DNA of 64,000 bases from Cellulomonas humilata (lineage in GTDB: Bacteria > Actinomycetota > Actinomycetes > Actinomycetales > Cellulomonadaceae): NCBI RefSeq assembly GCF_030814415.1, contig NZ_JAUSVB010000002.1, positions 248,001 through 312,000 on the forward strand, given 5' to 3'. The notes beneath the pieces are model-generated. The model was given only the letters and a program-made list of their open reading frames with translations, was not told the origin of the DNA and made no database searches. Position 1 is the stretch's first letter. Every line of letters starts with the position of its first letter. This document shows positions 1 to 64,000 of this stretch, piece by piece. A program made the translations under genes and the position numbers.

Positions 1-121
1 CCTCGAGGTCGTCGACGGTGCACACCGGCACGCCGTCGACGTCGAGGACCTGCCGGTCGAGCAGGTGCAGCCGGGCGTCGAGCACGAGCCCGGGCGGGTG
101 CTCGTCGGGCGGAAGGCTCAT
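1..121 (-). CDS. PRC-barrel-like domain protein, N-terminal fragment (runs off the left edge)
   Basis: Reading leftward from an ATG at 121, the frame is open to the window edge and gives 40 residues. They start MSLPPDEHPPGLVLDA and continue with LLDRQVLDVDGVPV and CTVDDLE. The pattern of a strand, then D-x-D-G-x-P-V, then V-D-D-L is typical of the first half of a PRC-barrel domain. The ATG overlaps the TGA of the Nramp-like gene (ATGA, 118-121), so the two are probably translationally coupled. PRC-barrel or CBS proteins next to divalent-metal transporters usually act as cytosolic sensing or regulatory partners; that role is inferred here. The rest of the protein is outside the window. Confidence 0.6.
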   Translation of the reverse strand, partial: MSLPPDEHPPGLVLDARLHLLDRQVLDVDGVPVCTVDDLE

Positions 122-1347
122 GAGCCCGCTCCCGTCGCGATCATCAGGGGGATCGCGGCGACGGATGCCGTCACGATGATGACCAGGTACACCAGCGCGA
201 GGGCGTTGGTGACCCGGCCGTTGACGTGCTTGCCCATGTACTCGGGGTCGTTGGCCACGATCAGGATGGGCAGGTACGTGAGGGGGAGCGCGATCGCGGA
301 GAACACCACCGAGAACTCCGTGATCTTGATGGGGTCGACGCTCGTCATGAGCACCCCGACGGCCACCAGGATGCAGACGATCATCGTGAGGTGGAAGCGG
401 GCCGCCTGCGCCGGGCGGCGGAACTTGCCCCACGACCAGCCCATGAACTGCGCGAGCGTGTAGCCGCTGGACAGGGACGTCTCCAGCGCGGCACCGAAGG
501 TCGCGGCGACGATCCCGACGATGACGACCGCCAGGGCCAGCTTGCCGCCGGCGAGAGCGACGGGCAGCACGATCTGGGAGAGCGACGACACCTCGATGCC
601 CGCGGGCAGGAACACGATCGCGGCGCACGCGGCGATGGCGACGGACAGCACGCCCCCGAACGGGAAGCCGACCAGGACGTTGAGCCGCGACTGTGCCAGG
701 TCCTTGACGGTCCACTTCTCCTCGACCGCGCCGGAGGAGAAGAAGAACACCTCGTACGGCGTCATGGCCGCTCCGAACAGCGCGATCGCGTAGTACCAGT
801 AGACGGCGTGGCCCTCGCCGGCGGGCACCGTGGGGGAGAACGCCTGGTCGGCGAGCTCGGACCAGTCGGGTCCCAGGAGGAACACCGCGACCGCGAACAC
901 GACGAGCGTGAGCCCGACCAGGCCGGTGACGTTCTCCATGGTCGAGAACTTCGTCCGCCACACCACCAGCCACAGCGCGAACGCCGCGACGGGGATCCAC
1001 AGCCGGGGCTCCACGCTGCTGGCCAGCTGCAGCGCGAGCGCGATGCCCCCGACCTCGGCGGTGAGGGTCAGCAGGTTGATGAGGAACGAGGCCGTGAGGT
1101 TGGCACCCGCCGCACGGGGCCCGAGGCGCTCGCGGATGATCTCGAACGTCGCCCGGCCGCTCACTGCCGCGACCCGCCCGGACATGCTGGCGAACAGGCA
1201 GATGCCGATCACGCCGACGACGACCACCCACGCGAGCGAGAGCCCGAACCGGCTGCCGACCACCGCGTTGGTGACCAGGTCCCCGATGTCGAGGAAGCCG
1301 CCGATCGCGGTGAGGATGCCGAGCGCGACACCGAGGAGCTTCTTCAC
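118..1347 (-). CDS. Nramp-family divalent metal transporter, divergent metal-site motifs
   Basis: A 409-residue integral membrane protein with about eleven hydrophobic segments and the Nramp fold order. Family members use an unwound TM1 motif D-P-G-N and a TM6 motif M-P-H to bind Mn2+ or Fe2+. Here the TM1 equivalent reads D20-I-G-D23 and the TM6 equivalent reads T196-P-Y198, so the Asn, Met and His positions are all changed. This places it with Nramp-related outliers rather than standard MntH, and metal preference cannot be assumed; Mg2+ is one possibility. The start is GTG at 1347, overlapping the stop of the upstream lipoprotein gene (GTGA). The downstream PRC-barrel gene also overlaps by 4 bp, giving a tight three-gene leftward operon. 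Confidence 0.85.
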   Translation of the reverse strand: MKKLLGVALGILTAIGGFLDIGDLVTNAVVGSRFGLSLAWVVVVGVIGICLFASMSGRVAAVSGRATFEIIRERLGPRAAGANLTASFLINLLTLTAEVGGIALALQLASSVEPRLWIPVAAFALWLVVWRTKFSTMENVTGLVGLTLVVFAVAVFLLGPDWSELADQAFSPTVPAGEGHAVYWYYAIALFGAAMTPYEVFFFSSGAVEEKWTVKDLAQSRLNVLVGFPFGGVLSVAIAACAAIVFLPAGIEVSSLSQIVLPVALAGGKLALAVVIVGIVAATFGAALETSLSSGYTLAQFMGWSWGKFRRPAQAARFHLTMIVCILVAVGVLMTSVDPIKITEFSVVFSAIALPLTYLPILIVANDPEYMGKHVNGRVTNALALVYLVIIVTASVAAIPLMIATGAGS

Positions 1348-1802
1348 TCGCCGGTCACCTCGTCGAGCGTGGCGGTGAGGTCCTCCAGCGCGGTCGCGCT
1401 CGCGTCCAGCGCCGCGACCACGGACGCCTCGTCAGAGCCCGCGCCGTTGGCCCACCCGCGCGCGTCCGCGACCGCCAGCTGCGCGTCCCGGACGGCGGTC
1501 AGCGCGGCGGCCTGCCACCCGGCACCGGTGGGATCGGCCGGGACGAAGGTCGCGACGGCGTCGGCGGCCTCCTCGAGGACGTGCACCTGGTCGAGCAGCG
1601 CGGTGTCCGTGACGGCGGCAGTGCTGCGGTCGTCGCCCAGGAGCTCGGTCGCCAGAGTCGCGGTCCCGACCGCCGACGACGCCTGCTCCAGCGGGGCCGT
1701 GAGCGCCCGCGCCTCGTCGACGGTCGTCGCGGGCGAGCCCACGGCGCAGCCGGCCACGACCGCGAGCGCGGCGAGCCCGAGGAGCACGCGGACGACCTGC
1801 AT
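1344..1802 (-). CDS. small secreted lipoprotein of unknown function
   Basis: A 152-residue product. It starts MQVVRVLLGLAALAVVAGC, a signal peptide with a clear lipobox (V-A-G-C, lipidated Cys19). The rest is Ala-, Asp- and Thr-rich and predicted mostly helical, with no enzyme motif I can recognise. I start it at the ATG at 1802, because the longer open frame upstream lacks a signal-like N-terminus and runs into the divergent gene's control region. Its stop overlaps the GTG of the Nramp-like gene, so it is first in that operon. A surface metal-binding or accessory role is possible from context only. Confidence 0.65.
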   Translation of the reverse strand: MQVVRVLLGLAALAVVAGCAVGSPATTVDEARALTAPLEQASSAVGTATLATELLGDDRSTAAVTDTALLDQVHVLEEAADAVATFVPADPTGAGWQAAALTAVRDAQLAVADARGWANGAGSDEASVVAALDASATALEDLTATLDEVTGE

Positions 1803-1851
1803 GGACGCATCGTGGCTCGCCGCCCGCCCCTGCGCGCGCCGAAACAGGGAT

Positions 1852-1863
1852 GCGGGCGCCCGC
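1852..1863. promoter_or_regulatory. 12-bp perfect palindrome in the divergent lipoprotein/epimerase promoter region
   Basis: GCGGGCGCCCGC is self-complementary over all 12 bp. It lies in the 82-bp gap between the leftward lipoprotein-Nramp operon (start 1802) and the rightward epimerase gene (start 1885). The position would suit an operator acting on both promoters. In DNA this GC-rich, short palindromes arise by chance, so confidence is low. Confidence 0.25.
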
Positions 1864-1884
1864 AACTGGTGCGAGCGTGGGCCC

Positions 1885-2910
1885 ATGAGGGTCGTCGTGG
1901 TGGGTGCCAGCGGCAACGTCGGCACGGCACTGCTGCGGCGGTTCGTCGACGACGGCACGGTGACCTCCGTCGTGGGGGTCGCACGGCGTGCGCCCCGTGG
2001 CACCCCACCGGCGCCCTACGGTGTGGCGTCCTGGGTCGGGTGCGACGTCACGGACCCGGATGCGGTCGACACCCTGACGGCAGCGTTCGCCGGGGCCGAT
2101 GCGGTGGTCCAGCTCGCGTGGGCGATCCAGCCGAGCCACGACCGCCGCCGGCTGCACGACGTGAACGTCGCCGGGACCCGCCGGGTCCTCGACGCTGCCC
2201 GTCGCGCCGGTGTGCCGCACGTGGTCGTCGCCTCCAGCGTCGGCGCGTACTCGCCGGCGCCCGACGACGTCCCGCGGGGCGAGGGCTGGGCGACCGACGG
2301 CGTGCGCTCGTCGTCGTACAGCGTCGACAAGGCCTCCGTCGAGCGGATGCTCGACGAGGCAGAGGCCGCCTCCCCGGACCTCGCGATCGCCCGGCTGCGG
2401 CCAGCGCTCGTGTTCCAGCGCGCTGCGGGGCACGAGATCTCGCGCTACTTCCTGGGGCCGTGGGTGCCGAAGCGGGCGATCAACGGGTACCTCTCGGCAC
2501 TGCCGTGGCCCGACGGTCTGCGGCTGCAGGTGGTGCATGCCGATGACGTCGCGTCGGCGTTCCGGGAGGCAGTCGTGCGTCGCGTGCGGGGTCCGTTCAA
2601 CGTCGCTGCCCCCGACGTGCTGCGCGGCCAGGACCTGGCCGACGTCGTGTCCCGCGGGCGGCTGGTCGAGGTGCCGGTGGCGCAGGCCCGCGCGGTCGTG
2701 CGGGTGGGGTGGCACGCGCGCGCGGTGCCCGTCGGACCGGGCTGGCTGGACATGGCCCTGGCGGCGCCGCTGCTCGACACGTCGCACGCCCAGCGGGAGC
2801 TGAACTGGCGGCCCACGCGGTCCGGCATCGACACCGTGCGGGAGCTCGTCGCCGGGATCGCGTCCGGCGCCGGGACGGCGAGCCCGCCGCTGCGGCCACG
2901 CCGCCGCTGA
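1885..2910 (+). CDS. NAD-dependent epimerase/dehydratase family protein (extended SDR)
   Basis: A 341-residue protein opening with the Rossmann glycine motif G7-A-S-G-N-V-G13. It has the acidic D-V-T-D dinucleotide edge, a V-V-A-S-S-V-G strand holding the active-site Ser, and S-Y-S-V-D-K as the YxxxK catalytic pair. This is the layout of atypical or extended SDRs that act on nucleotide sugars or related substrates. The second half carries the usual variable substrate domain (V-H-A-D-D-V-A near the middle). The substrate cannot be read from sequence. It starts at the ATG at 1885, 18 bp upstream of nothing but a GC-rich spacer, with the DsbA-like gene 18 bp downstream, so co-transcription is likely. 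Confidence 0.8.
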   Translation: MRVVVVGASGNVGTALLRRFVDDGTVTSVVGVARRAPRGTPPAPYGVASWVGCDVTDPDAVDTLTAAFAGADAVVQLAWAIQPSHDRRRLHDVNVAGTRRVLDAARRAGVPHVVVASSVGAYSPAPDDVPRGEGWATDGVRSSSYSVDKASVERMLDEAEAASPDLAIARLRPALVFQRAAGHEISRYFLGPWVPKRAINGYLSALPWPDGLRLQVVHADDVASAFREAVVRRVRGPFNVAAPDVLRGQDLADVVSRGRLVEVPVAQARAVVRVGWHARAVPVGPGWLDMALAAPLLDTSHAQRELNWRPTRSGIDTVRELVAGIASGAGTASPPLRPRRR

Positions 2911-2928
2911 GCCTGGCATCCTCGACGC

Positions 2929-3435
2929 ATGACCGACGACCTCGCCGAGCGGCATGTCTACGGCCGCGCCGACGCCCCGATCACCGTGCTCGAGTTCGGT
3001 GACCTCGAGTGCCCGTACTGCCGCGCGGCGGCGCCTGCCCTGCGCGAGCTGGTCGACACGTCCGGTGGGCGGGTCCGGCTCGTGTGGCGGCACTTCCCGC
3101 TCTTCGAGGTGCACCCGTACGCGCTGTCCGCGGCGCTCGCCGCGGAGGCAGCCGGCGTCGCGGGCAGGTTCTGGGAGATGCACGACGAGCTGATGAGCCA
3201 CCAGGACCGTCTGGCCGAGCCCGACCTGCGCGCGGCCGCCGAGAGGCTCGGGCTCGACCCGTCGACGGTCGCGGGCGACGACGCGCAGGTCCACGCGGCC
3301 GCGGTCTCGGCCGACTACACGGCGGGCATCGAGGCGGGCGTGCGCGGGACACCCACGATCTTCGTGGACGGGACGAGGTTCCACGGGAAGCCCACCCTGG
3401 AGCGGCTGCGCGAGGCTGTGGGGGCGATCGCGTGA
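2929..3435 (+). CDS. DsbA/thioredoxin-fold oxidoreductase, cytosolic
   Basis: A 168-residue DsbA-family protein with redox motif C28-P-Y-C31 near the N-terminus, the helical insertion in the middle, and the cis-proline loop G140-T-P-T. There is no signal peptide or membrane anchor, so it should act in the cytosol, unlike classical DsbA. Family members of this short form are thiol-disulfide exchange or FrnE-like oxidoreductases, and some are isomerases. Its stop overlaps the GTG of the next gene (GTGA at 3432-3435), indicating coupled translation with the short-chain dehydrogenase. Confidence 0.85.
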   Translation: MTDDLAERHVYGRADAPITVLEFGDLECPYCRAAAPALRELVDTSGGRVRLVWRHFPLFEVHPYALSAALAAEAAGVAGRFWEMHDELMSHQDRLAEPDLRAAAERLGLDPSTVAGDDAQVHAAAVSADYTAGIEAGVRGTPTIFVDGTRFHGKPTLERLREAVGAIA

Positions 3436-4220
3436 GGACCGCGCTGGTCACCGGAGCCGGGCGGGGGATCGGCCGGGGGATCGCCCTCGGCCTGGCGGAG
3501 GCGGGATACGCCGTCGGCCTGGTCGGACGGACGCGCGCGCATCTCGATGCCGTGGCCGAGGAGATCGGGGACGACGCGTGCGTGGCGGCCGCCGACCTGA
3601 CCGACGCCACCGCCGTGCTCGACGCCGTCGCCCGCGTCGAGGAGGAGCTCGGCGGCATCGGTCTCCTGGTGAACAATGCGGGGGTCATCGAGCGCGCGGA
3701 GGTGCCGTTCGTCGAGGACGACGTCGAGGACTCCTGGCGGGTGATCGAGGCGAACGTGCGCGGGCCCCTGCTGGTCACGCACGCGGTGCTGCCGGGGATG
3801 CTCGCGCGCGGCGACGGCCGGGTGCTGAACCTCAACTCCGGCGCCGGGCACCGCGCGATGACGTCCTACACCGGCTACGCCATCAGCAAGGGCGCGCTCG
3901 CGCGGTTCACCACGCAGCTCGACGCGCAGTACCGCGACCAGGGGATCCGCGTGCTGGACCTCGCCCCCGGGCACGTCGAGACGGCGATGACGACCTCGAT
4001 GGCGATGCACGACGGCCGGACCGAGTGGACCCCGGTCGAGGCCGTCGCCGAGCTGGCCCGGGCGTTCGGCGACGGGGAGCTCGACGCGCTCTCGGGGCGG
4101 TTCGTGCGCGCAGGGACCGACACCGTCGAGTCGTTGCTGGCGGCCCTGCCGCAGATCCTCGCCGCCGACGCGCGCACCCTGCGCCTCGGCGCGTACGGCG
4201 ACGAGGACCCGGTGGTCTGA
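3432..4220 (+). CDS. short-chain dehydrogenase/reductase (classical SDR)
   Basis: A 262-residue classical SDR. It shows the cofactor motif T7-G-A-G-R-G-I-G14, N81-N-A-G84, catalytic Ser136 and the Y149-A-I-S-K153 pair. The Arg in the first loop and V-G-R-T after strand 2 suggest NADP(H) preference, which is inference. The protein starts at GTG 3432, overlapping the DsbA-like gene. The next gene begins 5 bp after its stop, so epimerase, DsbA, SDR and exporter probably form one transcript. The substrate is unknown. Confidence 0.85.
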   Translation: MRTALVTGAGRGIGRGIALGLAEAGYAVGLVGRTRAHLDAVAEEIGDDACVAAADLTDATAVLDAVARVEEELGGIGLLVNNAGVIERAEVPFVEDDVEDSWRVIEANVRGPLLVTHAVLPGMLARGDGRVLNLNSGAGHRAMTSYTGYAISKGALARFTTQLDAQYRDQGIRVLDLAPGHVETAMTTSMAMHDGRTEWTPVEAVAELARAFGDGELDALSGRFVRAGTDTVESLLAALPQILAADARTLRLGAYGDEDPVV

Positions 4221-4225
4221 CCGCG

Positions 4226-5941
4226 ATGATCGGGATCGCCGAGGCTGCGGTGCCCGACCCCGGGGTGACCGGGGTCGAGGTGACGCCCGACCCCACCGAG
4301 ACGCTCCCTACCCCGACACCGACGCCGACGGACGCCACGACCACGCCGGCCCCCGACACGTCCGTCGCCCCGACGGAGACCGCCCCGGCAGAGCCCGTGC
4401 CGACCGTGACGGTGACGCAGGAGCCGCCGTCGCCCGAGCCTGCCCCGACGGAGACGGTCGTGGTGGAGGTGCCGTGGACCCACGAGCCCGCGGCCGCCAC
4501 CTCCACGATCCCGCTCGGCGCCGTCATCACCGCACTGCTCGTCCTGGTCGTCGCGAGCACCGCCCTGGTCCTGGCGCTCCGGCGGAACCGCGGAGCGCGG
4601 CCGACGGGGGTGATCGCGGCGGCAGCGCTCGAGCCCGCCGCGTCCACGTCGGAGATCGGCATCCTGGACGATGCGCACGCCGTCGCGATCCCGGCGGAGG
4701 CTCCCACCGACACGGTCGAGACCGTCCGCTTCCTCATGCTGCTCGGCGAGGCGATGATCGACTCCAGCGCGCCCGTGGTCCAGGTGACCCGGACGCTCGA
4801 ACGGGTCGCGGCGATCAACGGTGCCCCGGACGTCGAGGTGATCGCGCTGCCCACCGCCCTGCTCGTCTCGGTGCCGGGCCGCACGACCACGCAGACGGCT
4901 GCATCGTCGGCCGGCTGGCGACAGCTCCGCCTGCACCAGGTGCAGGACGTGCTCGACGTGGCCGCCGACGCCGAGTCCGGACGGGTCGGCCCCGCCGAGG
5001 GTGCCGAGCGGATCGAGTCGGTCGTCGCCGCGCCCCCGCTCTACGACGGCCCCACCCGCGTCCTCGGGTACGTCGCCGTCTCCGCGGGCCTGGCGATGAT
5101 CCTGGGCGGCGGCCTCGTCGACGTGCTGGTCGCCGCCGTGCTCGGCGCCGCGATCGCGTGCCTGCAGGTCGCCACCGTGCGGCTGCCGGCCGCGTACCAG
5201 GCGCTGGTGGTGCTGAGCTGCGCGTTCGTCGTCTCCGGTGCGGTGTTCCTGCTGTCGCGCACCGGGATCGACGTCGGGATGCTCGCCTCGCTGGTGGCGC
5301 CCCTGGTCACGTTCCTGCCGGGCGCCCTGCTCACCACGGCGGCGATCGACCTGGCCACCCGGCAGATGATCGCGGGGTCGGCGCGCCTCGCGGCGGGTGT
5401 CATGCAGCTGGTCCTGCTGGCGCTCGGCATCGTCGGCGCCGCCGCGCTGGTGGGGGTCCCCGCGTCCGAGGTCGGCTCCGCGACGTTCCAGCCGCTCGGC
5501 TGGGCGGGGCCGTGGATCGGCGTCCTCGTCTACGGCACGGGCGTCGTGTTCCACAACTGCGCACGCCGTCCCGCGCTGCCCTGGATCCTGCTCGTGCTCG
5601 TCGTCGCGTACGCCGGGCAGGTGGTGGGCGGGCTGTTCTTCGGCGGGGTGTTCTCCGCGTTCATCGGGGCGCTGCTCATGACCCCGGTCGCGATGTTCGC
5701 CGCCACCCGGCCGACCGGTCCGCCCGCGCTGGTCGGGTTCCTGCCGGGGTTCTGGCTCCTGGTGCCGGGTGCGCTCGGCCTGGTCGGTGTGACGTCGATC
5801 CTCGGCGACGGCGCGCAGGCGCTCAGCACGGTCGTCACCGCCGGGACGACGATGGTCGCGATCTCGCTCGGGGTCCTCGCGGGCATCGCGCTCGGCACCG
5901 CCGTCGGGCGACGCGCGGGGCTGGCGGTCGAGCGGTTCTAG
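4226..5941 (+). CDS. thrE: ThrE-like threonine/serine exporter with Thr/Pro-rich N-terminus
   Basis: A 571-residue membrane protein. Residues 1 to about 90 are Pro/Thr/Glu-rich and disordered, followed by a membrane segment (about 97-117) and a soluble domain of the ThrE N-terminal type (DUF1212; F-L-M-L-L-G-E-A-M near residue 172). About ten further membrane segments follow, as in the Corynebacterium glutamicum threonine exporter. The family exports Thr and Ser by proton-motive force. The low-complexity N-terminus plus an extra TM is longer than in many ThrE proteins and would place a Pro/Thr-rich arm outside the cell. It starts at ATG 4226, 5 bp after the SDR stop, and is convergent with the CBM48 gene 22 bp downstream. 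Confidence 0.8.
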   Translation: MIGIAEAAVPDPGVTGVEVTPDPTETLPTPTPTPTDATTTPAPDTSVAPTETAPAEPVPTVTVTQEPPSPEPAPTETVVVEVPWTHEPAAATSTIPLGAVITALLVLVVASTALVLALRRNRGARPTGVIAAAALEPAASTSEIGILDDAHAVAIPAEAPTDTVETVRFLMLLGEAMIDSSAPVVQVTRTLERVAAINGAPDVEVIALPTALLVSVPGRTTTQTAASSAGWRQLRLHQVQDVLDVAADAESGRVGPAEGAERIESVVAAPPLYDGPTRVLGYVAVSAGLAMILGGGLVDVLVAAVLGAAIACLQVATVRLPAAYQALVVLSCAFVVSGAVFLLSRTGIDVGMLASLVAPLVTFLPGALLTTAAIDLATRQMIAGSARLAAGVMQLVLLALGIVGAAALVGVPASEVGSATFQPLGWAGPWIGVLVYGTGVVFHNCARRPALPWILLVLVVAYAGQVVGGLFFGGVFSAFIGALLMTPVAMFAATRPTGPPALVGFLPGFWLLVPGALGLVGVTSILGDGAQALSTVVTAGTTMVAISLGVLAGIALGTAVGRRAGLAVERF

Positions 5942-5963
5942 CCGGCCCCGCGCGAACGCCTCG

Positions 5964-6257
5964 TCAGGCGTGCACGACGGACCCGTCCGCGGTGATCTCG
6001 TCCGCGTCGGCGTCGTCGAACCAGCGACCCTGCTCGCCGAGGTAGCGGAACCTGACCGTCTCGCCCGCCGGCACGGTCACGGACGTGCTCGCCGTCCCGT
6101 TGGAGCGTCGACGCAGCGGGTGCAGCCCGGGCGTCCAGTCGTTGAAGGAGCCGACCACGCTGACCGCCCCGTCGAGCGCGGTCGTCGGCAGGAAGAACGT
6201 GAGCGTGCAGGTGGCGGAGGCGGCGGAGCGGGACTTCTTGAGCACGGGCGGGGCCAC
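5964..6257 (-). CDS. stand-alone isoamylase-N/CBM48 glycogen-binding domain protein
   Basis: A 97-residue protein consisting almost only of an early-set (AMPK-beta-type) domain. It contains V-V-G-S-F-N-D-W-T-P, the glycogen-binding tryptophan region, and later V-R-F-R-Y-L-G-E-Q-G-R-W, the standard closing strand pair. Such domains normally sit at the N-terminus of branching and debranching enzymes. A free-standing copy is seen in actinobacteria and probably binds alpha-glucan or modulates a partner. The start is GTG 6257 with an upstream GAGGG. It has no enzyme gene next to it. Confidence 0.75.
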   Translation of the reverse strand: MAPPVLKKSRSAASATCTLTFFLPTTALDGAVSVVGSFNDWTPGLHPLRRRSNGTASTSVTVPAGETVRFRYLGEQGRWFDDADADEITADGSVVHA

Positions 6258-6351
6258 ACTTTCCCTCGAACGGGTGAGTCAGGCGCATCGTGGCGCACCC
6301 ATGTTCCGGGAGGGCTACGGCCGGGTGATCACGACGTGACGAACAGCCTCG

Positions 6352-7698
6352 TCACGCCCCCTCAGCCAGCTTCTGGAGGAGCAGTGCCTGGGCCACGACG
6401 AGCTTCTCGATCTCGCTCGGGTCGACGCTCTCGTCGGAGGCGTGGATGCGGGACGCAGCGAGGTCCTCCGGTCCCCACAGGATGAACTCCGCCCGGGGGG
6501 CGACCGACTCGAGCGTGCGCAGCAGCGGGATGGAGCCGCCGCTCCCGGCCTCGGCCACGGGCGCGCCGAACGCCTCGCTCAGCGCGGCGCGCGCGGCGAC
6601 GTAGGCAGGGCCGTCGGTCGCGCAGGTGAAGGGCGGCGCCGTCTTCGTGCGCTGCACCTCGACCCGCGCACCCCACGGCGCGTGGCTCTCCAGGTGGGCG
6701 ACGAGCGCGTCGAGCTCCCGCTCGGGATCCGCCCCGGGCACGATCCGCATCGAGACCTTCGCCCTCGCCTGCGGGATCAGGACGTTCGACGACCCCGCGA
6801 TGCTGGTCATGTCGAGCCCGATCGCGTTGATGGACGGCTTCGCCCACAACCGCGAGCCGATGGTGCCGGTCCCGGTCAGGTCGACGCCGTCCAGCATGTC
6901 GGCGTTGGAGCGGAAGTCCTCGGGACTCATGCCCTCGCCCTCCCACGTGCCCGACGAGACCCCCGCGACGGCCACGTCGCCCGCGTCGTCGTGCAGGGTG
7001 GCGAGCAGGCGCGCGAGCGCCATCATCGCGTCCGGCGCAGCGCCGCCGAAGACCCCGGAGTGCAGCGGGTGCTCGAGCGTGCTGACGGTCACGACGCAGG
7101 CGACGTCGCCGCGCAGCGCGGTGGTCAGGGCGGGCTCACCGACGCGCAGGTTGCCCATGTCGCAGATGAGGAACACGTCGCAGTCGAACAGCTCCGGGTG
7201 GGCCAGCACGAAAGCCTCGAGGTTGCTCTCCGTCTCCTCCATCCCTTCGAGGACCAGCTTGACCGTGCACGGCGGCTGCCCGTCGAAGACCCGCAGGGTG
7301 CCGAGGTGGGCCACCAGCCCGCCCTTGTCGTCGGCGGCCCCGCGCCCGTAGATCCGTCCGTCGTCCTTGCGGGTCGCCGTCCAGGGATCGCTGGTCCAGC
7401 CCTGCTCGGGCGGCGCCGGCTGCACGTCGTAGTGCGCGTACAGCACGACCACCGGTGACCCCGGCGGGCCCGCGATCTCCCCGTAGACCGGCGGGTACCC
7501 GGTCGGGACGTCCATGAGTCGCGCGTCGGTGACGCCGGCCTCCTGGAACAGGCGGAGCGTCTCCTGGCCCATCCGCACCACGGGTTCGGCGGGGTACCCG
7601 GGGAACGCGATCGACGGGATCGCGACGAGCGCGCCCAGGTCGTCGAGCAGCCCCGGCATGAGCGCGGACGCCCGGGTCGCGATCTCCTGCGGATCCAT
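6352..7698 (-). CDS. M20-family zinc dipeptidase
   Basis: A 448-residue peptidase of the M20 (DapE/PepV/CNDP) type. Visible residues are H89-Y-D91 in the first metal motif, the bridging Asp in G-A-A-D-D-K-G (123-124), catalytic and ligand Glu154-Glu155 in E-G-M-E-E-T, the lid domain with the S-T-L-E-H-P-L-H-S-G segment, and a late metal His in the C-terminal part. It should hydrolyse short peptides or carnosine-like dipeptides in the cytosol. It starts at ATG 7698, 29 bp downstream of the Dcu-type transporter stop, so the pair forms a leftward transport-plus-hydrolysis operon. Confidence 0.88.
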   Translation of the reverse strand: MDPQEIATRASALMPGLLDDLGALVAIPSIAFPGYPAEPVVRMGQETLRLFQEAGVTDARLMDVPTGYPPVYGEIAGPPGSPVVVLYAHYDVQPAPPEQGWTSDPWTATRKDDGRIYGRGAADDKGGLVAHLGTLRVFDGQPPCTVKLVLEGMEETESNLEAFVLAHPELFDCDVFLICDMGNLRVGEPALTTALRGDVACVVTVSTLEHPLHSGVFGGAAPDAMMALARLLATLHDDAGDVAVAGVSSGTWEGEGMSPEDFRSNADMLDGVDLTGTGTIGSRLWAKPSINAIGLDMTSIAGSSNVLIPQARAKVSMRIVPGADPERELDALVAHLESHAPWGARVEVQRTKTAPPFTCATDGPAYVAARAALSEAFGAPVAEAGSGGSIPLLRTLESVAPRAEFILWGPEDLAASRIHASDESVDPSEIEKLVVAQALLLQKLAEGA

Positions 7699-7727
7699 CG
7701 TGTGCTCCGTTCGGTCCCGGTCGAGAG

Positions 7728-9161
7728 TCAGAAGAAGACGGCGCCGATGACCGCACCGACGACGATGGTCGTCACCGACAGCACGAGCATCGGGACGAAG
7801 AAGCTGTGGTCGAGCAGCTTGGTGCCCAGCTTCGTCGTGCCCGTGAGGTCGAAGTTCGCGGCGGCGATCTGCGTGCCGTTGGCCGGGAGCGTGTAGACGC
7901 CGCCGAGTGCGCCCGCCCACATCCCGGTCACGACCCCGGGCGCGAGCCCGGCCGCCAGACCGATCGGCACGATCGTCCGCGTCGCGGTGGACTGGCTCGT
8001 GGTGAGCGCGGCGACCATGAAGACCGCCAGGGCGAACAGGAACGTCCAGCTGGTCACCCACGCGCCGACGGTCTCGACGATGAACGTCTCGTGCGCGGCG
8101 ATGAAGGTGGCGGTGAGCCACGCGATGCCGAAGAGGGCGATCGCCGAGATCATGCCCGCCTTGAACACGGACATCTCCGGGACCTCCCGCACGTCGGGCT
8201 TGCCGACGAAGAGGATCAGCACGCCGACCACGAACATGACCAGCACGATCGTGTTCGTCATGTCGAGCGCCACGGTCTCCTCGCCGACGGTGAACGACGG
8301 GCGCAGGCCCGGGAACAGACCGAGGAGCACGATCGCGATGACGCCGCCGAAGAAGGCCAGCGCGGACCTGCGTCCTGCCGGCGTGTACGTGAGCGCGGCG
8401 GAGGCCGGTGCGGGAGCCGCGCCACCGACGACGGGCGCGGGGTTCGCGTCGTCGGAGGTGCCCACGCCTGCGGAGGTGCCGGGTGCGGCTGCGGTGGCCA
8501 TCAGCGCCTCGGGCGCCAGCAGCTCACCCGACGCGATCTTGGCCTGCACCTCCGGGTCGTCGTCGAGCTCCGCCCACATCCGGTTCACGACGATCGACGT
8601 CACGACGATCCCGATCACGCACGCCGGCAGCGTGATCGCGAGGATCTGGGTGAGCCCCAGGTTGTACGGCGCGACGTCGGTGAGCGTGAGCATCGCGGCC
8701 ATCGCCGCCGAGACGGGTGAGGCCGCCAGCGCGATGCCCGACTGCACGACCGTCACGGTGAGCGGTCGGGACGGGCGGATGTGGTTCCGGTAGGCGACGT
8801 CGTAGATCACCGGCATCAGCGGATAGATGATGTTCCCGGTCCCGGCGCCCACGCAGAACGCGAAGGCGGTCAGCGGTGCGATCAGGGTGATCTGCTTCGG
8901 ACGGCTCTCGATCACCTTCGCCGCGACGTACACCATCCAGTCGATGCCGCCCGCGGCCTGCATCAGTGCCGCCGTGGTGACGACGGCCAGGATGATCGCC
9001 ACCGCCGCGGCGGGCGGTGCGCCCGGGGCCTCACCGAAGACGAACACCAGGACGAAGGTGCCGAGGCCGCCCCACAGGCCGACTCCCACACCGCCCGCGC
9101 GGGTGCCCATGACGATGCACCCGAGCACCACCAGCGCCTCGAGAACGAAGCTGACGCTCAT
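7728..9161 (-). CDS. anaerobic C4-dicarboxylate (Dcu) family transporter
   Basis: A 477-residue membrane protein matching the DcuA/DcuB pattern. An N-terminal G-T-R-A-G-G-V-G-V-G-L segment is followed by A-A-L-M-Q-A-A-G-G-I-D-W-M, C-V-G-A-G-T-G-N-I-I-Y and Y-D-V-A-Y-R-N-H-I-R-P, then paired helical halves. A hydrophilic central loop of about 60 residues is longer and more Ala/Pro-rich than usual. Dcu carriers exchange fumarate, succinate, malate or aspartate. Pairing with a dipeptidase suggests uptake of an acidic amino acid or peptide-derived substrate, which is inference. It starts at ATG 9161 with GAGGAG five bases upstream, and diverges from the LAL regulator across 193 bp. Confidence 0.82.
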   Translation of the reverse strand: MSVSFVLEALVVLGCIVMGTRAGGVGVGLWGGLGTFVLVFVFGEAPGAPPAAAVAIILAVVTTAALMQAAGGIDWMVYVAAKVIESRPKQITLIAPLTAFAFCVGAGTGNIIYPLMPVIYDVAYRNHIRPSRPLTVTVVQSGIALAASPVSAAMAAMLTLTDVAPYNLGLTQILAITLPACVIGIVVTSIVVNRMWAELDDDPEVQAKIASGELLAPEALMATAAAPGTSAGVGTSDDANPAPVVGGAAPAPASAALTYTPAGRRSALAFFGGVIAIVLLGLFPGLRPSFTVGEETVALDMTNTIVLVMFVVGVLILFVGKPDVREVPEMSVFKAGMISAIALFGIAWLTATFIAAHETFIVETVGAWVTSWTFLFALAVFMVAALTTSQSTATRTIVPIGLAAGLAPGVVTGMWAGALGGVYTLPANGTQIAAANFDLTGTTKLGTKLLDHSFFVPMLVLSVTTIVVGAVIGAVFF

Positions 9162-9245
9162 GCCGACTCCTCGGTGCTCGTCCGGTGGCAGCGGCGCGGC
9201 GTCGGTGCCTCCCGCAGCATCGCACCGGGCGGGGTGGGCGGTCCC

Positions 9246-9261
9246 CATCCTGCGCGGGGTG
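9246..9261. promoter_or_regulatory. candidate operator, site 1 of a motif flanking the LAL regulator
   Basis: CATCCTGCGCGGGGTG lies between the divergent Dcu operon and the LAL regulator gene. Read on the opposite strand, the sequence at 12004-12019 differs at only 1 of 16 positions. The arms CAyCC and GGGTG form a dyad. This is a plausible binding site for the regulator encoded between the two copies; binding itself is inference. Confidence 0.4.
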
Positions 9262-9354
9262 GTGAATGCGCGTGGCGGTGCTGGTCCCGCGCCCGGTTGA
9301 TCCGCAATGATCCTGGTCAGGGTGCTGTGCTCCGGTCGATCCAGGAGGGGTCGC

Positions 9355-11997
9355 GTGAGGCAGAACGGACCAGGTAGCAGGTCGACCCATGCCGGGTCGT
9401 CGTCGTTCTTCGCGTCGCGGCTGCGGGCGCCCGCCAACCCTGTCCACTACCTGCGGCGGCCGCGGCTCCTCTCGCTGCTCGCCCGGTCCACGTCGGTGCC
9501 GATCACTGTCGTCGTGGCGCCCGCCGGGTCGGGCAAGACCTCGTTGCTGGTCGACTGGCGGTCGACCGCCGAGGTTCCGACGGCGTGGCTGTCGGTGGAC
9601 GAGTCCGACCACGACGGTGGCCAGTTCTGGACGGCGGTGACGGCGGCACTGGGTGAGCTGGTCGACCTCAGGAAGGTCTCGTCCACCACCCGGCGACCGG
9701 CCACGCGTCCCGACGTCGTGCCGGGGATCATCGCGCGGCTCGAGCGCAGCGACCACCCGGAGTCGGCCGTGCTGGTCCTCGACGACATCCACCTCCTCGA
9801 CGACGACGCGGCGCTGGTCGACTCGCTCGCGCACTTCCTCGCCGCCCTGCCGGGCTGGCTGCACGTGGTGCTGCTGACCCGCCGCACGCCCAAGCTGCCG
9901 GTCGACCGGCTGCGTGCCCGGGGGCAGCTGGTCGAGGTGCACTTCGCCGAGCTGCGGTTCTCGCCGGAGGAGTCCGAGGAGATGCTGGCCTGCCTCCAGG
10001 CGTCGCTGGAGCACGACGAGGTCACCGCGGCGGTCGACCGGGCCGGCGGCTGGGCGGCGGGACTGCAGCTCACCGCCCTCGCGTCGCGCTCGGACAGCGC
10101 GCAGCCGGTCTCGCTTCCCCGGGTCGACGCCCGTGGGCTCCTGTTCGCCGACTACGTCTGGCGCGAGGTGCTCGCAGCGGAGCGTCAGGAGGTCGTCGAC
10201 GTCCTCCTGGACACGTCCGTCGTCGTGCGGGCCAACGGGCCGCTCGCCGCAGCCCTGTCCGGCCGCCCTGACGCGGGCGACCTGCTCGCCGACGCCGAGT
10301 CCCGTGGGCTGTTCATCACCCGGCTCGGTCCGTCCGGCTGGTTCGAGGTGCACGCCGTGGTGCGGCAGGAGCTCCTCGGCGAGGTCGCGCGCCGCGCACC
10401 CGAGCGCGTCGCCCTCCTGCACGTGCGTGCAGCGCGGTGGTTCGAGGACGTCGGCGAGGTGACCAGCGCGCTCGAGCAGTGGCTCCTCGCCGGCCGGCCA
10501 CGCGAGGCGTTGCGCCTGCTCGCCGGGAACGTCAGCGAGCTCTACGACTCCGGCCTGGTGGCGACCATCGAGCGGACCATCGCGCAGATCCCGCTCAACG
10601 TGGCCTCCGGCGACCTGGACGCGATGATCGAGTTCGCGTGGTGCCACCTCCTCGTGGACAAGCGCCGGTTCCTCGAGGCCGTCGACGCGGCGACGGCGAG
10701 CCGGGCTCGGCTCGCCGCCGGGGGTCGCCCGCAGGACGGCCGTCTCATGATGCTGCAGTCGATCGCGGCGACGCTCACGGGGGACTGGCGCTCGAGCAGC
10801 GTGCTGGCCGCGCAGGCCATCGCGCTGCTGGCCGACGACAGCCAGGTGGACCTGGTGGGCAGGTTCGGCTGGAACATGATCGCGCGCGAGGCGGCGCTGT
10901 CCGAGCGGTGGGACGACGGGTCGGCGCAGCTGCAGGACGTCCGTCAGGAGCTGGGGTGGGACCCGGAGCGACGGCTCGGGTTCGAGGGGACGCGTGCCGT
11001 GGGGGAGGCGCTCGCCGGCCGCCCGGTGGATGCGCTGCGGGTCGCCGCCGGCATCCGCGGCGTCGAGGCGGTGGCCTCCATGGCGATCCTCTGCGCCGAG
11101 CTGAGCCTGGCCGAGGCCGTCGCCCACCGCGAGCTCGGCGACCGGTCGCGTGCCGTCACCGAGCTGGTCTCCGTGGCCCCGCGCTGGCTCGAGCCGGTCG
11201 CGCACGCAGAGGCGCTGGCGCTGCTGCAGCTGACCGAGCTCCGGCTCGACGAGGGTGATCTGGAGGCGGCGGACGCCTGCTTCGAGCGCGCCCACGCGTT
11301 CGTGCGCACCGAGTTCGCCGGCCCCGGGGGGCTCATGTGGCTGGCGCGGACCGGGACGCTGGTCGCGCTCGCGGCCGACCGACCCGCCGAGGCCCGCAGG
11401 TGGGCGGAGCAGGTCGACGACCCGTTCTGGGGCGGTGTGTGCGTCGCGCGCGTCGACCTGCACGAGGGTCGGCGGGCCGAGGCGACGGTCCTGCTCGACG
11501 AGGTCGAGCCCCGCTGCCCACGGCACGACGTGGTCCGCGACCTGCTCCGGGCGCGGGCCGCGGCGAGCCACCAGGAGGCGCTGGAGCACGTGGCGCGCGC
11601 CGTTGCGACGGCGACCGGCGTCGGGCTCGTCCAGACGGTGGCCTCCGAGGGTGCGCAGGTGCTGGAGCTGGTCGAGGTGCAGGCCTTCCTCGCACCCGCC
11701 GCGTGGCTCGACCGGGTCCGGCGCGCAGCGTCACCGCTCACCGCGGCGAGGACCACGGACCCGAGCGTGCCCGGCGAGCACCTGACCGAGCGTGAGCTCG
11801 ACGTGCTGCGGATGCTGCCCAGCCGGCTCACCCTGCGCGAGATCGCCGACGAGCTCTCCATCTCGGTGAACACGCTCAAGTTCCACCTCAAGGTCGTCTA
11901 CCGCAAGCTCGCGGTCGGCTCGCGGGCCGAGGCGGCCGACCTCGCGCGCGACGTCGCCGAGCGGTCCCGGTCGGGTGTGGGCGCTGCGCGGAGCTGA
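9355..11997 (+). CDS. MalT/LAL-type ATP-dependent LuxR-family transcriptional activator
   Basis: An 880-residue regulator. Near the N-terminus is a P-loop (A-P-A-G-S-G-K-T, about residues 54-61) and a Walker B strand (V-L-V-L-D-D-I-H, about 138-145). A long helical TPR-like middle follows, and a C-terminal GerE/LuxR helix-turn-helix starts at about residue 808 (L-T-E-R-E-L-D-V-L, then I-S-V-N-T-L-K-F-H). I start at GTG 9355 because AGGAGG at 9343-9348 sits six bases upstream; an ATG at 9307 would add 16 residues but has no such site. These proteins switch on catabolic genes when they bind an inducer and ATP. It diverges from the Dcu/dipeptidase operon and is the obvious candidate regulator of it. 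Confidence 0.88.
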   Translation: MRQNGPGSRSTHAGSSSFFASRLRAPANPVHYLRRPRLLSLLARSTSVPITVVVAPAGSGKTSLLVDWRSTAEVPTAWLSVDESDHDGGQFWTAVTAALGELVDLRKVSSTTRRPATRPDVVPGIIARLERSDHPESAVLVLDDIHLLDDDAALVDSLAHFLAALPGWLHVVLLTRRTPKLPVDRLRARGQLVEVHFAELRFSPEESEEMLACLQASLEHDEVTAAVDRAGGWAAGLQLTALASRSDSAQPVSLPRVDARGLLFADYVWREVLAAERQEVVDVLLDTSVVVRANGPLAAALSGRPDAGDLLADAESRGLFITRLGPSGWFEVHAVVRQELLGEVARRAPERVALLHVRAARWFEDVGEVTSALEQWLLAGRPREALRLLAGNVSELYDSGLVATIERTIAQIPLNVASGDLDAMIEFAWCHLLVDKRRFLEAVDAATASRARLAAGGRPQDGRLMMLQSIAATLTGDWRSSSVLAAQAIALLADDSQVDLVGRFGWNMIAREAALSERWDDGSAQLQDVRQELGWDPERRLGFEGTRAVGEALAGRPVDALRVAAGIRGVEAVASMAILCAELSLAEAVAHRELGDRSRAVTELVSVAPRWLEPVAHAEALALLQLTELRLDEGDLEAADACFERAHAFVRTEFAGPGGLMWLARTGTLVALAADRPAEARRWAEQVDDPFWGGVCVARVDLHEGRRAEATVLLDEVEPRCPRHDVVRDLLRARAAASHQEALEHVARAVATATGVGLVQTVASEGAQVLELVEVQAFLAPAAWLDRVRRAASPLTAARTTDPSVPGEHLTERELDVLRMLPSRLTLREIADELSISVNTLKFHLKVVYRKLAVGSRAEAADLARDVAERSRSGVGAARS

Positions 11998-12003
11998 GCG
12001 GCT

Positions 12004-12019
12004 CACCCCGCGCAGGGTG
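12004..12019. promoter_or_regulatory. candidate operator, site 2 of the LAL-flanking motif
   Basis: CACCCCGCGCAGGGTG lies just after the LAL stop codon and 37 bp before the SHOCT gene start. Its reverse complement matches site 1 at 15 of 16 bases. An overlapping dyad GGGTGGT-5nt-ACCACCC spans 12015-12033. The position would let the regulator act on the downstream three-gene operon. Confidence 0.4.
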
Positions 12020-12055
12020 GTGTGCGACCACCCGGTGCGTCGCGACGATGCCCGC

Positions 12056-12241
12056 ATGCCCCCCGCGAGCCAGGGCCCCGGCGAGGACCCGTTGATCGAC
12101 TCGGCCGCCCAGCTGGCCGAGCTGGCCGACCTGGTCGCGCGCGGGTTCGTGTCGCCGGAGGAGTACGAGCTCCAGCGCAGGAAGGTCATCGGCGACGCCG
12201 AGACCTCACCACCGGTCCGGAAGGAATCCCATCGTGACTGA
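12056..12241 (+). CDS. short SHOCT-domain protein
   Basis: A 61-residue protein. The C-terminal half (L-A-E-L-A-D-L-V-A-R-G-F-V, then S-P-E-E-Y-E-L-Q-R-R-K-V-I) is a SHOCT motif, a short helix-turn-helix-like oligomerisation segment found at the ends of many actinobacterial proteins. Here it is essentially the whole protein. It starts at ATG 12056; the longer frame from 11975 begins inside the LAL gene. Its last 8 bp overlap the DUF7144 gene, so the two are translated together. Function unknown. Confidence 0.65.
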   Translation: MPPASQGPGEDPLIDSAAQLAELADLVARGFVSPEEYELQRRKVIGDAETSPPVRKESHRD

Positions 12242-12626
12242 ACAACGCAGCAGCCTTGCCGTCGGCATGACCGTCTTCGCGGCGACGATGTTGATCGTCA
12301 TCGGCGTCCTGCACGCCCTGCAAGGACTCGTCGCCGTCTTCAACGACACGTTCTACGTGGTCGGCGCCGAGTGGGTGTTCGAGTTCGACGTGACGACCTG
12401 GGGCTGGATCCACATCCTGATCGGCCTGCTCGTCGCCGTCGCGGGCTTCTTCGTGCTCAGCGGCGCCGTGTGGGCACGGATCGTCGGCGTGCTCGTGGCC
12501 AGCCTGAGCCTCGTCCTGAACTTCATCTGGCTGCCGTACTACCCGTTCTGGGCCATCGTCATCATCGCCCTCGACGTCTTCGTGATCTGGGCGCTGACCC
12601 TGCACGGTCGGGACATCGTCGAGTGA
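12234..12626 (+). CDS. four-TM membrane protein, DUF7144 type
   Basis: A 130-residue protein with four hydrophobic segments and the family features A-L-Q-G-L, W-G-W-I-H-I-L-I-G and W-L-P-Y-Y-P-F-W. This matches the small actinobacterial membrane family annotated DUF7144, whose function is not known. The start is GTG 12234, inside the end of the SHOCT gene. Its stop overlaps the GTG of the next gene (12623-12626). The three genes form one compact operon, possibly concerned with the cell envelope given the third member. Confidence 0.75.
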   Translation: MTEQRSSLAVGMTVFAATMLIVIGVLHALQGLVAVFNDTFYVVGAEWVFEFDVTTWGWIHILIGLLVAVAGFFVLSGAVWARIVGVLVASLSLVLNFIWLPYYPFWAIVIIALDVFVIWALTLHGRDIVE

Positions 12627-13774
12627 TCGTCGGGCGGATCGGCGGCCCGCTGGTCGTGGGGACCGTGCTGCTCGCCCTGACCGCCTGCACCGGCGGCGGT
12701 CAGGGCACGGACGCCACCCCGGAGTCGGCGGTCAGCGCGGCGCAGGCCGAGGTGGCCGCCAAGGAGGCTGCGCTGGCCGAGGCCGACGACGCGGCGGCAG
12801 CAGCGGCGACGGCGTTCTGCGACGCGAGCTCGACCTACATCACCGCGCTCGACCGTTACGGCGACGTGCTGAGCCAGACTGCGGTCACCGTCGGTGACGT
12901 CCAGACGGCCGGTGACGACCTCACCTCACCGGCGGAGGAGGCGGCGGACGCGGGCGAGGCCGCGATCGACGCGCGGGATGCCGTGGTGGTCGCCCAGGAG
13001 GAGCTCGCCGCGGCGCAGCAGGCGCTCGCCGAGGCGGAGGCGGCCGAGCAGGGTCTGGAACCGCCGGAGCCGACCACCGCCGAGCCGAGCCCGGTCGCGA
13101 CCGTCCCGGCGGCCACGGTGTCCCGCGTCCAGCAGGCCGAGGACGAGTTCGCGTCGGCGCGGTCGGGCATCACGGACGAGACTCCGCTCGTCCAGGCGTC
13201 CGAGCAGTTCAACGCGGCAGCGGTGGCGCTCGAGATGGCCTGGCTCCGCCTGTTCGCCGACTCGGGGTGCCTCTCGGACGAGCGCCGGGCGGAGGCGAGC
13301 GCGACCGTGAGCACGTACACGGCCGCCTTGCAGCAGTCGTTGACCGACGCCGGGTACTCGCCGGGACCGGTCGACGGCATCTACGGCCCCCAGACGGTCG
13401 CCGCGGTGCAGGCCCTGCAGAAGGCCAGCGGGCTGCCCGAGACGGGGACCGTCGACAAGGCGACGGCCGCCGCACTCCAGGCAGCTCTCGAGGCAAAGGG
13501 TGCCGAAGCGGCCCGGGCGTCCACGGCGGCGACCGCAGCGCTGCAGCAGACGCTCACGCTGGCCGGGTACTGGGACGGTCCGGTCGACGGCCTGTGGACC
13601 GACGAGCTCACGGCTGCCGTGGGTGCGCTGCAGACCGACCTCGGGGTGCCGGTCACCGGCACGGTGGACGCCGCGACGGTCGCCGCGTTCCAGGCCGCCC
13701 TGGCGGGTGCCCTGGCTCCGGCGCCCGAGCCGACACCGACCGAGAGCGAGAGCGAGGGCGAGGGTGACGACTGA
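12623..13774 (+). CDS. lipoprotein with two C-terminal peptidoglycan-binding domains
   Basis: A 383-residue product. The signal peptide ends in a lipobox (L-T-A-C, about residue 18). It is followed by an Ala/Glu-rich helical region (about 40-140), a Pro/Thr linker, and two peptidoglycan_binding_1 repeats near 240-290 and 310-360. Each repeat has the L-Q-Q-x-L-T-x-A-G-Y, G-x-V-D-G-x-Y/W-G/T and A-V-x-A-L-Q signature. A short acidic tail (E-S-E-S-E-G-E-G-D-D) ends the protein. It probably tethers the outer membrane leaflet face to the wall. No hydrolase domain is present. Its stop codon lies within a 7-bp tandem repeat array. Confidence 0.78.
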   Translation: MIVGRIGGPLVVGTVLLALTACTGGGQGTDATPESAVSAAQAEVAAKEAALAEADDAAAAAATAFCDASSTYITALDRYGDVLSQTAVTVGDVQTAGDDLTSPAEEAADAGEAAIDARDAVVVAQEELAAAQQALAEAEAAEQGLEPPEPTTAEPSPVATVPAATVSRVQQAEDEFASARSGITDETPLVQASEQFNAAAVALEMAWLRLFADSGCLSDERRAEASATVSTYTAALQQSLTDAGYSPGPVDGIYGPQTVAAVQALQKASGLPETGTVDKATAAALQAALEAKGAEAARASTAATAALQQTLTLAGYWDGPVDGLWTDELTAAVGALQTDLGVPVTGTVDAATVAAFQAALAGALAPAPEPTPTESESEGEGDD

Positions 13775-13820
13775 CGGCTGACGGCTGACGGCTGACGGCT
13801 GACGGCTGACGGCTGACGGC
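13771..13820. repeat. seven tandem copies of the 7-mer CTGACGG
   Basis: Positions 13771-13819 are seven perfect head-to-tail copies of CTGACGG, followed by one further C. The first copy supplies the stop codon (TGA, 13772-13774) of the peptidoglycan-binding lipoprotein. Because the unit is 7 bp, TGA recurs in all three frames. The array is perfect, so it is likely to vary in copy number by slippage. Changes would not alter the protein, since translation stops in the first unit. Confidence 0.95.
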
Positions 13821-13825
13821 ACCCA

Positions 13826-13867
13826 CGGTCCGGCAGGCAGCGCGACCTGCGCCTGCCTGCCGGACCG
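13826..13867. terminator. bidirectional hairpin terminator between lipoprotein gene and nhaA
   Basis: Perfect 15-bp arms (13826-13840 and 13853-13867) enclose a 12-nt loop, centrally between two converging stop codons at 13774 and 13876. There is no U-tract on either strand, as is common for actinobacterial hairpin terminators. Confidence 0.75.
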
Positions 13868-13875
13868 GGCGACCG

Positions 13876-15252
13876 TCAGCCCGCGGGTGCCCGCCACGGG
13901 AGCGGCGGCAGCGGTGGTGGGGCGTCGCTGAGCGGGGAGCACAGAGGCAGCTTCTCGCCGAGCCACCGCAGGAGGATCGAGCCGAGCACCGCGGCGGTGA
14001 GCGACCCGGCGAGGATGCCGATCTTCGCGTCCTCCAGCTGCTGGGGGTCGTCGAACGCGAGCTCGGCGATGAACAGCGAGATGGTGAAGCCGATGCCGGC
14101 CAGCACCGCGCCGCCGAGCAGGTGTCCCCAGCGCACCCGTCCGGGCAGCTCACCGAGCCCGAGCCTGATCGCCAGGGTGGCGGCGCCGGTGATGCCGATG
14201 GCGTTGCCGAGCACGAGCGCGACGGCCACGCCGATGGCCAGGCGGGACTGCGCGGCGGCCTGCAAGGACTCCAGGTCGAGCCGGATCCCGGCGTTCGCGA
14301 GGCCGAACAGCGGCACCACGACGAACGCGCTCCACGGGTGCAGGATGCGCTGCAGCCGGTCGCTCGTCGGCACCGCGGCGCGCGCGGCGACCTCGGCGAG
14401 GTGCTCGCGCTCGGCGGTGGCGTCGTCGATGAGCTTGCGCCCGTAGCCGGCGACCTCGTCGATGGTCTTCTGGTCCGGCGGCCGGGCCGGGACCAGGAGG
14501 CCGACGATCACCCCGGCGAGCGTCGCGTGCACGCCCGAGGCCTGCACCGCGAACCAGAGGGCGATCCCTGCGATCACGTACGGCGCCAGCTGCCACACCT
14601 TGAGCCACCGCAGCATGACGATCCCGACGACGATCCCCGCCGCGAGCGCGAGCGCGGCCATGTCGACCTCGTCGGTGTAGAAGATCGACATCACGGTGAT
14701 CGCGCCGATGTCGTCGACGATCGCGAGCGTGAGCAGGAACAGCCGCAGGCGGTCCGGGCACTTGGGGCCGAACAGGGCGAGGATCCCGACGAGGAACGCG
14801 GTGTCGGTCGACATCACGACACCCCACCCGTGCGCGGCGTCGGTCCCGCCGTTGAACGCCAGGAAGATCAGCACGGGGACCGCCAGGCCCCCGAGGGCGC
14901 CGAGGGCGGGGACGGCGACGGTCCGCTTGTCCCGCAGGTCTCCCGTGGTGGCCTCGCGGCTGATCTCGAGGCCGACCACCGCGAAGAAGATCGCCATCGC
15001 GGCGTCGTTGACCCAGTGGTGCAGGTCGAGGTCGATGCCCCACGTCCCGACGTGGAAGCCCGCGGTGGTGTGCCACAGCGCCTCGTAGGACTCGGCGAAC
15101 GGGGAGTTGACCCAGACCAGGGCGATGACGGTCGCGGCCAGAAGGTAGACGGCGCTGCCGGCCTCGTTGGTGAGGAACTCCTTGACCGAGGGCTGCAGGC
15201 CGGGCAGCGACACCCGCAGGTTGGGCCCCGGGCTGGTGGACGTCACCGACAT
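13876..15252 (-). CDS. nhaA: NhaA Na+/H+ antiporter
   Basis: A 458-residue antiporter with eleven or so hydrophobic segments. The ion-binding Asp pair D180-D181 lies in A-I-V-D-D-I-G-A, and the M-S-T-D-T-A-F segment (Asp150) corresponds to Asp133 of the Escherichia coli protein. It exchanges cytosolic Na+ for external H+ for pH and sodium homeostasis. I start at ATG 15252 (MSVTSTSPGP); the frame extends 12 residues further upstream without a better initiation site. The C-terminus is Pro-rich and probably cytosolic. The PPK2 gene lies 55 bp upstream on the same strand. Confidence 0.93.
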   Translation of the reverse strand: MSVTSTSPGPNLRVSLPGLQPSVKEFLTNEAGSAVYLLAATVIALVWVNSPFAESYEALWHTTAGFHVGTWGIDLDLHHWVNDAAMAIFFAVVGLEISREATTGDLRDKRTVAVPALGALGGLAVPVLIFLAFNGGTDAAHGWGVVMSTDTAFLVGILALFGPKCPDRLRLFLLTLAIVDDIGAITVMSIFYTDEVDMAALALAAGIVVGIVMLRWLKVWQLAPYVIAGIALWFAVQASGVHATLAGVIVGLLVPARPPDQKTIDEVAGYGRKLIDDATAEREHLAEVAARAAVPTSDRLQRILHPWSAFVVVPLFGLANAGIRLDLESLQAAAQSRLAIGVAVALVLGNAIGITGAATLAIRLGLGELPGRVRWGHLLGGAVLAGIGFTISLFIAELAFDDPQQLEDAKIGILAGSLTAAVLGSILLRWLGEKLPLCSPLSDAPPPLPPLPWRAPAG

Positions 15253-15307
15253 GCCGCTCAAGGTCGCAGGTGAGCGGCGAGGATGCAACGGCAGTTCGCC
15301 GTGGGCG

Positions 15308-16153
15308 TCAGAGGTCCTTCTCCGGGTCGCCGAGGAGCGCGGCGACGTGGTCGGGGACGTAGGTCGACAGCTCGCGCGGCGGACGCTTGTACCCGTTCGA
15401 CGCGGCGGGCCGGTCGGGCAGGACCACCTTCTCGTGCGGTACGTCGGTGTACGGGATGGTCGAGAGCAGGTGGCTGATCATGTTCAGCCGGGCGTGCTTC
15501 TTGATGTCCGACTCCACGATGAACCACGGGCTGGCGGGGACGTCGGTGTGCACGAGCATCTCGTCCTTCGCCTTGGAGTAGTCCTCCCAGCGGCTCAGGG
15601 ACGCGGTGTCCATCGGGCTCAGCTTCCACTGCCGCACCGGGTCGTTCAGGCGCGAGCGGAACCTCTTGAGCTGCTCGCGGTCGGAGACCGAGAACCAGTA
15701 CTTGCGCAGGAGGATCCCGTCCTCGATGAGCATCTGCTCGAAGATCGGCGTCTGGCGCATGAACCGGCTGTACTCCTGCGGCGTGCAGAAGCCCATGACG
15801 TGCTCGACCCCGGCGCGGTTGTACCAGGAGCGGTCGAACAGGACGACCTCGCCCGCCGCGGGCAGGTGCGCGACGTAGCGCTGGTAGTACCACTGCGTCT
15901 TCTCGCGCTCGGTCGGCGTCGGGAGTGCGGCGATGCGCACGACGCGAGGACTGAGGTACTCCGAGATCCGCTTGATGGTGCCGCCCTTGCCGGCCGCGTC
16001 GCGGCCCTCGAAGAGGACGACCACCCGGGCTCCCGTCGCCTTCGCCCAGAGCTGGACCTTGACCAGCTCGGACTGGAGGCGGAACAGCTCGGCCTCGTAG
16101 ACGGCGTTCGGGATCTTGTCCTTGTTCTTCTTCTTGCCGGACTTCTTCGCCAT
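15308..16153 (-). CDS. ppk2: polyphosphate kinase 2 family protein
   Basis: A 281-residue single-domain PPK2. Walker A is G50-R-D-A-A-G-K-G-G58, Walker B is D107-R-S-W-Y-N-R113, and the lid module is E-R-E-K-T-Q-W-Y-Y-Q-R-Y. Such enzymes transfer phosphate between polyphosphate and nucleoside di- or monophosphates. One-domain class I members mainly make GTP or ATP from NDP; the class is inferred from length and motif spelling. A Lys-rich N-terminus precedes the fold. It starts at ATG 16153 and diverges from the molybdate operon. Confidence 0.92.
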   Translation of the reverse strand: MAKKSGKKKNKDKIPNAVYEAELFRLQSELVKVQLWAKATGARVVVLFEGRDAAGKGGTIKRISEYLSPRVVRIAALPTPTEREKTQWYYQRYVAHLPAAGEVVLFDRSWYNRAGVEHVMGFCTPQEYSRFMRQTPIFEQMLIEDGILLRKYWFSVSDREQLKRFRSRLNDPVRQWKLSPMDTASLSRWEDYSKAKDEMLVHTDVPASPWFIVESDIKKHARLNMISHLLSTIPYTDVPHEKVVLPDRPAASNGYKRPPRELSTYVPDHVAALLGDPEKDL

Positions 16154-16239
16154 GTCCGGACGCTACCGCCCGGACCGGACCGGCGCTCGACATCCGCATC
16201 CGCGGTGCGGAAACGCCCATGGCTCCGCACCTGCGGCAC

Positions 16240-16252
16240 TATCATCGCGTTC
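16240..16252 (+). promoter_or_regulatory. candidate -10 element placing a leaderless start at the Mop-type regulator gene
   Basis: TATCAT at 16240-16245 is followed by 7 nt and then the GTG start codon at 16253. A transcript starting at the usual distance from this -10 would begin at or next to the GTG. No Shine-Dalgarno sequence lies upstream. The operon is therefore probably leaderless, which is common in actinobacteria. No good -35 box is visible. Confidence 0.4.
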
Positions 16253-16657
16253 GTGACGACCTACCGGATCAGCGAGGCAGCCGAGCTGCTGGGCGTGAGC
16301 GACGACACCGTGCGGCGCTGGGTCGACTCCGGGGCCCTGACCGCGTCCGGTGACGGCGCCGGGCGGAGCGTGATCGCGGGAACGGACCTGGCGGCGCTGG
16401 CCGTCGAGCGCGCCAAGACTCCCGACGATCCGGCGGCGGGCTCCAGCTCGGCGCGCAACCGCCTCCCCGGCCTGGTGACCCGGATCGTGTCCGACACCGT
16501 GATGTCGCAGGTCGAGCTGCAGGCGGGGCCGTTCCGCCTCGTGTCGCTCATGTCCACCGAGGCCGTACGTGAGCTCGGGCTGGAGGTCGGTTCCCGGGCG
16601 GTCGCCGTGGTCAAGGCCACCACCGTCCTCGTCGAGACCCCGCGGGCGCAGCGATGA
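16253..16657 (+). CDS. molybdate-binding (Mop/TOBE) HTH regulator
   Basis: A 134-residue protein. Residues 1-60 form a MerR-like excisionase-type DNA-binding domain (Y-R-I-S-E-A-A-E-L-L-G-V-S, then T-V-R-R-W-V). Residues 68-134 form a TOBE/Mop domain (N-R-L-P-G-L-V-T-R-I, then V-S-L-M-S-T-E-A-V) that binds molybdate or tungstate. It probably senses cytosolic molybdate and controls the modABC genes that follow. The modA ATG overlaps its stop (ATGA at 16654). The start is a GTG at 16253. Confidence 0.88.
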   Translation: MTTYRISEAAELLGVSDDTVRRWVDSGALTASGDGAGRSVIAGTDLAALAVERAKTPDDPAAGSSSARNRLPGLVTRIVSDTVMSQVELQAGPFRLVSLMSTEAVRELGLEVGSRAVAVVKATTVLVETPRAQR

Positions 16658-17430
16658 AGGTCCGTGCTCTCGCGGCCGGGACCGCGGTCCTGCTCGCGCT
16701 CGCCGGCTGCTCGTCTGCGGCCCCGGCCGCAGAACCGTCGCCCACCGGCCTCACGGGCGAGCTCACCGTGTTCGCCGCCGCCTCGCTGCAGGGTGCGTTC
16801 GACGCCATCGCCGCCGAGCTCGCCGAGCAGAACCCGGGCGTCACGGTGCACCCCGTCACGTACGACGGCTCGTCCACCCTGGCGACGCAGCTGGTCGACG
16901 GGGCGCCGGCCGACGTGTTCGCGTCGGCAGACCTGACGAGCATGGGCACGGTGACGGGTGCGGGCCTCGCCGACGGCACGCCGACGGTGTTCACGACGAA
17001 CACGCTCGAGATCGTCGTCGCACCCGGAAACCCCCTCGGGATCGAGACGCTGGCCGACCTCGCGGCGCTGTCGACGTCGGGCGGCAAGGTGGTCCTCTGC
17101 GGAGCCGAGGTGCCGTGCGGCTCCGCGGCGCACACGGTCCTCGACGGGGCCGGACTCACCCTCACCCCGGTCAGCGAGGAGCAGAACGTCAAGGCCGTGC
17201 TGACCAAGGTGCAGACCGGCGACGCCGACGCGGGGCTGGTGTACCGGACGGACGTGCTCGCGGCCGGGGACACGGTCGAGGGCGTCGAGTTCCCCGAGGC
17301 GGCCACGGCGGTCAACGAGTACCCGGTGGTCGTGCTCGTGGACGGTGACGTCGCGCAGGCGTTCGTCGACCTGGTGCTCTCCGCGGACGGCCGGCGGATC
17401 CTGCGCGACCTGGGGTTCACGGCGCCGTGA
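16654..17430 (+). CDS. modA: molybdate ABC transporter substrate-binding lipoprotein
   Basis: A 258-residue extracellular lipoprotein. The signal peptide ends in L-A-G-C19. The mature part starts with the family strand L-T-V-F-A-A-A-S-L, includes the ligand-site segments Y-D-G-S-S-T-L-A and A-D-V-F-A-S-A-D, and ends with V-N-E-Y-P-V and the final R-I-L-R-D-L-G-F. It captures molybdate for the ModBC importer. It is translationally coupled both upstream (ATGA) and downstream (GTGA, 17427-17430). Confidence 0.93.
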   Translation: MKVRALAAGTAVLLALAGCSSAAPAAEPSPTGLTGELTVFAAASLQGAFDAIAAELAEQNPGVTVHPVTYDGSSTLATQLVDGAPADVFASADLTSMGTVTGAGLADGTPTVFTTNTLEIVVAPGNPLGIETLADLAALSTSGGKVVLCGAEVPCGSAAHTVLDGAGLTLTPVSEEQNVKAVLTKVQTGDADAGLVYRTDVLAAGDTVEGVEFPEAATAVNEYPVVVLVDGDVAQAFVDLVLSADGRRILRDLGFTAP

Positions 17431-18233
17431 GTCGGAGCGGCGGCGGGGGTGTCCCGCGTCTCCTGTGGCCGCCGGCGGCACTGGCGGCCGGGCTCCTCGT
17501 CATGCCGATCGTCGCGCTGGTGGTCCGCGCCGACTGGTCGACGCTGCCCGCCGACATCACGACACCCGCCGCGCTGGACGCGCTGTGGCTGTCGCTGTCG
17601 ACGTCGGTCGTCGCGACGGGCGTGTGCCTGCTGCTCGGGGTGCCGCTCGCCGTCGTGCTCGCGCGCGCCCACGGCTGGCCCGCCGACGTGCTGCGCGCGC
17701 TGGTCACCCTGCCCCTCGTGCTGCCCCCGACCGTCGGTGGCATCGCGCTGCTCTACCTGCTGGGCCGGCGCGGCCTGGTCGGTGAGTCGCTCGACGCCTG
17801 GTTCGGCATCACCGTCCCCTTCACCACGGCGGCCGTCGTCATCGCCCAGGCGTTCGTCGCGATGCCGTTCCTCGTGCTGAGCGTCGAGGGGTCGCTGCGG
17901 ACGGCGGGCACGCGGTTCGACGTCGTCGCCGCGAGCCTCGGCGCCGGGCGCTGGACGGTCCTGCGACGGATCACCCTGCCGCTCGTGATGCCGGGGCTGA
18001 TCAGCGGGACGGTCCTGTGCTTCGCGCGGGCGCTCGGTGAGTTCGGCGCGACCGCGCTGTTCGCCGGCAACTCCCCGGGCGTCACGCAGACCATGCCGCT
18101 GGCCATCTACTCGGCGTTCAACGGTGCCGGGGTGACCCAGGGGACCGCGGTCGCCCTGTCGCTGCTGCTCGTGGTCGCCGCGGTCGCCGTCCTGCTCGCC
18201 GCGCGGGCCTGGCGACCGGGACGTGCCGCATGA
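17427..18233 (+). CDS. modB: molybdate ABC transporter permease
   Basis: A 268-residue permease with five to six membrane spans. The cytosolic coupling loop is A-A-S-L-G-A-G-R-W-T-V, then P-L-V-M-P-G-L (the EAA-type motif). L-P-L-V-L-P-P-T-V-G-G lies in the middle, and A-R-A-L-G-E-F-G-A-T is the ModB-typical signature. It forms the membrane channel with ModC. Its ends overlap modA (GTGA) and modC (ATGA at 18230). Confidence 0.93.
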   Translation: MSRSGGGGVPRLLWPPAALAAGLLVMPIVALVVRADWSTLPADITTPAALDALWLSLSTSVVATGVCLLLGVPLAVVLARAHGWPADVLRALVTLPLVLPPTVGGIALLYLLGRRGLVGESLDAWFGITVPFTTAAVVIAQAFVAMPFLVLSVEGSLRTAGTRFDVVAASLGAGRWTVLRRITLPLVMPGLISGTVLCFARALGEFGATALFAGNSPGVTQTMPLAIYSAFNGAGVTQGTAVALSLLLVVAAVAVLLAARAWRPGRAA

Positions 18234-19282
18234 CGTCCCTGCACGCGGAGGTCGTCGTCCGCCGGGCTGCGTTCACGCTGGACGTGACGTTCGCGGCCCA
18301 TCCGGGGGAGATCGTCGCGATCCTCGGCCCCAACGGCGCCGGCAAGTCCACGCTGCTCGCCGTGCTCGCCGGGCACCTCGTGCCGTCCTACGGCGTGGTC
18401 CGGGTGGGGGAGCGGACACTGACCGCCGTCCGTGACGACCGGGTGGAGACCGCCGTCCGTCCCGAGCGTCGCTCGGTCGGCCTGCTCGGGCAGGACCCGC
18501 TGGTCTTTCCGCACCTGAGCGCCCGGGAGAACGTGGCGTTCGGCCCGCGCGCGGCCGGGGTGCCCGCCGCGCAGGCGCGACGAGCGGCTGACGAGTGGTT
18601 GGCGGCGGTCGGCCTCGGCGGGCTGACCGACCGCCGCCCCGACGCCCTGTCCGGCGGGCAGCGCCAGCGCGTCGCGCTCGCCCGGGCGCTCGCCGCCGAG
18701 CCCACCGTGCTCCTGCTCGACGAGCCGTTCGCGCAGCTGGACGTCCGCACCGCGGCCGAGCTGCGCGACGTGGTCCGGGACCAGGTCCGCCGGACACGCA
18801 CCGCCACCGTGCTCGTCACGCACGACGTGCTCGACGCCGTGACCCTGGCCGACCGGGTGGTCGTGCTGCACGACGGGCAGGTGGTGGAGCAGGGCCGACC
18901 GTTCGATGTGCTCACCGACCCCGTCCATCCGTTCACTGCCGCACTGGCGGGCGTGAACCTCGTCGTGGGACGGCTCCTGGTCCAGCCCGACGGCACCACG
19001 GCACTGGAGGGCCCCGACGGTGTCCTGGTCCCGTGCGGTGCCCACGAGCCGGGCGGGCGGGCGCAGGTGACGTTCCCGCCGGGCGCGGTCGTGGTCGGCG
19101 ACGGCTGGCCCGCACGCGTGCTCGACCTCGAGCCCGGGACCACGGGTGTGCGGGTCCGGACCAGCGGGGACGTGCTCGTCGACCTCCCGCCCGCGCAGGC
19201 TGCGGCCCTCGCTCTGCACGCGGGCGCCGAGCTCCGGCTGAGCGTCCCCGCCGAGCACGTCCGGGTCCGTCCGCTCGCCTGA
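18230..19282 (+). CDS. modC: molybdate ABC transporter ATP-binding protein
   Basis: A 350-residue ATPase. Walker A is G33-P-N-G-A-G-K-S40, the ABC signature is L140-S-G-G-Q144, and Walker B is L-L-L-L-D-E-P (about 160-166), with the switch His in L-V-T-H-D. The C-terminal 100 residues are a TOBE domain, as in other ModC proteins. It powers molybdate uptake. It is last in the mod operon; the narK gene begins 130 bp later. Confidence 0.92.
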   Translation: MTSLHAEVVVRRAAFTLDVTFAAHPGEIVAILGPNGAGKSTLLAVLAGHLVPSYGVVRVGERTLTAVRDDRVETAVRPERRSVGLLGQDPLVFPHLSARENVAFGPRAAGVPAAQARRAADEWLAAVGLGGLTDRRPDALSGGQRQRVALARALAAEPTVLLLDEPFAQLDVRTAAELRDVVRDQVRRTRTATVLVTHDVLDAVTLADRVVVLHDGQVVEQGRPFDVLTDPVHPFTAALAGVNLVVGRLLVQPDGTTALEGPDGVLVPCGAHEPGGRAQVTFPPGAVVVGDGWPARVLDLEPGTTGVRVRTSGDVLVDLPPAQAAALALHAGAELRLSVPAEHVRVRPLA

Positions 19283-19412
19283 TCTCACAGCGTCGCGACG
19301 GACACCGTGCGCGAAATGAACCGTGCACGCAACCGTTCCGACAGGTCGGACGAAACATCCGATCCTTAGCGTCGGCGTCGACCGAGCCCCCCTTGTCCAC
19401 CCGGAGGTCCCC

Positions 19413-20774
19413 ATGGCGCCACAGGTCATCACCGACGCCAGCACTGCCCCCGTACTCGACGCCGCGCCGCTCACCCACCGCCCCGGACGCTGGATCGACG
19501 GCTGGAACCCGGAGGACGAGGGCCAGTGGGCCTCCGTCGGCCGGGTGATCGCCCGCCGGAACCTGGGCCTGTCGATCTTCGCCGAGTTCCTCGGCTTCGC
19601 CGTCTGGGCGCTCTGGAGCATCGTCGTCCCGCGCCTGCCCGACGCGGGCTTCGTCCTGACCGTCGACCAGATGTTCTGGCTGATCGCGCTGCCGACGCTC
19701 GTCGGCGCCACCCTGCGGATCCCCTACACGTTCGCGGTGCCGATCTTCGGCGGCCGCAACTGGACCATCGTGTCCGCGCTGCTGCTCCTCGTCCCGACCG
19801 TCGCGCTGGGCGTGGCCGTGCAGAACCCGGAGCTGGGCTTCCCGGTCCTGCTCGTGGTCGCCGCGCTCGCGGGTGTCGGCGGTGGCAACTTCGCCTCGTC
19901 GATGGCGAACATCTCGTTCTTCTACCCCGAGAAGGAGAAGGGTCGCGCGCTCGGCCTCAACGCGGCGGGTGGCAACCTCGGCACCGCCGCGGTGCAGTGG
20001 GCGGTGCCGATCGTCGTCGTCGTCGGCGCCGGCATGCAGCTCCAGTGGGCCGGCTTCATGTTCGTGCCGCTCATCCTGATCGCCGCGTTCCTGGCGTTCC
20101 GCTACATGGACAACCTGTCGAACGCCAAGGCGGACCCGCGGGCCTACGGCGTCGCCGCCCGGTCCCGGAACACCTGGATCATCTCGTTCATCTACATCGG
20201 CACCTTCGGCTCGTTCATCGGCTTCTCCGGGGCGTTCCCGCTGCTGCTGGCGAACACGTTCCCCGAGGTCACCATCACGATCGCGTTCGCCGGTGCGCTC
20301 GTCGGCTCCATCGCCCGCCCGTTCGGCGGCATCCTCGCCGACAAGCTTGGCGGCGCCCGCGTCACCATCGGCGCGTTCACCGTCATGGCGATCGGGGTCG
20401 TCTGCGCGATCTTCGCCCTGCGCGCCCACGCGTTCGGTCCGTTCCTCGTGTCGTTCCTCGTGCTCTTCATCGCCACCGGAGCCGGCAACGGCTCGGTCTA
20501 CCGGATGATCCCCGCGGTCTTCCGGTTCGGGGCAACAGACGCCGAGGACAGCGCCCGACGCGCGAAGGCCGCGGCCGGCTGCCTCGGCATCGCCGGGGCG
20601 ATCGGGGCGTTCGGCGGCTTCCTCATCCCGCGCGGCTTCGCCATCTCCACGACGGCGACCGGCAACATCCAGGCGGCGCTCTGGGTGATCGTGGGCCTGT
20701 ACCTGGTCATGAGCCTGACCACGTGGGCCGTGTACCAGCGCCGCAGCGGCGCGTACGGCGCGACGGTCATCTGA
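19413..20774 (+). CDS. narK: NarK-type nitrate/nitrite transporter (MFS)
   Basis: A 453-residue twelve-TM major facilitator of the nitrate/nitrite porter family. It shows A-E-F-L-G-F-A-V-W in TM1 and the two glycine-rich nitrate signatures near [13 protein letters not shown] and [11 protein letters not shown]. These positions mark NNP proteins. It imports nitrate for assimilation. I start at ATG 19413, which has GGAGG at 19403-19407; the frame extends 30 codons upstream without such a site. The nitrate reductase starts 2 bp after its stop. Confidence 0.93.
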
Positions 20775-20776
20775 TC

Positions 20777-23700
20777 TTGACCACCACCACGCCCGCCCCG
20801 CAGGGGAGCACCACGTCCGTCGAGCAGGTGGCGACGGTGTGCTCCTACTGCGGGGTGGGCTGCGGGATCGTCCTCGACGTCGCGTGCGACGACGAGGGCC
20901 GCCGCGTCGCGCGCGGTGCCCGCGGGGACAAGTCGCACCCCGCGAACGCCGGCCGGCTGTGCACCAAGGGCGCGACGAGCGCGGACATGCTGGCGGCCGG
21001 CGGTCGGGCGACGCACGCGCTCGTGCGAGCGGAGCGCGGTGCCGAGCCCGTGCGAGCGGACCTGGACGAGACGATCGCGCTGGTCGCCCGGCGCCTGCGT
21101 GAGGTGGTCGACACGCACGGGCCCGACGCGTTCGCGCTCTACGTCTCGGGACAGATGAGCCTCGAGGCCCAGTACCTCGCCAACAAGCTCGCCAAGGGCT
21201 ACGTGCGCACGCAGTGGATCGAGTCGAACTCGCGGCTCTGCATGGCCAGCGCGGGGACGGGCTACAAGCTCTCGCTCGGCGCGGACGGGCCGCCCGGGTC
21301 CTACGACGACCTCGACCACGCCGACGTCTTCCTCGTCATCGGCGCGAACATGGCCGACTGCCACCCGATCCTGTTCCTGCGCATGCTCGACCGGGTCAAG
21401 GCGGGCGCCAAGCTGATCGTCGTCGATCCTCGTCGCACGGCCACGGCGGACAAGGCCGACCTGTTCCTCCAGGTGGCACCCGGCACGGACATCGCGCTGC
21501 TCAACGGGCTGCTGCGGCTGATCGTCGAGGCGGGTGGGCTCGACGACGAGTTCGTGGCCGAGCACACCGAGGGGTGGGACGAGCTCGAGGCCATGCTCGA
21601 GGACTACCCGGCAGACGAGGTGGCGCGCATCACCGGTCTCGCCGAGACCGACCTGCGCACGGCGGCGGCCATGCTCGCGGGCGCGGGCAGCTGGGTGTCC
21701 TGCTGGACGATGGGGCTCAACCAGTCGACGCACGGCACCTGGAACACGAACGCCCTGGTCAACCTGCATCTGGCGACGGGCGCGATCTGCCGCACCGGCT
21801 CGGGCCCCTTCTCCCTGACCGGTCAGCCCAACGCGATGGGCGGCCGGGAGATGGGCTACATGGGCCCGGGCCTGCCGGGCCAGCGCACGGTTCTCGACGC
21901 CGACGACCGCGCGTTCGTCGAGGAGGTCTGGGACCTCGCCCCGGGGACGCTGCGTGCCGACTTCACCGGCCGCGGCACCGTCGACATGTTCGAGCGCATG
22001 GCGACGGGCGAGATCAAGGCGTGCTGGGTCGTCTGCACGAACCCGGTCGCCTCGGTGGGGAACCGACGCACCGTCATCGAAGGGCTCGAACGGGCGGAGC
22101 TCGTCGTCACGCAGGACGCGTTCGCGGACACCGAGACCAACGCCTACGCCGACGTGGTGCTCCCGGGTGCGCTCTGGTCGGAGTCCGACGGCGTGATGAT
22201 CAGCTCCGAGCGCAACCTCACGCTCGCTCGCGCGGCCCTGCGCCCGCCGGGCGACGCCCTCCCGGACTGGCTGCTCATCGCGCGGGTCGCCACCGCGATG
22301 GGCTACGACGGGTTCGACTTCGCCTCGTCAGAGGAGGTGTTCGACGAGCTGCGCGCCTTCGCGAACCCCCGCACGGGCTACGACCTGCGCGGGGTGACGT
22401 ACGACCGTCTGCGCTCGGGTTCCGTGCAGTGGCCCGCCGCGCCCGACGGGCCGCGTCGCAACCCTCTGCGCTACCTCAACGACGGCGTGAGCCAGCAGCT
22501 TCTCGAGCGCCCGGACGGTACGCGTCCGCGGCTCGCGTTCCCGACGCCGTCGGGCCGGGCCAGGTTCCTCGCCCGCCCCCACCTGCCCGCCGCCGAGCTC
22601 CCCGACGACGACTTCCCGTTCGTGCTCAACACCGGTCGCGTGCAGCACCAGTGGCACACGATGACGAAGACGGGCAAGGTCGCCAAGCTCAACAAGCTCG
22701 CGCCGGGACCGTTCGTCGAGATGCACCCGTCCGACGCGAGCGCGCTCGGGCTGGTCGACGGCGCGTCCGTCGAGGTCGCGTCCCGTCGCGGTCGGGCCGT
22801 GCTGCCCGTCACGGTGACCGACCGGGTGCTGCCGGGCGCGCTGTTCGCCCCCTTCCACTGGAACGACCTGTTCGGTGAGTACCTGGCCGTGAACGCCGTC
22901 ACCAACGACGCGGTCGACCCGATCTCCTTCCAGCCCGAGCTCAAGGTGTGCGCTGTGGCGCTCACGCCCGTCGCCTCGCAGGTCGAACCCGTCGTGCCCG
23001 ACCTCCGGTCGGTCGATCCCGTCGTGCCCGGCGGCCTCTCGCCGGGTGCGCTCGCGATCCGCGCCCTGGGTGCGACGCTCGGGCTCGACGCGCACCAGCC
23101 GCCTCGCCTCGGCGACCGCGAGCGTCGCTACCTCGCAGGGTTCCTCGCGGGGCTGGGCGGGGGCGAGCCGGGCACCCCCGTGCTGCCGCCGAACGCCCCC
23201 CTCGACGCCGACGACGCGCTCTGGGTCGACGGCCTCCTCGCGGGCCTCTTCTCTCGCACCCCCGAGGCCGACGGGAGCCGCGGTGGTGCGGTTCCCGAGC
23301 GGGCGGCGACGGCGCCGCGCCAGGTGGTGGTGCTGTGGGCGTCCCAGACGGGTGCGGCCGAGGACCTCGCGACGGCCGTGGCGCAGCGGCTGGTGGGTGC
23401 CGGGCTCGCGCCGCGCACCGTCGCGATGGACGACTGTCTCCCGGCCGACCTGCCGACGGGGGCCGACCTCGTCGTCGTGACGAGCACGTTCTCCGACGGC
23501 GACGCGCCGGACAACGGCACCGCGTTCTGGGAGTCGGTGGCCGCGGTCGATGCGCGCCGGCTCGACGGGTCGCGGTTCGCGGTGCTCGCGCTGGGCGACT
23601 CGAGCTACGACCGGTTCTGCGGGCACGGGCGCCGGCTCGACCACCGTCTCGAGGAGCTCGGGGCGGCGCGGCTGGTGGAGCGCGTCGACTGCGAGCCCGG

Positions 23701-24937
23701 GGAGGACCAGCAGGCGCACGCCTGGATCGACGCGGTGGTGTCGGCCCTGACGGGGGATACGCCACCGGCCCCCCTTGCCGAGCCCGCCGTCGCGGCACGC
23801 CCGGACGAGCCTGCCCACGCCACGCGGCAGCACCCCGGCGTCGCGAAGATCATCGGGAACCGCCTGCTGTCCTTGCCCGGCTCGGACAAGGAGGTGCGCG
23901 AGATCCTGCTGGACGTCACCGACAGCCCGCGCGAGGTCTCCTACCGCGCGGGGGACGCGATCGCCGTGCGGCCGTCGAACTCGCCGGAGCTCGTCGCCGA
24001 GTGGCTCGCCGTCACCGGGTGGGACCCGGACCAGGTGGTCGAGGTGGACGGCCGTCCGCACCCGCTGCGCGCCGCGCTCACCACCGAGCTGGACGTCAGC
24101 CGCATCTCGAGCGACCTGCTCAGCCTCGTCGCCGAACGGTCCGGCAGCACCGAGCTGCGCCACCTCCTGCGCCCCGGGAACAGCAGCGACCTCGCGCGCT
24201 GGACGTGGTGCCGGCAGGCGGTCGACGTGGTCGCCGAGCTTGCCCCCGACGTGCCCGCCGCGGACCTCGTCGGGGTGCTGCGCCGTCTCGCGCCGCGGCA
24301 GTACTCGATCTCGTCGAGCTCCCGCGTCACGCCGGACGTGGTCGCGCTGACGATGTCCGTCGTCCGGTACGCGTCGCCGTCGGGCGCGCGCCGGGGCGGT
24401 GTGTGCTCGACGTTCCTCGCGGACGCACCGCTCGGCACGCTCGTGCCCGTGCACGTGCAGCCCACGTCCCACTTCCGCCCACCGGCCCCCGACGTGCCCG
24501 CCATCATGGTGGGCCCGGGGACGGGCGTGGCGCCGTTCGTCGGCTTCCTCGCCGACCGCGCGGCCGCCGGGCACACCGGGCGCAACTGGCTGTTCTTCGG
24601 CGAGCAGCACCAGGCGACCGACTTCTACTACCGCGACGAGCTGTCGCGGCTGCTGTCGGAGGGCACGCTCGACCGCCTCGCCACCGCCTTCTCGCGAGAC
24701 CAGCGGTCGAAGATCTACGTGCAGGACCGGATGCGCGAGCACGGCGCCCGGCTGTGGGAGTGGCTCGAGCAGGGCGCGTCGTTCTTCGTGTGCGGCGACG
24801 CCTCGCGCATGGCGAAGGACGTCGACGCCGCGCTGCGCGAGATCGTCGCGACGCACGGCGGGCTCAGCGCCGCGGCGGCCGACTCGTACGTCAAGGACCT
24901 CGTCACCCGGCGCCGGTACGTGCGCGACGTCTACTGA
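20777..24937 (+). CDS. nasA: assimilatory nitrate reductase fused to NADPH flavodoxin/FAD reductase
   Basis: A 1386-residue fusion. The N-terminal molybdopterin oxidoreductase has a [4Fe-4S] site C22-S-Y-C25-G-V-G-C29 with C62, the Mo-ligand Cys155 in N-S-R-L-C-M, and a dinucleotide-binding C-terminal domain ending near 730. After a linker come a flavodoxin domain (about 848-995; W-A-S-Q-T-G, then L-G-D-S-S-Y) and a cytochrome-P450-reductase-type FAD/NADPH module (about 1019-1386; R-Q-Y-S-I-S-S, then G-P-G-T-G-V-A-P-F). One polypeptide can thus move electrons from NADPH to nitrate. The fusion type is known in Actinobacteria. The start is probably the TTG at 20777, 2 bp after narK, without a ribosome site; GTG 20827 is an alternative. 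Confidence 0.9.
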
Positions 24938-24944
24938 CGCGCGC

Positions 24945-26471
24945 TCAGGTGACGGTCACGCGGACCGTGTCGTAGCCCGTGGCGCCGTCCGGGATGACGC
25001 CCGCGACCGCACCCGTCTGCGGGCCCTGCGGGTCGGACGCGCGGACGAACAGCTGGTACTCGCCGGGCTCGGCGTCCCACGTCCACGACCACTGTCGCCA
25101 CGAGTCGATGCTGCCGTCGTCGGCGAGCGTCGCGTCGTTCCAGGACCCCTGGTCGACGCGCACCTGCACCCCGGTGATGCCGCGGTGCTGCGCCCAGGCG
25201 GTCCCGGCCACGACGACCGACCCGGCGGGGACGGACGTCCCGGGCCTCGGCACCTCGATGCGCGACTGCGTCTTGATCGGCCCTTCCGCCGACCAGCCGC
25301 GCTCGGTCCAGTACGCCGTGTCGTCGGCGAACCGGGTGACGCGCAGCTCGGTGACCCACTTCGTCGCGGACACGTACCCGTACAGCCCCGGCACCACCAT
25401 GCGCACCGGGAAACCGTGCTCGACGGGCAGCGGCTCGCCGTCCATCGCGATGGCCAGCAGCGCGTCGCGCCCGTCGGTCAGGGCAGCGAGCGGGGTCGAC
25501 GCCGTGAACCCGTCGACGCTGCGGGAGAGGACCATGTCGGCGTCGCCGGTCGGCCGGGCCCGGGCCAGCAGGTCCGCGATGGGCATGCCCAGCCACTTCT
25601 GGTTACCGATGAGGTCGCCGCCGACCGGGTTGGACACGCACGCGAGCGTCACCCAGGCCTCCACGAGGTCGCCCTCCAGCAGCTCGTCCCAGGTGAGCGT
25701 GACCTCCTCCTCGACCATGCCGTGCACCCGCAGGCTCCAGGTGCTCGGGTCGACCTGCGGGACCACGAGGGCGGTGTCGATCCGGTAGAACTCGTCCGGC
25801 GGCGTCTGCCAGGGCCCGACGCCGTCGACGCCGACGTCGACGCCCGCGGGCACGGGCGCCGCCGTCGTGGTGGGGGACGGGATCCGGACAGCTGCCCGCG
25901 CCGACTGCGCCCCGCGGGCACCGGCGCCGATGGCCCGGCCGAGCACCACCCCGACCACGCCGAGGGCTCCCGCCGCGGCCGTGGCCTGCAGGAACGCGCG
26001 CCGCTGGACACCCTCGGGACGGGGGCGCCCCGGTGCTCCGGGCAGGCGACGGACCAGCTCCCGCAGGGTCAGCAGACCAGCGATCGCGCCGACCACCGCG
26101 GGCGCCCCGGCGAGGGTCCCCGCATCCGGTCGGCCCATCGCCGCCAGAGCGGCGACGGCACCCAGCACCACCACGAGCGTGGCGCCCCACGCCCAGCGCC
26201 GGGCTGCGAGCACCCCGGCCAGCGCGGCGAGCGCGAGGATGACCAGCACCTCGCCGATCCCGAGGACGACCTTGTCCGCCGTGCCGAACGTCGAGGCGGC
26301 GAAGTCCTTGAGCCAGGCCGGGGTCGCGTCGACGAACGCGGACCCGACGGCCACCAGCGGGTCGGTGCTCGGCCCGGTGATCAGCGCGACGAGGGACCCG
26401 ACGCCGAGCGTCACGACACCCGCGGCGAGTCCCGCGAGCGCGGCGAGCCCGGTGTCCCGGCGTGTTGCCAT
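24945..26471 (-). CDS. membrane-anchored sulfite-oxidase-family molybdopterin protein
   Basis: A 508-residue protein. Four hydrophobic segments occupy residues 8 to about 135. An internal twin-arginine-like R157-R-A-F-L-Q precedes another hydrophobic stretch. A sulfite oxidase/YedY molybdopterin domain follows (about 225-400) with the presumed Mo-ligand Cys278 in L-A-C-V-S-N-P-V-G-G, and a C-terminal dimerisation (Mo-co) immunoglobulin-like domain ends the protein. The catalytic part is probably outside the membrane. The electron acceptor and substrate are unknown; sulfite or a protein sulfoxide are family possibilities. It converges on the nitrate reductase with only 7 bp between stops, and shares the need for molybdate. 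Confidence 0.85.
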   Translation of the reverse strand: MATRRDTGLAALAGLAAGVVTLGVGSLVALITGPSTDPLVAVGSAFVDATPAWLKDFAASTFGTADKVVLGIGEVLVILALAALAGVLAARRWAWGATLVVVLGAVAALAAMGRPDAGTLAGAPAVVGAIAGLLTLRELVRRLPGAPGRPRPEGVQRRAFLQATAAAGALGVVGVVLGRAIGAGARGAQSARAAVRIPSPTTTAAPVPAGVDVGVDGVGPWQTPPDEFYRIDTALVVPQVDPSTWSLRVHGMVEEEVTLTWDELLEGDLVEAWVTLACVSNPVGGDLIGNQKWLGMPIADLLARARPTGDADMVLSRSVDGFTASTPLAALTDGRDALLAIAMDGEPLPVEHGFPVRMVVPGLYGYVSATKWVTELRVTRFADDTAYWTERGWSAEGPIKTQSRIEVPRPGTSVPAGSVVVAGTAWAQHRGITGVQVRVDQGSWNDATLADDGSIDSWRQWSWTWDAEPGEYQLFVRASDPQGPQTGAVAGVIPDGATGYDTVRVTVT

Positions 26472-26576
26472 CTGCTGCGTGCCCTCCTCGATGAGCGGTC
26501 AGCCCCGACTCTGCCCTGACGGACGGCGGATGTCGTCACCCACCCTGCGCGCCGACCCTGTGTATCTGACACCACA

Positions 26577-26762
26577 ACGTCCGAGCATCCGGCCGCGATA
26601 CCGCGCACTTCCTCGGACGTCACCATGGTGGATGCAGGACGTCCGCACATTCGGTCGCCAGGACGCTCGAACGTGCGGACGTTGCAGCCATGCCTACGGG
26701 ACGTCCGCGCATCCTGTCGTCCGGACGCTCGAACGTGCGGACGCTGCGGGGGTCAGAGTGCG
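26577..26762. repeat. array of three palindromic repeats with an exact 62-bp period
   Basis: Three units start at 26577, 26639 and 26701. Each opens with ACGTCCGnnCATnCnGnCG and contains a 44-bp element with inverted ends: ACGTCCGAG/CTCGGACGT at 26577-26620, ACGTCCGCAC/GTGCGGACGT at 26639-26682, and nearly the same at 26701-26744. An 18-bp spacer follows each. Units 2 and 3 share an identical 21-bp stretch starting at 26661 and 26723 (GGACGCTCGAACGTGCGGAC plus G). The array fills most of the 281-bp gap between the sulfite-oxidase-family gene and the HIT gene, and the last unit runs over the HIT stop codon. It could be a dispersed intergenic palindrome family, a terminator set or a protein-binding array. 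Confidence 0.9.
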
Positions 26763-27199
26763 GGGCTGCCCAGCGTCGCCGGGACGTGGGCGGCGTGGCC
26801 CTGGTCGCGCAGGGCGGCCCGGACCCGTTCGGCCGCCGCGTCCAGCTCGGCCGCGGGGACGTCGGAGCGGGCGTTGCGGAACGACAGGCTCGCCTCGTCC
26901 CACGCGGGCAGGACGTGCAGGTGCAGGTGCGCGACCTCGAACCCGGCGACGAGGAGTGCGGCGCGCGGCGCGGACCAGGCCTGCTGCTGCGCCTGCCCGA
27001 TCGTCTTGGCGACGAGCACCAGGTGCGCCAGCACGTCATCGGGCGCCTCGGTGAGCTGCGCGATCTCGGCGCGGGGGACCACGAGCATGTGACCCTCGGT
27101 GATGGGGGCGATGGTGCCGAACGCCACGGCGACGTCGTCGGCCCACACGAACCGGCCCGGGATGTCCCCGGCGATGATCTTGGTGAACAGGGTGCTCAT
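26753..27199 (-). CDS. HIT-family nucleotide hydrolase/transferase
   Basis: A 148-residue histidine-triad protein. The active site is H91-L-H93-L-H95-V-L in the C-terminal half, preceded by G-H-M-L-V-V-P-R, the family's first conserved block. HIT proteins of this Fhit/HINT-like type hydrolyse adenylated compounds. Its stop (26753-26755) lies in the third palindromic repeat, and the DUF1697 gene ends 13 bp upstream of its start on the same strand, so the two are likely co-transcribed. Confidence 0.9.
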   Translation of the reverse strand: MSTLFTKIIAGDIPGRFVWADDVAVAFGTIAPITEGHMLVVPRAEIAQLTEAPDDVLAHLVLVAKTIGQAQQQAWSAPRAALLVAGFEVAHLHLHVLPAWDEASLSFRNARSDVPAAELDAAAERVRAALRDQGHAAHVPATLGSPAL

Positions 27200-27212
27200 G
27201 ACGCCACGCTAG

Positions 27213-27746
27213 TCAGGCGCGCTCACGGGCGAGCCGCTGCAGCGCGAGCACGGTGTTCCAGTTGCGCGCGGTCCCGGACCGGCCGGTCGCCTTCTCCAGC
27301 ACGGGGAGGGTGAGCTTGGAGCGGCCGATGCCGTCGGGGAAGTACGCGTAGGTCTCGTGGCCGGCGAACGCGACGCTCTCGCGACCGTACGGCGTCGGGT
27401 CGAGGTCGGTGCGCGCGGGGGCGCCGTCCCAGCAGTACAGGACCACGTGCGAGGGGTCCGAGGACGCCTCCTCGGGGTACGGGAGCCGCTCCACGATGGC
27501 GTCCCACTGCTCCAGCGTCCGGGTCACGACGGGGACGTCGAACCCGAGCTCGGCGACGAGGGCCTCGGCCAGTCCGGGGCCCACGGCGGAGGCGGCTCCG
27601 GCGGGCACGAGCACGATGTTCCCGCTGTTCACGTAGGTGGTGACCCGGGTGTGGCCGAGGCTCTCGGCGACCTCGCGCAGCTGGGCCGACTTCACGGTGC
27701 GACCGCCGACGTTGACGGCGCGCAGGAGGGCGATCACGGGGCTCAT
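27213..27746 (-). CDS. DUF1697 family protein
   Basis: A 177-residue protein matching DUF1697 throughout: L-L-R-A-V-N-V-G-G-R near the start, T-Y-V-N-S-G-N-I-V, and a C-terminal R-S-K-L-T-L-P, then R-N-W-N-T-V. The family is widespread, small and cytosolic, with no established function. It is transcribed leftward with the HIT gene and diverges from nirB across 134 bp. Confidence 0.88.
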   Translation of the reverse strand: MSPVIALLRAVNVGGRTVKSAQLREVAESLGHTRVTTYVNSGNIVLVPAGAASAVGPGLAEALVAELGFDVPVVTRTLEQWDAIVERLPYPEEASSDPSHVVLYCWDGAPARTDLDPTPYGRESVAFAGHETYAYFPDGIGRSKLTLPVLEKATGRSGTARNWNTVLALQRLARERA

Positions 27747-27800
27747 GCCCTCACTCTCACACCAGGCACCGACGCGGTGTGCGGGAAAGGTTCCTCCCAG

Positions 27801-27827
27801 GTAACCGAGCGACGTCCTCGGGGAAAC
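27801..27827 (+). promoter_or_regulatory. possible GlnR-like half-sites upstream of nirB
   Basis: GTAAC (27801-27805) and GAAAC (27823-27827) are exact matches to the two half-site types bound by actinobacterial GlnR. Their starts are 22 bp apart, two steps of the family's 11-bp half-site period. The half-site between them does not match. A weak -10-like TACCGT lies at 27838-27843. Control of nitrite reductase by GlnR is known in Streptomyces; here it is only a candidate. Confidence 0.3.
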
Positions 27828-27880
27828 AACCCGTTCCTACCGTGGGACGTGCCCCACCCCCCAGCCCGACGGAGCACCCT

Positions 27881-30472
27881 ATGAACCAGCACCTCGTCGT
27901 CGTCGGCGGCGGCATGGTCGCCCAGCGGCTGGTCGAGGCGTTGCGTGACCGCGACACCGCCGGCACCTGGCGCATCACCGTTCTGGCCGAGGAGCCGCGC
28001 CGCCCGTACGACCGCGTCGCCCTCACCAGCTACTTCTCGGGTCGCGACGCCGACGACCTGGCCCTGGGCGACCCGGAGCTGTGGTCCGACCCGCTGGTGA
28101 CCCTGGTCCGCGACGACGCGGTGACGCACATCGACCGTGACGCGAAGACGGTGACCACCGCGCACGGCCGCACGGAGCACTACGACCACCTCGTCCTGGC
28201 GACGGGCTCGTCGGCCTGGGTCCCGCCGATCGAGGGCACGGACCTGCCGGGCGTGTTCGTCTACCGCACCGTCGACGACGTCGCGGAGCTGCGCGGTTAC
28301 GTCGAGAAGCTCTCCGAGGACCGGGTGGTCAAGGGAGCCGTCCTCGGTGGCGGTCTGCTCGGGCTCGAGGCGGCCGGTGCGCTCCAGGCGCTCGGTGCCC
28401 GCACGACCGTCCTGCAGGTGGGCACGCACCTCATGTCGACGCAGGTCGACCTCGGCGGCGGCGAGGCGCTGCGACGGCTCATCAACAATCTCGGTGTCGG
28501 GGTCCGCCTGAACGCGATGACCACGAAGATCCGCCCGCACCGGCGCGGGGGCGTGGGTCGGCTGGACCTGGCCGACGGCGGCCGGGTCGACGCGGACGTC
28601 GTCGTGATCGCCGCCGGGGTGCGGCCGCGCGACGAGCTGGGCCGCACGTCTGGCCTCGAGATCGGCGCGCGCGGCGGGATCGTCGTCGACGACACCTGCC
28701 TGACCAGCGACCTCGACATCTCGGCGGTCGGCGAGGTCGCCTGCATCCAGGGCGCCACGATCGGGCTCGTCGCCCCCGGCTACGCGATGGCGGAGATCAC
28801 CGCCGACCGTCTGCTGGGCGGCACCTCGGAGTTCCCCGGCGCGGACACCGCGACCAAGCTCAAGCTCTCCGGCGTCGACGTCGCCAGCTTCGGCGACGCG
28901 TTCGGCGAGACGCCCGGCGCCCTCGAGATCGTCTGGGCCGACCCGGTGGGGGGCGTCTACAAGAAGCTCGTCATGTCCGACGACGCCCGCACCCTGCTCG
29001 GCGGCGTGCTCGTCGGCGACGCCAGCGCGTACTCGAGCCTGCGCCCGATGCTCGGGCGCGAGCTGCCGGGCGACCCGGCCGCGTTCCTGCTGCCCGAGGG
29101 TGGCGGGGGAGCGCCGGAGCTGGAGCTGCCCGACGACGCCGCCGTCTGCTCGTGCAACAACGTCTCGGCCGGCACCATCCGCGGCGCGGTCACCGACCAC
29201 GCGTGCACCGACCTCGGCGCGGTCAAGGCGTGCACCAAGGCGGGCACCAGCTGCGGCTCGTGCCTGCCGCTGGTCAAGAAGCTGGTCACCACCGAGCTGG
29301 CAGCGCAGGGCATCGAGGTCAGCACCGCGCTGTGCGAGCACTTCGCCCTGTCCCGCGCGCAGCTGTACGACGCGGTCCGGGTCAGTGACGTCTCGTCGTT
29401 CACGCAGGTCATCGAGCGGTTCGGCACCCGCGCCGAGGGGCGTGGCTGCGACATCTGCCGGCCGACGGTCGCGTCGATCCTGGCGACGACGTCCCCGGCG
29501 CACGTCCTCGAGGGCGAGCGGGCCACGCTGCAGGACACCAACGACCACGTCATGGCCAACCTCCAGAAGGACGGCTCGTACTCGGTGGTCCCGCGCATCG
29601 CCGGCGGCGAGGTGACGCCCGAGGGGCTCATCGCGATCGGCGAGGTGGCCAAGGACTTCGGGCTGTACACCAAGATCACCGGGGGCCAGCGGATCGACAT
29701 GTTCGGCGCCCGCATCGACCAGCTGCCCCTCATCTGGCAGCGCCTGGTCGACGCCGGGTTCGAGTCCGGCCACGCGTACGGCAAGTCCCTGCGCACCGTG
29801 AAGTCCTGCGTGGGCTCCACGTGGTGCCGGTTCGGGGTGCAGGACTCGGTGGCGCTCGCGGTGATGCTCGAGCTGCGGTACCGCGGTCTGCGCTCGCCGC
29901 ACAAGATCAAGCTGGGCGTCTCGGGCTGCGCGCGCGAGTGCGCGGAGGCCCGCGGCAAGGACGTCGGCGTCATCGCGACCGACAAGGGCTGGAACGTCTA
30001 CGTCGGCGGCAACGGCGGCTTCACGCCGCGGCACGCGCAGCTGCTGGCAGAGGACCTGGACACCGAGACGCTGGTCCGCACCATCGACCGGTTCCTCCTC
30101 TACTACGTGCGCACGGCGGACCGGCTGCAGCGCACGGCGCCGTGGATCGAGGACGTCGAGGGCGGTCTCGACGGCGTCCGCGCGGTCGTCATGGAGGACT
30201 CGCTCGGCATCGCCGCGGACCTCGACGAGCAGATGGCGCAGCACGTCGTGGAGTACGAGGACGAGTGGCGCGCCACGCTCGAGGACCCGGAGAAGCTCCG
30301 CCGGTTCGCGTCCTTCGTCAACGCACCCGACACCCCCGACCCGTCGCTGGCGTACGTGCCGGAGCGCGGCCAGTCCCGGCCGGCCACCGCCGACGAGCGT
30401 CGTCACGCCCGCCCGACGCCGCACCACGAACCCGTTCTCGTCGCCGGAGCCCGACTGGAGGTGCGCTCATGA
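27881..30472 (+). CDS. nirB: NADH/NADPH nitrite reductase large subunit
   Basis: An 863-residue assimilatory nitrite reductase. The N-terminal FAD/NAD(P)H pyridine-nucleotide reductase domain (V-V-V-G-G-G at residues 6-11) is followed by a BFD-type [2Fe-2S] domain (C423-S-C425, then C-G-S-C). Ferredoxin-like and sirohaem-[4Fe-4S] halves come next, with ligands C643-x5-C649 and C683-x3-C687. It reduces nitrite to ammonium with six electrons. It starts at ATG 27881 with GGAG nine bases upstream; the frame runs 34 codons further upstream without support. Its stop overlaps nirD (ATGA). Confidence 0.95.
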   Translation: MNQHLVVVGGGMVAQRLVEALRDRDTAGTWRITVLAEEPRRPYDRVALTSYFSGRDADDLALGDPELWSDPLVTLVRDDAVTHIDRDAKTVTTAHGRTEHYDHLVLATGSSAWVPPIEGTDLPGVFVYRTVDDVAELRGYVEKLSEDRVVKGAVLGGGLLGLEAAGALQALGARTTVLQVGTHLMSTQVDLGGGEALRRLINNLGVGVRLNAMTTKIRPHRRGGVGRLDLADGGRVDADVVVIAAGVRPRDELGRTSGLEIGARGGIVVDDTCLTSDLDISAVGEVACIQGATIGLVAPGYAMAEITADRLLGGTSEFPGADTATKLKLSGVDVASFGDAFGETPGALEIVWADPVGGVYKKLVMSDDARTLLGGVLVGDASAYSSLRPMLGRELPGDPAAFLLPEGGGGAPELELPDDAAVCSCNNVSAGTIRGAVTDHACTDLGAVKACTKAGTSCGSCLPLVKKLVTTELAAQGIEVSTALCEHFALSRAQLYDAVRVSDVSSFTQVIERFGTRAEGRGCDICRPTVASILATTSPAHVLEGERATLQDTNDHVMANLQKDGSYSVVPRIAGGEVTPEGLIAIGEVAKDFGLYTKITGGQRIDMFGARIDQLPLIWQRLVDAGFESGHAYGKSLRTVKSCVGSTWCRFGVQDSVALAVMLELRYRGLRSPHKIKLGVSGCARECAEARGKDVGVIATDKGWNVYVGGNGGFTPRHAQLLAEDLDTETLVRTIDRFLLYYVRTADRLQRTAPWIEDVEGGLDGVRAVVMEDSLGIAADLDEQMAQHVVEYEDEWRATLEDPEKLRRFASFVNAPDTPDPSLAYVPERGQSRPATADERRHARPTPHHEPVLVAGARLEVRS

Positions 30473-30843
30473 CCGCGCTGGAGACGATCGTGTGGACGAC
30501 GGTCTGCCGGTTCGACGACCTCGCGCCCGAGCGTGGTGCCGCCGCACTGCTCGGCGCCGACCAGGTCGCCCTGTTCCGGCTCCTCGACGGTCGCGTGCTG
30601 GCGGTCCAGCAGCACGACCCGTTCAGCGACGCGTTCGTCATCTCGCGGGGCATCGTCGGCTCCCGGTTCGTCGAGGGCGCCGAGGTACCGACGGTCGCCT
30701 CCCCGATGTACAAGCAGGTGTTCGACCTGACGACGGGCCGGTGCCTGGATGTCGCGGGCAAGACGCCGGCCCGGGACCTGGACCCCGACCTGCGCACCTG
30801 GCCCGTCCGGCTGCGCGACGGCCTCGTGGAGGTGGGCTCGTGA
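30469..30843 (+). CDS. nirD: nitrite reductase small subunit
   Basis: A 124-residue Rieske-fold protein of the NirD type. It keeps the fold markers W-T-T-V-C, V-A-L-F-R-L, H-D-P-F-S-D-A and P-M-Y-K-Q-V-F-D-L but lacks the CxH and CxxH iron-sulfur ligands, as NirD proteins normally do. It is needed for NirB activity. The start overlaps nirB by 4 bp and the stop overlaps the sirohaem gene by 4 bp. Confidence 0.93.
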   Translation: MTALETIVWTTVCRFDDLAPERGAAALLGADQVALFRLLDGRVLAVQQHDPFSDAFVISRGIVGSRFVEGAEVPTVASPMYKQVFDLTTGRCLDVAGKTPARDLDPDLRTWPVRLRDGLVEVGS

Positions 30844-32111
30844 CCACGATGCTCGGGCTCCAGCTGACCGGCCGCCGCGTGCTCGTCGTCGGTGGCGGAC
30901 CCGTGGCTGCGCGCCGTGTGCAGTCGCTGCTCGCCGACGCCGCCACGGTGGTCGTCGTCGCGCCGCAGCTGTGCGAGGTGCTCCTCGACCTGCACCGCTG
31001 GGGCCTGATCGAGTGGCGGGCCCGGGAGGTGGAGGAGTCCGACCTCGACGGTGCCTGGCTGGTGCACACCGCCACGGGAGACCGCTCGACGGACGCCGCC
31101 GTGCTCGCCTGGGCCACGGAGCGTCAGACGTTCTGCGTCGACGCAGGCTCCGGCGCCGCCGGCTCGGCCCGCACGCCCGCGACCACCCAGCAGGGCGACG
31201 TCCTGGTGGGCGTGGTCTCGACGGGTGCGGCGGACCCGCGGCGCACGGTCGCCGTGCGCGACGCGCTCGCCGCCCGGCTGCGCGAGGGGCACGTCGACCT
31301 GCGGCACCGCCGCGCGCACGCGGGCCGCGTCGTGCTGGTCGGCGGGGGACCGGGCGACGTCGGGCTGCTCACGCTGGCCGGCCGCCGCGCGCTCGCCGAG
31401 GCGGACGTCGTGGTCACCGACCGGCTCGGACCGGTCGCCGTGCTCGACGAGCTGGCGCCCGGGGTCGAGATCATCGACGTCGGCAAGACGCCCGGCCACC
31501 ACCCGGTGCCGCAGCACGAGATCGGCCGGATCCTGGTCGAGCAGGCCCAGCGTGGCCGGGTCGTCGTCCGGCTCAAGGGCGGGGACCCGTTCGTGTACGG
31601 CCGGGGCGGCGAGGAGGTGCTCGCCTGCCGGGAGGCCGACGTGCCCGTCGAGGTCATCCCCGGGGTGAGCAGCGCGTTCGCCGCGCCCGCCGCCGCCGGC
31701 ATCCCCCTGACGCACCGCGGCACGGTCGGTGCCGTGCACGTGATGAACGGGCACGACGGCTGGTCGTCGGCAGCACTCACGGGTCTGCGGGACGGGTCGT
31801 GCACGGTCGTCGTCCTCATGGGCGTGAGTGCGCTGGCGACCCTGGCCACGCAGGCGCTCGACGCCGGCGCGGACCCGGCCACGCCGGTCGCCCTGGTCGA
31901 GGAGGGCACCCTGCCCGGTCAGCGCGTCACGCGGGCGCGCCTGGACGACGTGGTCGACGTCGCAGGCGCCGCCGGCGTGCGCGCACCTGCCGTCATCGTC
32001 CTGGGTGCCGTGGCCGCGGCCGGGCTCCTCGAGCCCGACCATGGTGACGCCGCTCACACGACCGAGTCGCCGGACGCATCGGCCTCCGGGGCCGTCACAA
32101 TGGCCACGTGA
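30840..32111 (+). CDS. cysG: CysG-like sirohaem synthase: precorrin-2 dehydrogenase plus uroporphyrinogen-III methyltransferase
   Basis: A 423-residue two-domain enzyme. Residues 1-150 resemble the NAD-dependent precorrin-2 dehydrogenase part (V-L-V-V-G-G-G-P-V-A-A-R-R). Residues 155-405 are a SUMT methyltransferase (V-G-G-G-P-G-D, L-K-G-G-D-P-F-V-Y-G-R-G-G-E-E, P-L-T-H-R). It makes sirohydrochlorin from uroporphyrinogen III for NirB. The separate CbiX gene downstream would insert the iron, so the ferrochelatase function of Escherichia coli CysG may not be needed here. It starts at GTG 30840 (GTGA overlap with nirD) and ends overlapping the regulator gene. Confidence 0.88.
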   Translation: MTTMLGLQLTGRRVLVVGGGPVAARRVQSLLADAATVVVVAPQLCEVLLDLHRWGLIEWRAREVEESDLDGAWLVHTATGDRSTDAAVLAWATERQTFCVDAGSGAAGSARTPATTQQGDVLVGVVSTGAADPRRTVAVRDALAARLREGHVDLRHRRAHAGRVVLVGGGPGDVGLLTLAGRRALAEADVVVTDRLGPVAVLDELAPGVEIIDVGKTPGHHPVPQHEIGRILVEQAQRGRVVVRLKGGDPFVYGRGGEEVLACREADVPVEVIPGVSSAFAAPAAAGIPLTHRGTVGAVHVMNGHDGWSSAALTGLRDGSCTVVVLMGVSALATLATQALDAGADPATPVALVEEGTLPGQRVTRARLDDVVDVAGAAGVRAPAVIVLGAVAAAGLLEPDHGDAAHTTESPDASASGAVTMAT

Positions 32112-33223
32112 GCGAACCTATCGACCAGACCCTCGCGGGCCTCGTCGTGCTCATCACCGCCGACCGCCGGTCGGCCGAGCTCGCCGCCGCACTGGGTCGC
32201 CGAGGTGCCTCAGTCCGGCACGCCCCGGCGCTGAGCATGGTGCCCCACATCGACGACGCCCGGCTGCTCGAGGGCACGCGGTCGCTGCTGGCCCACCCGC
32301 CGGACACCGTGGTGGTGACCACCGGTATCGGGTTCCGCGGCTGGATCGAGGCGGCGGACGCGGCGGGGCTCGACGAGCCGCTCGTGCAGATGCTCAAGGG
32401 CACCCGGATCGTCGCCCGTGGACCGAAGGCGCGCGGCGCGATCCAGGCCGCCGGGCTCACCGCCGACTGGGTCGCGGAGTCCGAGACGAGCGCCGAGATC
32501 GCGGAGGTGCTCCTGGACGAGGGGGTCGCCGGTCGCGACATCGCCGTCCAGCACCACGGTGCCGGCGCGGACGGCCTCGACGAGGCGTTCGCCGCCGCGG
32601 GTGCGCGGGTCCGCAGCCTCGTCGTGTACCGCTGGGGTCCGCCGCCGGACCCGTCCGTGGTGACCGCCTCGGTCCGGGGCGTGGCCGCCGGCGAGATCGA
32701 CGCGGTCGTCTTCACCTCCGCTCCCGGTGCGCACGCCTGGCTCGAGGCGGCCGACGAGGCCGGCGTCATCGACGACATCGCGTCGCTCGCCCGTCGTGGC
32801 AGCGTCGTGATGGCGGCGGTCGGACCGATCACCGCGAAGCCGCTGCAGGACCGCGGCATCGAGCCCCTGGTGCCCGAACGTGGCCGCCTGGGCGCGCTGG
32901 TCCGGACACTGGTCGGACACTACGGCGGGCTCCAAGCGCTGCAGACCATCGCGGGCCCGCTCCAGGTGCACCGCGGGACCGCGGTGCTCGACGGGCACGT
33001 GCTCGCACTGACCCCGACGGGGCTGGAGGTCCTCCGGCTGCTGGCCGCCGCAGGTGGGGCCGTGGTGCCGCGGGATCAGGTGCTGGCCGCGCTGCCCGGG
33101 GACTCGCAGGACCCGCACGCCGCCGAGGTGGCCATCGCGCGGCTGCGTGACGCGACAGGGAGCCGCCAGCTGATCCGCACGGTGGTCAAGAGGGGATACC
33201 GTCTCCAGCTGGAGGAGGTCTGA
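32108..33223 (+). CDS. nnaR: HemD-like/winged-helix nitrate-nitrite assimilation regulator (NnaR type)
   Basis: A 371-residue protein with a uroporphyrinogen-III synthase-like bilobed domain (about 1-265) fused to an OmpR-type winged-helix DNA-binding domain (about 285-371; L-T-P-T-G-L-E-V-L-R-L-L, then R-L-R-D-A-T-G, then V-K-R-G-Y-R-L). Proteins with this architecture include Streptomyces coelicolor NnaR, which co-activates nitrate and nitrite assimilation with GlnR. Whether this HemD part still makes uroporphyrinogen III or only senses a tetrapyrrole cannot be decided from sequence. It starts at GTG 32108 and overlaps both neighbours. Confidence 0.87.
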   Translation: MSEPIDQTLAGLVVLITADRRSAELAAALGRRGASVRHAPALSMVPHIDDARLLEGTRSLLAHPPDTVVVTTGIGFRGWIEAADAAGLDEPLVQMLKGTRIVARGPKARGAIQAAGLTADWVAESETSAEIAEVLLDEGVAGRDIAVQHHGAGADGLDEAFAAAGARVRSLVVYRWGPPPDPSVVTASVRGVAAGEIDAVVFTSAPGAHAWLEAADEAGVIDDIASLARRGSVVMAAVGPITAKPLQDRGIEPLVPERGRLGALVRTLVGHYGGLQALQTIAGPLQVHRGTAVLDGHVLALTPTGLEVLRLLAAAGGAVVPRDQVLAALPGDSQDPHAAEVAIARLRDATGSRQLIRTVVKRGYRLQLEEV

Positions 33224-33963
33224 TGACGAACGCACTGCACGCCCGCGGCCCTGCTCCCGACGGCCCGCGCGGAGACCTCGACGCTCCCGTGCTCGTCGGG
33301 TGCTCGCACGGCACTGACGACGCCGACGGGCGGGCCGCCGTCCGCTCGATCCTCACCGGCGTGGCAGCCTACCGGCCCGATCTCGACGTCCGCGAGGCGT
33401 TCGTGGACGTCCAGGAGCCCGAGGTCGCCGACGTCGTCGCGCACGCCCTCGACAGCGACGCGTCCGGCGCCGTCGTCGTGCCGCTGCTGCTGTCGGTCGG
33501 CTTCCACGTGAAGGTCGACATCGCCGCAGCGGTCGACCAGCCCGGCGCCACCGCCGCCGCACCGCTCGGCCCGGACCCGCGGCTCGTCGACATCCTCGTC
33601 GACCGCCTCGAGACCGCGGGCCTCGCCCCCGACGACTCCGTCGTGCTCGCCGCCGCCGGGTCCACCGACCCCGCGGCCGCGCTCGCGGTGGAGTCGGTCG
33701 CGGCCGGTCTGGCGGACCGGCTCGAGCAGCCGGTGACCATCGGCTACGGGGCCGGCGCGGAACCGCGCGTGCCCGCGGCCGTCGCCACCGCACGCGCCGA
33801 CGCGCCGCCCGGCGGCCGGGTCGTCGTGGCCTCGTACCTGCTGGCACCGGGCTACTTCTACGACCGCGTGATGGAGGCGGGGGCCGACGTCGTCGCCGCC
33901 CCGCTCGCGCCCGACGAGCGCCTCGTGCAGATCGTGCTCGACAGGTACGACGCCGCCACCTGA
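33223..33963 (+). CDS. cbiX: sirohydrochlorin chelatase (CbiX/SirB type)
   Basis: A 246-residue chelatase with two homologous halves. The N-terminal half has V-G-C-S-H-G, the metal-binding His of the family, and V-V-V-P-L-L-L-S-V-G-F-H-V, a second His. The C-terminal half is a degenerate repeat (V-V-V-A-S-Y-L-L-A-P-G-Y-F). It inserts Fe2+ into sirohydrochlorin, the last step to sirohaem for NirB. The ATG shares one base with the preceding stop (TGATG). Confidence 0.88.
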   Translation: MTNALHARGPAPDGPRGDLDAPVLVGCSHGTDDADGRAAVRSILTGVAAYRPDLDVREAFVDVQEPEVADVVAHALDSDASGAVVVPLLLSVGFHVKVDIAAAVDQPGATAAAPLGPDPRLVDILVDRLETAGLAPDDSVVLAAAGSTDPAAALAVESVAAGLADRLEQPVTIGYGAGAEPRVPAAVATARADAPPGGRVVVASYLLAPGYFYDRVMEAGADVVAAPLAPDERLVQIVLDRYDAAT

Positions 33964-33986
33964 CGTGAGACATGGGTTGCCCCGAA

Positions 33987-34009
33987 CCGTTCCGTACCTC
34001 TAGGAACGG
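33987..34009. promoter_or_regulatory. hairpin covering the ribosome-binding region of the lipoprotein hydrolase gene
   Basis: CCGTTCC at 33987-33993 pairs with GGAACGG at 34003-34009, leaving a 9-nt loop. The right arm holds the purine-rich stretch just before ATG 34013. It could end the nir operon transcript, act as an operator, or mask the ribosome site of the next gene. Confidence 0.4.
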
Positions 34010-34012
34010 GGG

Positions 34013-34765
34013 ATGCCCACCCTCCGGCCCGCCGTCGCCGCTGCCGTCGCGGCAGCCGCGCTCGTCCTCGTCGCGTGCACCGCGCCGACCGACGACACTG
34101 CCGCACCCTCGACCACCCCGTCCGCACCGACCGGCATCGTCGCGTCGATGCGGCCCGCGGACCGGCCGACGTGCCTGCCGGAGGGCGCCGCGGCGGTCAC
34201 GACCGGGCCCGAGGACGACCCGACGCTGGTGGCCTTCGCGGGTTCCGGTACCCGCGGCGTGGTGCTCGCCCCCCAGAGCGACGGCCAGGTGTGCCAGTGG
34301 GCGCAGCAGCTCGTCCGGCTGGTCGAGGAGGGCTACCTCGTCGCGACGTTCGGCTGGTCCGGGGATGGTGAGCGCTCGTTCATCGACGCCGTCGACGTGC
34401 TGCGCGGGGTCGGCGCGACGGAGGTCGCGTTCGTGGGCGCCTCGAAGGGCGGCATGTACTCCGCCGCCCTGGCCGACGAGCTCGACCCGGTCACCGTCGT
34501 CGCCCTCGGCCCGCCGGCGGAGTACGACGGGCACGACGCACGCTCGGCGTCGAGCAGCTACACCGGACCGCTCCTCGTGATCGCCTCCACCGAGGACCGC
34601 AGCGTGCCCGCTCTGTCGTCGAAGCTGGTCTCACGGGCGGACGATCCCGCCACGTTCCTCGAGCTCAGTGGCAGCGCGCACGGCGTCGAGCTCTTCACGG
34701 GGGAGCACCGCGCGCAGGTCGAGCAGCTGATCGACGACGCGCTGGCCTCGGGCTTCGGCGGCTAG
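34013..34765 (+). CDS. secreted alpha/beta-hydrolase lipoprotein
   Basis: A 250-residue lipoprotein. The signal peptide ends in L-V-A-C22, followed by a Thr/Ser/Pro-rich spacer and a small alpha/beta-hydrolase domain. The nucleophile elbow is V-G-A-S144-K-G-G. The acidic residue is probably Asp195 (S-T-E-D-R-S-V-P) and the catalytic His is His223 (S-A-H-G). Dienelactone-hydrolase-like enzymes show this spacing. The substrate is unknown. It lies 50 bp after cbiX, separated by a hairpin, so it may be transcribed independently. Confidence 0.78.
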   Translation: MPTLRPAVAAAVAAAALVLVACTAPTDDTAAPSTTPSAPTGIVASMRPADRPTCLPEGAAAVTTGPEDDPTLVAFAGSGTRGVVLAPQSDGQVCQWAQQLVRLVEEGYLVATFGWSGDGERSFIDAVDVLRGVGATEVAFVGASKGGMYSAALADELDPVTVVALGPPAEYDGHDARSASSSYTGPLLVIASTEDRSVPALSSKLVSRADDPATFLELSGSAHGVELFTGEHRAQVEQLIDDALASGFGG

Positions 34766-34771
34766 AGACGC

Positions 34772-34807
34772 CGACGGCGGACCACCCGCCTGGGTGGCCC
34801 GCCGTCG
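34772..34807. terminator. bidirectional hairpin terminator
   Basis: 16-bp arms (34772-34787 and 34792-34807) with one mismatch and a GCCT loop lie between converging stops at 34765 and 34816. Confidence 0.75.
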
Positions 34808-34815
34808 ATGGTCGA

Positions 34816-37230
34816 TCAGACGAACCGGCGCCGCGCGAGCGTCGCGAGCCCGATCCCGGCGGCGAACAGGACGACCGCCAGGATGAGGCGCCCGACCGAG
34901 CTGGCCCCGTTGCCGTCGACCCCGGCGATCTCGATCGAGTACGCCGTGGACCCCGCCGCACCGTCCGGTGCGCCGTAGGCCATGCCCTCGGTCTGCGCAC
35001 GCTCGGCGCCCGCGCTGAGCACCGCGTACTTCACCCCGAAGTCCTCGGCGGTGCCCTGCCCGCTGACGACCACCTGCGAGGTGCCCTCGTCGGACAGCTG
35101 CTGGGTGCCGTCGACGAGCTTCGGCGCACCGTCTGCGGCCGTGGTGAGCCCGTCGGACAGCTGCGTGGACCCGTCGGCTGCGCTCTGGAGGCCGACGGCG
35201 AGCTGCTGGGAGCCGACCGCGGCATCGCCGATCCCGGCCGAGAGCGTGCTGGAACCCGTCGCGGCGTCCTGGAGCCCGGCGGCGAGCGCTGCCGATCCCG
35301 TCGCCGCGGTGGCGAGGCCCTTCGACAGCGAGTCCGCACCGGCGTTCAGCTTCGTCGCGCCGGCACCGAGGTCGCCCAGCCCCTGCACGAGGGTGTTGCC
35401 ACCCGTGGTCAGCGAGCCGGTTCCTGCCTGGAGCTGCTTGACGCCGGCCCGCAGGGTCGCGGCCTTCGGGTCCGAGCTGGCGATGCTGCCCTGCACCGTC
35501 GCGACGAGAGTGGCGACACCCGCGTCGATCCCGACGAGACCCTGGAGCAGGCCGGGCGTCACGTTGCCGTCCTTGTCGCGGGGGCAGAACGACGGCTCGC
35601 CGGTGAGTCCGCACTGGAGCTGGGCGGCGAGAGTCGCAGAGCCCTGGAGGCTGGTCGCCAGTCCGCCCGCGTCGGTCGCGATCGACGCGGGGCTCGTGTC
35701 GGCGATCCGGTCGGCGATCGCCGCGAGCTCGGCCTGCTGGGCCGGGTCGGACAGCAGGGCCGCCAGGTCGTCGAGGTTGTCGACCTCGTCCGCCAGTGCG
35801 GTGGCCTTGGCGCCCGCGACCCCGGCGATGGTCGCAGCGGACGTTGCCGAGGTCGTCGTCTGCGACTGCAGCAGCTGGAGGCCGCCGAGCAGCGGTCCCG
35901 GGCTCGCCGGCGTACCGATCTTGCTGCGCAGCACGGCCAGACCGCCGCGCAGGGGTGCGGTGTCGGCGCCTGCGGCCCCGACCTTGTCGTACAGCAGGGC
36001 CAGCCCGGCATCGACGTTCGCGAGACCGCCCGAGACCTGGGTCAGGCCGGCGAGCAGCTCGGGAGCCTTCGCCCGCGCCTGCGCGAGGCCGGTGTCGAGC
36101 TGACCGGCGCCGAGGGCGAGGGCCGCCGCCCCGGGGGCAGCATCCTTGGTGAGACCGGCGGCCAGCTGCTGGGCCCCGGGGGCCAGCTGGTTGTTCAGGC
36201 CGGCGGCGAGGCGGGCGGCTCCGGGAGCGGCCTTCCCGTTCAGTCCGGCGGACAGCTCGGCGGCGCCCGGTGCGGCCTCGTCGTTGAGCCCGTCCGAGAG
36301 CGTCTCCGCGCCGTCGCGCAGCTGGAGCAGCCCCGCGAGCAGCTGGGCGGCGCCGTCGTGCAGCTTCAGGACGGAGTCGTCGATCTGCATCGCGCCGGAC
36401 GTGAGGTCCACGCCCTTCTGCGCGCCCGCCTGGTAGCTGGCCGCGCCGCCCTTGAACGAGGGGTACTCGAGCGGGGAGACGGGCATGGACGTGAGGGTGG
36501 CCTTCGGGATGACCGCGTGGCTGACCTTCGCCGTGTAGCCGAACTCGGCTGTCGCGGACCCGATGGGCGGGAACAGGGTCATCTGGAACTGCATGCGGGT
36601 GCCGCCGCGGCCGTCGCCGGCGATGCCCGCCTCGTCGGACTGCACGTCGGTGAACGTGGACGGCAGGACGGTGACCAGCTGGCCGATCATGGGGATGACC
36701 GTCTCGGCGGAGGCGGTGGCCATCGTGCCGGTGCCGTCGTCGTAGGTGACGTCCTGGGTCTTGCCGGTCACGTTGGTCACCTTGAAGTGCACGCCGAGCG
36801 TGCCGGACTTGCCGACGACGGTGCCGGGCTGCACCGCCTTGCCGTCGAACGTGTAGGTGATCTCGACGGTGAGCGGGAGGTCCTTGTCGTAGGTGCTCAG
36901 GGAGCGTTCGCGCCGCTCGCCGTCGACGGCCAGCGTGCTGACCAGCTTGCCGTCGACCACTGTGTAGCCGCCGAAGCCGTCCAGGTTGCGCAGCCCGTCG
37001 GTGGAGACGGGGTTCTCGATGGTCGCGGTGCCGTGGCCGGTCAGCGCGAGCTGCTCGTAGACGCGGGCGCCCTGGAACACACCGGTGGCGGACAGGCGCG
37101 CCTGCACGGTCTCGGTGTTGGTGACGGCCACGTCGCCCGAGTCGGCGGCGAGCGCGGGGGACGCCGCGGTGCCGACGAGGAGGGGAAGAAGGATGGCGGC
37201 GGCGGTCGCGGTGGTGGTCGTGCGTCGCAC
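34816..37230 (-). CDS. secreted, membrane-anchored LxxG heptad-repeat surface protein
   Basis: An 804-residue protein. The signal peptide ends near A-S-P-A-L-A-A. A beta-rich domain (about 32-290) follows, then a very long stretch (about 290-750) of heptads of the X-X-X-Leu-X-X-Gly type (for example L-A-A-G-L-Q-D-A-A-T-G, L-S-D-G-L). A C-terminal membrane helix (L-I-L-A-V-V-L-F-A-A-G) ends in R-R-R-F-V. The heptad unit is the one found in YhgE/Pip-like proteins (TIGR03057), which normally sit between membrane spans of ESX-associated proteins. Here it forms a surface stalk or coiled coil. It starts at GTG 37230, 1 bp after the membrane partner gene. Function unknown. Confidence 0.7.
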   Translation of the reverse strand: MRRTTTTATAAAILLPLLVGTAASPALAADSGDVAVTNTETVQARLSATGVFQGARVYEQLALTGHGTATIENPVSTDGLRNLDGFGGYTVVDGKLVSTLAVDGERRERSLSTYDKDLPLTVEITYTFDGKAVQPGTVVGKSGTLGVHFKVTNVTGKTQDVTYDDGTGTMATASAETVIPMIGQLVTVLPSTFTDVQSDEAGIAGDGRGGTRMQFQMTLFPPIGSATAEFGYTAKVSHAVIPKATLTSMPVSPLEYPSFKGGAASYQAGAQKGVDLTSGAMQIDDSVLKLHDGAAQLLAGLLQLRDGAETLSDGLNDEAAPGAAELSAGLNGKAAPGAARLAAGLNNQLAPGAQQLAAGLTKDAAPGAAALALGAGQLDTGLAQARAKAPELLAGLTQVSGGLANVDAGLALLYDKVGAAGADTAPLRGGLAVLRSKIGTPASPGPLLGGLQLLQSQTTTSATSAATIAGVAGAKATALADEVDNLDDLAALLSDPAQQAELAAIADRIADTSPASIATDAGGLATSLQGSATLAAQLQCGLTGEPSFCPRDKDGNVTPGLLQGLVGIDAGVATLVATVQGSIASSDPKAATLRAGVKQLQAGTGSLTTGGNTLVQGLGDLGAGATKLNAGADSLSKGLATAATGSAALAAGLQDAATGSSTLSAGIGDAAVGSQQLAVGLQSAADGSTQLSDGLTTAADGAPKLVDGTQQLSDEGTSQVVVSGQGTAEDFGVKYAVLSAGAERAQTEGMAYGAPDGAAGSTAYSIEIAGVDGNGASSVGRLILAVVLFAAGIGLATLARRRFV

Positions 37231-37231
37231 G

Positions 37232-37897
37232 TCAGGCCTCCGGCTGGGGGTCGAGGGGACGGGTGGCGGGCAGGCCCCGACGGGGGGCTTCGGCGGCGGT
37301 GTAGGGGCGCGCGGGGGCGTGGTTGCCCGCGCCCTCGTACTCGCCGACGGGCGGCTCGGTCGGCGCGAACAGCGGCGACTCGGCGGCTGCCTCGGCGGCA
37401 CGCTCCTCCTCGCGGTCCTGCACGACGACGACGCCGAGCAGGGACGTGGCCAGGAACCCGGCTCCGGCGGCGAGCAGGATGGACGTCGCGGTCGTGGCGG
37501 ACGAGGTGACGAACGAGGACGGGTCGGCCGCGTAGGTCGCCTCGTAGGCGCCGGCCATCGCGGCGGCACCGAGCAGCGCGGACCACAGCGGCAGCCTGCC
37601 CCGCGTGAGGCCGGCGACACCGAGGCAGACCAGCACGACGACGAGGACCGCGATCGCGCGGCCCGCGGCTGCGTCGGGCAGGACCGCGGCACGCAGCCCG
37701 TAGCCGAGCCAGGCGGCGAGGAACCCGACCCCGAAGCCCGCGGCGCGCTGCGCGGGGGAGCGGTCGGGCACGAGACCCAGGGCGCCGCCGAGCGCGGCAC
37801 CGAGCAGGGCGACGCCCTGCAGCTCCGGTCCGGAGAACAGGACGATCGCCGTCGTGAGGACCGCGAGGACGAGCCCCGCCAAGATGTGACGCTTCAT
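37232..37897 (-). CDS. multi-pass membrane protein paired with the heptad-repeat protein
   Basis: A 221-residue protein with about six hydrophobic segments (V-L-A-V-L-T-T-A-I-V-L-F; V-A-L-L-G-A-A-L-G-G-A-L; A-I-A-V-L-V-V-V-L-V and others), ending in a Pro/Glu-rich cytosolic tail of about 60 residues. I do not recognise the family. It starts at ATG 37897 with GAGGTGG upstream; the longer frame to 38041 runs through the palindromic leader. Stop and next start are 1 bp apart, so it is surely co-expressed with the heptad-repeat surface protein. Confidence 0.68.
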   Translation of the reverse strand: MKRHILAGLVLAVLTTAIVLFSGPELQGVALLGAALGGALGLVPDRSPAQRAAGFGVGFLAAWLGYGLRAAVLPDAAAGRAIAVLVVVLVCLGVAGLTRGRLPLWSALLGAAAMAGAYEATYAADPSSFVTSSATTATSILLAAGAGFLATSLLGVVVVQDREEERAAEAAAESPLFAPTEPPVGEYEGAGNHAPARPYTAAEAPRRGLPATRPLDPQPEA

Positions 37898-37921
37898 GAC
37901 CACCTCGTCGTGGTGACTGGT

Positions 37922-37942
37922 CCGGACGGGGAGACCGTCCGG
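37922..37942 (-). promoter_or_regulatory. leader hairpin 25 bp upstream of the membrane-protein start codon
   Basis: CCGGACGG (37922-37929) and CCGTCCGG (37935-37942) form a perfect 8-bp stem with a GGAGA loop in the 5' leader. Confidence 0.4.
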
Positions 37943-37964
37943 GCAGTGCTGCTGGTGAGTGGCG

Positions 37965-38030
37965 CGCCCGAGGCGCTGTTGACCTGCACCGTCGCCATTG
38001 ACGATGCAGGTCAGCAGACATCTCGGGCGG
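37965..38030. promoter_or_regulatory. long imperfect palindrome in the leader of the heptad-protein operon
   Basis: The core is TGACCTGCA (37980-37988) facing TGCAGGTCA (38005-38013), perfect over 9 bp. It extends outward as CTGTTGACC/GGTCAGCAG with one mismatch, then as CGCCCGAG/CTCGGGCG after a short asymmetric gap. The whole structure spans about 65 bp. It lies about 70-130 bp upstream of the membrane-protein start. It may be an operator or an RNA stem in a long leader. The rest of the 260-bp gap (37898-38157) holds no gene I can see; a weak 6-bp hairpin sits near 38135-38155 after the NYN gene. Confidence 0.5.
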
Positions 38031-38157
38031 GACCAGCGCACTGTCTACCAGCGCACAAAGCATCTGAGCCACGCGGTACTAGGTAAAAGGGCACCGGTAG
38101 CAGGTACATCGTTATGCCGCCGTGACCTCCCTCGTGCGAAGGGCCCGCGCGAGGCCC

Positions 38158-38733
38158 TCAGAGGTAGCGCAGCGGGTCGAACTCGTCGAGCGGGATGATC
38201 CGCAGGCGGGGCAGCTGCACGTTGAACGCGGCCACGTCGCTCTCCAGGTCGAAGGTCTCCAGACCCTTCGCGACGAGGGCCGACAGCTGCGTGCTCGTGA
38301 ACTCGCGGAACGCCAGGAGGCCCACGCGACGGTCCTCGTCGTCGACGAGCGTCTCCAGCTCGGGCGCGAAGTCGCCGTCGTGGCTGGCGAGGAGCACGTC
38401 GCCCCCGCGGCCCGCGATGGCGTCCAGCGTGCGCTTGATGCCGATGTCGACGACCTTCTCGTACGACTCGCCCGACAGCGGGATCGGCTGGAAGCCGATG
38501 GCCAGCAGCGCCTGCACGAACGACATGGGCAGCGAGCCGCTCGAGGCGTTGAGGAAGAACAGCGCCTTCACGGGCTGGTCGAACGCCTGCTGCGCGAAGG
38601 TCAGCACGCGCTCCCAGCGGGGCCGCTGCTCGGGGGTGGGCCGGCCGCCGAGGATGGACGAGCCGAGGGTCGCGTCGATGTTCTCGCCGTCGACCAGGAG
38701 GTATGTGGTGCGCGGCGCTGCCTCGGTCGTCAT
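38158..38733 (-). CDS. NYN-domain (LabA/PIN-like) protein
   Basis: A 191-residue NYN-domain protein. It has the acidic PIN-fold residues in Y-L-L-V-D-G-E-N-I-D (N-terminal), V-D-I-G-I-K-R-T-L-D in the middle, and L-A-S-H-D-G-D-F-A-P near residue 125, the usual three metal-binding clusters. NYN proteins are putative ribonucleases acting on RNA. It starts at ATG 38733; the frame extends 10 codons upstream without a ribosome site. It is monocistronic, with the xylanase terminator upstream. Confidence 0.85.
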   Translation of the reverse strand: MTTEAAPRTTYLLVDGENIDATLGSSILGGRPTPEQRPRWERVLTFAQQAFDQPVKALFFLNASSGSLPMSFVQALLAIGFQPIPLSGESYEKVVDIGIKRTLDAIAGRGGDVLLASHDGDFAPELETLVDDEDRRVGLLAFREFTSTQLSALVAKGLETFDLESDVAAFNVQLPRLRIIPLDEFDPLRYL

Positions 38734-38754
38734 CGCGTCAGCGTATCCGCAGGT

Positions 38755-38802
38755 GACGCGCACCGGCCCAGGACCCTGTGCGGGTCCCGGGCCGGGTGCG
38801 TC
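38755..38802 (-). terminator. terminator hairpin downstream of the xylanase gene
   Basis: A stem of about 20 bp with one bulge (38755-38776 against 38782-38802; GGACCC/GGGTCC next to a TGTGC loop) starts 27 bp after the xylanase stop codon on the minus strand. Confidence 0.65.
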
Positions 38803-38834
38803 AGGCGGTGTTCGTCAGGCGGTGTTCGTCAGGC
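38800..38834. repeat. 14-bp tandem duplication across the xylanase stop codon
   Basis: GTCAGGCGGTGTTC occurs twice in a row (38800-38813, 38814-38827), and its first 7 bases recur at 38828-38834, overlapping the xylanase stop (38829-38831). It looks like a recent slippage duplication of the gene end and does not affect the protein. Confidence 0.85.
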
Positions 38835-40304
38835 CCGCGAGCAGGCCGTGCCGTTGAGGCTGAACGAGCTCGGTGCGGTGTTCGTGCCGGTGTGCGAGCC
38901 GTTGAACCCGAACTGCTGGCTGCCGCCCGCAGGGATCGAGCCGTTCCAGGCCGCGTTCTTCACCGTGACCGCGGAGCCGGACTGCGTTGTCACCGAGCTC
39001 CACGCCTGGGTGACGGTCTGGCCCGACGGGAAGCTGAACGTCAGCGTCCAGCCGTTGACGGCGCTGGTCGAGGTGTTCTTCACGGTGACGTTGGCGGTGA
39101 AGCCGGTATTCCACTGGTTGACGCTGTAGGACACCTGGCATCCGCCGGTCGGTGTGGTGGGGGTGACGGTGGGCGTCGGCGTGACGGTCGGCGTCGGGGT
39201 GACCGTCGGGGTCACCGTCGGCGTGGCCGTCGGGGTGATCCCGCCGAAGGCCGAGGCGATGGCGTCGTACGCGGGCTTCTTGTTGTAGTTGTCGTCCCAG
39301 ACCAGGGCGGCGCCCTGTCCGGAGAAGACGCCGGGGACCCACGAGTACTTGTCGGTGATGCCCCAGATGGTCACACCCTGGCAGCGGCTGACCGCGTTGC
39401 AGATCTGGAAGACCTTCTTGTAGTCGGCAGCCTGCGTGGCCAGCTTGGAGGAGTCCGAGGGCATCGTCATGCGGATGTCGAGCTCGGTGATCCGCACGTC
39501 CACGCCCAGGTCGGCAAAGCGCTGCAGGTTCTGCTGCATGGACGACGGGACCTGCCCTGTGATCAGGTGGGACTGGAACCCGACGCAGTCGATCGGCACG
39601 CCCCGGGACTTGAAGTCCCGGACGAGGTTGTAGATCGCGGTGCTCTTCGAGTTGATGGCGTCGGTGTTGTAGTCGTTGATGCACAGCTTGGCGTTCGGGT
39701 CCGCGGCCCGCGCCGTCCGGAACGCCGTCTCGATGTACCCGTCGCCGATCTTCTGCTGGAGCGGCGAGTCGGAGCGGCGCTCGCCGTTCTCACCGAACGC
39801 CTCGTTGACCACGTCCCACGACGAGACCTTGCCCTTGAAGTGCGTCGCGACGTTGGTGACGTGGTTCTTCATCGCCGACTCGAGGGCCGTCCCGGACAGG
39901 TTGTTGGTCCAGCCCGGCATCTGCGAGTGCCACACGAGCGTGTGGCCGTAGAGCTCCTTGCCCGTGCTGGCCGCGTAGCTGGCCACCTGGTCGCCGGAGC
40001 CGTAGCTGAACGAGTTCTGCGACGGCTCGGTGGCGTCCCACTTCATCGCGTTCTCGGCGACGACGAGGTTGAACTCGCTGTCGGCGATGGACTTGTAGGC
40101 CGACTCCGAGAGCCGGTTCGGGTCGAGCGCGAAGCCGATGTCCTTGCCGGCCGCGGTCGCCAGGTCCTTCAGGGTGGTCGCTGCCTGGGCGGCGGGGATC
40201 GCGACGGCGGCGGCGCCGACGGCGATCGTGGCTGCGAGCGCGACGGCGATGGTGCGGGTCGCGGCTCGGCGCCGGTTGTGGGCAGGGGGGCGTGTGACGG
40301 CCAT
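38829..40304 (-). CDS. cex: secreted GH10 endo-xylanase/exoglucanase with CBM2 (Cex-like)
   Basis: A 491-residue secreted glycosidase. The signal peptide ends A-A-Q-A41. A GH10 barrel spans about 42-354, with acid/base Glu168 in W-D-V-V-N-E-A-F and nucleophile Glu274 in I-T-E-L-D-I. A Pro/Thr linker covers 357-386 and a CBM2 cellulose-binding module covers 388-491 ([11 protein letters not shown], final Cys near the C-terminus). In mature numbering the catalytic residues are 127 and 233, identical to Cellulomonas fimi Cex, and the mature N-terminus A-T-T-L-K-D is nearly the same. It cleaves xylan and aryl-cellobiosides. It starts at ATG 40304 with AGGAGGA six bases upstream, and diverges from the MarR gene. 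Confidence 0.95.
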
Positions 40305-40407
40305 GGGGGTTCCTCCTCGTTGAAGCCAGGTGCCGGATCGCACAGTGGTCGTCGGAGGGGGGCGCCGCGAGGTACCGAAACATTTCAGTATCCGGCGCAC
40401 GACACTT

Positions 40408-40476
40408 TCGATAGCGCAGGGCGTGGAACACCCCAGGTGGCGACGTGGTTGAGTCGATGATCGATACGTATGCATG
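40408..40476. promoter_or_regulatory. divergent control region between xylanase and MarR genes
   Basis: The 191-bp gap contains GAAACATTTC (40377-40386), the AT-rich 6-mer TCGATA at 40408-40413 and again at 40461-40466, and the palindromes ATACGTAT followed by ATGCAT at about 40464-40475. A 14-bp direct repeat GAGTCGATGAnCGA lies at 40451 and 40490, the second copy covering the marR start codon. MarR proteins often bind palindromes in their own divergent promoter, so this is a candidate operator region. Confidence 0.45.
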
Positions 40477-40495
40477 AAAGTGGGAGTGTGAGTCG

Positions 40496-40981
40496 ATGAC
40501 CGACAACGCACGGGAGCTGCCCGGGACACGGGAGGCCGCCGAGGCGTGGGAGTCGCTGTTCCGCGCGCAGGTGGCGCTCATGCGGCGCTTCCAGCGCGAC
40601 GACGTCTGGGGTGACCTGAGCATCCGCGAGTACGACGTCCTGTTCACCCTGTCGGGCTGCGTCGACGGCACCGCGCGTCTGCGCGACCTGGGGGAGAACA
40701 GCCTGCTCACGCAGCCGAGCCTCTCCCGGATGGTCGAGCGGCTCGAGCTGGCAGGCCTGGTGACGCGTGGCCCGGTCGAGGGCGACGCGCGAGGGGTGGC
40801 GGTCGGCCTGACCGCGGACGGCTGGCGGGTGCAGCGCGAGATCGGCCGCCGGCACGTGCGCACCATCCGGCGCCTCGTCGGCGGCGCGCTGGACACGCAG
40901 GAGCTGGCGACGCTGCGGGCCCTCACCGACAAGCTGCGTGCGGCCCAGGCGGGGATCCCCGACGCCGACTCAGACGCGTAG
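40496..40981 (+). CDS. MarR-family transcriptional regulator
   Basis: A 161-residue winged-helix regulator. The dimerisation helices flank a DNA-binding core ([12 protein letters not shown], then [14 protein letters not shown], then [10 protein letters not shown] as the wing). Family members sense small ligands and usually repress their own and neighbouring genes. The divergent position makes the xylanase a possible target. It starts at ATG 40496; the last 12 bp overlap the convergent kinase gene. Confidence 0.88.
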
Positions 40982-41830
40982 CGCCCGCAGCTCTGCGGCG
41001 ACGACGGCGGGCACCGGGCGGGCGGCAGGGTCCTCGGCGGTCATCGCCAGCAGCAGCCGGCTCCAGTCCCGGCCGAACCGTGCGGGGACCTCGACGGGGT
41101 CGAGCAGGCGCGCGAGCGAGCTGGTCAGCGGGTCGCCCGGGTAGGCGCGCACGCCCGTCAGGCACTCGAGCAGGACGAGGCCGAGCGAGTAGACGTCGCT
41201 CGCCGGGCCCGCGGGGTGGCCCAGCGCCTGCTCCGGGCTCTGGTACCCGGCAGTCCCCGACGTGCCGCGCGGCGCTTCGGGAGCGCTCGCGGTCGTCACG
41301 GCGATGCCGAAGTCGGCCAGCACGACGGGCATCCACGGTGCGTCGAGGCGCCCGCCGGCGGACCGGTCCGCCGCGACCAGGACGTTGGACGGCTTGACGT
41401 CGCGGTGCACCACACCGGCACCGTGGGCGTGCCCGAGCGCGAGTGCGAGCTGCCGTCCGACGTCGGCCGTGAGAGACGGCGTGAGCGGGCCGTCGGCGAT
41501 CGTGTCGCGCAGGGTGCGACCGTCGACCAGCTCCATGACGAGGAAGGCCACGGGACCCCCGTCGGGGAGGACGTCGGCGCCGACGTCGAGGAGCGCGACC
41601 AGGCTCGGGTGCGTGAGGGAGGACAGCACGCGGGCTTCGTGCGCGTAGCGCCGGATGTCCTGCGGCGTGGCGGCACCGATCGCGAACAGCTTGAGGGCCA
41701 CCGCGCGCTGCAGGCGGACGTCCGTCGCCCGGAAGACCTCGCCCGACCCACCGCGCCCGAGCTGCTGCTCCAGCTGGTACCGGCGGCCCAGAGCCGAGCG
41801 CTCCGGGGTGCGGGACTCGGTCGGGGGCAC
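40970..41830 (-). CDS. soluble Hanks-type serine/threonine protein kinase
   Basis: A 286-residue protein made of one kinase domain. It has the Gly-rich loop G-R-G-G-S-G (about 25-30), ATP-lysine Lys47 (V-A-L-K-L-F), catalytic H142-R-D-V-K-P-S-N, D173-F-G and S-P-E-Q-A (APE equivalent). There is no membrane segment and no PASTA or other sensor domain, unlike PknB. The start is GTG 41830, chosen because AGGA lies six bases upstream; the open frame continues to 43096 but only as antisense of malR. It overlaps marR tail-to-tail by 12 bp. Confidence 0.85.
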   Translation of the reverse strand: MPPTESRTPERSALGRRYQLEQQLGRGGSGEVFRATDVRLQRAVALKLFAIGAATPQDIRRYAHEARVLSSLTHPSLVALLDVGADVLPDGGPVAFLVMELVDGRTLRDTIADGPLTPSLTADVGRQLALALGHAHGAGVVHRDVKPSNVLVAADRSAGGRLDAPWMPVVLADFGIAVTTASAPEAPRGTSGTAGYQSPEQALGHPAGPASDVYSLGLVLLECLTGVRAYPGDPLTSSLARLLDPVEVPARFGRDWSRLLLAMTAEDPAARPVPAVVAAELRALRV

Positions 41831-41947
41831 GGGAGTCCTGTCTGTGGGCGGCGATCGGGGCTGTACGACGGTAGAAGCCTGCGGGCACGTCCGCACCTCG
41901 GGGCAACCGGGATACGGCGAACGGGTGACGGCTGCGACGTGAAACTG

Positions 41948-41975
41948 CTTGCAGCGTCCTGCAAGCCACTTGCAG
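41948..41975. promoter_or_regulatory. MalR-type operator: three alternating CTTGCAG half-sites
   Basis: CTTGCAG (41948-41954), its inverse CTGCAAG (41959-41965) and CTTGCAG again (41969-41975) are separated by 4 and 3 bp, 24 bp before the malR start. The CTTGCAG word is the one reported for MalR/Reg1 control in Streptomyces. Autoregulation is likely, and the kinase gene on the other side may also be affected. Confidence 0.65.
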
Positions 41976-41998
41976 CGTTGAGCAGTACGCTGACACGT

Positions 41999-43027
41999 AT
42001 GTCCAGGCGACTCGCAGAGGTAGCACGCAAGGTCGGCGTCTCGGAGGCGACCGTGAGCCGCGTGCTCAACGGCAAGCCCGGCGTCGCGGAGTCGACGCGG
42101 GAGGCGGTGCTGACGGCGCTCGACGTGCTCGGTTACGAGCGCCCCACCAAGCTGCGCGGCGAGCGCGCCCGGCTGGTGGGCCTCGTGCTGCCCGAGCTCC
42201 AGAACCCGATCTTCCCCGCGTTCGCAGAGGTGGTCGGTGGGGCGCTGGCCCAGCAGGGCTTCACCCCCGTCCTGTGCACGCAGACCGCCGGCGGCGTCTC
42301 GGAGGCGGACTACGTCGAGCTCCTGCTCGGTCAGCAGGTGTCGGGGATCGTCTTCGCCGGCGGCCACTACGCGCAGCGGGACGCCACGCACGGGCACTAC
42401 GAGCGCCTCGCCGGGCGCAACCTGCCGGTCGTGCTGATCAACGCCTCGATCGAGGAGCTGCCCTTCCCGCGGGTGTCCTGCGACGACGAGGTGGCGATCG
42501 AGCAGGCGATCGGGCACCTGGCCTCGCTGGGCCACACCACGATCGGCCTGGTCCTCGGACCGGTCGACCACGTGCCGTCCGAGCGCAAGCTGCGGGCGGC
42601 GCAGGCGATGATGCAGCGTCTGGGCCTGGAGCTGGGGGAGCGTCAGGTCGTCCGCAGCGCCTACTCCCTCGAGAGCGGGCAGGCCGCGGGGAACCGGCTC
42701 CTGCGTGAGGGCGTCACGGGCATCGTGTGCGCGAGCGACCCGCTGGCGCTCGGTGTGATCCGGGCCGCACGTCGGGCCGGGCTGCGCGTCCCGGACGACA
42801 TCTCCGTCGTCGGCTACGACGACTCCGCCTTCATGAGCTGCACCGAGCCGCCCCTGACCACGGTCCGCCAGCCGATCGAGCCGATGGGCCGCGCGGCGAT
42901 CGACCTGCTGGTCAGCCAGATCCACGGCGCCGTCGTGCCGCAGGACGAGCTGCTCTTCGAGCCGGAGCTCGTCGTGCGCGGCTCCACCGGTCCCGCGCCG
43001 ACGCAACCGGTGGCGCTGGCCGACTGA
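41999..43027 (+). CDS. malR: LacI-family regulator of the maltose cluster
   Basis: A 342-residue LacI-type repressor. The N-terminal helix-turn-helix (L-A-E-V-A-R-K-V-G-V-S-E-A-T-V-S-R-V-L-N-G) and hinge helix (residues 45-58) precede a periplasmic-binding-protein-like effector domain with D-I-S-V-V-G-Y-D-D and the typical C-terminal T-T-V-R-Q-P motif. It probably represses the downstream glucosidase and transport genes until maltose or a maltodextrin binds. The ATG is 41999-42001. Three CTTGCAG half-sites lie just upstream. Confidence 0.85.
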   Translation: MSRRLAEVARKVGVSEATVSRVLNGKPGVAESTREAVLTALDVLGYERPTKLRGERARLVGLVLPELQNPIFPAFAEVVGGALAQQGFTPVLCTQTAGGVSEADYVELLLGQQVSGIVFAGGHYAQRDATHGHYERLAGRNLPVVLINASIEELPFPRVSCDDEVAIEQAIGHLASLGHTTIGLVLGPVDHVPSERKLRAAQAMMQRLGLELGERQVVRSAYSLESGQAAGNRLLREGVTGIVCASDPLALGVIRAARRAGLRVPDDISVVGYDDSAFMSCTEPPLTTVRQPIEPMGRAAIDLLVSQIHGAVVPQDELLFEPELVVRGSTGPAPTQPVALAD

Positions 43028-43042
43028 CCTCAGCGCGTTCCC

Positions 43043-43080
43043 CAGGCCCCGTCCCGCCGTTCTCGGCGGGGCGGGGCCTG
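43043..43080 (+). terminator. hairpin terminator after malR
   Basis: 17-bp arms (43043-43059 and 43064-43080) with one G-U pair and a TTCT loop begin 16 bp after the malR stop. Confidence 0.75.
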
Positions 43081-43096
43081 TGTCGCGCGTGGGCAC

Positions 43097-43181
43097 TTAT
43101 CGAGATTCGATGGCGCAACGGTCACACTTCGATAACTACTCTGTCGGGTTCTTGCGTTAATCCAGTCGTTTCCTTTAGCGT
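43097..43181 (+). promoter_or_regulatory. promoter region of the glucosidase-maltose ABC operon
   Basis: An inverted repeat TTATCGA (43097-43103) and TCGATAA (43129-43135) is followed by a promoter-like pair, TTGCGT (43152-43157) and TAGCGT (43176-43181), 18 bp apart. The inverted repeat differs from the CTTGCAG sites in front of malR, so a second regulator may act here. Between 43182 and 43286 there is an untranslated leader of about 100 bp with no further signal seen. Confidence 0.45.
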
Positions 43182-43286
43182 CTGGATCGCGACGACGGCG
43201 TCCCGCAGGGCCGTCCTCGTCGCGTGTCACACAGGACAGCCCGGCCCCGGCGACATCGACGGCGGCCCACGAGAGACGAGACGCGA

Positions 43287-44918
43287 GTGGCGCAGGCGCA
43301 GCCGGAGACCGATCCGCAGTGGTGGCGCGGCGCAGTGATCTACCAGGTCTACCCGCGCAGCTTCGCGGACGGGAACGGCGACGGGACCGGTGACCTGGCG
43401 GGCCTGCGCTCGCGGCTCCCGTACCTGCGCGACCTCGGTGTCGACGCGATCTGGGTCACCCCCTGGTACGTCTCCCCGCTCGCCGACGGCGGGTACGACG
43501 TCGCCGACTACCGGGCCATCGACCCGGCCTTCGGCACCCTCGAGGAGGCCGAGCTGCTCATCGCCGAGGCCCTGCACGTGGGGATCCGGACGATCATCGA
43601 CGTCGTCCCGAACCACGTCTCGGACCAGCACGAGTGGTTCCAGGCCGCGCTCGCCGCAGGCCCCGGCTCCGCGGAACGCGACCGGTTCTGGTTCCACCCC
43701 GGCAAGGGTGAGCACGGGGAGCAGATCCCGACCGGCTGGGTCTCCGACTTCCAGGGCAACACGTGGACGCGCACCACCAACCCGGACGGCACCCCCGGGG
43801 AGTGGTACCTGCACCTGTTCGCGCCGCAGCAGCCCGACCTCAACTGGTCGCACCCCGACGTCGTCGCCGAGTTCGAGGCGGTCCTGCGGTTCTGGTTCGA
43901 CCGCGGCGTCGCGGGCATCCGGATCGACTCGGCCGCGCTGCTGGTCAAGGACGCGACGCTGCCGGAGGTACCGGTCCACCCCGGACCGGGCGAGCACCCG
44001 CACGTCGACCGCGACGAGCTGCACGACGTCTACCGCGGGTGGCGCGCCGTCGCCGACTCCTACGAGGGCACGCGCGTCCTCGTCGGCGAGGTCTGGCTCC
44101 AGGACAAGACCCGGTTCGCGCAGTACCTGCGTCCGGACGAGATGCACACCGCGTTCAACTTCGACTTCATGGCGCGGCCGTGGGACGCCAAGCAGCTGCG
44201 GGAGTCGATCGACATCACGCTCGCCGCCCACGGTCCCGTCGGCGCCCCCGCCACCTGGGTGCTGTCCAACCACGACATCACCCGCCCGGTCACGCGGTAC
44301 GGCCGCGAGGACACGTCGTTCGCGTTCACCGCCAAGCGCTTCGGCACCCCGACCGACCTGGACGTGGGCCTGCGCCGCGCGCGGGCCGCGGCCCTGCTCA
44401 CGGCGGCCCTGCCCGGCTCGCTGTACATCTACCAGGGCGACGAGCTGGGCCTGCCGGAGGTCGAGGACCTGCCGCTGGGCCTGCTGCAGGACCCGATGCA
44501 CTTCCGCTCCGAGGGCGTCGACCCCGGTCGGGACGGCTGCCGGGTCCCGCTGCCCTGGACGGGTTCCGCCGCGCCCTACGGGTTCGGGTCCGGCGGGTCG
44601 TGGCTCCCGCAGCCCGCCGGCTGGGCGGAGCTGACCGTCGCGGCGCAGGAGGTCGACCCCGCGTCCACCCTGCACCTCTACCGCGATCTCCTGGCGATCC
44701 GCCGGGCCGAGCCCACCCTGGGCGACGGGCCGATGACGTGGATCGACAGCTCCGACGACGTGCTCGCGTTCGCCCGTGGCGACCTCGTGTGCGTCGTCAA
44801 CCTGGGCGACGAGCCCGCCGCCCTGCCCGCCCACACCGACGTCCTGCTCTCGAGCGCCCCGCTCGAGGCAGGCCTGCTGCCGCGCGACACCGCCGCGTGG
44901 CTGCGCACCCCCGCCTGA
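43287..44918 (+). CDS. aglA: GH13 alpha-glucosidase
   Basis: A 543-residue (beta/alpha)8 glycosidase of the oligo-1,6-glucosidase/alpha-glucosidase subgroup. It has Y-Q-V-Y-P-R-S-F at residues 19-26, nucleophile Asp214 in G-I-R-I-D-S, acid/base Glu268 in V-G-E-V-W, and the transition-state Asp330 in N-H-D-I-T. It has no signal peptide, so it hydrolyses imported maltose, isomaltose or maltodextrins in the cytosol. The start is probably GTG 43287; an ATG at 43224 would add a basic tail of unlikely sequence. It is first in the transport operon. Confidence 0.87.
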   Translation: MAQAQPETDPQWWRGAVIYQVYPRSFADGNGDGTGDLAGLRSRLPYLRDLGVDAIWVTPWYVSPLADGGYDVADYRAIDPAFGTLEEAELLIAEALHVGIRTIIDVVPNHVSDQHEWFQAALAAGPGSAERDRFWFHPGKGEHGEQIPTGWVSDFQGNTWTRTTNPDGTPGEWYLHLFAPQQPDLNWSHPDVVAEFEAVLRFWFDRGVAGIRIDSAALLVKDATLPEVPVHPGPGEHPHVDRDELHDVYRGWRAVADSYEGTRVLVGEVWLQDKTRFAQYLRPDEMHTAFNFDFMARPWDAKQLRESIDITLAAHGPVGAPATWVLSNHDITRPVTRYGREDTSFAFTAKRFGTPTDLDVGLRRARAAALLTAALPGSLYIYQGDELGLPEVEDLPLGLLQDPMHFRSEGVDPGRDGCRVPLPWTGSAAPYGFGSGGSWLPQPAGWAELTVAAQEVDPASTLHLYRDLLAIRRAEPTLGDGPMTWIDSSDDVLAFARGDLVCVVNLGDEPAALPAHTDVLLSSAPLEAGLLPRDTAAWLRTPA

Positions 44919-44994
44919 TCCGCACCAACCCGACCGCAGCACCTGATCGCGACCTGGCACCCCGTCCGGCGCGTTCCCTCACGAAGGAGTGACG

Positions 44995-46368
44995 ATGAGG
45001 TCCTCACGCACCACCGCGCTCGCCATGGCCGGTGTGCTCTCGCTCGGCCTGCTGGCCGCGTGCAGCAACGACGACGAACCCACGGGCGGCGAGTCCGACG
45101 GCAAGATCACCCTCACGGTGGCCGGCCTCCAGCCCGGTGCCGAGACGGAGGCCGTCGACGCGCTGAACGCGCGCGTCGAGGAGTTCGAGGCCGCCAACCC
45201 CGACATCAACGTGGAGCCGGAGGAGTACAACTGGCTCGCGTCGACCTTCTCCGCGCAGCTGGCCGGCGGCACGCTGCCGAACGTGTTCGAGATCCCGCTG
45301 ACCGACGCCAAGACGCTCATCGAGAACGGCCAGCTGGCCGACATCTCGACGCAGTTCGACTCCCTGTCGTTCGCGGACGACTTCAACGAGAACCTGCTCG
45401 AGGCCGGCACCGGCTCGGACGGCAAGGTCTACGCGATCCCCGCCAAGTCCATCTACGGCGTCGCGCTGCACTACAACCGCAATCTGTTCGAGCAGGCCGG
45501 GCTCGACCCCGACCAGCCGCCGACGACGTGGGACGAGGTCCGCGAGTACGCCAAGACCATCCACGACGCCACCGGTGTCGCGGGCTACGCGACGATGGCG
45601 CTCGACAACGCCGGCGGGTGGCAGCTGGCCGCCGCGGCGAACTCGCGCGGCGGCGTCATCCAGGAGCAGGACGGTGACGCGTACGTCGCCACGCTGGACG
45701 ACCCGGCCGTCAAGGAGCACCTGCAGTGGCTGCACGACCTGCGCTTCACGGACAACTCGATCCTGCCCCGCACCGACCTCGGCTGGGGTGAGATCAACGA
45801 GGCGTTCGCCGGTGGCCAGCTGGCCATGTACACGTCCGGCTCGGACGTCTACAACGCGCTCGTCGAGAACAACGGGCTCACCGAGGACTGGGGCTACGGC
45901 CTCACGGCGATCCCGACGACCAACGGTGGTGGCGCCCTCACCGGCGGCACGCTCGCCGCGGTGACCAAGGAGTCCACCGACGCGCAGAAGGACGCCGCGG
46001 TCAAGTGGATCGACTTCTGGTACCTGTCCAAGATGCTGGACCAGGACCAGGCGGTGGCCGACGCCAAGCTCCGCAACGAGAACGGCCAGGCCGTGGGCAC
46101 CCCGGTGCTCCCGATCTTCAGCGAGGAGCAGTACGCCACGTCGCTCGAGTGGGTCAAGGACTACGTCAACGTCCCGCTCGACAACATGAAGGGCTACACG
46201 GACGTCATGTTCACGCAGCCCAGCATCGGTGAGATCAGCGCGTCCACCCAGGACACCTATGCGCTGCTCTTCCCGGTCGTGCAGGCGGTCCTGACGGACG
46301 AGAACGCCGACATCGACGCCCTGCTCGAGACGGCGAACACCCAGGGTCAGGCTCTGCTCGACCAGTAA
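44995..46368 (+). CDS. malE: maltose/maltodextrin ABC transporter substrate-binding lipoprotein
   Basis: A 457-residue extracellular sugar-binding lipoprotein. The signal peptide ends L-A-A-C23-S. The first strand is I-T-L-T-V-A-G-L, and the cleft contains family features such as F-E-I-P-L-T-D-A, Y-A-I-P-A-K-S-I-Y-G and W-G-E-I-N-E-A-F. The sugar is assigned from context (MalR upstream, alpha-glucosidase in the operon), not from residues. It starts at ATG 44995 with AAGGAG (44984-44989) five bases upstream. A strong hairpin separates it from the permease genes. Confidence 0.82.
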   Translation: MRSSRTTALAMAGVLSLGLLAACSNDDEPTGGESDGKITLTVAGLQPGAETEAVDALNARVEEFEAANPDINVEPEEYNWLASTFSAQLAGGTLPNVFEIPLTDAKTLIENGQLADISTQFDSLSFADDFNENLLEAGTGSDGKVYAIPAKSIYGVALHYNRNLFEQAGLDPDQPPTTWDEVREYAKTIHDATGVAGYATMALDNAGGWQLAAAANSRGGVIQEQDGDAYVATLDDPAVKEHLQWLHDLRFTDNSILPRTDLGWGEINEAFAGGQLAMYTSGSDVYNALVENNGLTEDWGYGLTAIPTTNGGGALTGGTLAAVTKESTDAQKDAAVKWIDFWYLSKMLDQDQAVADAKLRNENGQAVGTPVLPIFSEEQYATSLEWVKDYVNVPLDNMKGYTDVMFTQPSIGEISASTQDTYALLFPVVQAVLTDENADIDALLETANTQGQALLDQ

Positions 46369-46375
46369 GACCGCG

Positions 46376-46411
46376 CGGTGCCCGGCCGGGGAGCGTCCCG
46401 GCCGGGCACCG
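46376..46411 (+). promoter_or_regulatory. intercistronic hairpin after the binding-protein gene
   Basis: Perfect 15-bp arms (46376-46390 and 46397-46411) with a GAGCGT loop lie between the malE stop (46368) and the malF start. Such hairpins act as partial terminators or 3' stabilisers, giving more binding protein than permease. Confidence 0.7.
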
Positions 46412-46447
46412 TTGCTCGAACGTCCGTACCCCCGAGGAAGGCCCCTG

Positions 46448-47386
46448 ATGACCACGGACGACGTCGTCCTCGTCGGCGCCCGCCCCCGACGCCGCGGCAC
46501 CCCGCTCACCTGGGTGCGCGGCGGCGGTCTGAGCGCGCTGGTGTTCGCCCTACCCCTGCTCGTGATCTTCGGCGTCTTCTCGTGGCTGCCGATCGTCCGC
46601 GCGGTGGTGATGAGCTTCCAGAAGACGAACCTCATCACCACGTCGTGGGTGGGGCTGCAGAACTTCCAGAACGTGTTCGCCGACCCGCTCCTGCCCGTCG
46701 CGACGCGCAACACCCTCTGGTTCGCGCTGCTCGCGCTCGTGTTCGGCTACCCCGTCCCGCTCGTCGCCGCGGTGCTCATGCGTGAGGTCCGCCGGGCGAA
46801 GGGGCTGTACTCGGCCCTGGCCTACCTGCCCGTCGTCGTGCCGCCCGTGGTGGCGGTCCTGCTGTGGAAGTTCTTCTACGACCCGCGGCCCGAGGGCGTG
46901 TTCAACACGATCCTCGGCTGGGTCGGCATCCCGCCCCAACCCTGGTTGCAGAGCATGACGATGGCGATGCCGTCGCTCGTGCTGGAGGCCACGTGGGCGG
47001 CGGCCGGCGGCACCGTGATCATCTACCTCGCCGCGCTGACGGCCGTCCCGCCCGAGCTGTACGACGCGGCGGAGGTCGACGGCGCCGGCGTCTGGCGCAA
47101 GGTCTGGCACGTGCTCGTGCCGCAGCTGCGCGGGGTCCTGTTCATCACGCTGATCCTGCAGATCATCGGGACCGCCCAGGTGTTCCTCGAGCCCTACCTG
47201 TTCACCGGCGGCGGCCCGGCCAACGCGACCGTGACGATCCTGCTGCTCATCTACCGCTACGCGTTCGGCAACAGCCTCGGCGGGAACTACGGCGAGGCGA
47301 CGGCGCTCAGCCTGCTGCTCGCGGTGTTCCTCGCCGTCATGTCCCTCGTGTACTTCCGCCTCACCCGCCGCTGGAGCACCTCGTGA
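46448..47386 (+). CDS. malF: sugar ABC transporter permease (MalF type)
   Basis: A 312-residue permease with six membrane spans. The coupling-loop motif is Y-D-A-A-E-V-D-G-A-G-V-W-R-K-V-W, and M-S-F-Q-K-T-N-L follows TM1. With the next gene it forms the channel for maltose or maltodextrin uptake. No ATPase gene is present in the operon, so a shared MsiK-type ATPase elsewhere is expected. It starts at ATG 46448 with GAGGAAGG seven bases upstream, and its stop overlaps the next GTG. Confidence 0.85.
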   Translation: MTTDDVVLVGARPRRRGTPLTWVRGGGLSALVFALPLLVIFGVFSWLPIVRAVVMSFQKTNLITTSWVGLQNFQNVFADPLLPVATRNTLWFALLALVFGYPVPLVAAVLMREVRRAKGLYSALAYLPVVVPPVVAVLLWKFFYDPRPEGVFNTILGWVGIPPQPWLQSMTMAMPSLVLEATWAAAGGTVIIYLAALTAVPPELYDAAEVDGAGVWRKVWHVLVPQLRGVLFITLILQIIGTAQVFLEPYLFTGGGPANATVTILLLIYRYAFGNSLGGNYGEATALSLLLAVFLAVMSLVYFRLTRRWSTS

Positions 47387-48405
47387 CGACGACCTCGCCC
47401 CTCGGGCCCACCAGCCCCCGGCCCGTGCTCGGCACCGCGCCGGGCGAGGTGCCCGTGATCCCGGGCGCCGAGCTGCCGAGTGCGACGCGCGCGCGCCGGG
47501 TCCGCAAGGCGTCCTCGTCCGACGACGGCGAGGACCGCAGCGCGGTCTCCGTCGCCGACTGGCGCCGCCCGTCCGTGAAGTGGTCGCTCGGCACCACGCA
47601 CTGGCTGCTGCTCGTGCTGCTCGTCGTCTGGTGCGTCGGCCCGCTCCTGCTCCTGGCCAAGTTCGCCGTCACCCCCACGCAGGACATCCTGCGCACCCCG
47701 ATGGCGATCTTCCCGAACGGGATCGCGTGGTCGAACCTCAGCGAGGCCTGGAACGACGTGCAGGTCAGCAAGTACTTCGCGAACACGATCGTGCTCGCCG
47801 CCGGGGCCTGGTTCAGCCAGATCCTCGTCGCGACGACCGGCGGCTACCTGCTCTCGGTGCTGCGTCCGCGCTACGCCCGGGTGCTGCAGGCGGCCGTGCT
47901 GGCCACGCTGTTCGTCCCCGCGGTCGTGCTGCTCGTGCCGCTGTACCTGACCGTCCTGGACACGCCCGTGTTCCACACGTCCCTGGTCAACTCGTTCTGG
48001 GGCGTCTGGCTGCCCGCCGGCGCGAGCGCGTTCAACGTGGTGCTCGTCCAGCGGTTCTTCGACAACCTGCCGCGGGAGATCTTCGAGGCCGCCCGCGTCG
48101 ACGGCGCGGGGCCCTACCGGCTGTTCTGGTCGATCGTGCTGCCCATGAGCAAGCCGATCCTCGGCGTCGTGTCGATCTTCGCCGTCATCGCGTCGTGGAA
48201 GGACTTCCTCTGGCCGCTGCTGGTCCTGCGCAACCCGGACCTGCAGCCACTGTCGGTGCGGTTGCCGTCCATCGAGGCGACCACCGACAAGGGCGTGCTC
48301 ATGGCCGCCCTGGCCATCTCCACCCTGATCCCGATCGTGCTGTTCCTCGTCTTCCAGCGCAGCTTCCTGCGCGGCGCCGGGCTGGGAGGAGCGGTCAAGG
48401 GCTGA
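47383..48405 (+). CDS. malG: sugar ABC transporter permease (MalG type)
   Basis: A 340-residue permease. It has an unusually long charged N-terminal tail of about 65 residues before TM1 (R-A-R-R-V-R-K-A-S-S-S-D-D), then six spans and the coupling loop I-F-E-A-A-R-V-D-G-A-G-P-Y-R-L-F-W. The C-terminus G-G-A-V-K-G is typical of this family. It pairs with the preceding permease. It starts at GTG 47383 (GTGA overlap). Confidence 0.85.
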   Translation: MTTTSPLGPTSPRPVLGTAPGEVPVIPGAELPSATRARRVRKASSSDDGEDRSAVSVADWRRPSVKWSLGTTHWLLLVLLVVWCVGPLLLLAKFAVTPTQDILRTPMAIFPNGIAWSNLSEAWNDVQVSKYFANTIVLAAGAWFSQILVATTGGYLLSVLRPRYARVLQAAVLATLFVPAVVLLVPLYLTVLDTPVFHTSLVNSFWGVWLPAGASAFNVVLVQRFFDNLPREIFEAARVDGAGPYRLFWSIVLPMSKPILGVVSIFAVIASWKDFLWPLLVLRNPDLQPLSVRLPSIEATTDKGVLMAALAISTLIPIVLFLVFQRSFLRGAGLGGAVKG

Positions 48406-48449
48406 AGGTTTCTGACAACGCGTCCCGACAATCTCACGGGCTCGTCGGG

Positions 48450-48466
48450 CCGCTCGCCGCGAGCGG
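48450..48466. terminator. short hairpin after the maltose ABC operon
   Basis: CCGCTCG (48450-48456) and CGAGCGG (48460-48466) flank a CCG loop, 44 bp after the malG stop and before the ferrochelatase gene. A weak terminator candidate. Confidence 0.4.
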
Positions 48467-48494
48467 GTCGCGTGCCCGGTGCGATGATCGTTCG

Positions 48495-49712
48495 GTGGCC
48501 CCCGACACTGCCGTGAGCACCTCGCTGTCCCCGACCGACCTGAGCCCTGTCGCCCCGTACGACGCGCTGCTGCTCTTCTCGTTCGGGGGGCCCGACGGTC
48601 CCGACGACGTCCTGCCGTTCCTGCGCAACGTCACCGCCGGGAAGAACATCCCCGACGAGCGGCTCGCGGTGGTCGCGGAGCACTACCACCACTTCGGTGG
48701 CGCGAGCCCGATCAACGGCCAGAACCTGGCCCTGCAGAAGGCGCTCACCGACGAGCTCGCCCGTCGCGGCATCGACCTCCCGGTGGTGTGGGGCAACCGG
48801 AACTGGGAGCCGTACACGACCGACGCCCTGTCGGCCGCGTACTCCGACGGCGCCCGCCGGGTCGTCGCCCTGGTCACCAGCGCGTACTCCTCGTACTCGG
48901 GCTGCCGCCAGTACCGGGAGAACCTCTGGGCCTCGCTCGACGAGCTCGGCATCGACGACGGTCTCGGTGAGGGCGAGCACCCGCTGGCCGTCGACAAGGT
49001 GCGGTCCTACTTCAACCACCCGGGCTTCGTGCAGGCGAACGTCGACGCGGTGACCGAGGCGTTCGAGTCGATCGGCCGCGACGCGCGCCTGGTGTTCGTC
49101 ACGCACTCGATCCCCGACACGATGGAAGAGGCGTCGGCGGTCTCCGGCGCCTCGTACCGCGCCCAGCACCTGGACGTCGCGGCCACGGTCGCCGCGGCCG
49201 TCGAGCAGCGACTCGGGCGGCCCGTGACCTGGGACCTCACGTACTGCTCGCGCTCCGGCCCGCCGAGCCAGCCCTGGCTCGAGCCGGACGTCAACGACCA
49301 CCTGACCGCGCTCGCGGCCGACGGGGCGCAGGCCGTGGTCCTGTCGCCGATCGGGTTCATCTCCGACCACATGGAGGTCGCCTTCGACCTCGATACCGAG
49401 GCGCTGGAGACCGCGGCCGGGCTCGGCCTGGTGGCGGTGCGCGCCGACACGGTCGGGACGCGCGAGCCGTTCGTGCGCGGGCTGGTCGACCTGGTGCTCG
49501 AGCGGGCTGCGCTGGCCCGTGACGCCGACGCGCACGGTGCCCACCCGGTCACGGCCGACGTCGTCGCGGACGCGACCGCCCGCCCGGTCGTCGAGGCCAC
49601 GGTCGGGGAGCTGCCGCCCTTCCGCTCCGTCTGTCGGCCGGGCTGCTGCCAGATGCGCGCCGAGAGCCCCACCGGCATCCCCGCCGCTTGCTCGACCGAC
49701 CCCTGGTCCTGA
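48495..49712 (+). CDS. cpfC: coproporphyrin III ferrochelatase with [2Fe-2S] cysteines
   Basis: A 405-residue ferrochelatase. It has the family segments [29 protein letters not shown] (metal-site His), and [15 protein letters not shown] with the catalytic Glu. The cysteines in L-T-Y-C-S-R-S-G and the C-terminal V-C-R-P-G-C-C-Q match the iron-sulfur cluster ligands of actinobacterial ferrochelatases. In Actinobacteria this enzyme loads iron into coproporphyrin III. The start is GTG 48495 with no ribosome site; a GATGAT at 48483 suggests a leaderless message. The chdC gene follows after 22 bp. Confidence 0.92.
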
Positions 49713-49734
49713 CCCCCTCTTGGAGCCCTTCGCG

Positions 49735-50427
49735 ATGTCGCACGACGCCGAGACCCTCAACGCCACCGTCCGGTACACGATGTGGACCGTCTTCGCGCTC
49801 GAAGAGGTGCTGCCCGAGGACGACGACGAGCGCGCCGAGCTCATCGCAGCCGCCCTGGCGGCCGTCGCCGACGAGGGCCTGGTGGTCCGTGGCTGGTACG
49901 ACGTCGCCGGTCTGCGCGCCGACGCCGACCTCATGGTCTGGTGGCACGCCGAGACCATCGAGGAGGTGCAGGGCGCCTACCAGCGGCTGCGCGCCAGCGA
50001 CCTCGGCCGGCACCTGCTGCCCGTCTGGTCCGTCGTGGGTCTGCACCGGCCGGCGGAGTTCAACCGGTCGCACGTCCCCGCGTTCCTCGCGGGCGAGCCG
50101 GCCGGCGACTACATGACGGTGTACCCGTTCGTGCGCTCGTACGACTGGTACGTGCTGCCCGAGGACGACCGCCGGCGGATGCTCGTCGAGCACGGCCAGG
50201 CGGCCCGCGGGTACGCCGACGTGCGCGCCAACACGGTCTCGGCCTTCGCGCTCGGGGACTACGAGTGGATCCTCGCGTTCGAGGCCCCCGAGCTGCACCG
50301 GATCGTCGACCTGATGCGGGACCTGCGCGCCACCGACGCCCGCCTGCACGTGCGCGAGGAGGTGCCGTTCTACACCGGCCCGCGCGTGACGCTGGAGACC
50401 TGGGCGGACCGCCAGCCCCGCGGGTGA
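49735..50427 (+). CDS. chdC: coprohaem decarboxylase (HemQ)
   Basis: A 230-residue chlorite-dismutase-fold enzyme. The catalytic Tyr130 lies in the signature [10 protein letters not shown], and the proximal haem ligand is His153 in [10 protein letters not shown]. It converts coprohaem III to haem b using peroxide, the final step of the coproporphyrin-dependent pathway. It directly follows the ferrochelatase gene that makes its substrate. GGAG lies ten bases before the ATG. Confidence 0.94.
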
Positions 50428-50439
50428 CATCATCGGCAG

Positions 50440-50796
50440 ATGGTCGATCTGGCGGGGACATGGCGGTTCACGGCGCTCGAGGGCGCCGAGCTCGACGCGG
50501 CGGGGCGTGCCACGCCGTTCCTGACGTTCGACGGTGACGGTCAGGTCTTCGGCCTGGCGGGGGTCAACCGGGTGCGCGGCACGTGGCGGCTCGAGGGGCA
50601 GACGCTGACGTTCGGCCCCGTCGTGTCCACCCTCATGGCGGGCCCGCCGGACGCGATGACCCGCGAGCAGCAGGTGCTCCGCCTGCTGGGGGAGCCCTCG
50701 ACCGTGTCGGCGCCCGACGGCGACACGCTCGAGCTCAGCGGCGTCCTGCGGGCCACGCTGGTCCGGGACCCGCACGCCGGCGACGAGCCGACGTAG
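50440..50796 (+). CDS. META-domain (HslJ-like) protein
   Basis: A 118-residue protein of the META type. L-A-G-T-W-R-F near the N-terminus, L-T-F-D-G-D-G-Q-V-F-G-L-A-G-V-N-R-V-R-G-T-W and a closing L-E-L-S-G are the usual motif order. META proteins occur in motility, stress and antibiotic-tolerance settings, but the molecular role is unclear. No signal peptide is seen. It starts 12 bp after chdC without a clear ribosome site, so it is probably read from the same transcript. Confidence 0.75.
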   Translation: MVDLAGTWRFTALEGAELDAAGRATPFLTFDGDGQVFGLAGVNRVRGTWRLEGQTLTFGPVVSTLMAGPPDAMTREQQVLRLLGEPSTVSAPDGDTLELSGVLRATLVRDPHAGDEPT

Positions 50797-50830
50797 ACCG
50801 AGCTCACCCGGGCGCAGGAGGTGCCGAGGC

Positions 50831-51337
50831 GTGGAGGTCATCCGTGGCGCTGACGCGCACGACGTCCGTGCGATCTGCGAGTTCGGTGATTCGCACGTCC
50901 GACCGCACTACACGCCGCTGATCGGTGCGCGTGCCGCGGACGCGCAGGTGGCCCGATGGTGGAACGAGGGACAGATCGTTGCCGCCGTGTCCGGAGGGCT
51001 GGTCGTCGTCGCGGTGTCGGACGACCACGTCGTGGGAGTTGCCCAGCTCGGGCGGGACGGCGTCGACCACGTCATCTACAAGCTCTACGTCGATCCCCGG
51101 CACAGGAGCCACGGGCTCGGCCCACGACTGATCGAGGCCCTCGTCCTGCGCCTGCCGCCGGAGGCGAGCCGGTTGTGCGTCGAGCACTTCGCGAGCAACG
51201 AACGGGCTGGGGCGTTCTACGAGCGCGAGGGCTTCACCGTGGAACGGACGGAACCCAGCGGGGTCGGCGATCCGGCGCTCGACGTGGTGTGGCGCGCTCG
51301 GACCCTGCCCCGAGCGAGCGTGCTGCCGGACAGCTAG
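50831..51337 (+). CDS. GNAT-family N-acetyltransferase
   Basis: A 168-residue acetyltransferase. The beta4-beta5 region is V-I-Y-K-L-Y-V-D-P-R-H-R-S-H-G-L-G, the acetyl-CoA pyrophosphate loop. It is followed by E-H-F-A-S-N-E-R-A-G-A-F-Y-E-R-E-G-F, the classic C-terminal GNAT signature. The acceptor is unknown. The start is GTG 50831. Its TAG stop is directly abutted by the stop codon of the convergent LLM gene (51338). Confidence 0.88.
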   Translation: MEVIRGADAHDVRAICEFGDSHVRPHYTPLIGARAADAQVARWWNEGQIVAAVSGGLVVVAVSDDHVVGVAQLGRDGVDHVIYKLYVDPRHRSHGLGPRLIEALVLRLPPEASRLCVEHFASNERAGAFYEREGFTVERTEPSGVGDPALDVVWRARTLPRASVLPDS

Positions 51338-52390
51338 TCAGGCGGCGACCACGTCCGACGGCCAGCGCGCCGCGACCTGCTCCAGGGTGTGCACCCGGGT
51401 CGCCACGTCGAACGCCGTGCCGGTGATCATCAGCTCGTCGGCGCCGGTCCGTGCGACCAGCGCGTCGAGCTCGTCGACCGCCCGGTCCGCGGTCGTCGCG
51501 ACCTGGGTCCCGGGGACGCGCGCGAAGAAGTCGGCCGCGGCCACGGGGTCGAGGGCGTCGAGCTCGCGGGCGGCGTCCTCGGGGGACACGATCGGTCCCA
51601 GCGGTCGGCCGGTCCGCAGCGACAGGGCCATGACGCGGCTGGGTCCGGCCAGGTACTGCGCCTCGTCGTCGGAGTCCGCGACGAGCACCGAGGCCGAGAC
51701 CATCAGGCGCGGTTCGTCGAGCACCGGCGACGGACGGAACGCGCGGCGGTAGGCGTCGGCGGCCTGCAGCGTGTGGCCGGTGTTGAAGTGGTGCGCGTAG
51801 CTGAACGGCAGGCCCAGCGACCCGGCCAGCTCCGCGCTGAACAGACTGGAGCCCAGCAGCCAGACCTGCGGCGACGACGTCGCGACCGGGGTCGCGGACA
51901 GCCGGGAGGCGCGCAGCGACGGCGCCCGACCGGGGAGGTCCTGCCCGAGCAGGGCGAGGACGTCGATGACCTCCGCCGGGAAGTCGTCGGCCCCCAGCCC
52001 TTCCACCGTGCGCCGCAGCGCCGCGGCCGTCATGGGGTCCGCCCCGGGCGCCCGGCCGATGCCCAGGTCGATGCGACCGGGGTGCAGCGCCTCGAGCATG
52101 GCGAACTGCTCCGCGACGACCAGCGTCGGGTGGTTCGGCAGCATGACGCCGCCGGAGCCGAGCCGGATACGGTCCGTCGACGCCGCGAGGTGCGCCAGGA
52201 GGACGCCCGGGGACGTCGACGCGACCGCCGGCATCGCGTGGTGCTCGGCCACCCAGAACCGGGCGTAGCCGGCGGCGTCGGCGGCGCGGGCCAGGGCGGT
52301 CGTCGCGGCGAGCGCGTCGCCGGAGGTCTGGCCGACGGCGACGGGGGAGGTGTCGAGCACGGACAGGGGCACAGGGTTGCGACGGGTCAC
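51338..52390 (-). CDS. luciferase-like (LLM) flavin-dependent oxidoreductase
   Basis: A 350-residue protein of the MsnO8-type LLM group. It shows L-S-V-L-D-T-S-P-V near the start, F-W-V-A-E-H-H-A-M-P, R-I-D-L-G-I-G-R-A-P-G and S-L-G-L-P-F-S-Y-A-H-H. These enzymes use FMNH2 to oxidise small organic substrates; the substrate here is unknown. The start is GTG 52390. It is transcribed leftward, 55 bp downstream of the glutamate dehydrogenase gene. Confidence 0.87.
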   Translation of the reverse strand: MTRRNPVPLSVLDTSPVAVGQTSGDALAATTALARAADAAGYARFWVAEHHAMPAVASTSPGVLLAHLAASTDRIRLGSGGVMLPNHPTLVVAEQFAMLEALHPGRIDLGIGRAPGADPMTAAALRRTVEGLGADDFPAEVIDVLALLGQDLPGRAPSLRASRLSATPVATSSPQVWLLGSSLFSAELAGSLGLPFSYAHHFNTGHTLQAADAYRRAFRPSPVLDEPRLMVSASVLVADSDDEAQYLAGPSRVMALSLRTGRPLGPIVSPEDAARELDALDPVAAADFFARVPGTQVATTADRAVDELDALVARTGADELMITGTAFDVATRVHTLEQVAARWPSDVVAA

Positions 52391-52445
52391 CTCGTCAGCA
52401 ACACCTGTACCCCCGTCCGTACTCCCGGGACGACTTCCGGGACGG

Positions 52446-53717
52446 TCAGGGGTACAGGCCGCGGATCTGGTGCGCCTCGGCGACGCGTCGGACCCCGATG
52501 GTCAGCGCCGCGTCGCGCAGCGAGATGCCCTCGGCGCTCGCCACGGCAGCGACCGCGCGGTGGGCCGTGACCATCCGGTGCTCCAGGCGGTCCTCGATCT
52601 CGCGCTCGGTCCACCAGTACGCCTGGTTCGCCTGCACCCACTCGAAGTACGACACGACGACACCACCGGCGTTGGCCAGGATGTCCGGCACGACGACGAC
52701 GCCGCGCTCCGCCAGCACGCGGTCGCCCTCATGCGTCGTCGGGCCGTTGGCGGCCTCGACGACCCACCGCGCCTTGACCCGGCCGGCCGCCTCGGCGTCC
52801 AGGACACCCTCGACGGCGGCCGGGATGAGCAGGTCGACGTCGAGCGCGAGGAGCTCGGTGTTGTCGATCGGCTCGCCGCCCTCGAAGCCGACCACGGTGC
52901 CGGTCACCGCGACGTGCCGCTCGAGCCCGGCGATGTCGAGGCCGTCGTTGTGCATGACGCCGCCCTGCTCGTCGCTGACCGCGACCACGCGGGTGCCCGC
53001 GTCGTGCAGGAAGCGGGAGGCGTGCGAGCCGACCTTGCCGAAGCCCTGCACCGCGGCGCTCACCTCGCGCAGCTGCACGCCCGCGTCACCCAGCGCGGCG
53101 GCCGCCGAGTGAACGACGCCACGCGACGTGGCGGTCGCGCGCCCGAGCGAGCCACCGACCGCGAGCGGCTTGCCCGTGGTGACCGCGGGGATGGTGTAGC
53201 CGAGGTTCACGGAGTAGGTGTCCATGACCCACGCCATGGTCTGCTCGTTGGTGCCGATGTCGGGCGCCATGATGTCCCGCTCGGGGCCGATGATCGGCAT
53301 GATCTCGCTGGTGTAGCGCCGGGTGACACGCTCGAGCTCGGCCTGGCTGTACAGCCGCGGGTCGATGGTGACGCCGCCCTTGGCACCGCCGTACGGCACG
53401 TCGACGACCGCACACTTCCAGGTCATCCACATGGCGAGCGCCCGCACCTCGTCGACGTCGACGCCGGCCGAGTAGCGCAGCCCGCCCTTGCCCGGGCCGC
53501 GGGAGATGTTGTGCTGCACGCGGTACCCGGTGAAGAGCTCGATCTCGCCGTCGTCCCGACGCAGGGGGACAGCGACGTTCATCTCGCGCCGGGGTGTGGC
53601 GAGCATGCGGTGGAGCCCCTCGGTATAGCCGAGGATCTCGACTGCACCGGCAAGCTGTGCCTTGGCGGTGGCGAGGGGCGTGGTCTGTTGCGGGGTCTCC
53701 GCTGTGAGGTCCGTCAC
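52446..53717 (-). CDS. gdhA: Glu/Leu/Phe/Val dehydrogenase (glutamate dehydrogenase)
   Basis: A 423-residue oxidative deaminase. Substrate-binding lysines are in G-P-G-K77-G-G-L-R, W-K101-C and the catalytic G-G-A-K113-G-G. The Rossmann domain carries V-Q-G-F-G-K-V-G-S. The subfamily suggests NAD-linked glutamate deamination to 2-oxoglutarate. I start at GTG 53717 (V-T-D-L-T-A-E-T); GTG 53738 is an alternative and neither has a ribosome site, so a leaderless message is possible. PutA, which makes glutamate from proline, is encoded nearby on the other strand. Confidence 0.87.
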   Translation of the reverse strand: MTDLTAETPQQTTPLATAKAQLAGAVEILGYTEGLHRMLATPRREMNVAVPLRRDDGEIELFTGYRVQHNISRGPGKGGLRYSAGVDVDEVRALAMWMTWKCAVVDVPYGGAKGGVTIDPRLYSQAELERVTRRYTSEIMPIIGPERDIMAPDIGTNEQTMAWVMDTYSVNLGYTIPAVTTGKPLAVGGSLGRATATSRGVVHSAAAALGDAGVQLREVSAAVQGFGKVGSHASRFLHDAGTRVVAVSDEQGGVMHNDGLDIAGLERHVAVTGTVVGFEGGEPIDNTELLALDVDLLIPAAVEGVLDAEAAGRVKARWVVEAANGPTTHEGDRVLAERGVVVVPDILANAGGVVVSYFEWVQANQAYWWTEREIEDRLEHRMVTAHRAVAAVASAEGISLRDAALTIGVRRVAEAHQIRGLYP

Positions 53718-53804
53718 GTGCACACTGTGGCATCCCACGGCGCTGCATCACGAGAGGACCGACAGGCGAGCCGGGCGTGTCCGACCTGCGGGCAGTGGAG
53801 CGTG

Positions 53805-54197
53805 TCAGCAGATCTGCGCGTCGTCGATCGGCTTCACGACGGAGCCGCCGAGGTGTCGCGAGTGCCGCGCCGGGACGAGGACGCACGTGCCGAACGTGCC
53901 GTTGAGGTAGACGGCCTTGACGAAGATGTCCGTCTGCCGGCAGTTGTAGACGCGCACCGTGTAGTACGTCGGGTGGTTGACGTAGACCCCGGTCAGCCAC
54001 TTGCAGAACTCCTCCTCGCCCTCGATCGTGGCGAAGGGCCGCACGACGCCTCCGGTGCCCGTCTGGACCTCGAGCAGCGCAGGGTCGAGGCGGTCGCCGG
54101 CGACGGACGGTTCGGCGGCGGCGATGCCGCCGCCGAGGAGGGTCAGGGCGCTCAGGACGGAGACGAGAGCGCGTCGGGTGCGGGCAGGTGTGCGCAT
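53805..54197 (-). CDS. small secreted protein with four cysteines, unknown function
   Basis: A 130-residue product. The N-terminal signal peptide (R-R-A-L-V-S-V-L-S-A-L-T-L-L-G) has probable cleavage near I-A-A-A-E. The mature part of about 100 residues has four cysteines (65, 86, 105, and 130 as the last residue), suggesting two disulfides. It also holds an aromatic-rich V-Y-V-N-H-P-T-Y-Y-T-V stretch. I do not recognise a family. It stands alone between glutamate dehydrogenase and PutA. The 217-bp gap to putA holds a TTGACA at 54325 without a good -10, and nothing else I can name. Confidence 0.62.
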   Translation of the reverse strand: MRTPARTRRALVSVLSALTLLGGGIAAAEPSVAGDRLDPALLEVQTGTGGVVRPFATIEGEEEFCKWLTGVYVNHPTYYTVRVYNCRQTDIFVKAVYLNGTFGTCVLVPARHSRHLGGSVVKPIDDAQIC

Positions 54198-54414
54198 GTG
54201 GCTTCCCTCGGGGTCGACGGTGGCGTCGGCTCGTCCGCCCCGCGGCGGACGGATGGTTCACCCTGACGACTGCCGAACGGGTGGTCAACCGGCATCCGGG
54301 CGACGGACGTCGCACGGAAGGCCCTTGACAGCCAGACTGAGCCCAGGCCGGACCCGGCCCACGAGCACACCGAGCTCGGCCGCGACCCGGCCGACCGGCG
54401 GACGAAGGAGCAGC

Positions 54415-57400
54415 ATGTCGACGACTGACGACGTCACCGAGGACGCGATCCGGCTGGCCCGGTCCTGGCTCTCGGCGACGGCGGAGGGCCAGACGGCCAA
54501 GGAACGGCGCACGACGGGGCGCTTGGCGGACCTCGTCGCGGACCCGGCAGGGCTCGAGCTCGCGGTGCGGTTCGTGGACCGTGTGGCTCGCCCGCAGGAC
54601 GTCCGGGTGGCTGCCCGGGAGCTCGCCGCTCTCACGTCGGGCGCAGCTGCGGGCTTCCTCGGCCCGCTCGACCGGGCGATGCTCGGGGTCGGGGCGCTCG
54701 TCGCGCCCGTGCTCCCCGACGTCGTCGTGCCGGCCGCCCGGCTGCGTCTGCGCAGCCTCGTCGGCCACCTGGTCGCCGACGACGGCCCCGGCCTGGCCGC
54801 GCACCTGGCGGCCACCCGCGCCGAGGGCTTCCGGCTCAACCTCAACCTGCTCGGTGAGGCCGTCCTGGGGGAGCGCGAGGCGGCCGCCCGGCTGGCGCGC
54901 GTGACGGCCCTGGTGGAGCGGCCCGACGTGGACTACGTGTCCGTCAAGGTGTCGGCGGTGGCCAGCCAGCTGTCCACGTGGGACACCGACGGCAGCGTGG
55001 AGCGCGTGGTCGAGAGGCTGCGCCCGCTGTACCTGACCGCGGCCCGGCACGGCACCTTCCTCAACCTCGACATGGAGGAGTACCGCGACCTCGCCCTCAC
55101 CGTGCGGGTGTTCGAGCGCCTCGTCTCGGACCCGGAGCTCCTGGGCGTCGAGGCGGGCATCGTGCTGCAGGCCTACCTGCCGGACGCCGCCGACGCCTTC
55201 GACGAGCTCACCCAGATCGCGACCGCCCGCCGCGCGGCCGGTGGTGCCCGCCTCAAGGTCCGCCTGGTCAAGGGTGCCAACCTGGCCATGGAGCAGGTGG
55301 AGGCCGAGCTGCACGGGTGGTCGCAGGCTCCGTACGGCTCGAAGGCGGACGTCGACGCGGCCTACCTGCGGCTGGTGGACCGGGCCCTCGACCCGGCCCG
55401 GACGGCCGCGCTGCGGGTCGGGATCGCCAGCCACAACCTGTTCCACGTCGCCGCGGCCCACCTGCTCGCGCAGCGGCGGGGCGTCAGCGAGGCGCTCGAC
55501 GTGGAGATGCTCCAGGGCATGGCGCCCGCGCAGGCGCGTGCCGTGCGCGACGAGGTCGGGGCAGTCCTGCTCTACACGCCGGTCGTCGCCCGGCACGACT
55601 TCGACGTCGCGATCTCCTACCTGGTGCGACGGCTCGAGGAGAACTCCGCGAGCCAGAACTTCCTGCACGCCCTCTTCGCGGAGGGTTCCGCGATGGACGC
55701 GCAGGAGGAGGCGTTCCGCGTCGCCCTCCGTGACCGGGACGAGCCGTCGACCGCGGCCCGGCGCACCGCGCGACCGTACGCCGACGCACCCGGGACGGGC
55801 CCCTTCGCCAACACCCCGGACACCGACCCGGCCGTCGCGGTGGCGCGCGTCTGGGCGCAGAGCCTCGTCGACCGGGACGTGCCGGTACCGCCCGGCGCGG
55901 TCACGGTGTCCACGGCGGCGGAGGTCGACGCGATCGTCGCGCGTGCCGTCTCGGCGCAGCCCGCGTGGGCCGCGACGCAGCCCGCGGACCGTGCTCGGGT
56001 GCTGCACGCCGTCGCGGTCGCCCTGGAGGACGCGCGGGCGGACCTCGTCGCGACGATGGTCCACGAGACCGGCAAGACCGTCGCGGAGGCCGACCCGGAG
56101 GTGAGCGAGGCGGTCGACTTCGCCCGCTACTACGCCGACCGTGCGGCCGACCTCGCCGACGGCGTCGTCCCCGGCGCCGTGCACCGGCCGGCAGGGCTGA
56201 CCGTGGTCACGCCCCCGTGGAACTTCCCCGTCGCGATCCCGGTCGGCTCGGTCCTGGCCTCCCTCGCCGCGGGCAGCCCGGTGCTGGTCAAGCCGGCGCC
56301 GCAGGCACCGCGGTGCGGGCAGGTCGCGATGGCCGCGATCCAGCGCGGTCTCGACGATGCCGGCGCGCCCGGCGGCATCCTCACGGTCGTGCTGAGCCCC
56401 GAGGGTGACGTCGGACGCCGGCTCGTCGCCCACCCGGACGTCGCCCGCGTCGTCCTCACGGGCTCCATCGAGACCGCGCAGCTGTTCGCCGGCTGGCGGG
56501 CCGACCTCGACGTCCTGGCCGAGACCTCCGGCAAGAACGCCCTGGTCATCACGCCGTCCGCGGACGTGGACCTCGCGGTCGCCGACCTGGTGCGCTCCGC
56601 GTTCGGGCATGCCGGGCAGAAGTGCTCCGCGGCGTCGCTGGCGATCCTCGTCGGCTCCGCGGGCCGTTCCGACCGGCTGCGCCGCCAGCTGGCCGACGCC
56701 GTGGCGTCGCTGCGCGTCGGGCCCGCGACCGACCTGGGCACGGCCGTCGGGCCGCTGACCGAGCCGGCGTCCGGCAAGCTCCTGCGCGCCCTGACCACCC
56801 TCGACCCGGGGGAGTCGTGGCTGGTCGCCCCGCGGAAGCTCGACGACGAGGGCCGGCTGTGGAGCCCCGGCGTGAAGTTCGGCGTCGCGCCCGGGTCGTG
56901 GTTCCACACCACGGAGTGCTTCGGACCGGTCCTCGGGATCATGCGCGTCGAGACGCTCGACGAGGCGATCGACCTGCAGAACGCCGTCGCCTTCGGTCTC
57001 ACCGGCGGGCTGCACTCGCTCGACGAGGCCGAGATCGACCACTGGCTGGAGCGCGTCGAGGTCGGCAACGCCTACATCAACCGGCACATCACCGGGGCGA
57101 TCGTGCAGCGCCAGCCGTTCGGCGGCTGGAAGGCCTCCACGGTCGGTCCCGGCGCCAAGGCCGGTGGCCCCCACTACGTCGCGCAGATCGGCGACTGGCA
57201 GGACTCCGCCGACGTCCCGCAGGACGACGCCGCCTGGCTCGCCTGGGCGCAGGACGACGATGCGCGCGTGTGGGCGGACGAGCTCTCGCGCGAGCACGAC
57301 CCGTCGGGCTTGCGAGTCGAGGCCAACGTCCTGCGCTACCGGCGGGTGCCGCAGCTCACCGTCCGGACCGGCTCCGACGCGCCGGCCCGGGAGGTCGACC

Positions 57401-57696
57401 GGGTGTGCCACGCCGCACGGACCGCCGGGGTCCGCGTGACCGTGAGCGATGTGTCCGGCGAGTCCCACGAGGCGTTCGCCGCGCGGGTCCGCTCCGGCGG
57501 CGTGACCGGCCGCGTCCGCGTGGTCGGGTCGGCACCCGGCCTGCGCGAGGCCGCGGCGACCCGCGTCGGCGAGGTCACCGTGCTCGACGGACCCGTGCTC
57601 GCCTCCGGCGCGCGGGAGCTGCTCACGGTCGTGCGCGAGCAGGCGGTGAGCCGGACGCTGCACCGCTTCGGGCACGTCCCGCCGACGAGGGACTGA
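54415..57696 (+). CDS. putA: bifunctional proline dehydrogenase / glutamate-semialdehyde dehydrogenase
   Basis: A 1093-residue PutA-type enzyme without the DNA-binding domain of enteric PutA. The FAD-dependent proline dehydrogenase barrel covers about 100-430 (L-N-L-N-L-L-G-E-A, R-L-V-K-G-A-N, Q-A-Y-L-P). The aldehyde dehydrogenase covers about 480-960, with Glu703 (A-E-T-S-G-K-N) and nucleophile Cys737 (A-G-Q-K-C-S-A-A-S), and N-F-P-V-A-I-P upstream. A C-terminal tail of about 130 residues completes it. It oxidises proline to glutamate, channelling the intermediate. It starts at ATG 54415 with GAAGGAG four bases upstream. Confidence 0.93.
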   Translation: MSTTDDVTEDAIRLARSWLSATAEGQTAKERRTTGRLADLVADPAGLELAVRFVDRVARPQDVRVAARELAALTSGAAAGFLGPLDRAMLGVGALVAPVLPDVVVPAARLRLRSLVGHLVADDGPGLAAHLAATRAEGFRLNLNLLGEAVLGEREAAARLARVTALVERPDVDYVSVKVSAVASQLSTWDTDGSVERVVERLRPLYLTAARHGTFLNLDMEEYRDLALTVRVFERLVSDPELLGVEAGIVLQAYLPDAADAFDELTQIATARRAAGGARLKVRLVKGANLAMEQVEAELHGWSQAPYGSKADVDAAYLRLVDRALDPARTAALRVGIASHNLFHVAAAHLLAQRRGVSEALDVEMLQGMAPAQARAVRDEVGAVLLYTPVVARHDFDVAISYLVRRLEENSASQNFLHALFAEGSAMDAQEEAFRVALRDRDEPSTAARRTARPYADAPGTGPFANTPDTDPAVAVARVWAQSLVDRDVPVPPGAVTVSTAAEVDAIVARAVSAQPAWAATQPADRARVLHAVAVALEDARADLVATMVHETGKTVAEADPEVSEAVDFARYYADRAADLADGVVPGAVHRPAGLTVVTPPWNFPVAIPVGSVLASLAAGSPVLVKPAPQAPRCGQVAMAAIQRGLDDAGAPGGILTVVLSPEGDVGRRLVAHPDVARVVLTGSIETAQLFAGWRADLDVLAETSGKNALVITPSADVDLAVADLVRSAFGHAGQKCSAASLAILVGSAGRSDRLRRQLADAVASLRVGPATDLGTAVGPLTEPASGKLLRALTTLDPGESWLVAPRKLDDEGRLWSPGVKFGVAPGSWFHTTECFGPVLGIMRVETLDEAIDLQNAVAFGLTGGLHSLDEAEIDHWLERVEVGNAYINRHITGAIVQRQPFGGWKASTVGPGAKAGGPHYVAQIGDWQDSADVPQDDAAWLAWAQDDDARVWADELSREHDPSGLRVEANVLRYRRVPQLTVRTGSDAPAREVDRVCHAARTAGVRVTVSDVSGESHEAFAARVRSGGVTGRVRVVGSAPGLREAAATRVGEVTVLDGPVLASGARELLTVVREQAVSRTLHRFGHVPPTRD

Positions 57697-57701
57697 CGAT
57701 G

Positions 57702-57742
57702 CGCAGAGGGCCCGGTGGACGATGTCCACCGGGCCCTCTGCG
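57702..57742. terminator. bidirectional terminator between putA and cebR
   Basis: A perfect 19-bp stem (57702-57720 and 57724-57742) with a 3-nt GAT loop starts 5 bp after the putA stop and ends 11 bp before the cebR stop. It is the strongest hairpin in the window. Confidence 0.88.
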
Positions 57743-57753
57743 TCTGCCAGGTT

Positions 57754-58794
57754 CTACGCCGAGGCGCGGATGACCAGCTCGGGAGCGAAGATCAGCGGCG
57801 GCGACGCCGGTGCGCCGTTCAGCTGGTCGAGGAGACGCGCACCCGCGGCCCGGGCCATCGCGACGACCGGCTGGATCACGCTGGTCAGCGGGGGAGTGGT
57901 CGACGCCGCGACCCCGAGGTTGTCGTACCCGACCACCGCGATGTCGCCGGGGACCTCCTTGCCGTGCTCCGCCAGCACGCTGAGCGCTCCGGCCGCCATC
58001 AGGTCGGAGGCGATGAAGATCGCGTCGACATCAGGGAACTTCGCGAGCAGCTCGCGCGCCGCGATGGTGCCGGACGCCATCGTGAAGTCCCCGCGCACGA
58101 CCGCGTCGTCCGACATGCCCGCCGCGCGGATCGCGTTGCGCCAGCCGGTGAGCCGGTCGATGCCGGCCGACATGTCCGCCGGACCGGCGATCGTCGCGAT
58201 GCGACGGCAGCCCCGGTCGATGAGGTGCTGGGTGGCCAGCCGGCCGCCCTCGACGTTGTCGGTGTCGACGTACTGCACGTCGCGCTCGTCCGCGGAGAGC
58301 GGTCGGCCGACGAACACGTTCGGCACCCGGGAGAGCTGCAGCGCCCGGTCGAGCTCGTCGTTCGCGTGGTGCGACACGACGATCGCGCCGTCGACGTGAC
58401 CGTTGCGCAGGTAGCGGACGGTGCGCTCGCTCTCACCCGGGCGGGCGATGACGAGCACGACCTGCATGTCCGAGTCGGCGAGCGAGGAGCTCAGGCCGTT
58501 CAGGGTGCCCGCGAAGAACGGGTCGGACAGCACGCGCTCGTCGGGCTCGGGCACCACGAGGGCGATCGAGTCCGTGCGCTTGGTGACCAGAGAGCGTGCG
58601 GCGCGGTTCGGGGTGTACCCGAGATCGGTCACCGCAGCCTCGACCGAGGCGAGCGCCTCGGGAGACACGCGCAGACCGCCGTTGATGGCGCGGGAGGCTG
58701 TTGAGCGTGAGACACCGGCGCGCTCGGCGACCTGCTCGAGCGTCGGCGCGGCGGGCCGCGCGGGGTCCACGTGGACCGGGATGTTGTCGACCAC
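57754..58794 (-). CDS. cebR: LacI-family repressor of the cellobiose-type operon
   Basis: A 346-residue LacI-type regulator. The N-terminal arm is followed by the DNA-binding domain (T-L-E-Q-V-A-E-R-A-G-V-S-R-S-T-A-S-R-A-I-N-G, about 18-42). The effector domain has D-I-A-V-V-G-Y-D-N and T-S-V-I-Q-P. Its position after a cellobiose-type ABC operon, and CebR-like boxes in front of that operon, support the CebR/CelR assignment. The start is GTG 58794 with GGAGGG ten bases upstream. It is transcribed in the same direction as the ABC genes but separated by a strong hairpin. Confidence 0.83.
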   Translation of the reverse strand: MVDNIPVHVDPARPAAPTLEQVAERAGVSRSTASRAINGGLRVSPEALASVEAAVTDLGYTPNRAARSLVTKRTDSIALVVPEPDERVLSDPFFAGTLNGLSSSLADSDMQVVLVIARPGESERTVRYLRNGHVDGAIVVSHHANDELDRALQLSRVPNVFVGRPLSADERDVQYVDTDNVEGGRLATQHLIDRGCRRIATIAGPADMSAGIDRLTGWRNAIRAAGMSDDAVVRGDFTMASGTIAARELLAKFPDVDAIFIASDLMAAGALSVLAEHGKEVPGDIAVVGYDNLGVAASTTPPLTSVIQPVVAMARAAGARLLDQLNGAPASPPLIFAPELVIRASA

Positions 58795-58846
58795 CGTTGG
58801 TCTTCCCTCCTGTGGCTGCCGGAGCAGCGATGACGAGCTGGTGATG

Positions 58847-58883
58847 GGAAAGGCGGGGTGCTCGGGGAGCACCCCGCCTTTCC
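58847..58883 (-). terminator. terminator between the ABC operon and cebR
   Basis: Perfect 16-bp arms (58847-58862 and 58868-58883) around CGGGG lie 69 bp past the last permease stop and ahead of the cebR start. Confidence 0.8.
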
Positions 58884-58951
58884 ATCGACCGGGTTTCTGC
58901 CACGGTCAGGGGACCATGGACGCCCGGGGCGTGCCAGACAGTGTGCGCGGA

Positions 58952-59866
58952 TCAGCCCTTGACGGCACCCTGCATGATGCCGGCGACCAGCTGACGGCCG
59001 GCGATGAAGAACAGGATGATGAGCGGGATCGTCGAGATCGTGACGCCCGCCATGATCAGCGACATGTCCTTGAAGTACGACGCCTGGAGCAGCTGGATGG
59101 CCACCGGCAGCGTCGGGTTCTGCGGTCCGAGGACGATGAACGGCCAGAAGAAGTTCGTCCACGAGGCGACGAACGTGAACAGGCCGAGCATGACGGCCGC
59201 CGGGCGCGCCGCCGGGAGGGCGATGTGCCAGAACGTCCGGATCATCGACGCACCGTCGACGCGGGCTGCCTCGACGAGCTCGTAGGGCAGGGCCGCCTCG
59301 AGGTACTGCGTCATCCAGAACACACCGAACGCGGTGACCAGACCCGGGACGATGACGGCGATGAGCTTGCCGGTCCACCCGAGCTGCGACATGAGGATGA
59401 ACAGCGGGACGATGCCCAGCTGCGTCGGCACGGCCGTGGTGGCGATGACGAACACGAGCAGGGCGTTGCGGCCACGGAAGCGCAGCTTGGAGAACGAGAA
59501 CCCGGCCAGCGTCGAGAACAGCACCACGGACAGCGCCGTGATCGTCCCGACGATGATCGAGTTGCCGAGCGCCTTCCAGAACTGGATCTCGCCGTTCAGC
59601 ACCTTGCCGACGTTGGTGAAGAACTCGCCCTGGGGGATCAGCGACGGGATCGGGTTCTGTGCGATGTACGCCGAGTTCGCCGAGGCGAGCAGGAACGCGT
59701 AGTACAGGGGTGCGATCGCCAGGACGATCGCGACCGAGACCAGCGTGTACGTGACCCAGCCCGGCCGACGGTCGGAACCGGCGGCCGTCGAGCGGCTGCG
59801 CCCGGCTGAGCGGGCGGCACCACGGCCGGCGGTCTGCCGGATGACCGGCAGGGAGGGGGCGCTCAT
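58952..59866 (-). CDS. cebG: sugar ABC transporter permease (CebG type)
   Basis: A 304-residue inner-membrane permease with a charged N-terminal tail of about 35 residues, six spans and the coupling-loop motif L-V-E-A-A-R-V-D-G-A-S-M-I-R-T-F. The ending Q-G-A-V-K-G is typical of CUT1 permeases. It works with CebF and the lipoprotein CebE in disaccharide uptake. Its ATG overlaps the stop of the preceding permease gene (59863-59866). No ATPase is encoded nearby. Confidence 0.86.
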   Translation of the reverse strand: MSAPSLPVIRQTAGRGAARSAGRSRSTAAGSDRRPGWVTYTLVSVAIVLAIAPLYYAFLLASANSAYIAQNPIPSLIPQGEFFTNVGKVLNGEIQFWKALGNSIIVGTITALSVVLFSTLAGFSFSKLRFRGRNALLVFVIATTAVPTQLGIVPLFILMSQLGWTGKLIAVIVPGLVTAFGVFWMTQYLEAALPYELVEAARVDGASMIRTFWHIALPAARPAAVMLGLFTFVASWTNFFWPFIVLGPQNPTLPVAIQLLQASYFKDMSLIMAGVTISTIPLIILFFIAGRQLVAGIMQGAVKG

Positions 59867-60870
59867 CGGGAAACCTTCTTCCGCTTGGTCGTCGACGTCT
59901 CGGACGAGATCTTCCGCGTGATCGAGAAGTTGATCAGGCCGATGACGACGATGATGAGGAACAGGATCCAGGCGACCGCGGACGCACGTCCGAAGCTCTT
60001 CTGGTTACCCCAACCAAGCTCGTAGATGTACATGGTCGTCGTCATCCACTGGCGGCTCGGGCCACCCTGACCGATCTGGTCGAACAGACGCGGCTCGTCG
60101 AAGATCTGCAGGCCACCGATCGTCGAGGTGATGACCACGAAGATGATCGTCGGGCGCAGCATCGGCACGGTGACGGAGAAGAACTGGCGGACTCGCGTGG
60201 CGCCGTCCAGGACGGCAGCCTCGTAGAGGTCCTTCGGGATGGCCTGCATCGCGGCGAGCAGGATCAGCGTGTTGTAGCCGGTCCACCGGAAGTCGACCAT
60301 CGTCGCGATCGCGATGTGGCTGGGCAGGACCTGCGCGTGCCAGCCGATCGGGTCGATCCCGATGTAGCCGAGCACCGTGTTGATGAGGCCGGACTTGTCG
60401 GCGAAGAGCTTGCCGAAGATGAGGCTGACCGCGACGGGCGCCACGACGTAGGGCAGGAGAACGCCCATCCGCCAGAAGGTGCGCGCGCGCAGGTTCGCGT
60501 CGAGGAGCGCCGCGAGCACGATCGCGATGACCAGCTGGGGGACCGTCGACAGGAAGAAGATGCTGAAGGTGTTCCGCAGGCTCTTCCAGAAGTTGGGCTC
60601 CTGGACGACGAACACGTAGTTCTCGAGGCCGACGAAGGCACCCTTGCCGCCGATCAGGTTCCAGTCGTGCACCGACACGTAGGCCGTGTACACGAGCGGG
60701 AACAGGCCCGTGAGAGCAAACAGGATGAAGAACGGCGAGATGTAGAGGTAGGGCGAGACCTTGACATCCCAGCGACCGAGGGTCTGGCTGAAGCCGATCC
60801 GGCGCGGGTTGCGCTCAGGGTCAGGGAGCCGACCACTGTCGAGCTGAGGTGGGGTGGTGGAGGTAGCCAT
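59863..60870 (-). CDS. cebF: sugar ABC transporter permease (CebF type)
   Basis: A 335-residue CUT1 permease with six spans and the coupling loop L-Y-E-A-A-V-L-D-G-A-T-R-V-R-Q-F-F. S-P-Y-L-Y-I-S-P-F-F-I-L-F opens TM1. It ends in a basic tail (T-T-K-R-K-K-V-S-R). It is the second gene of the operon, preceded by an intercistronic hairpin and coupled to cebG by ATGA. Confidence 0.86.
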   Translation of the reverse strand: MATSTTPPQLDSGRLPDPERNPRRIGFSQTLGRWDVKVSPYLYISPFFILFALTGLFPLVYTAYVSVHDWNLIGGKGAFVGLENYVFVVQEPNFWKSLRNTFSIFFLSTVPQLVIAIVLAALLDANLRARTFWRMGVLLPYVVAPVAVSLIFGKLFADKSGLINTVLGYIGIDPIGWHAQVLPSHIAIATMVDFRWTGYNTLILLAAMQAIPKDLYEAAVLDGATRVRQFFSVTVPMLRPTIIFVVITSTIGGLQIFDEPRLFDQIGQGGPSRQWMTTTMYIYELGWGNQKSFGRASAVAWILFLIIVVIGLINFSITRKISSETSTTKRKKVSR

Positions 60871-60910
60871 CAGGTGTCCTTCGTGGCGGTGGTCAGGAGC
60901 CTACGCTGGC

Positions 60911-60948
60911 AGGGCCGGGCCGATGGATTGACCCATCGGCCCGGCCCT
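60911..60948 (-). promoter_or_regulatory. intercistronic hairpin between cebE and cebF
   Basis: Perfect 16-bp arms (60911-60926 and 60933-60948) with a 6-nt loop start 11 bp after the binding-protein stop. The placement is the same as in the maltose operon. Confidence 0.75.
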
Positions 60949-60958
60949 GTGGCGTGCG

Positions 60959-62260
60959 TCAGCCGAGTGCGTTGACCGCGGCGATGAAGGTGTCCCACTG
61001 AGCAGCGGCGTCACCGCCGTTGACGTCGACCTCGGTCAGAGCCGACTGCATCGCGTCGTTGACGGCGAAGTAGTTCGGGCCCTTGAACGGGGCGACGATG
61101 CCCTCGGCACGGTTGGCCAGGATCTGGCCGGCCGGGGCGTTGTTGAAGAACGCGTTCGTGGAGCTGAGCAGCTCGTCCGAGGCGAGCGCCTCGGTCTGGC
61201 TCGGGAACGTGCCCTTGTTCTTGTAGGCCTGGAGCTGCTGCTCCGGGGCCGTCAGCCAGGCAGCGAACTTCTTCGCGGCCTCGGTGTTCTTGCCCTGGGC
61301 GGGAACGGTCATGAACGAACCGCCCCAGTTGCCGGCGCCGCCGGGGAAGACGTCCGCGATGTCCCAGCCGGTCACGCCGGCCGAGTTGCCCTCGATGACA
61401 CCGAGCATCCAGCCCGGAGCCAGCATGGTCGCGAAGCCGTCCGTCTGGAACGAGGCGTTCCAGTCGTCGCTCCACTGACCGAGGTGGGCCGACAGGTTGT
61501 CGGTGACGGAGGCCGTGGTGACGGCGTCGTAGATCGCCTTCACCTCGGGGTTCTCGGCGGCGATGATGGTGCCGTCGTTGTCCTCGTAGGCGTTCTCGAC
61601 CTGGTTGATCATGCCCTGGTAGATGGCGCCAGCAGCGTCGAAGAAGGGCTTGCCCGTGGCCTCGGTGTACTGCTTGCCGAACTCGAAGTAGTCCTCCCAC
61701 GTGGCGTCGGCGCCACCGAGAGCGGCGGCGACCTCCTCACGCGTGGAGGGCAGGCCGGCGGCGGCGAGCAGGTCGCCGCGGAACGCGATGGCCTCCGGGC
61801 CGATGTCGGTGCCGTAGCCGAGCAGGATGCCGTCGGGCGTCGTGGCCTGCGCGACCTTCCAGTCGAGCCAGCGACCCTCGAGCGCGGGGTCGGTCAGGTC
61901 GACGAACTTGTCCGGGTACTGCATGAGCTCGGGGAGCCAGTCGATCTCGATCATCTCGACGTCCGAGGCACCGGAACCCGACGCGAGGCGCGTGTTCAGG
62001 TTGTCGCGGGCCTCGTTCGAGGTCGCGGCCTTCTTGTTCTCGATGGTCACGCCCGGGTTCTCGGCCTCGTACGCCGCGAACATCTCGTCCGTGTACCCGG
62101 GCTCGTTGAACGTGCCCAGCGTCAGGGTGATGTTCTCGGAGCCGCCGTCCGAACCCTCGTCGCTCGGCGTGTCCGAGTTGCCGGAGCAGGCCGTGGCGAG
62201 CAGGGCGATGCCCGTGACCCCCGCCGCGGCTGCCCACATCTTGCTGGTGGTCTTGCGCAC
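60959..62260 (-). CDS. cebE: cellobiose-type ABC transporter substrate-binding lipoprotein
   Basis: A 433-residue extracellular sugar-binding lipoprotein. The signal peptide ends A-T-A-C25-S, followed by an acidic linker. Mature features are L-T-L-G-T-F-N-E-P-G-Y, D-V-E-M-I-E-I-D-W-L and G-Y-G-T-D-I-G-P-E-A-I-A-F, which resemble CebE-like binding proteins of Streptomyces. The ligand is inferred as cellobiose or a related beta-oligosaccharide from this and from the CebR-like boxes upstream. The start is GTG 62260 with AGGGAG upstream. Confidence 0.82.
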   Translation of the reverse strand: MRKTTSKMWAAAAGVTGIALLATACSGNSDTPSDEGSDGGSENITLTLGTFNEPGYTDEMFAAYEAENPGVTIENKKAATSNEARDNLNTRLASGSGASDVEMIEIDWLPELMQYPDKFVDLTDPALEGRWLDWKVAQATTPDGILLGYGTDIGPEAIAFRGDLLAAAGLPSTREEVAAALGGADATWEDYFEFGKQYTEATGKPFFDAAGAIYQGMINQVENAYEDNDGTIIAAENPEVKAIYDAVTTASVTDNLSAHLGQWSDDWNASFQTDGFATMLAPGWMLGVIEGNSAGVTGWDIADVFPGGAGNWGGSFMTVPAQGKNTEAAKKFAAWLTAPEQQLQAYKNKGTFPSQTEALASDELLSSTNAFFNNAPAGQILANRAEGIVAPFKGPNYFAVNDAMQSALTEVDVNGGDAAAQWDTFIAAVNALG

Positions 62261-62397
62261 TGTGACTCCCTTGTCAGTCGGACGGCGTCCTCGCCGTACC
62301 CCTAGGGCACCCGTCGTCCGCCCGCCGAAAGGGGGCGTGCGAACATCGGGTTGGGCCGTGTGGACCCGGCGCGGTCACGTTCCCTTCCGCAGTGATG

Positions 62398-62411
62398 CGG
62401 GAGCGTTCCCA
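62398..62411. promoter_or_regulatory. CebR/CelR-type operator, proximal box
   Basis: CGGGAGCGTTCCCA matches the CebR/CelR consensus TGGGAGCGCTCCCA at 12 of 14 positions. It lies 138 bp upstream of the cebE start codon. Confidence 0.65.
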
Positions 62412-62477
62412 CGCGCTGCGGAGTACTGTCGTCGGCGCCTCAGCGAGTGTCAAGGACGCCGAGCGGAGTAAATGGCG

Positions 62478-62491
62478 TGGTAGCGATCCCA
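62478..62491. promoter_or_regulatory. CebR/CelR-type operator, distal box
   Basis: TGGTAGCGATCCCA also matches the consensus at 12 of 14 positions, 80 bp upstream of the proximal box. The rest of the 287-bp gap (62261-62547) shows no gene. Confidence 0.55.
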
Positions 62492-62547
62492 CACCAACGT
62501 TTCTGCAGGTCAGAGCGATATGGACATCGGTCCGTGTTACCGAATCG

Positions 62548-63090
62548 TTACGGCTGCGGCGCCTGGCTGTGACCATCGGCGTGACCGTCCGCGTGATCGT
62601 CGATCCACCGGCGTGCCACGTCCTGCTCGACCTCCAGCGCGGAGCGGATCGCGCCCGCCGTGGCCTGCTCGATCGCGGACGCGAACAGCGGCACCGTCGC
62701 GCGGAGGTCGCCGTCGTACATGACCGTCGTGGAGCCCGTTCCGGTGGGGGTCAGCGCCGTGCGTCCGCTGAGCCGCACCGGGGCGCCGGCGATCTCGACG
62801 ACGACCGTCCCGACGCGCGAGCCGTCGGGAGCAGGTGCCTCCCACGCCTCGACCTGCCGGACGTCGATCCGGCTCCCGACGAAGCTCCGCAGGTGCGCCG
62901 GGATCTGGTCGGTGGGCAGCGCGCGGCGCGTCGTCACGGTGAACGCGTCGTCCGCGTCCCCGGTCACGTCCACGTGCTGCTCCAGCGCGCCGCTGGCGCG
63001 GACCTTCAGGTGCACGTACTCCGGGTCCGCCAGGAGCCGCGCCGCGGCGCGGGCGTCCGTCGGGAGGTCGAGCGTCACGCTCAGTCGCAC
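62548..63090 (-). CDS. DUF2505 family protein (START-like fold)
   Basis: A 180-residue protein. L-D-L-P-T-D-A-R-A-A-A-R-L-L-A-D near the N-terminus, V-T-T-R-R-A-L-P-T-D-Q-I-P, and a C-terminal amphipathic helix (I-E-Q-A-T-A-G-A-I-R-S-A-L-E-V-E-Q-D) fit DUF2505, a polyketide-cyclase-like lipid-binding fold common in Actinobacteria. It ends in a His/Asp-rich tail. The start is GTG 63090 with AGGA six bases upstream. It diverges from the histidine kinase gene by 100 bp. Confidence 0.8.
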   Translation of the reverse strand: MRLSVTLDLPTDARAAARLLADPEYVHLKVRASGALEQHVDVTGDADDAFTVTTRRALPTDQIPAHLRSFVGSRIDVRQVEAWEAPAPDGSRVGTVVVEIAGAPVRLSGRTALTPTGTGSTTVMYDGDLRATVPLFASAIEQATAGAIRSALEVEQDVARRWIDDHADGHADGHSQAPQP

Positions 63091-63190
63091 GATGGGTCCT
63101 TCGATGATCGAGTCGGTGGGTCCGAGGCTATCCGCCCACGTCCTGGCCGTCCTGCTCGCCACCCGTCCACCGCCACCTACCCTGGTGCCC

Positions 63191-64000
63191 GTGTCCACGC
63201 TGAGCACCCTCGCCGCTCGATACGCCGCGCTCGATGCTCACGACCTCGAGTGGCTGCACCTGCTGGTCGGTGACTGGCAGGTCCTGTCCGACCTCGCGTT
63301 CGCCGACCTCGTGCTGTGGCTGCCGACGACCGACGGCGACTTCGTCGCGATCGCCCAGGCGCGGCCCTCGACCGGCGCGACCGTCCACTACGACGACGTC
63401 GTCGGGTCGAGCGCACCGGAGGGTCAGCGCCCGCAGCTGCAGCGGTCGCTCGACGAGCGGGCGGCGCAACGCTCGCGCGAGCCGCGCTGGTTCGGCTCCT
63501 ACGCCGTGCGCGAGGAGGCCGTCCCGGTGGTCCGGCGCGGCAAGGCGATCGCCGTGCTGGCCCGCCAGACCAACCTCGGCGGCGCGCGGACCCCCAGCCG
63601 GCTCGAGCTCAACTACGTCGAGGCTGCCGACGACGTCTTTGCGATGGTCGGCCGCGGCGAGTTCCCGGCACCCGACGCCCCGACCGGCCCGCGCCGCGGA
63701 GCCCCGCGTGTGGGGGACGGGCTCGTGCGCCTCAACTCCGAGGGCGAGGTCCTCTACGCGAGCCCCAACGCCCTGTCGTGCTTCCACCGGCTCGGCGTGG
63801 TGGGTGACCTGGTCGGACGCTCGCTCGTCGAGGTGACCGCCGAGCTGATCGAGCAGCACGACACCGTCGACGAGTCGATGCCGCTGGTGCTCATGGGACG
63901 CGCTCCGTGGCGGGTCGACGTCGAGGCCCGCGGGGTCGCGCTGTCCCTGCGGGCGGTGCCGCTGACCGAGCACGGCCAGCGCGTCGGCGCCGTGCTGCTG
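63191..64000 (+). CDS. pdtaS: PdtaS-like sensor histidine kinase, N-terminal part (runs off the right edge)
   Basis: From GTG 63191 the frame is open to the end of the window (270 codons, no stop). Residues 1-150 form the GAF-type sensor domain of PdtaS proteins (L-H-L-L-V-G-D-W-Q-V-L-S-D-L-A-F-A-D at about 19-36). A PAS domain follows from about 175 (L-V-R-L-N-S-E-G-E-V-L-Y-A-S-P-N-A-L). The kinase core lies beyond the edge. Mycobacterial PdtaS is a cytosolic kinase that phosphorylates the RNA-binding antiterminator PdtaR. Confidence 0.85.
   Translation, partial: MSTLSTLAARYAALDAHDLEWLHLLVGDWQVLSDLAFADLVLWLPTTDGDFVAIAQARPSTGATVHYDDVVGSSAPEGQRPQLQRSLDERAAQRSREPRWFGSYAVREEAVPVVRRGKAIAVLARQTNLGGARTPSRLELNYVEAADDVFAMVGRGEFPAPDAPTGPRRGAPRVGDGLVRLNSEGEVLYASPNALSCFHRLGVVGDLVGRSLVEVTAELIEQHDTVDESMPLVLMGRAPWRVDVEARGVALSLRAVPLTEHGQRVGAVLL

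Follow-up and report, generated by a model that had tools for sequence, protein, structure and literature searches.

A dispersed family of REP-like 44-bp palindromes in Cellulomonas

What are the three palindromic units that stand at an exact 62-bp period in an intergenic gap of Cellulomonas humilata? They were noticed in a first-pass annotation of a 64,000-nt stretch of contig NZ_JAUSVB010000002.1 (the window; its genome is called the home genome below), which described 44-bp elements with inverted ACGTCCG...CGGACGT ends at 26577-26762. Length and exact spacing were confirmed (Table 1), with the corrections that the array spans 26577-26744 and that the right arm of unit 3 differs by one change. 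The GAG/CTC arms of unit 1, the CAC/GTG arms of unit 2 and the 21-bp block identical in units 2 and 3 were as described. The gap lies between two minus-strand genes next to what we take to be nitrate-assimilation-type genes. The adjoining gene that we assume to be of the HIT family has matches in 58 of 60 genomes of the genus. Elsewhere in the window, a single long frame (20777-24937) seems by eye to fuse nitrate-reductase-like and flavoprotein reductase-like parts.

Table 1. Array elements, spacers and flanking genes in window positions; classes are our own labels, defined in the text, and gene families are presumed.
Feature	Position	Strand	Description	Model score (bits)
Element 1	26577..26620	.	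44-bp dyad with mosaic inner stem; arms of class B, ACGTCCGAG...CTCGGACGT	43.9
Spacer, elements 1/2	26621..26638	.	18 nt; differs from the other spacer	
Element 2	26639..26682	.	44-bp dyad, class A, ACGTCCGCACATTCG...CGAACGTGCGGACGT	62.5
Spacer, elements 2/3	26683..26700	.	18 nt	
Element 3	26701..26744	.	44-bp dyad, class A, right arm CGGACGC, 21-bp block in common with element 2	39.6
HIT-family gene (presumed)	26753..27199	-	upstream gene in the sense of transcription; stop codon 8 nt from the array	
Molybdopterin oxidoreductase-type gene (presumed)	24945..26471	-	next gene downstream; start 105 nt from the array	

Within the window, an arm-N30-arm pattern with at most one mismatch gave nine matches compared to 0.92 expected from shuffles (0 of 100 shuffles reached nine), six of the nine being the three units counted on both strands. 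The ACGTCCG arm alone occurred 43 times in the window, no enrichment over the 39.8 expected, and a poorly chosen whole-unit pattern with two mismatches did not exceed chance (4 against 6.8). Units 1, 2 and 3 form 14, 17 and 15 of 22 possible Watson-Crick pairs, and the minus strand of the array (201 nt) folds at -114 kcal/mol (z = -6.4), with z = -3.3, -3.8 and -1.8 for units 1 to 3 folded one by one. The suggestion of a terminator found no support in its classical form, as a scan of the window array (26400-27300) gave no U-tract terminator. Rfam searches in five sources (the window and 28 stretches) returned, at gathering score, a tRNA match only, and a known RNA family was rejected for the array.

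The search for further copies that the first-pass annotation had proposed found tens of them dispersed in the home genome, and its suggestion of a dispersed repeat family was correct. The arm pattern with N24-32 occurred at 51 places compared to 2 in a reversed control, a count that allows lengths of 38-46 bp and in which a few places of other lengths are probably chance; copies were also found in further genomes. A covariance model of the elements aligned below gave 122 matches in the home genome at E <=0.001 with both strands counted. In 28 stretches and the window it gave 80 places at E <=0.05, grouped into 41 clusters, and 75 of the 80 also passed E <=0.001. These stretches had been chosen for element content; an 800-kb stretch of Cellulomonas sp. 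Root485 was taken regardless of elements. In an alignment of 47 elements (45 from the home genome and 2 from G002), all 13 pairs of the 20-bp dyad that were free to vary changed on both sides, and the covariation score was 0.305 compared to 0.142 for shuffled elements and at most 0.106 with slid partners, which bears out the conserved hairpin or dyad read from the array. Columns 1-7 and 38-44 were invariant because the search pattern demanded them, and the central columns 19, 26 and 30 were at least 90% constant. The dyad of the family is conserved, and the inner stems vary yet stay largely complementary.

A distance of 44 bp separated exact arms in 46 of 53 instances from the home-genome stretches and in 17 of 27 in the Root485 800 kb, where every other length occurred at most once. 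Flanks in Cellulomonas carry an outward [TC]GCGG bias on both sides, without clear covariation, and pairing at flank positions 1-10 of 56 single Cellulomonas elements was close to that of shuffled flanks. A covarying stem longer than 44 bp was rejected there, so that in Cellulomonas the unit that covaries is the 44-mer. Among 27 elements from other genera (Geodermatophilaceae, Sporichthya, Dermatophilaceae, Knoellia, Kribbella), 15, 14 and 12 pairs were formed at flank positions 1-3 compared to 9.8, 9.1 and 9.1 after shuffling, and the stem may run on past 44 bp in these genera.

Elements were sorted by the bases that follow the arm, under our own labels: class A has C (other than a class C start), class B has AG or AA, and class C has CACT, CGCT or CAGT. 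Both halves belonged to the same class in 197 of 211 pooled elements, a total in which some Root485 elements are counted twice; pair spacings were de-duplicated by sequence. Besides single elements there are arrays, in which neighbours lay 61-65 bp apart in 63 of the 79 pairs closer than 130 bp, and 51 of these 63 were of one class. The period of about six helical turns, proposed to place the units on one face of the DNA, is therefore common to the family; phasing is not required, since single copies and 40-bp overlapping pairs exist. The latter overlap in ACGT and differed in class in 11 of 11 cases, where a same-class share of 0.36 was expected (chance of none in 11 about 0.008, with related elements treated as independent). 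Two units of one class placed 40 bp apart would form a single long spacerless palindrome, which is likely to be unstable, which would explain why abutting units that share ACGT differ in class. Some C. xylanilytica arrays have near-identical spacers, indicating recent tandem duplication of the 62-bp unit. In a Nocardioides MAG, related 44-mers follow a period of 52 rather than 62 bp (L157:3240-3593, successive starts 52, 50, 104, 52 and 52 bp apart; L173:7634-7729, start spacing 52). At L301, in a genome without model match (G030), a 392-bp gap after an ordinary terminator-like hairpin is by eye rich in CGTCCGC[AG]CTCG and GAGCGCGGACG half-sites; given their other arrangement, this is perhaps a distinct family of repeats that makes use of the same half-site.

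Presence across the genus is patchy. At E <=0.001, 15 of 60 genomes matched and 45 were without match; 11, the home genome included, were rich carriers with at least 14 matches (both strands), and 4 had 1 to 6. Rich carriers include the closest genomes by HIT protein (G057, G060, G035, G027, G065, G029 and G061, 86-91% identity) as well as G045 and G002 (82%); G056 and G025 (82-83%) have no match and G005 (82%) has 6. By coordinates, G079 is the same genome as G045, and G081 the same as G035. A phylum sample of 296 genomes, screened with strict filters so that few candidates were scored, held 4 genomes with any match, including the home genome. Among the matches listed in a pattern scan, arm-exact 44-mers occurred in Cellulomonas terrae, C. 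xylanilytica, C. humilata and further strains, and in Nocardioides, Kribbella, Geodermatophilaceae, Sporichthya, Dermatophilaceae and Knoellia; these matches include likely chance ones (e.g. Prevotellaceae, Euryarchaeota). Seventeen genomes with such 44-mers were scored whole, and 16 of them matched the model. Counts over both strands were, for example, 35 for a Geodermatophilaceae MAG, 28 for a Sporichthya MAG, 24 for Nocardioides sp. B-3 and 22 for Kribbella monticola; the Dermatophilaceae MAG had no match under this model. Multi-copy relatives are present in some Nocardioides, Kribbella, Geodermatophilaceae and Sporichthya. Downstream of the HIT gene, nothing family-like was seen in non-carriers among 30 loci, an incomplete view in which many loci appeared on the wrong strand.

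We then related the elements to genes called by our own small gene caller. In the Root485 800 kb, 34 model matches at E <=0.05 formed 20 clusters, of which two weak in-gene clusters (E 0.015 and 0.049) look like chance and were left out, leaving 18 arrays: 9 convergent, 7 co-directional and 2 divergent. Gaps of at least 44 bp carried an array in 9 of 54 convergent, 7 of 206 co-directional and 2 of 107 divergent cases (0.60, 0.11 and 0.09 arrays per kb). With related elements treated as independent, convergent gaps were enriched over the rest (p = 0.0003) and the depletion of divergent gaps was not significant (p = 0.11). All 16 non-divergent arrays had a stop codon within 32 nt, and the upstream stop was the nearer one in 7 of 7 co-directional arrays. 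The 41 clusters of the home genome comprised 23 co-directional, 16 convergent and 1 divergent, and 1 in a predicted gene. The upstream stop was nearer in 19 of the 23 co-directional clusters (hand count); three of the four exceptions seem by eye to have a further hairpin or a decayed element in between. Also by eye, an ordinary GC-rich hairpin precedes the elements at L056, L062:19582, L067 and L080:18835, and both element orientations were seen. In other genera, where genes were called with the Cellulomonas-trained caller, predicted genes contained 7 of 32 Nocardioides elements, and 2 of 6 Kribbella and 2 of 6 Dermatophilaceae/Knoellia elements lay between divergent genes. An element-like match at L063:16991-17030 lies within a predicted 3-kb gene, with no clear element at the Root485 ortholog. 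The element at L078:4342-4385 stands just ahead of what we take to be a dnaJ-like gene in an apparent dnaK-type operon, indicating that some elements are intercistronic.

Gain, loss and class replacement occur at the same sites. Of 20 home-genome array sites on contig 1, 7 were without a complete Root485 ortholog and the in-gene L063:16991 was left out; among the remaining 12, judged by eye, 4 were class-replaced (L059, L063 twice, L066:6132), 1 was empty (L067) and 7 retained at least one unit of their class, mostly with a changed number, between flanking genes that are mostly 87-98% identical. At L063:5943-6893 the array-flanked gene, presumably encoding a DUF559-type protein, is about 72% identical to its Root485 counterpart compared to 88-96% for the outer flanks, and both L063 arrays may for this reason have been replaced along with the gene. 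Of the 18 Root485 arrays, 8 were checked in the opposite direction: four (336809, 346484, 367809, 418343) face a home-genome gap that contains no full unit, one (518651) faces a hairpin shortened to 30 bp, and three have a home-genome unit or gave no clear reading. At L269 (about 2920-3007), G000 has a 30-bp hairpin in place of the complete 44-bp unit of class C in Root485, which looks like an internal deletion retaining both arms. Where Root485 carries one class B element, a long direct repeat (aaggtcagcgcgaccacaagaacaggcgctgaggtgagg...) is present twice in G000 (L265:12380-12635) and may belong to another repeat family.

A single convergent gap was traced through 16 genome handles, of which two denote one genome. 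Its units were A-A in Root485, A and a decayed A in Leaf395, C-C in C. terrae, A in Leaf334, C in C. xylanilytica and B in G057. The carriers G000, Root930 and G035, whose genes abut directly, and URHD0024 (G045/G079), with a short gap, have no unit there, indicating that a unit is not needed between these genes; G056, G025, G005 and G030 likewise had none, and G002 gave one flank only. In a second gap (one flank only in 7 of 16 loci), G000 and Leaf334 alone had arrays, which follow an ordinary terminator-like hairpin rich in GC; Root485, C. xylanilytica, Leaf395, Root930, G035 and G057 keep this hairpin but have no full unit.

The covariation was further resolved in 54 same-class orthologous comparisons, in which, for two species, one locus is entered twice (L047/L105, L052/L193). 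One-sided changes affected 19% of paired and 45% of unpaired positions. They led from mismatch to Watson-Crick pair in 54 cases and from Watson-Crick pair to mismatch in 70, the latter forming, with 24 changes to G-U, 94 departures from Watson-Crick pairing. At unpaired positions, 64 of 96 one-sided changes restored a Watson-Crick pair, where one third would be expected if change were blind and more if transitions were favoured. Only 8 pairs had changed on both sides with Watson-Crick pairing kept. The claim that compensatory change in the arms reflects selection is thus weaker than it appears: the covariation lies mostly between subclasses, and one-sided changes dominate within a class. Some force seems to keep overall complementarity while single pairs break often, be it selection or hairpin-templated repair. 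On the sense strand, G-U outnumbered A-C in co-directional elements (103 vs 76, p = 0.052 with related elements treated as independent) and equalled it in convergent ones (64 vs 64), and Watson-Crick pairing was 72% in convergent compared to 65% in co-directional elements, weak hints of a constraint at the RNA level.

The Y1_Tnp domain of RAYT transposases (PF01797) was found in 0 of the 11 rich Cellulomonas carriers and in 0 of 17 genomes of a second set (two repeating the first set and one without model match), with a positive E. coli control; the 1 genus genome in 60 that has the domain is itself without elements. Membership among RAYT-driven REPs was rejected, no Y1_Tnp having appeared in either set of genomes. 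An element-borne gene was likewise rejected, as the 15 predicted proteins beside arrays were by eye mostly of housekeeping types with no transposase among them.

Taken on sequence evidence, the array is probably three copies of a REP-like palindrome family, most likely acting as transcribed 3'-end hairpins, that would spread without a recognisable Y1/RAYT transposase. The units would be transcribed as the terminal part of the upstream mRNA, or of both mRNAs where genes converge, and may there fold into hairpins that aid transcription ending or 3'-end protection. Local multiplication could proceed by tandem duplication of the 62-bp unit, and dispersal or replacement by a recombination or transposition process lacking a recognisable Y1/RAYT enzyme. 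We favour the REP-like reading because of copy number, covariation, 3'-end position, turnover and the C. xylanilytica duplications. It is weakened by the non-significant divergent depletion, by a density in co-directional gaps that barely exceeds that in divergent ones, by the weak G-U excess and the frequent loss of stem pairs, and also by the dispensability of units at one gap, the ordinary hairpins already in place and the elements in divergent or in-gene positions. A more specific version, tentative and rather unlikely as it stands, is an undescribed actinobacterial class of mobile hairpins: a unit of 44 bp with ACGT at its ends would target the few bases that follow stop codons, be overwritten there by units of different stem class and depend for its movement on an enzyme other than Y1/RAYT, with abutting units differing in class to avoid a long palindrome.

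The strongest competitor, which we consider unlikely though a serious contender, holds that these are selfish or neutral mobile palindromes without a host role, which insert or survive at 3' ends since nothing is disrupted there, with the spreading enzyme or palindrome-correcting repair maintaining their complementarity. The patchy distribution in the genus, the gain, loss and class replacement between species, the dispensability at orthologous sites and the occurrence of both orientations all accord with it. However, co-directional arrays sit close by the upstream stop instead of being scattered through the promoter-free portion of the gap, and neither the Y1 search nor the proteins beside the arrays revealed a mobilising gene. 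Double-stranded sites for a dimeric protein, a nucleoid factor or gyrase, with the 62-63 bp spacing presenting them on one helical face, would make sense of the constant outer arms and central columns, of the non-covarying flank bias on both sides in Cellulomonas and of the 61-65-bp period; we regard such sites as improbable because stem covariation would not be expected of a simple operator, elements also occur singly or in 40-bp overlapping pairs, and positions are mostly at 3' ends and not at promoters. Still less probable are ordinary intrinsic terminators alike by descent. Their place right after stops, in arrays of two or three hairpins, would suit this reading, and hairpin clusters are reported to terminate without an A/U pattern (PMC8355165), but the length is fixed at 44 bp with constant arms across unrelated loci, just 9 of the 54 Root485 convergent gaps carry an array, the window array has no U-tract and ordinary hairpins stand beside some elements. 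A local duplication without function, for which the tandem duplication in some C. xylanilytica arrays might speak, is ruled out for practical purposes by the tens of dispersed copies and by copies in ten other genomes of the genus.

The REP-like family offers a clean comparative system in which one site in related species holds no, one or two units or another class, with no Y1 found. This variable content at shared sites makes both a 3'-end role and the spreading machinery testable.

How does the family compare with known systems? No description of it appeared among the papers listed by searches of the open PMC literature or in a term search of PMC6006769, with subscription papers outside the scope. 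Like REPs in the broad sense, it is a short palindrome in many dispersed copies, extragenic and at 3' ends (16 of 18 Root485 arrays, with divergent depletion at p = 0.11); at 44 bp it is slightly longer than the published 20-40 bp. With GTAG REPs, BIMEs and REPINs, as characterized in PMC2817692 and PMC3116915, it shares extragenic dispersal, paired and tandem units, retained complementary changes, fast turnover and strain-specific abundance. Unlike GTAG REPs, it shows no GT(A/G)G head in the flank base table for Cellulomonas, which gives no GTAG or GTGG consensus, and the cognate RAYT of GTAG REPs and REPINs is absent from the carriers searched.

The resemblance to CGTC REPs, as the main text of Di Nocera et al. 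(2013) presents them (PMC3733652), is closer in habit. These too are short GC-rich palindromes in many copies at convergent and co-directional 3' ends, with dimers and clusters, and most convergent ones lie <20 bp from both ORF ends; many of their families prefer heterodimers, as do the abutting pairs here, and the reason offered resembles the instability argued above. They are described without a dedicated transposase; for the present family the search covered Y1_Tnp, which was not found in the carriers searched. The arm of the 44-bp unit contains CGTC, but it is paired with GACG in both arms (columns required by the search pattern), whereas CGTC REPs have an unpaired CGTC tag at one end. They have a stem of 8-9 bp whose first two positions are AT pairs, a loop of 4-5 nt and a CCA tail (PMC3733652); the present unit has a dyad of about 20 bp within 44 bp and no CCA flank consensus. 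In that survey tagged families come mainly from Proteobacteria and other phyla and not from Actinobacteria, the word "Actinobacteria" has 0 occurrences in the main text, untagged REP-like sequences are mentioned in M. tuberculosis, an actinobacterium, and the spread of REPs without RAYTs is left open.

Canonical intrinsic terminators combine a hairpin with a U-tract, which the window array lacks. Hairpin-cluster terminators come nearer, being groups of hairpins near stop codons that, according to PMC8355165, terminate without an essential A/U pattern; they are defined by structure, whereas the present units share sequence and length and occupy a minority of gene ends. The family belongs with REPs in the broad sense, set apart from the GTAG group by head and transposase and from the CGTC group by tag, stem and tail.
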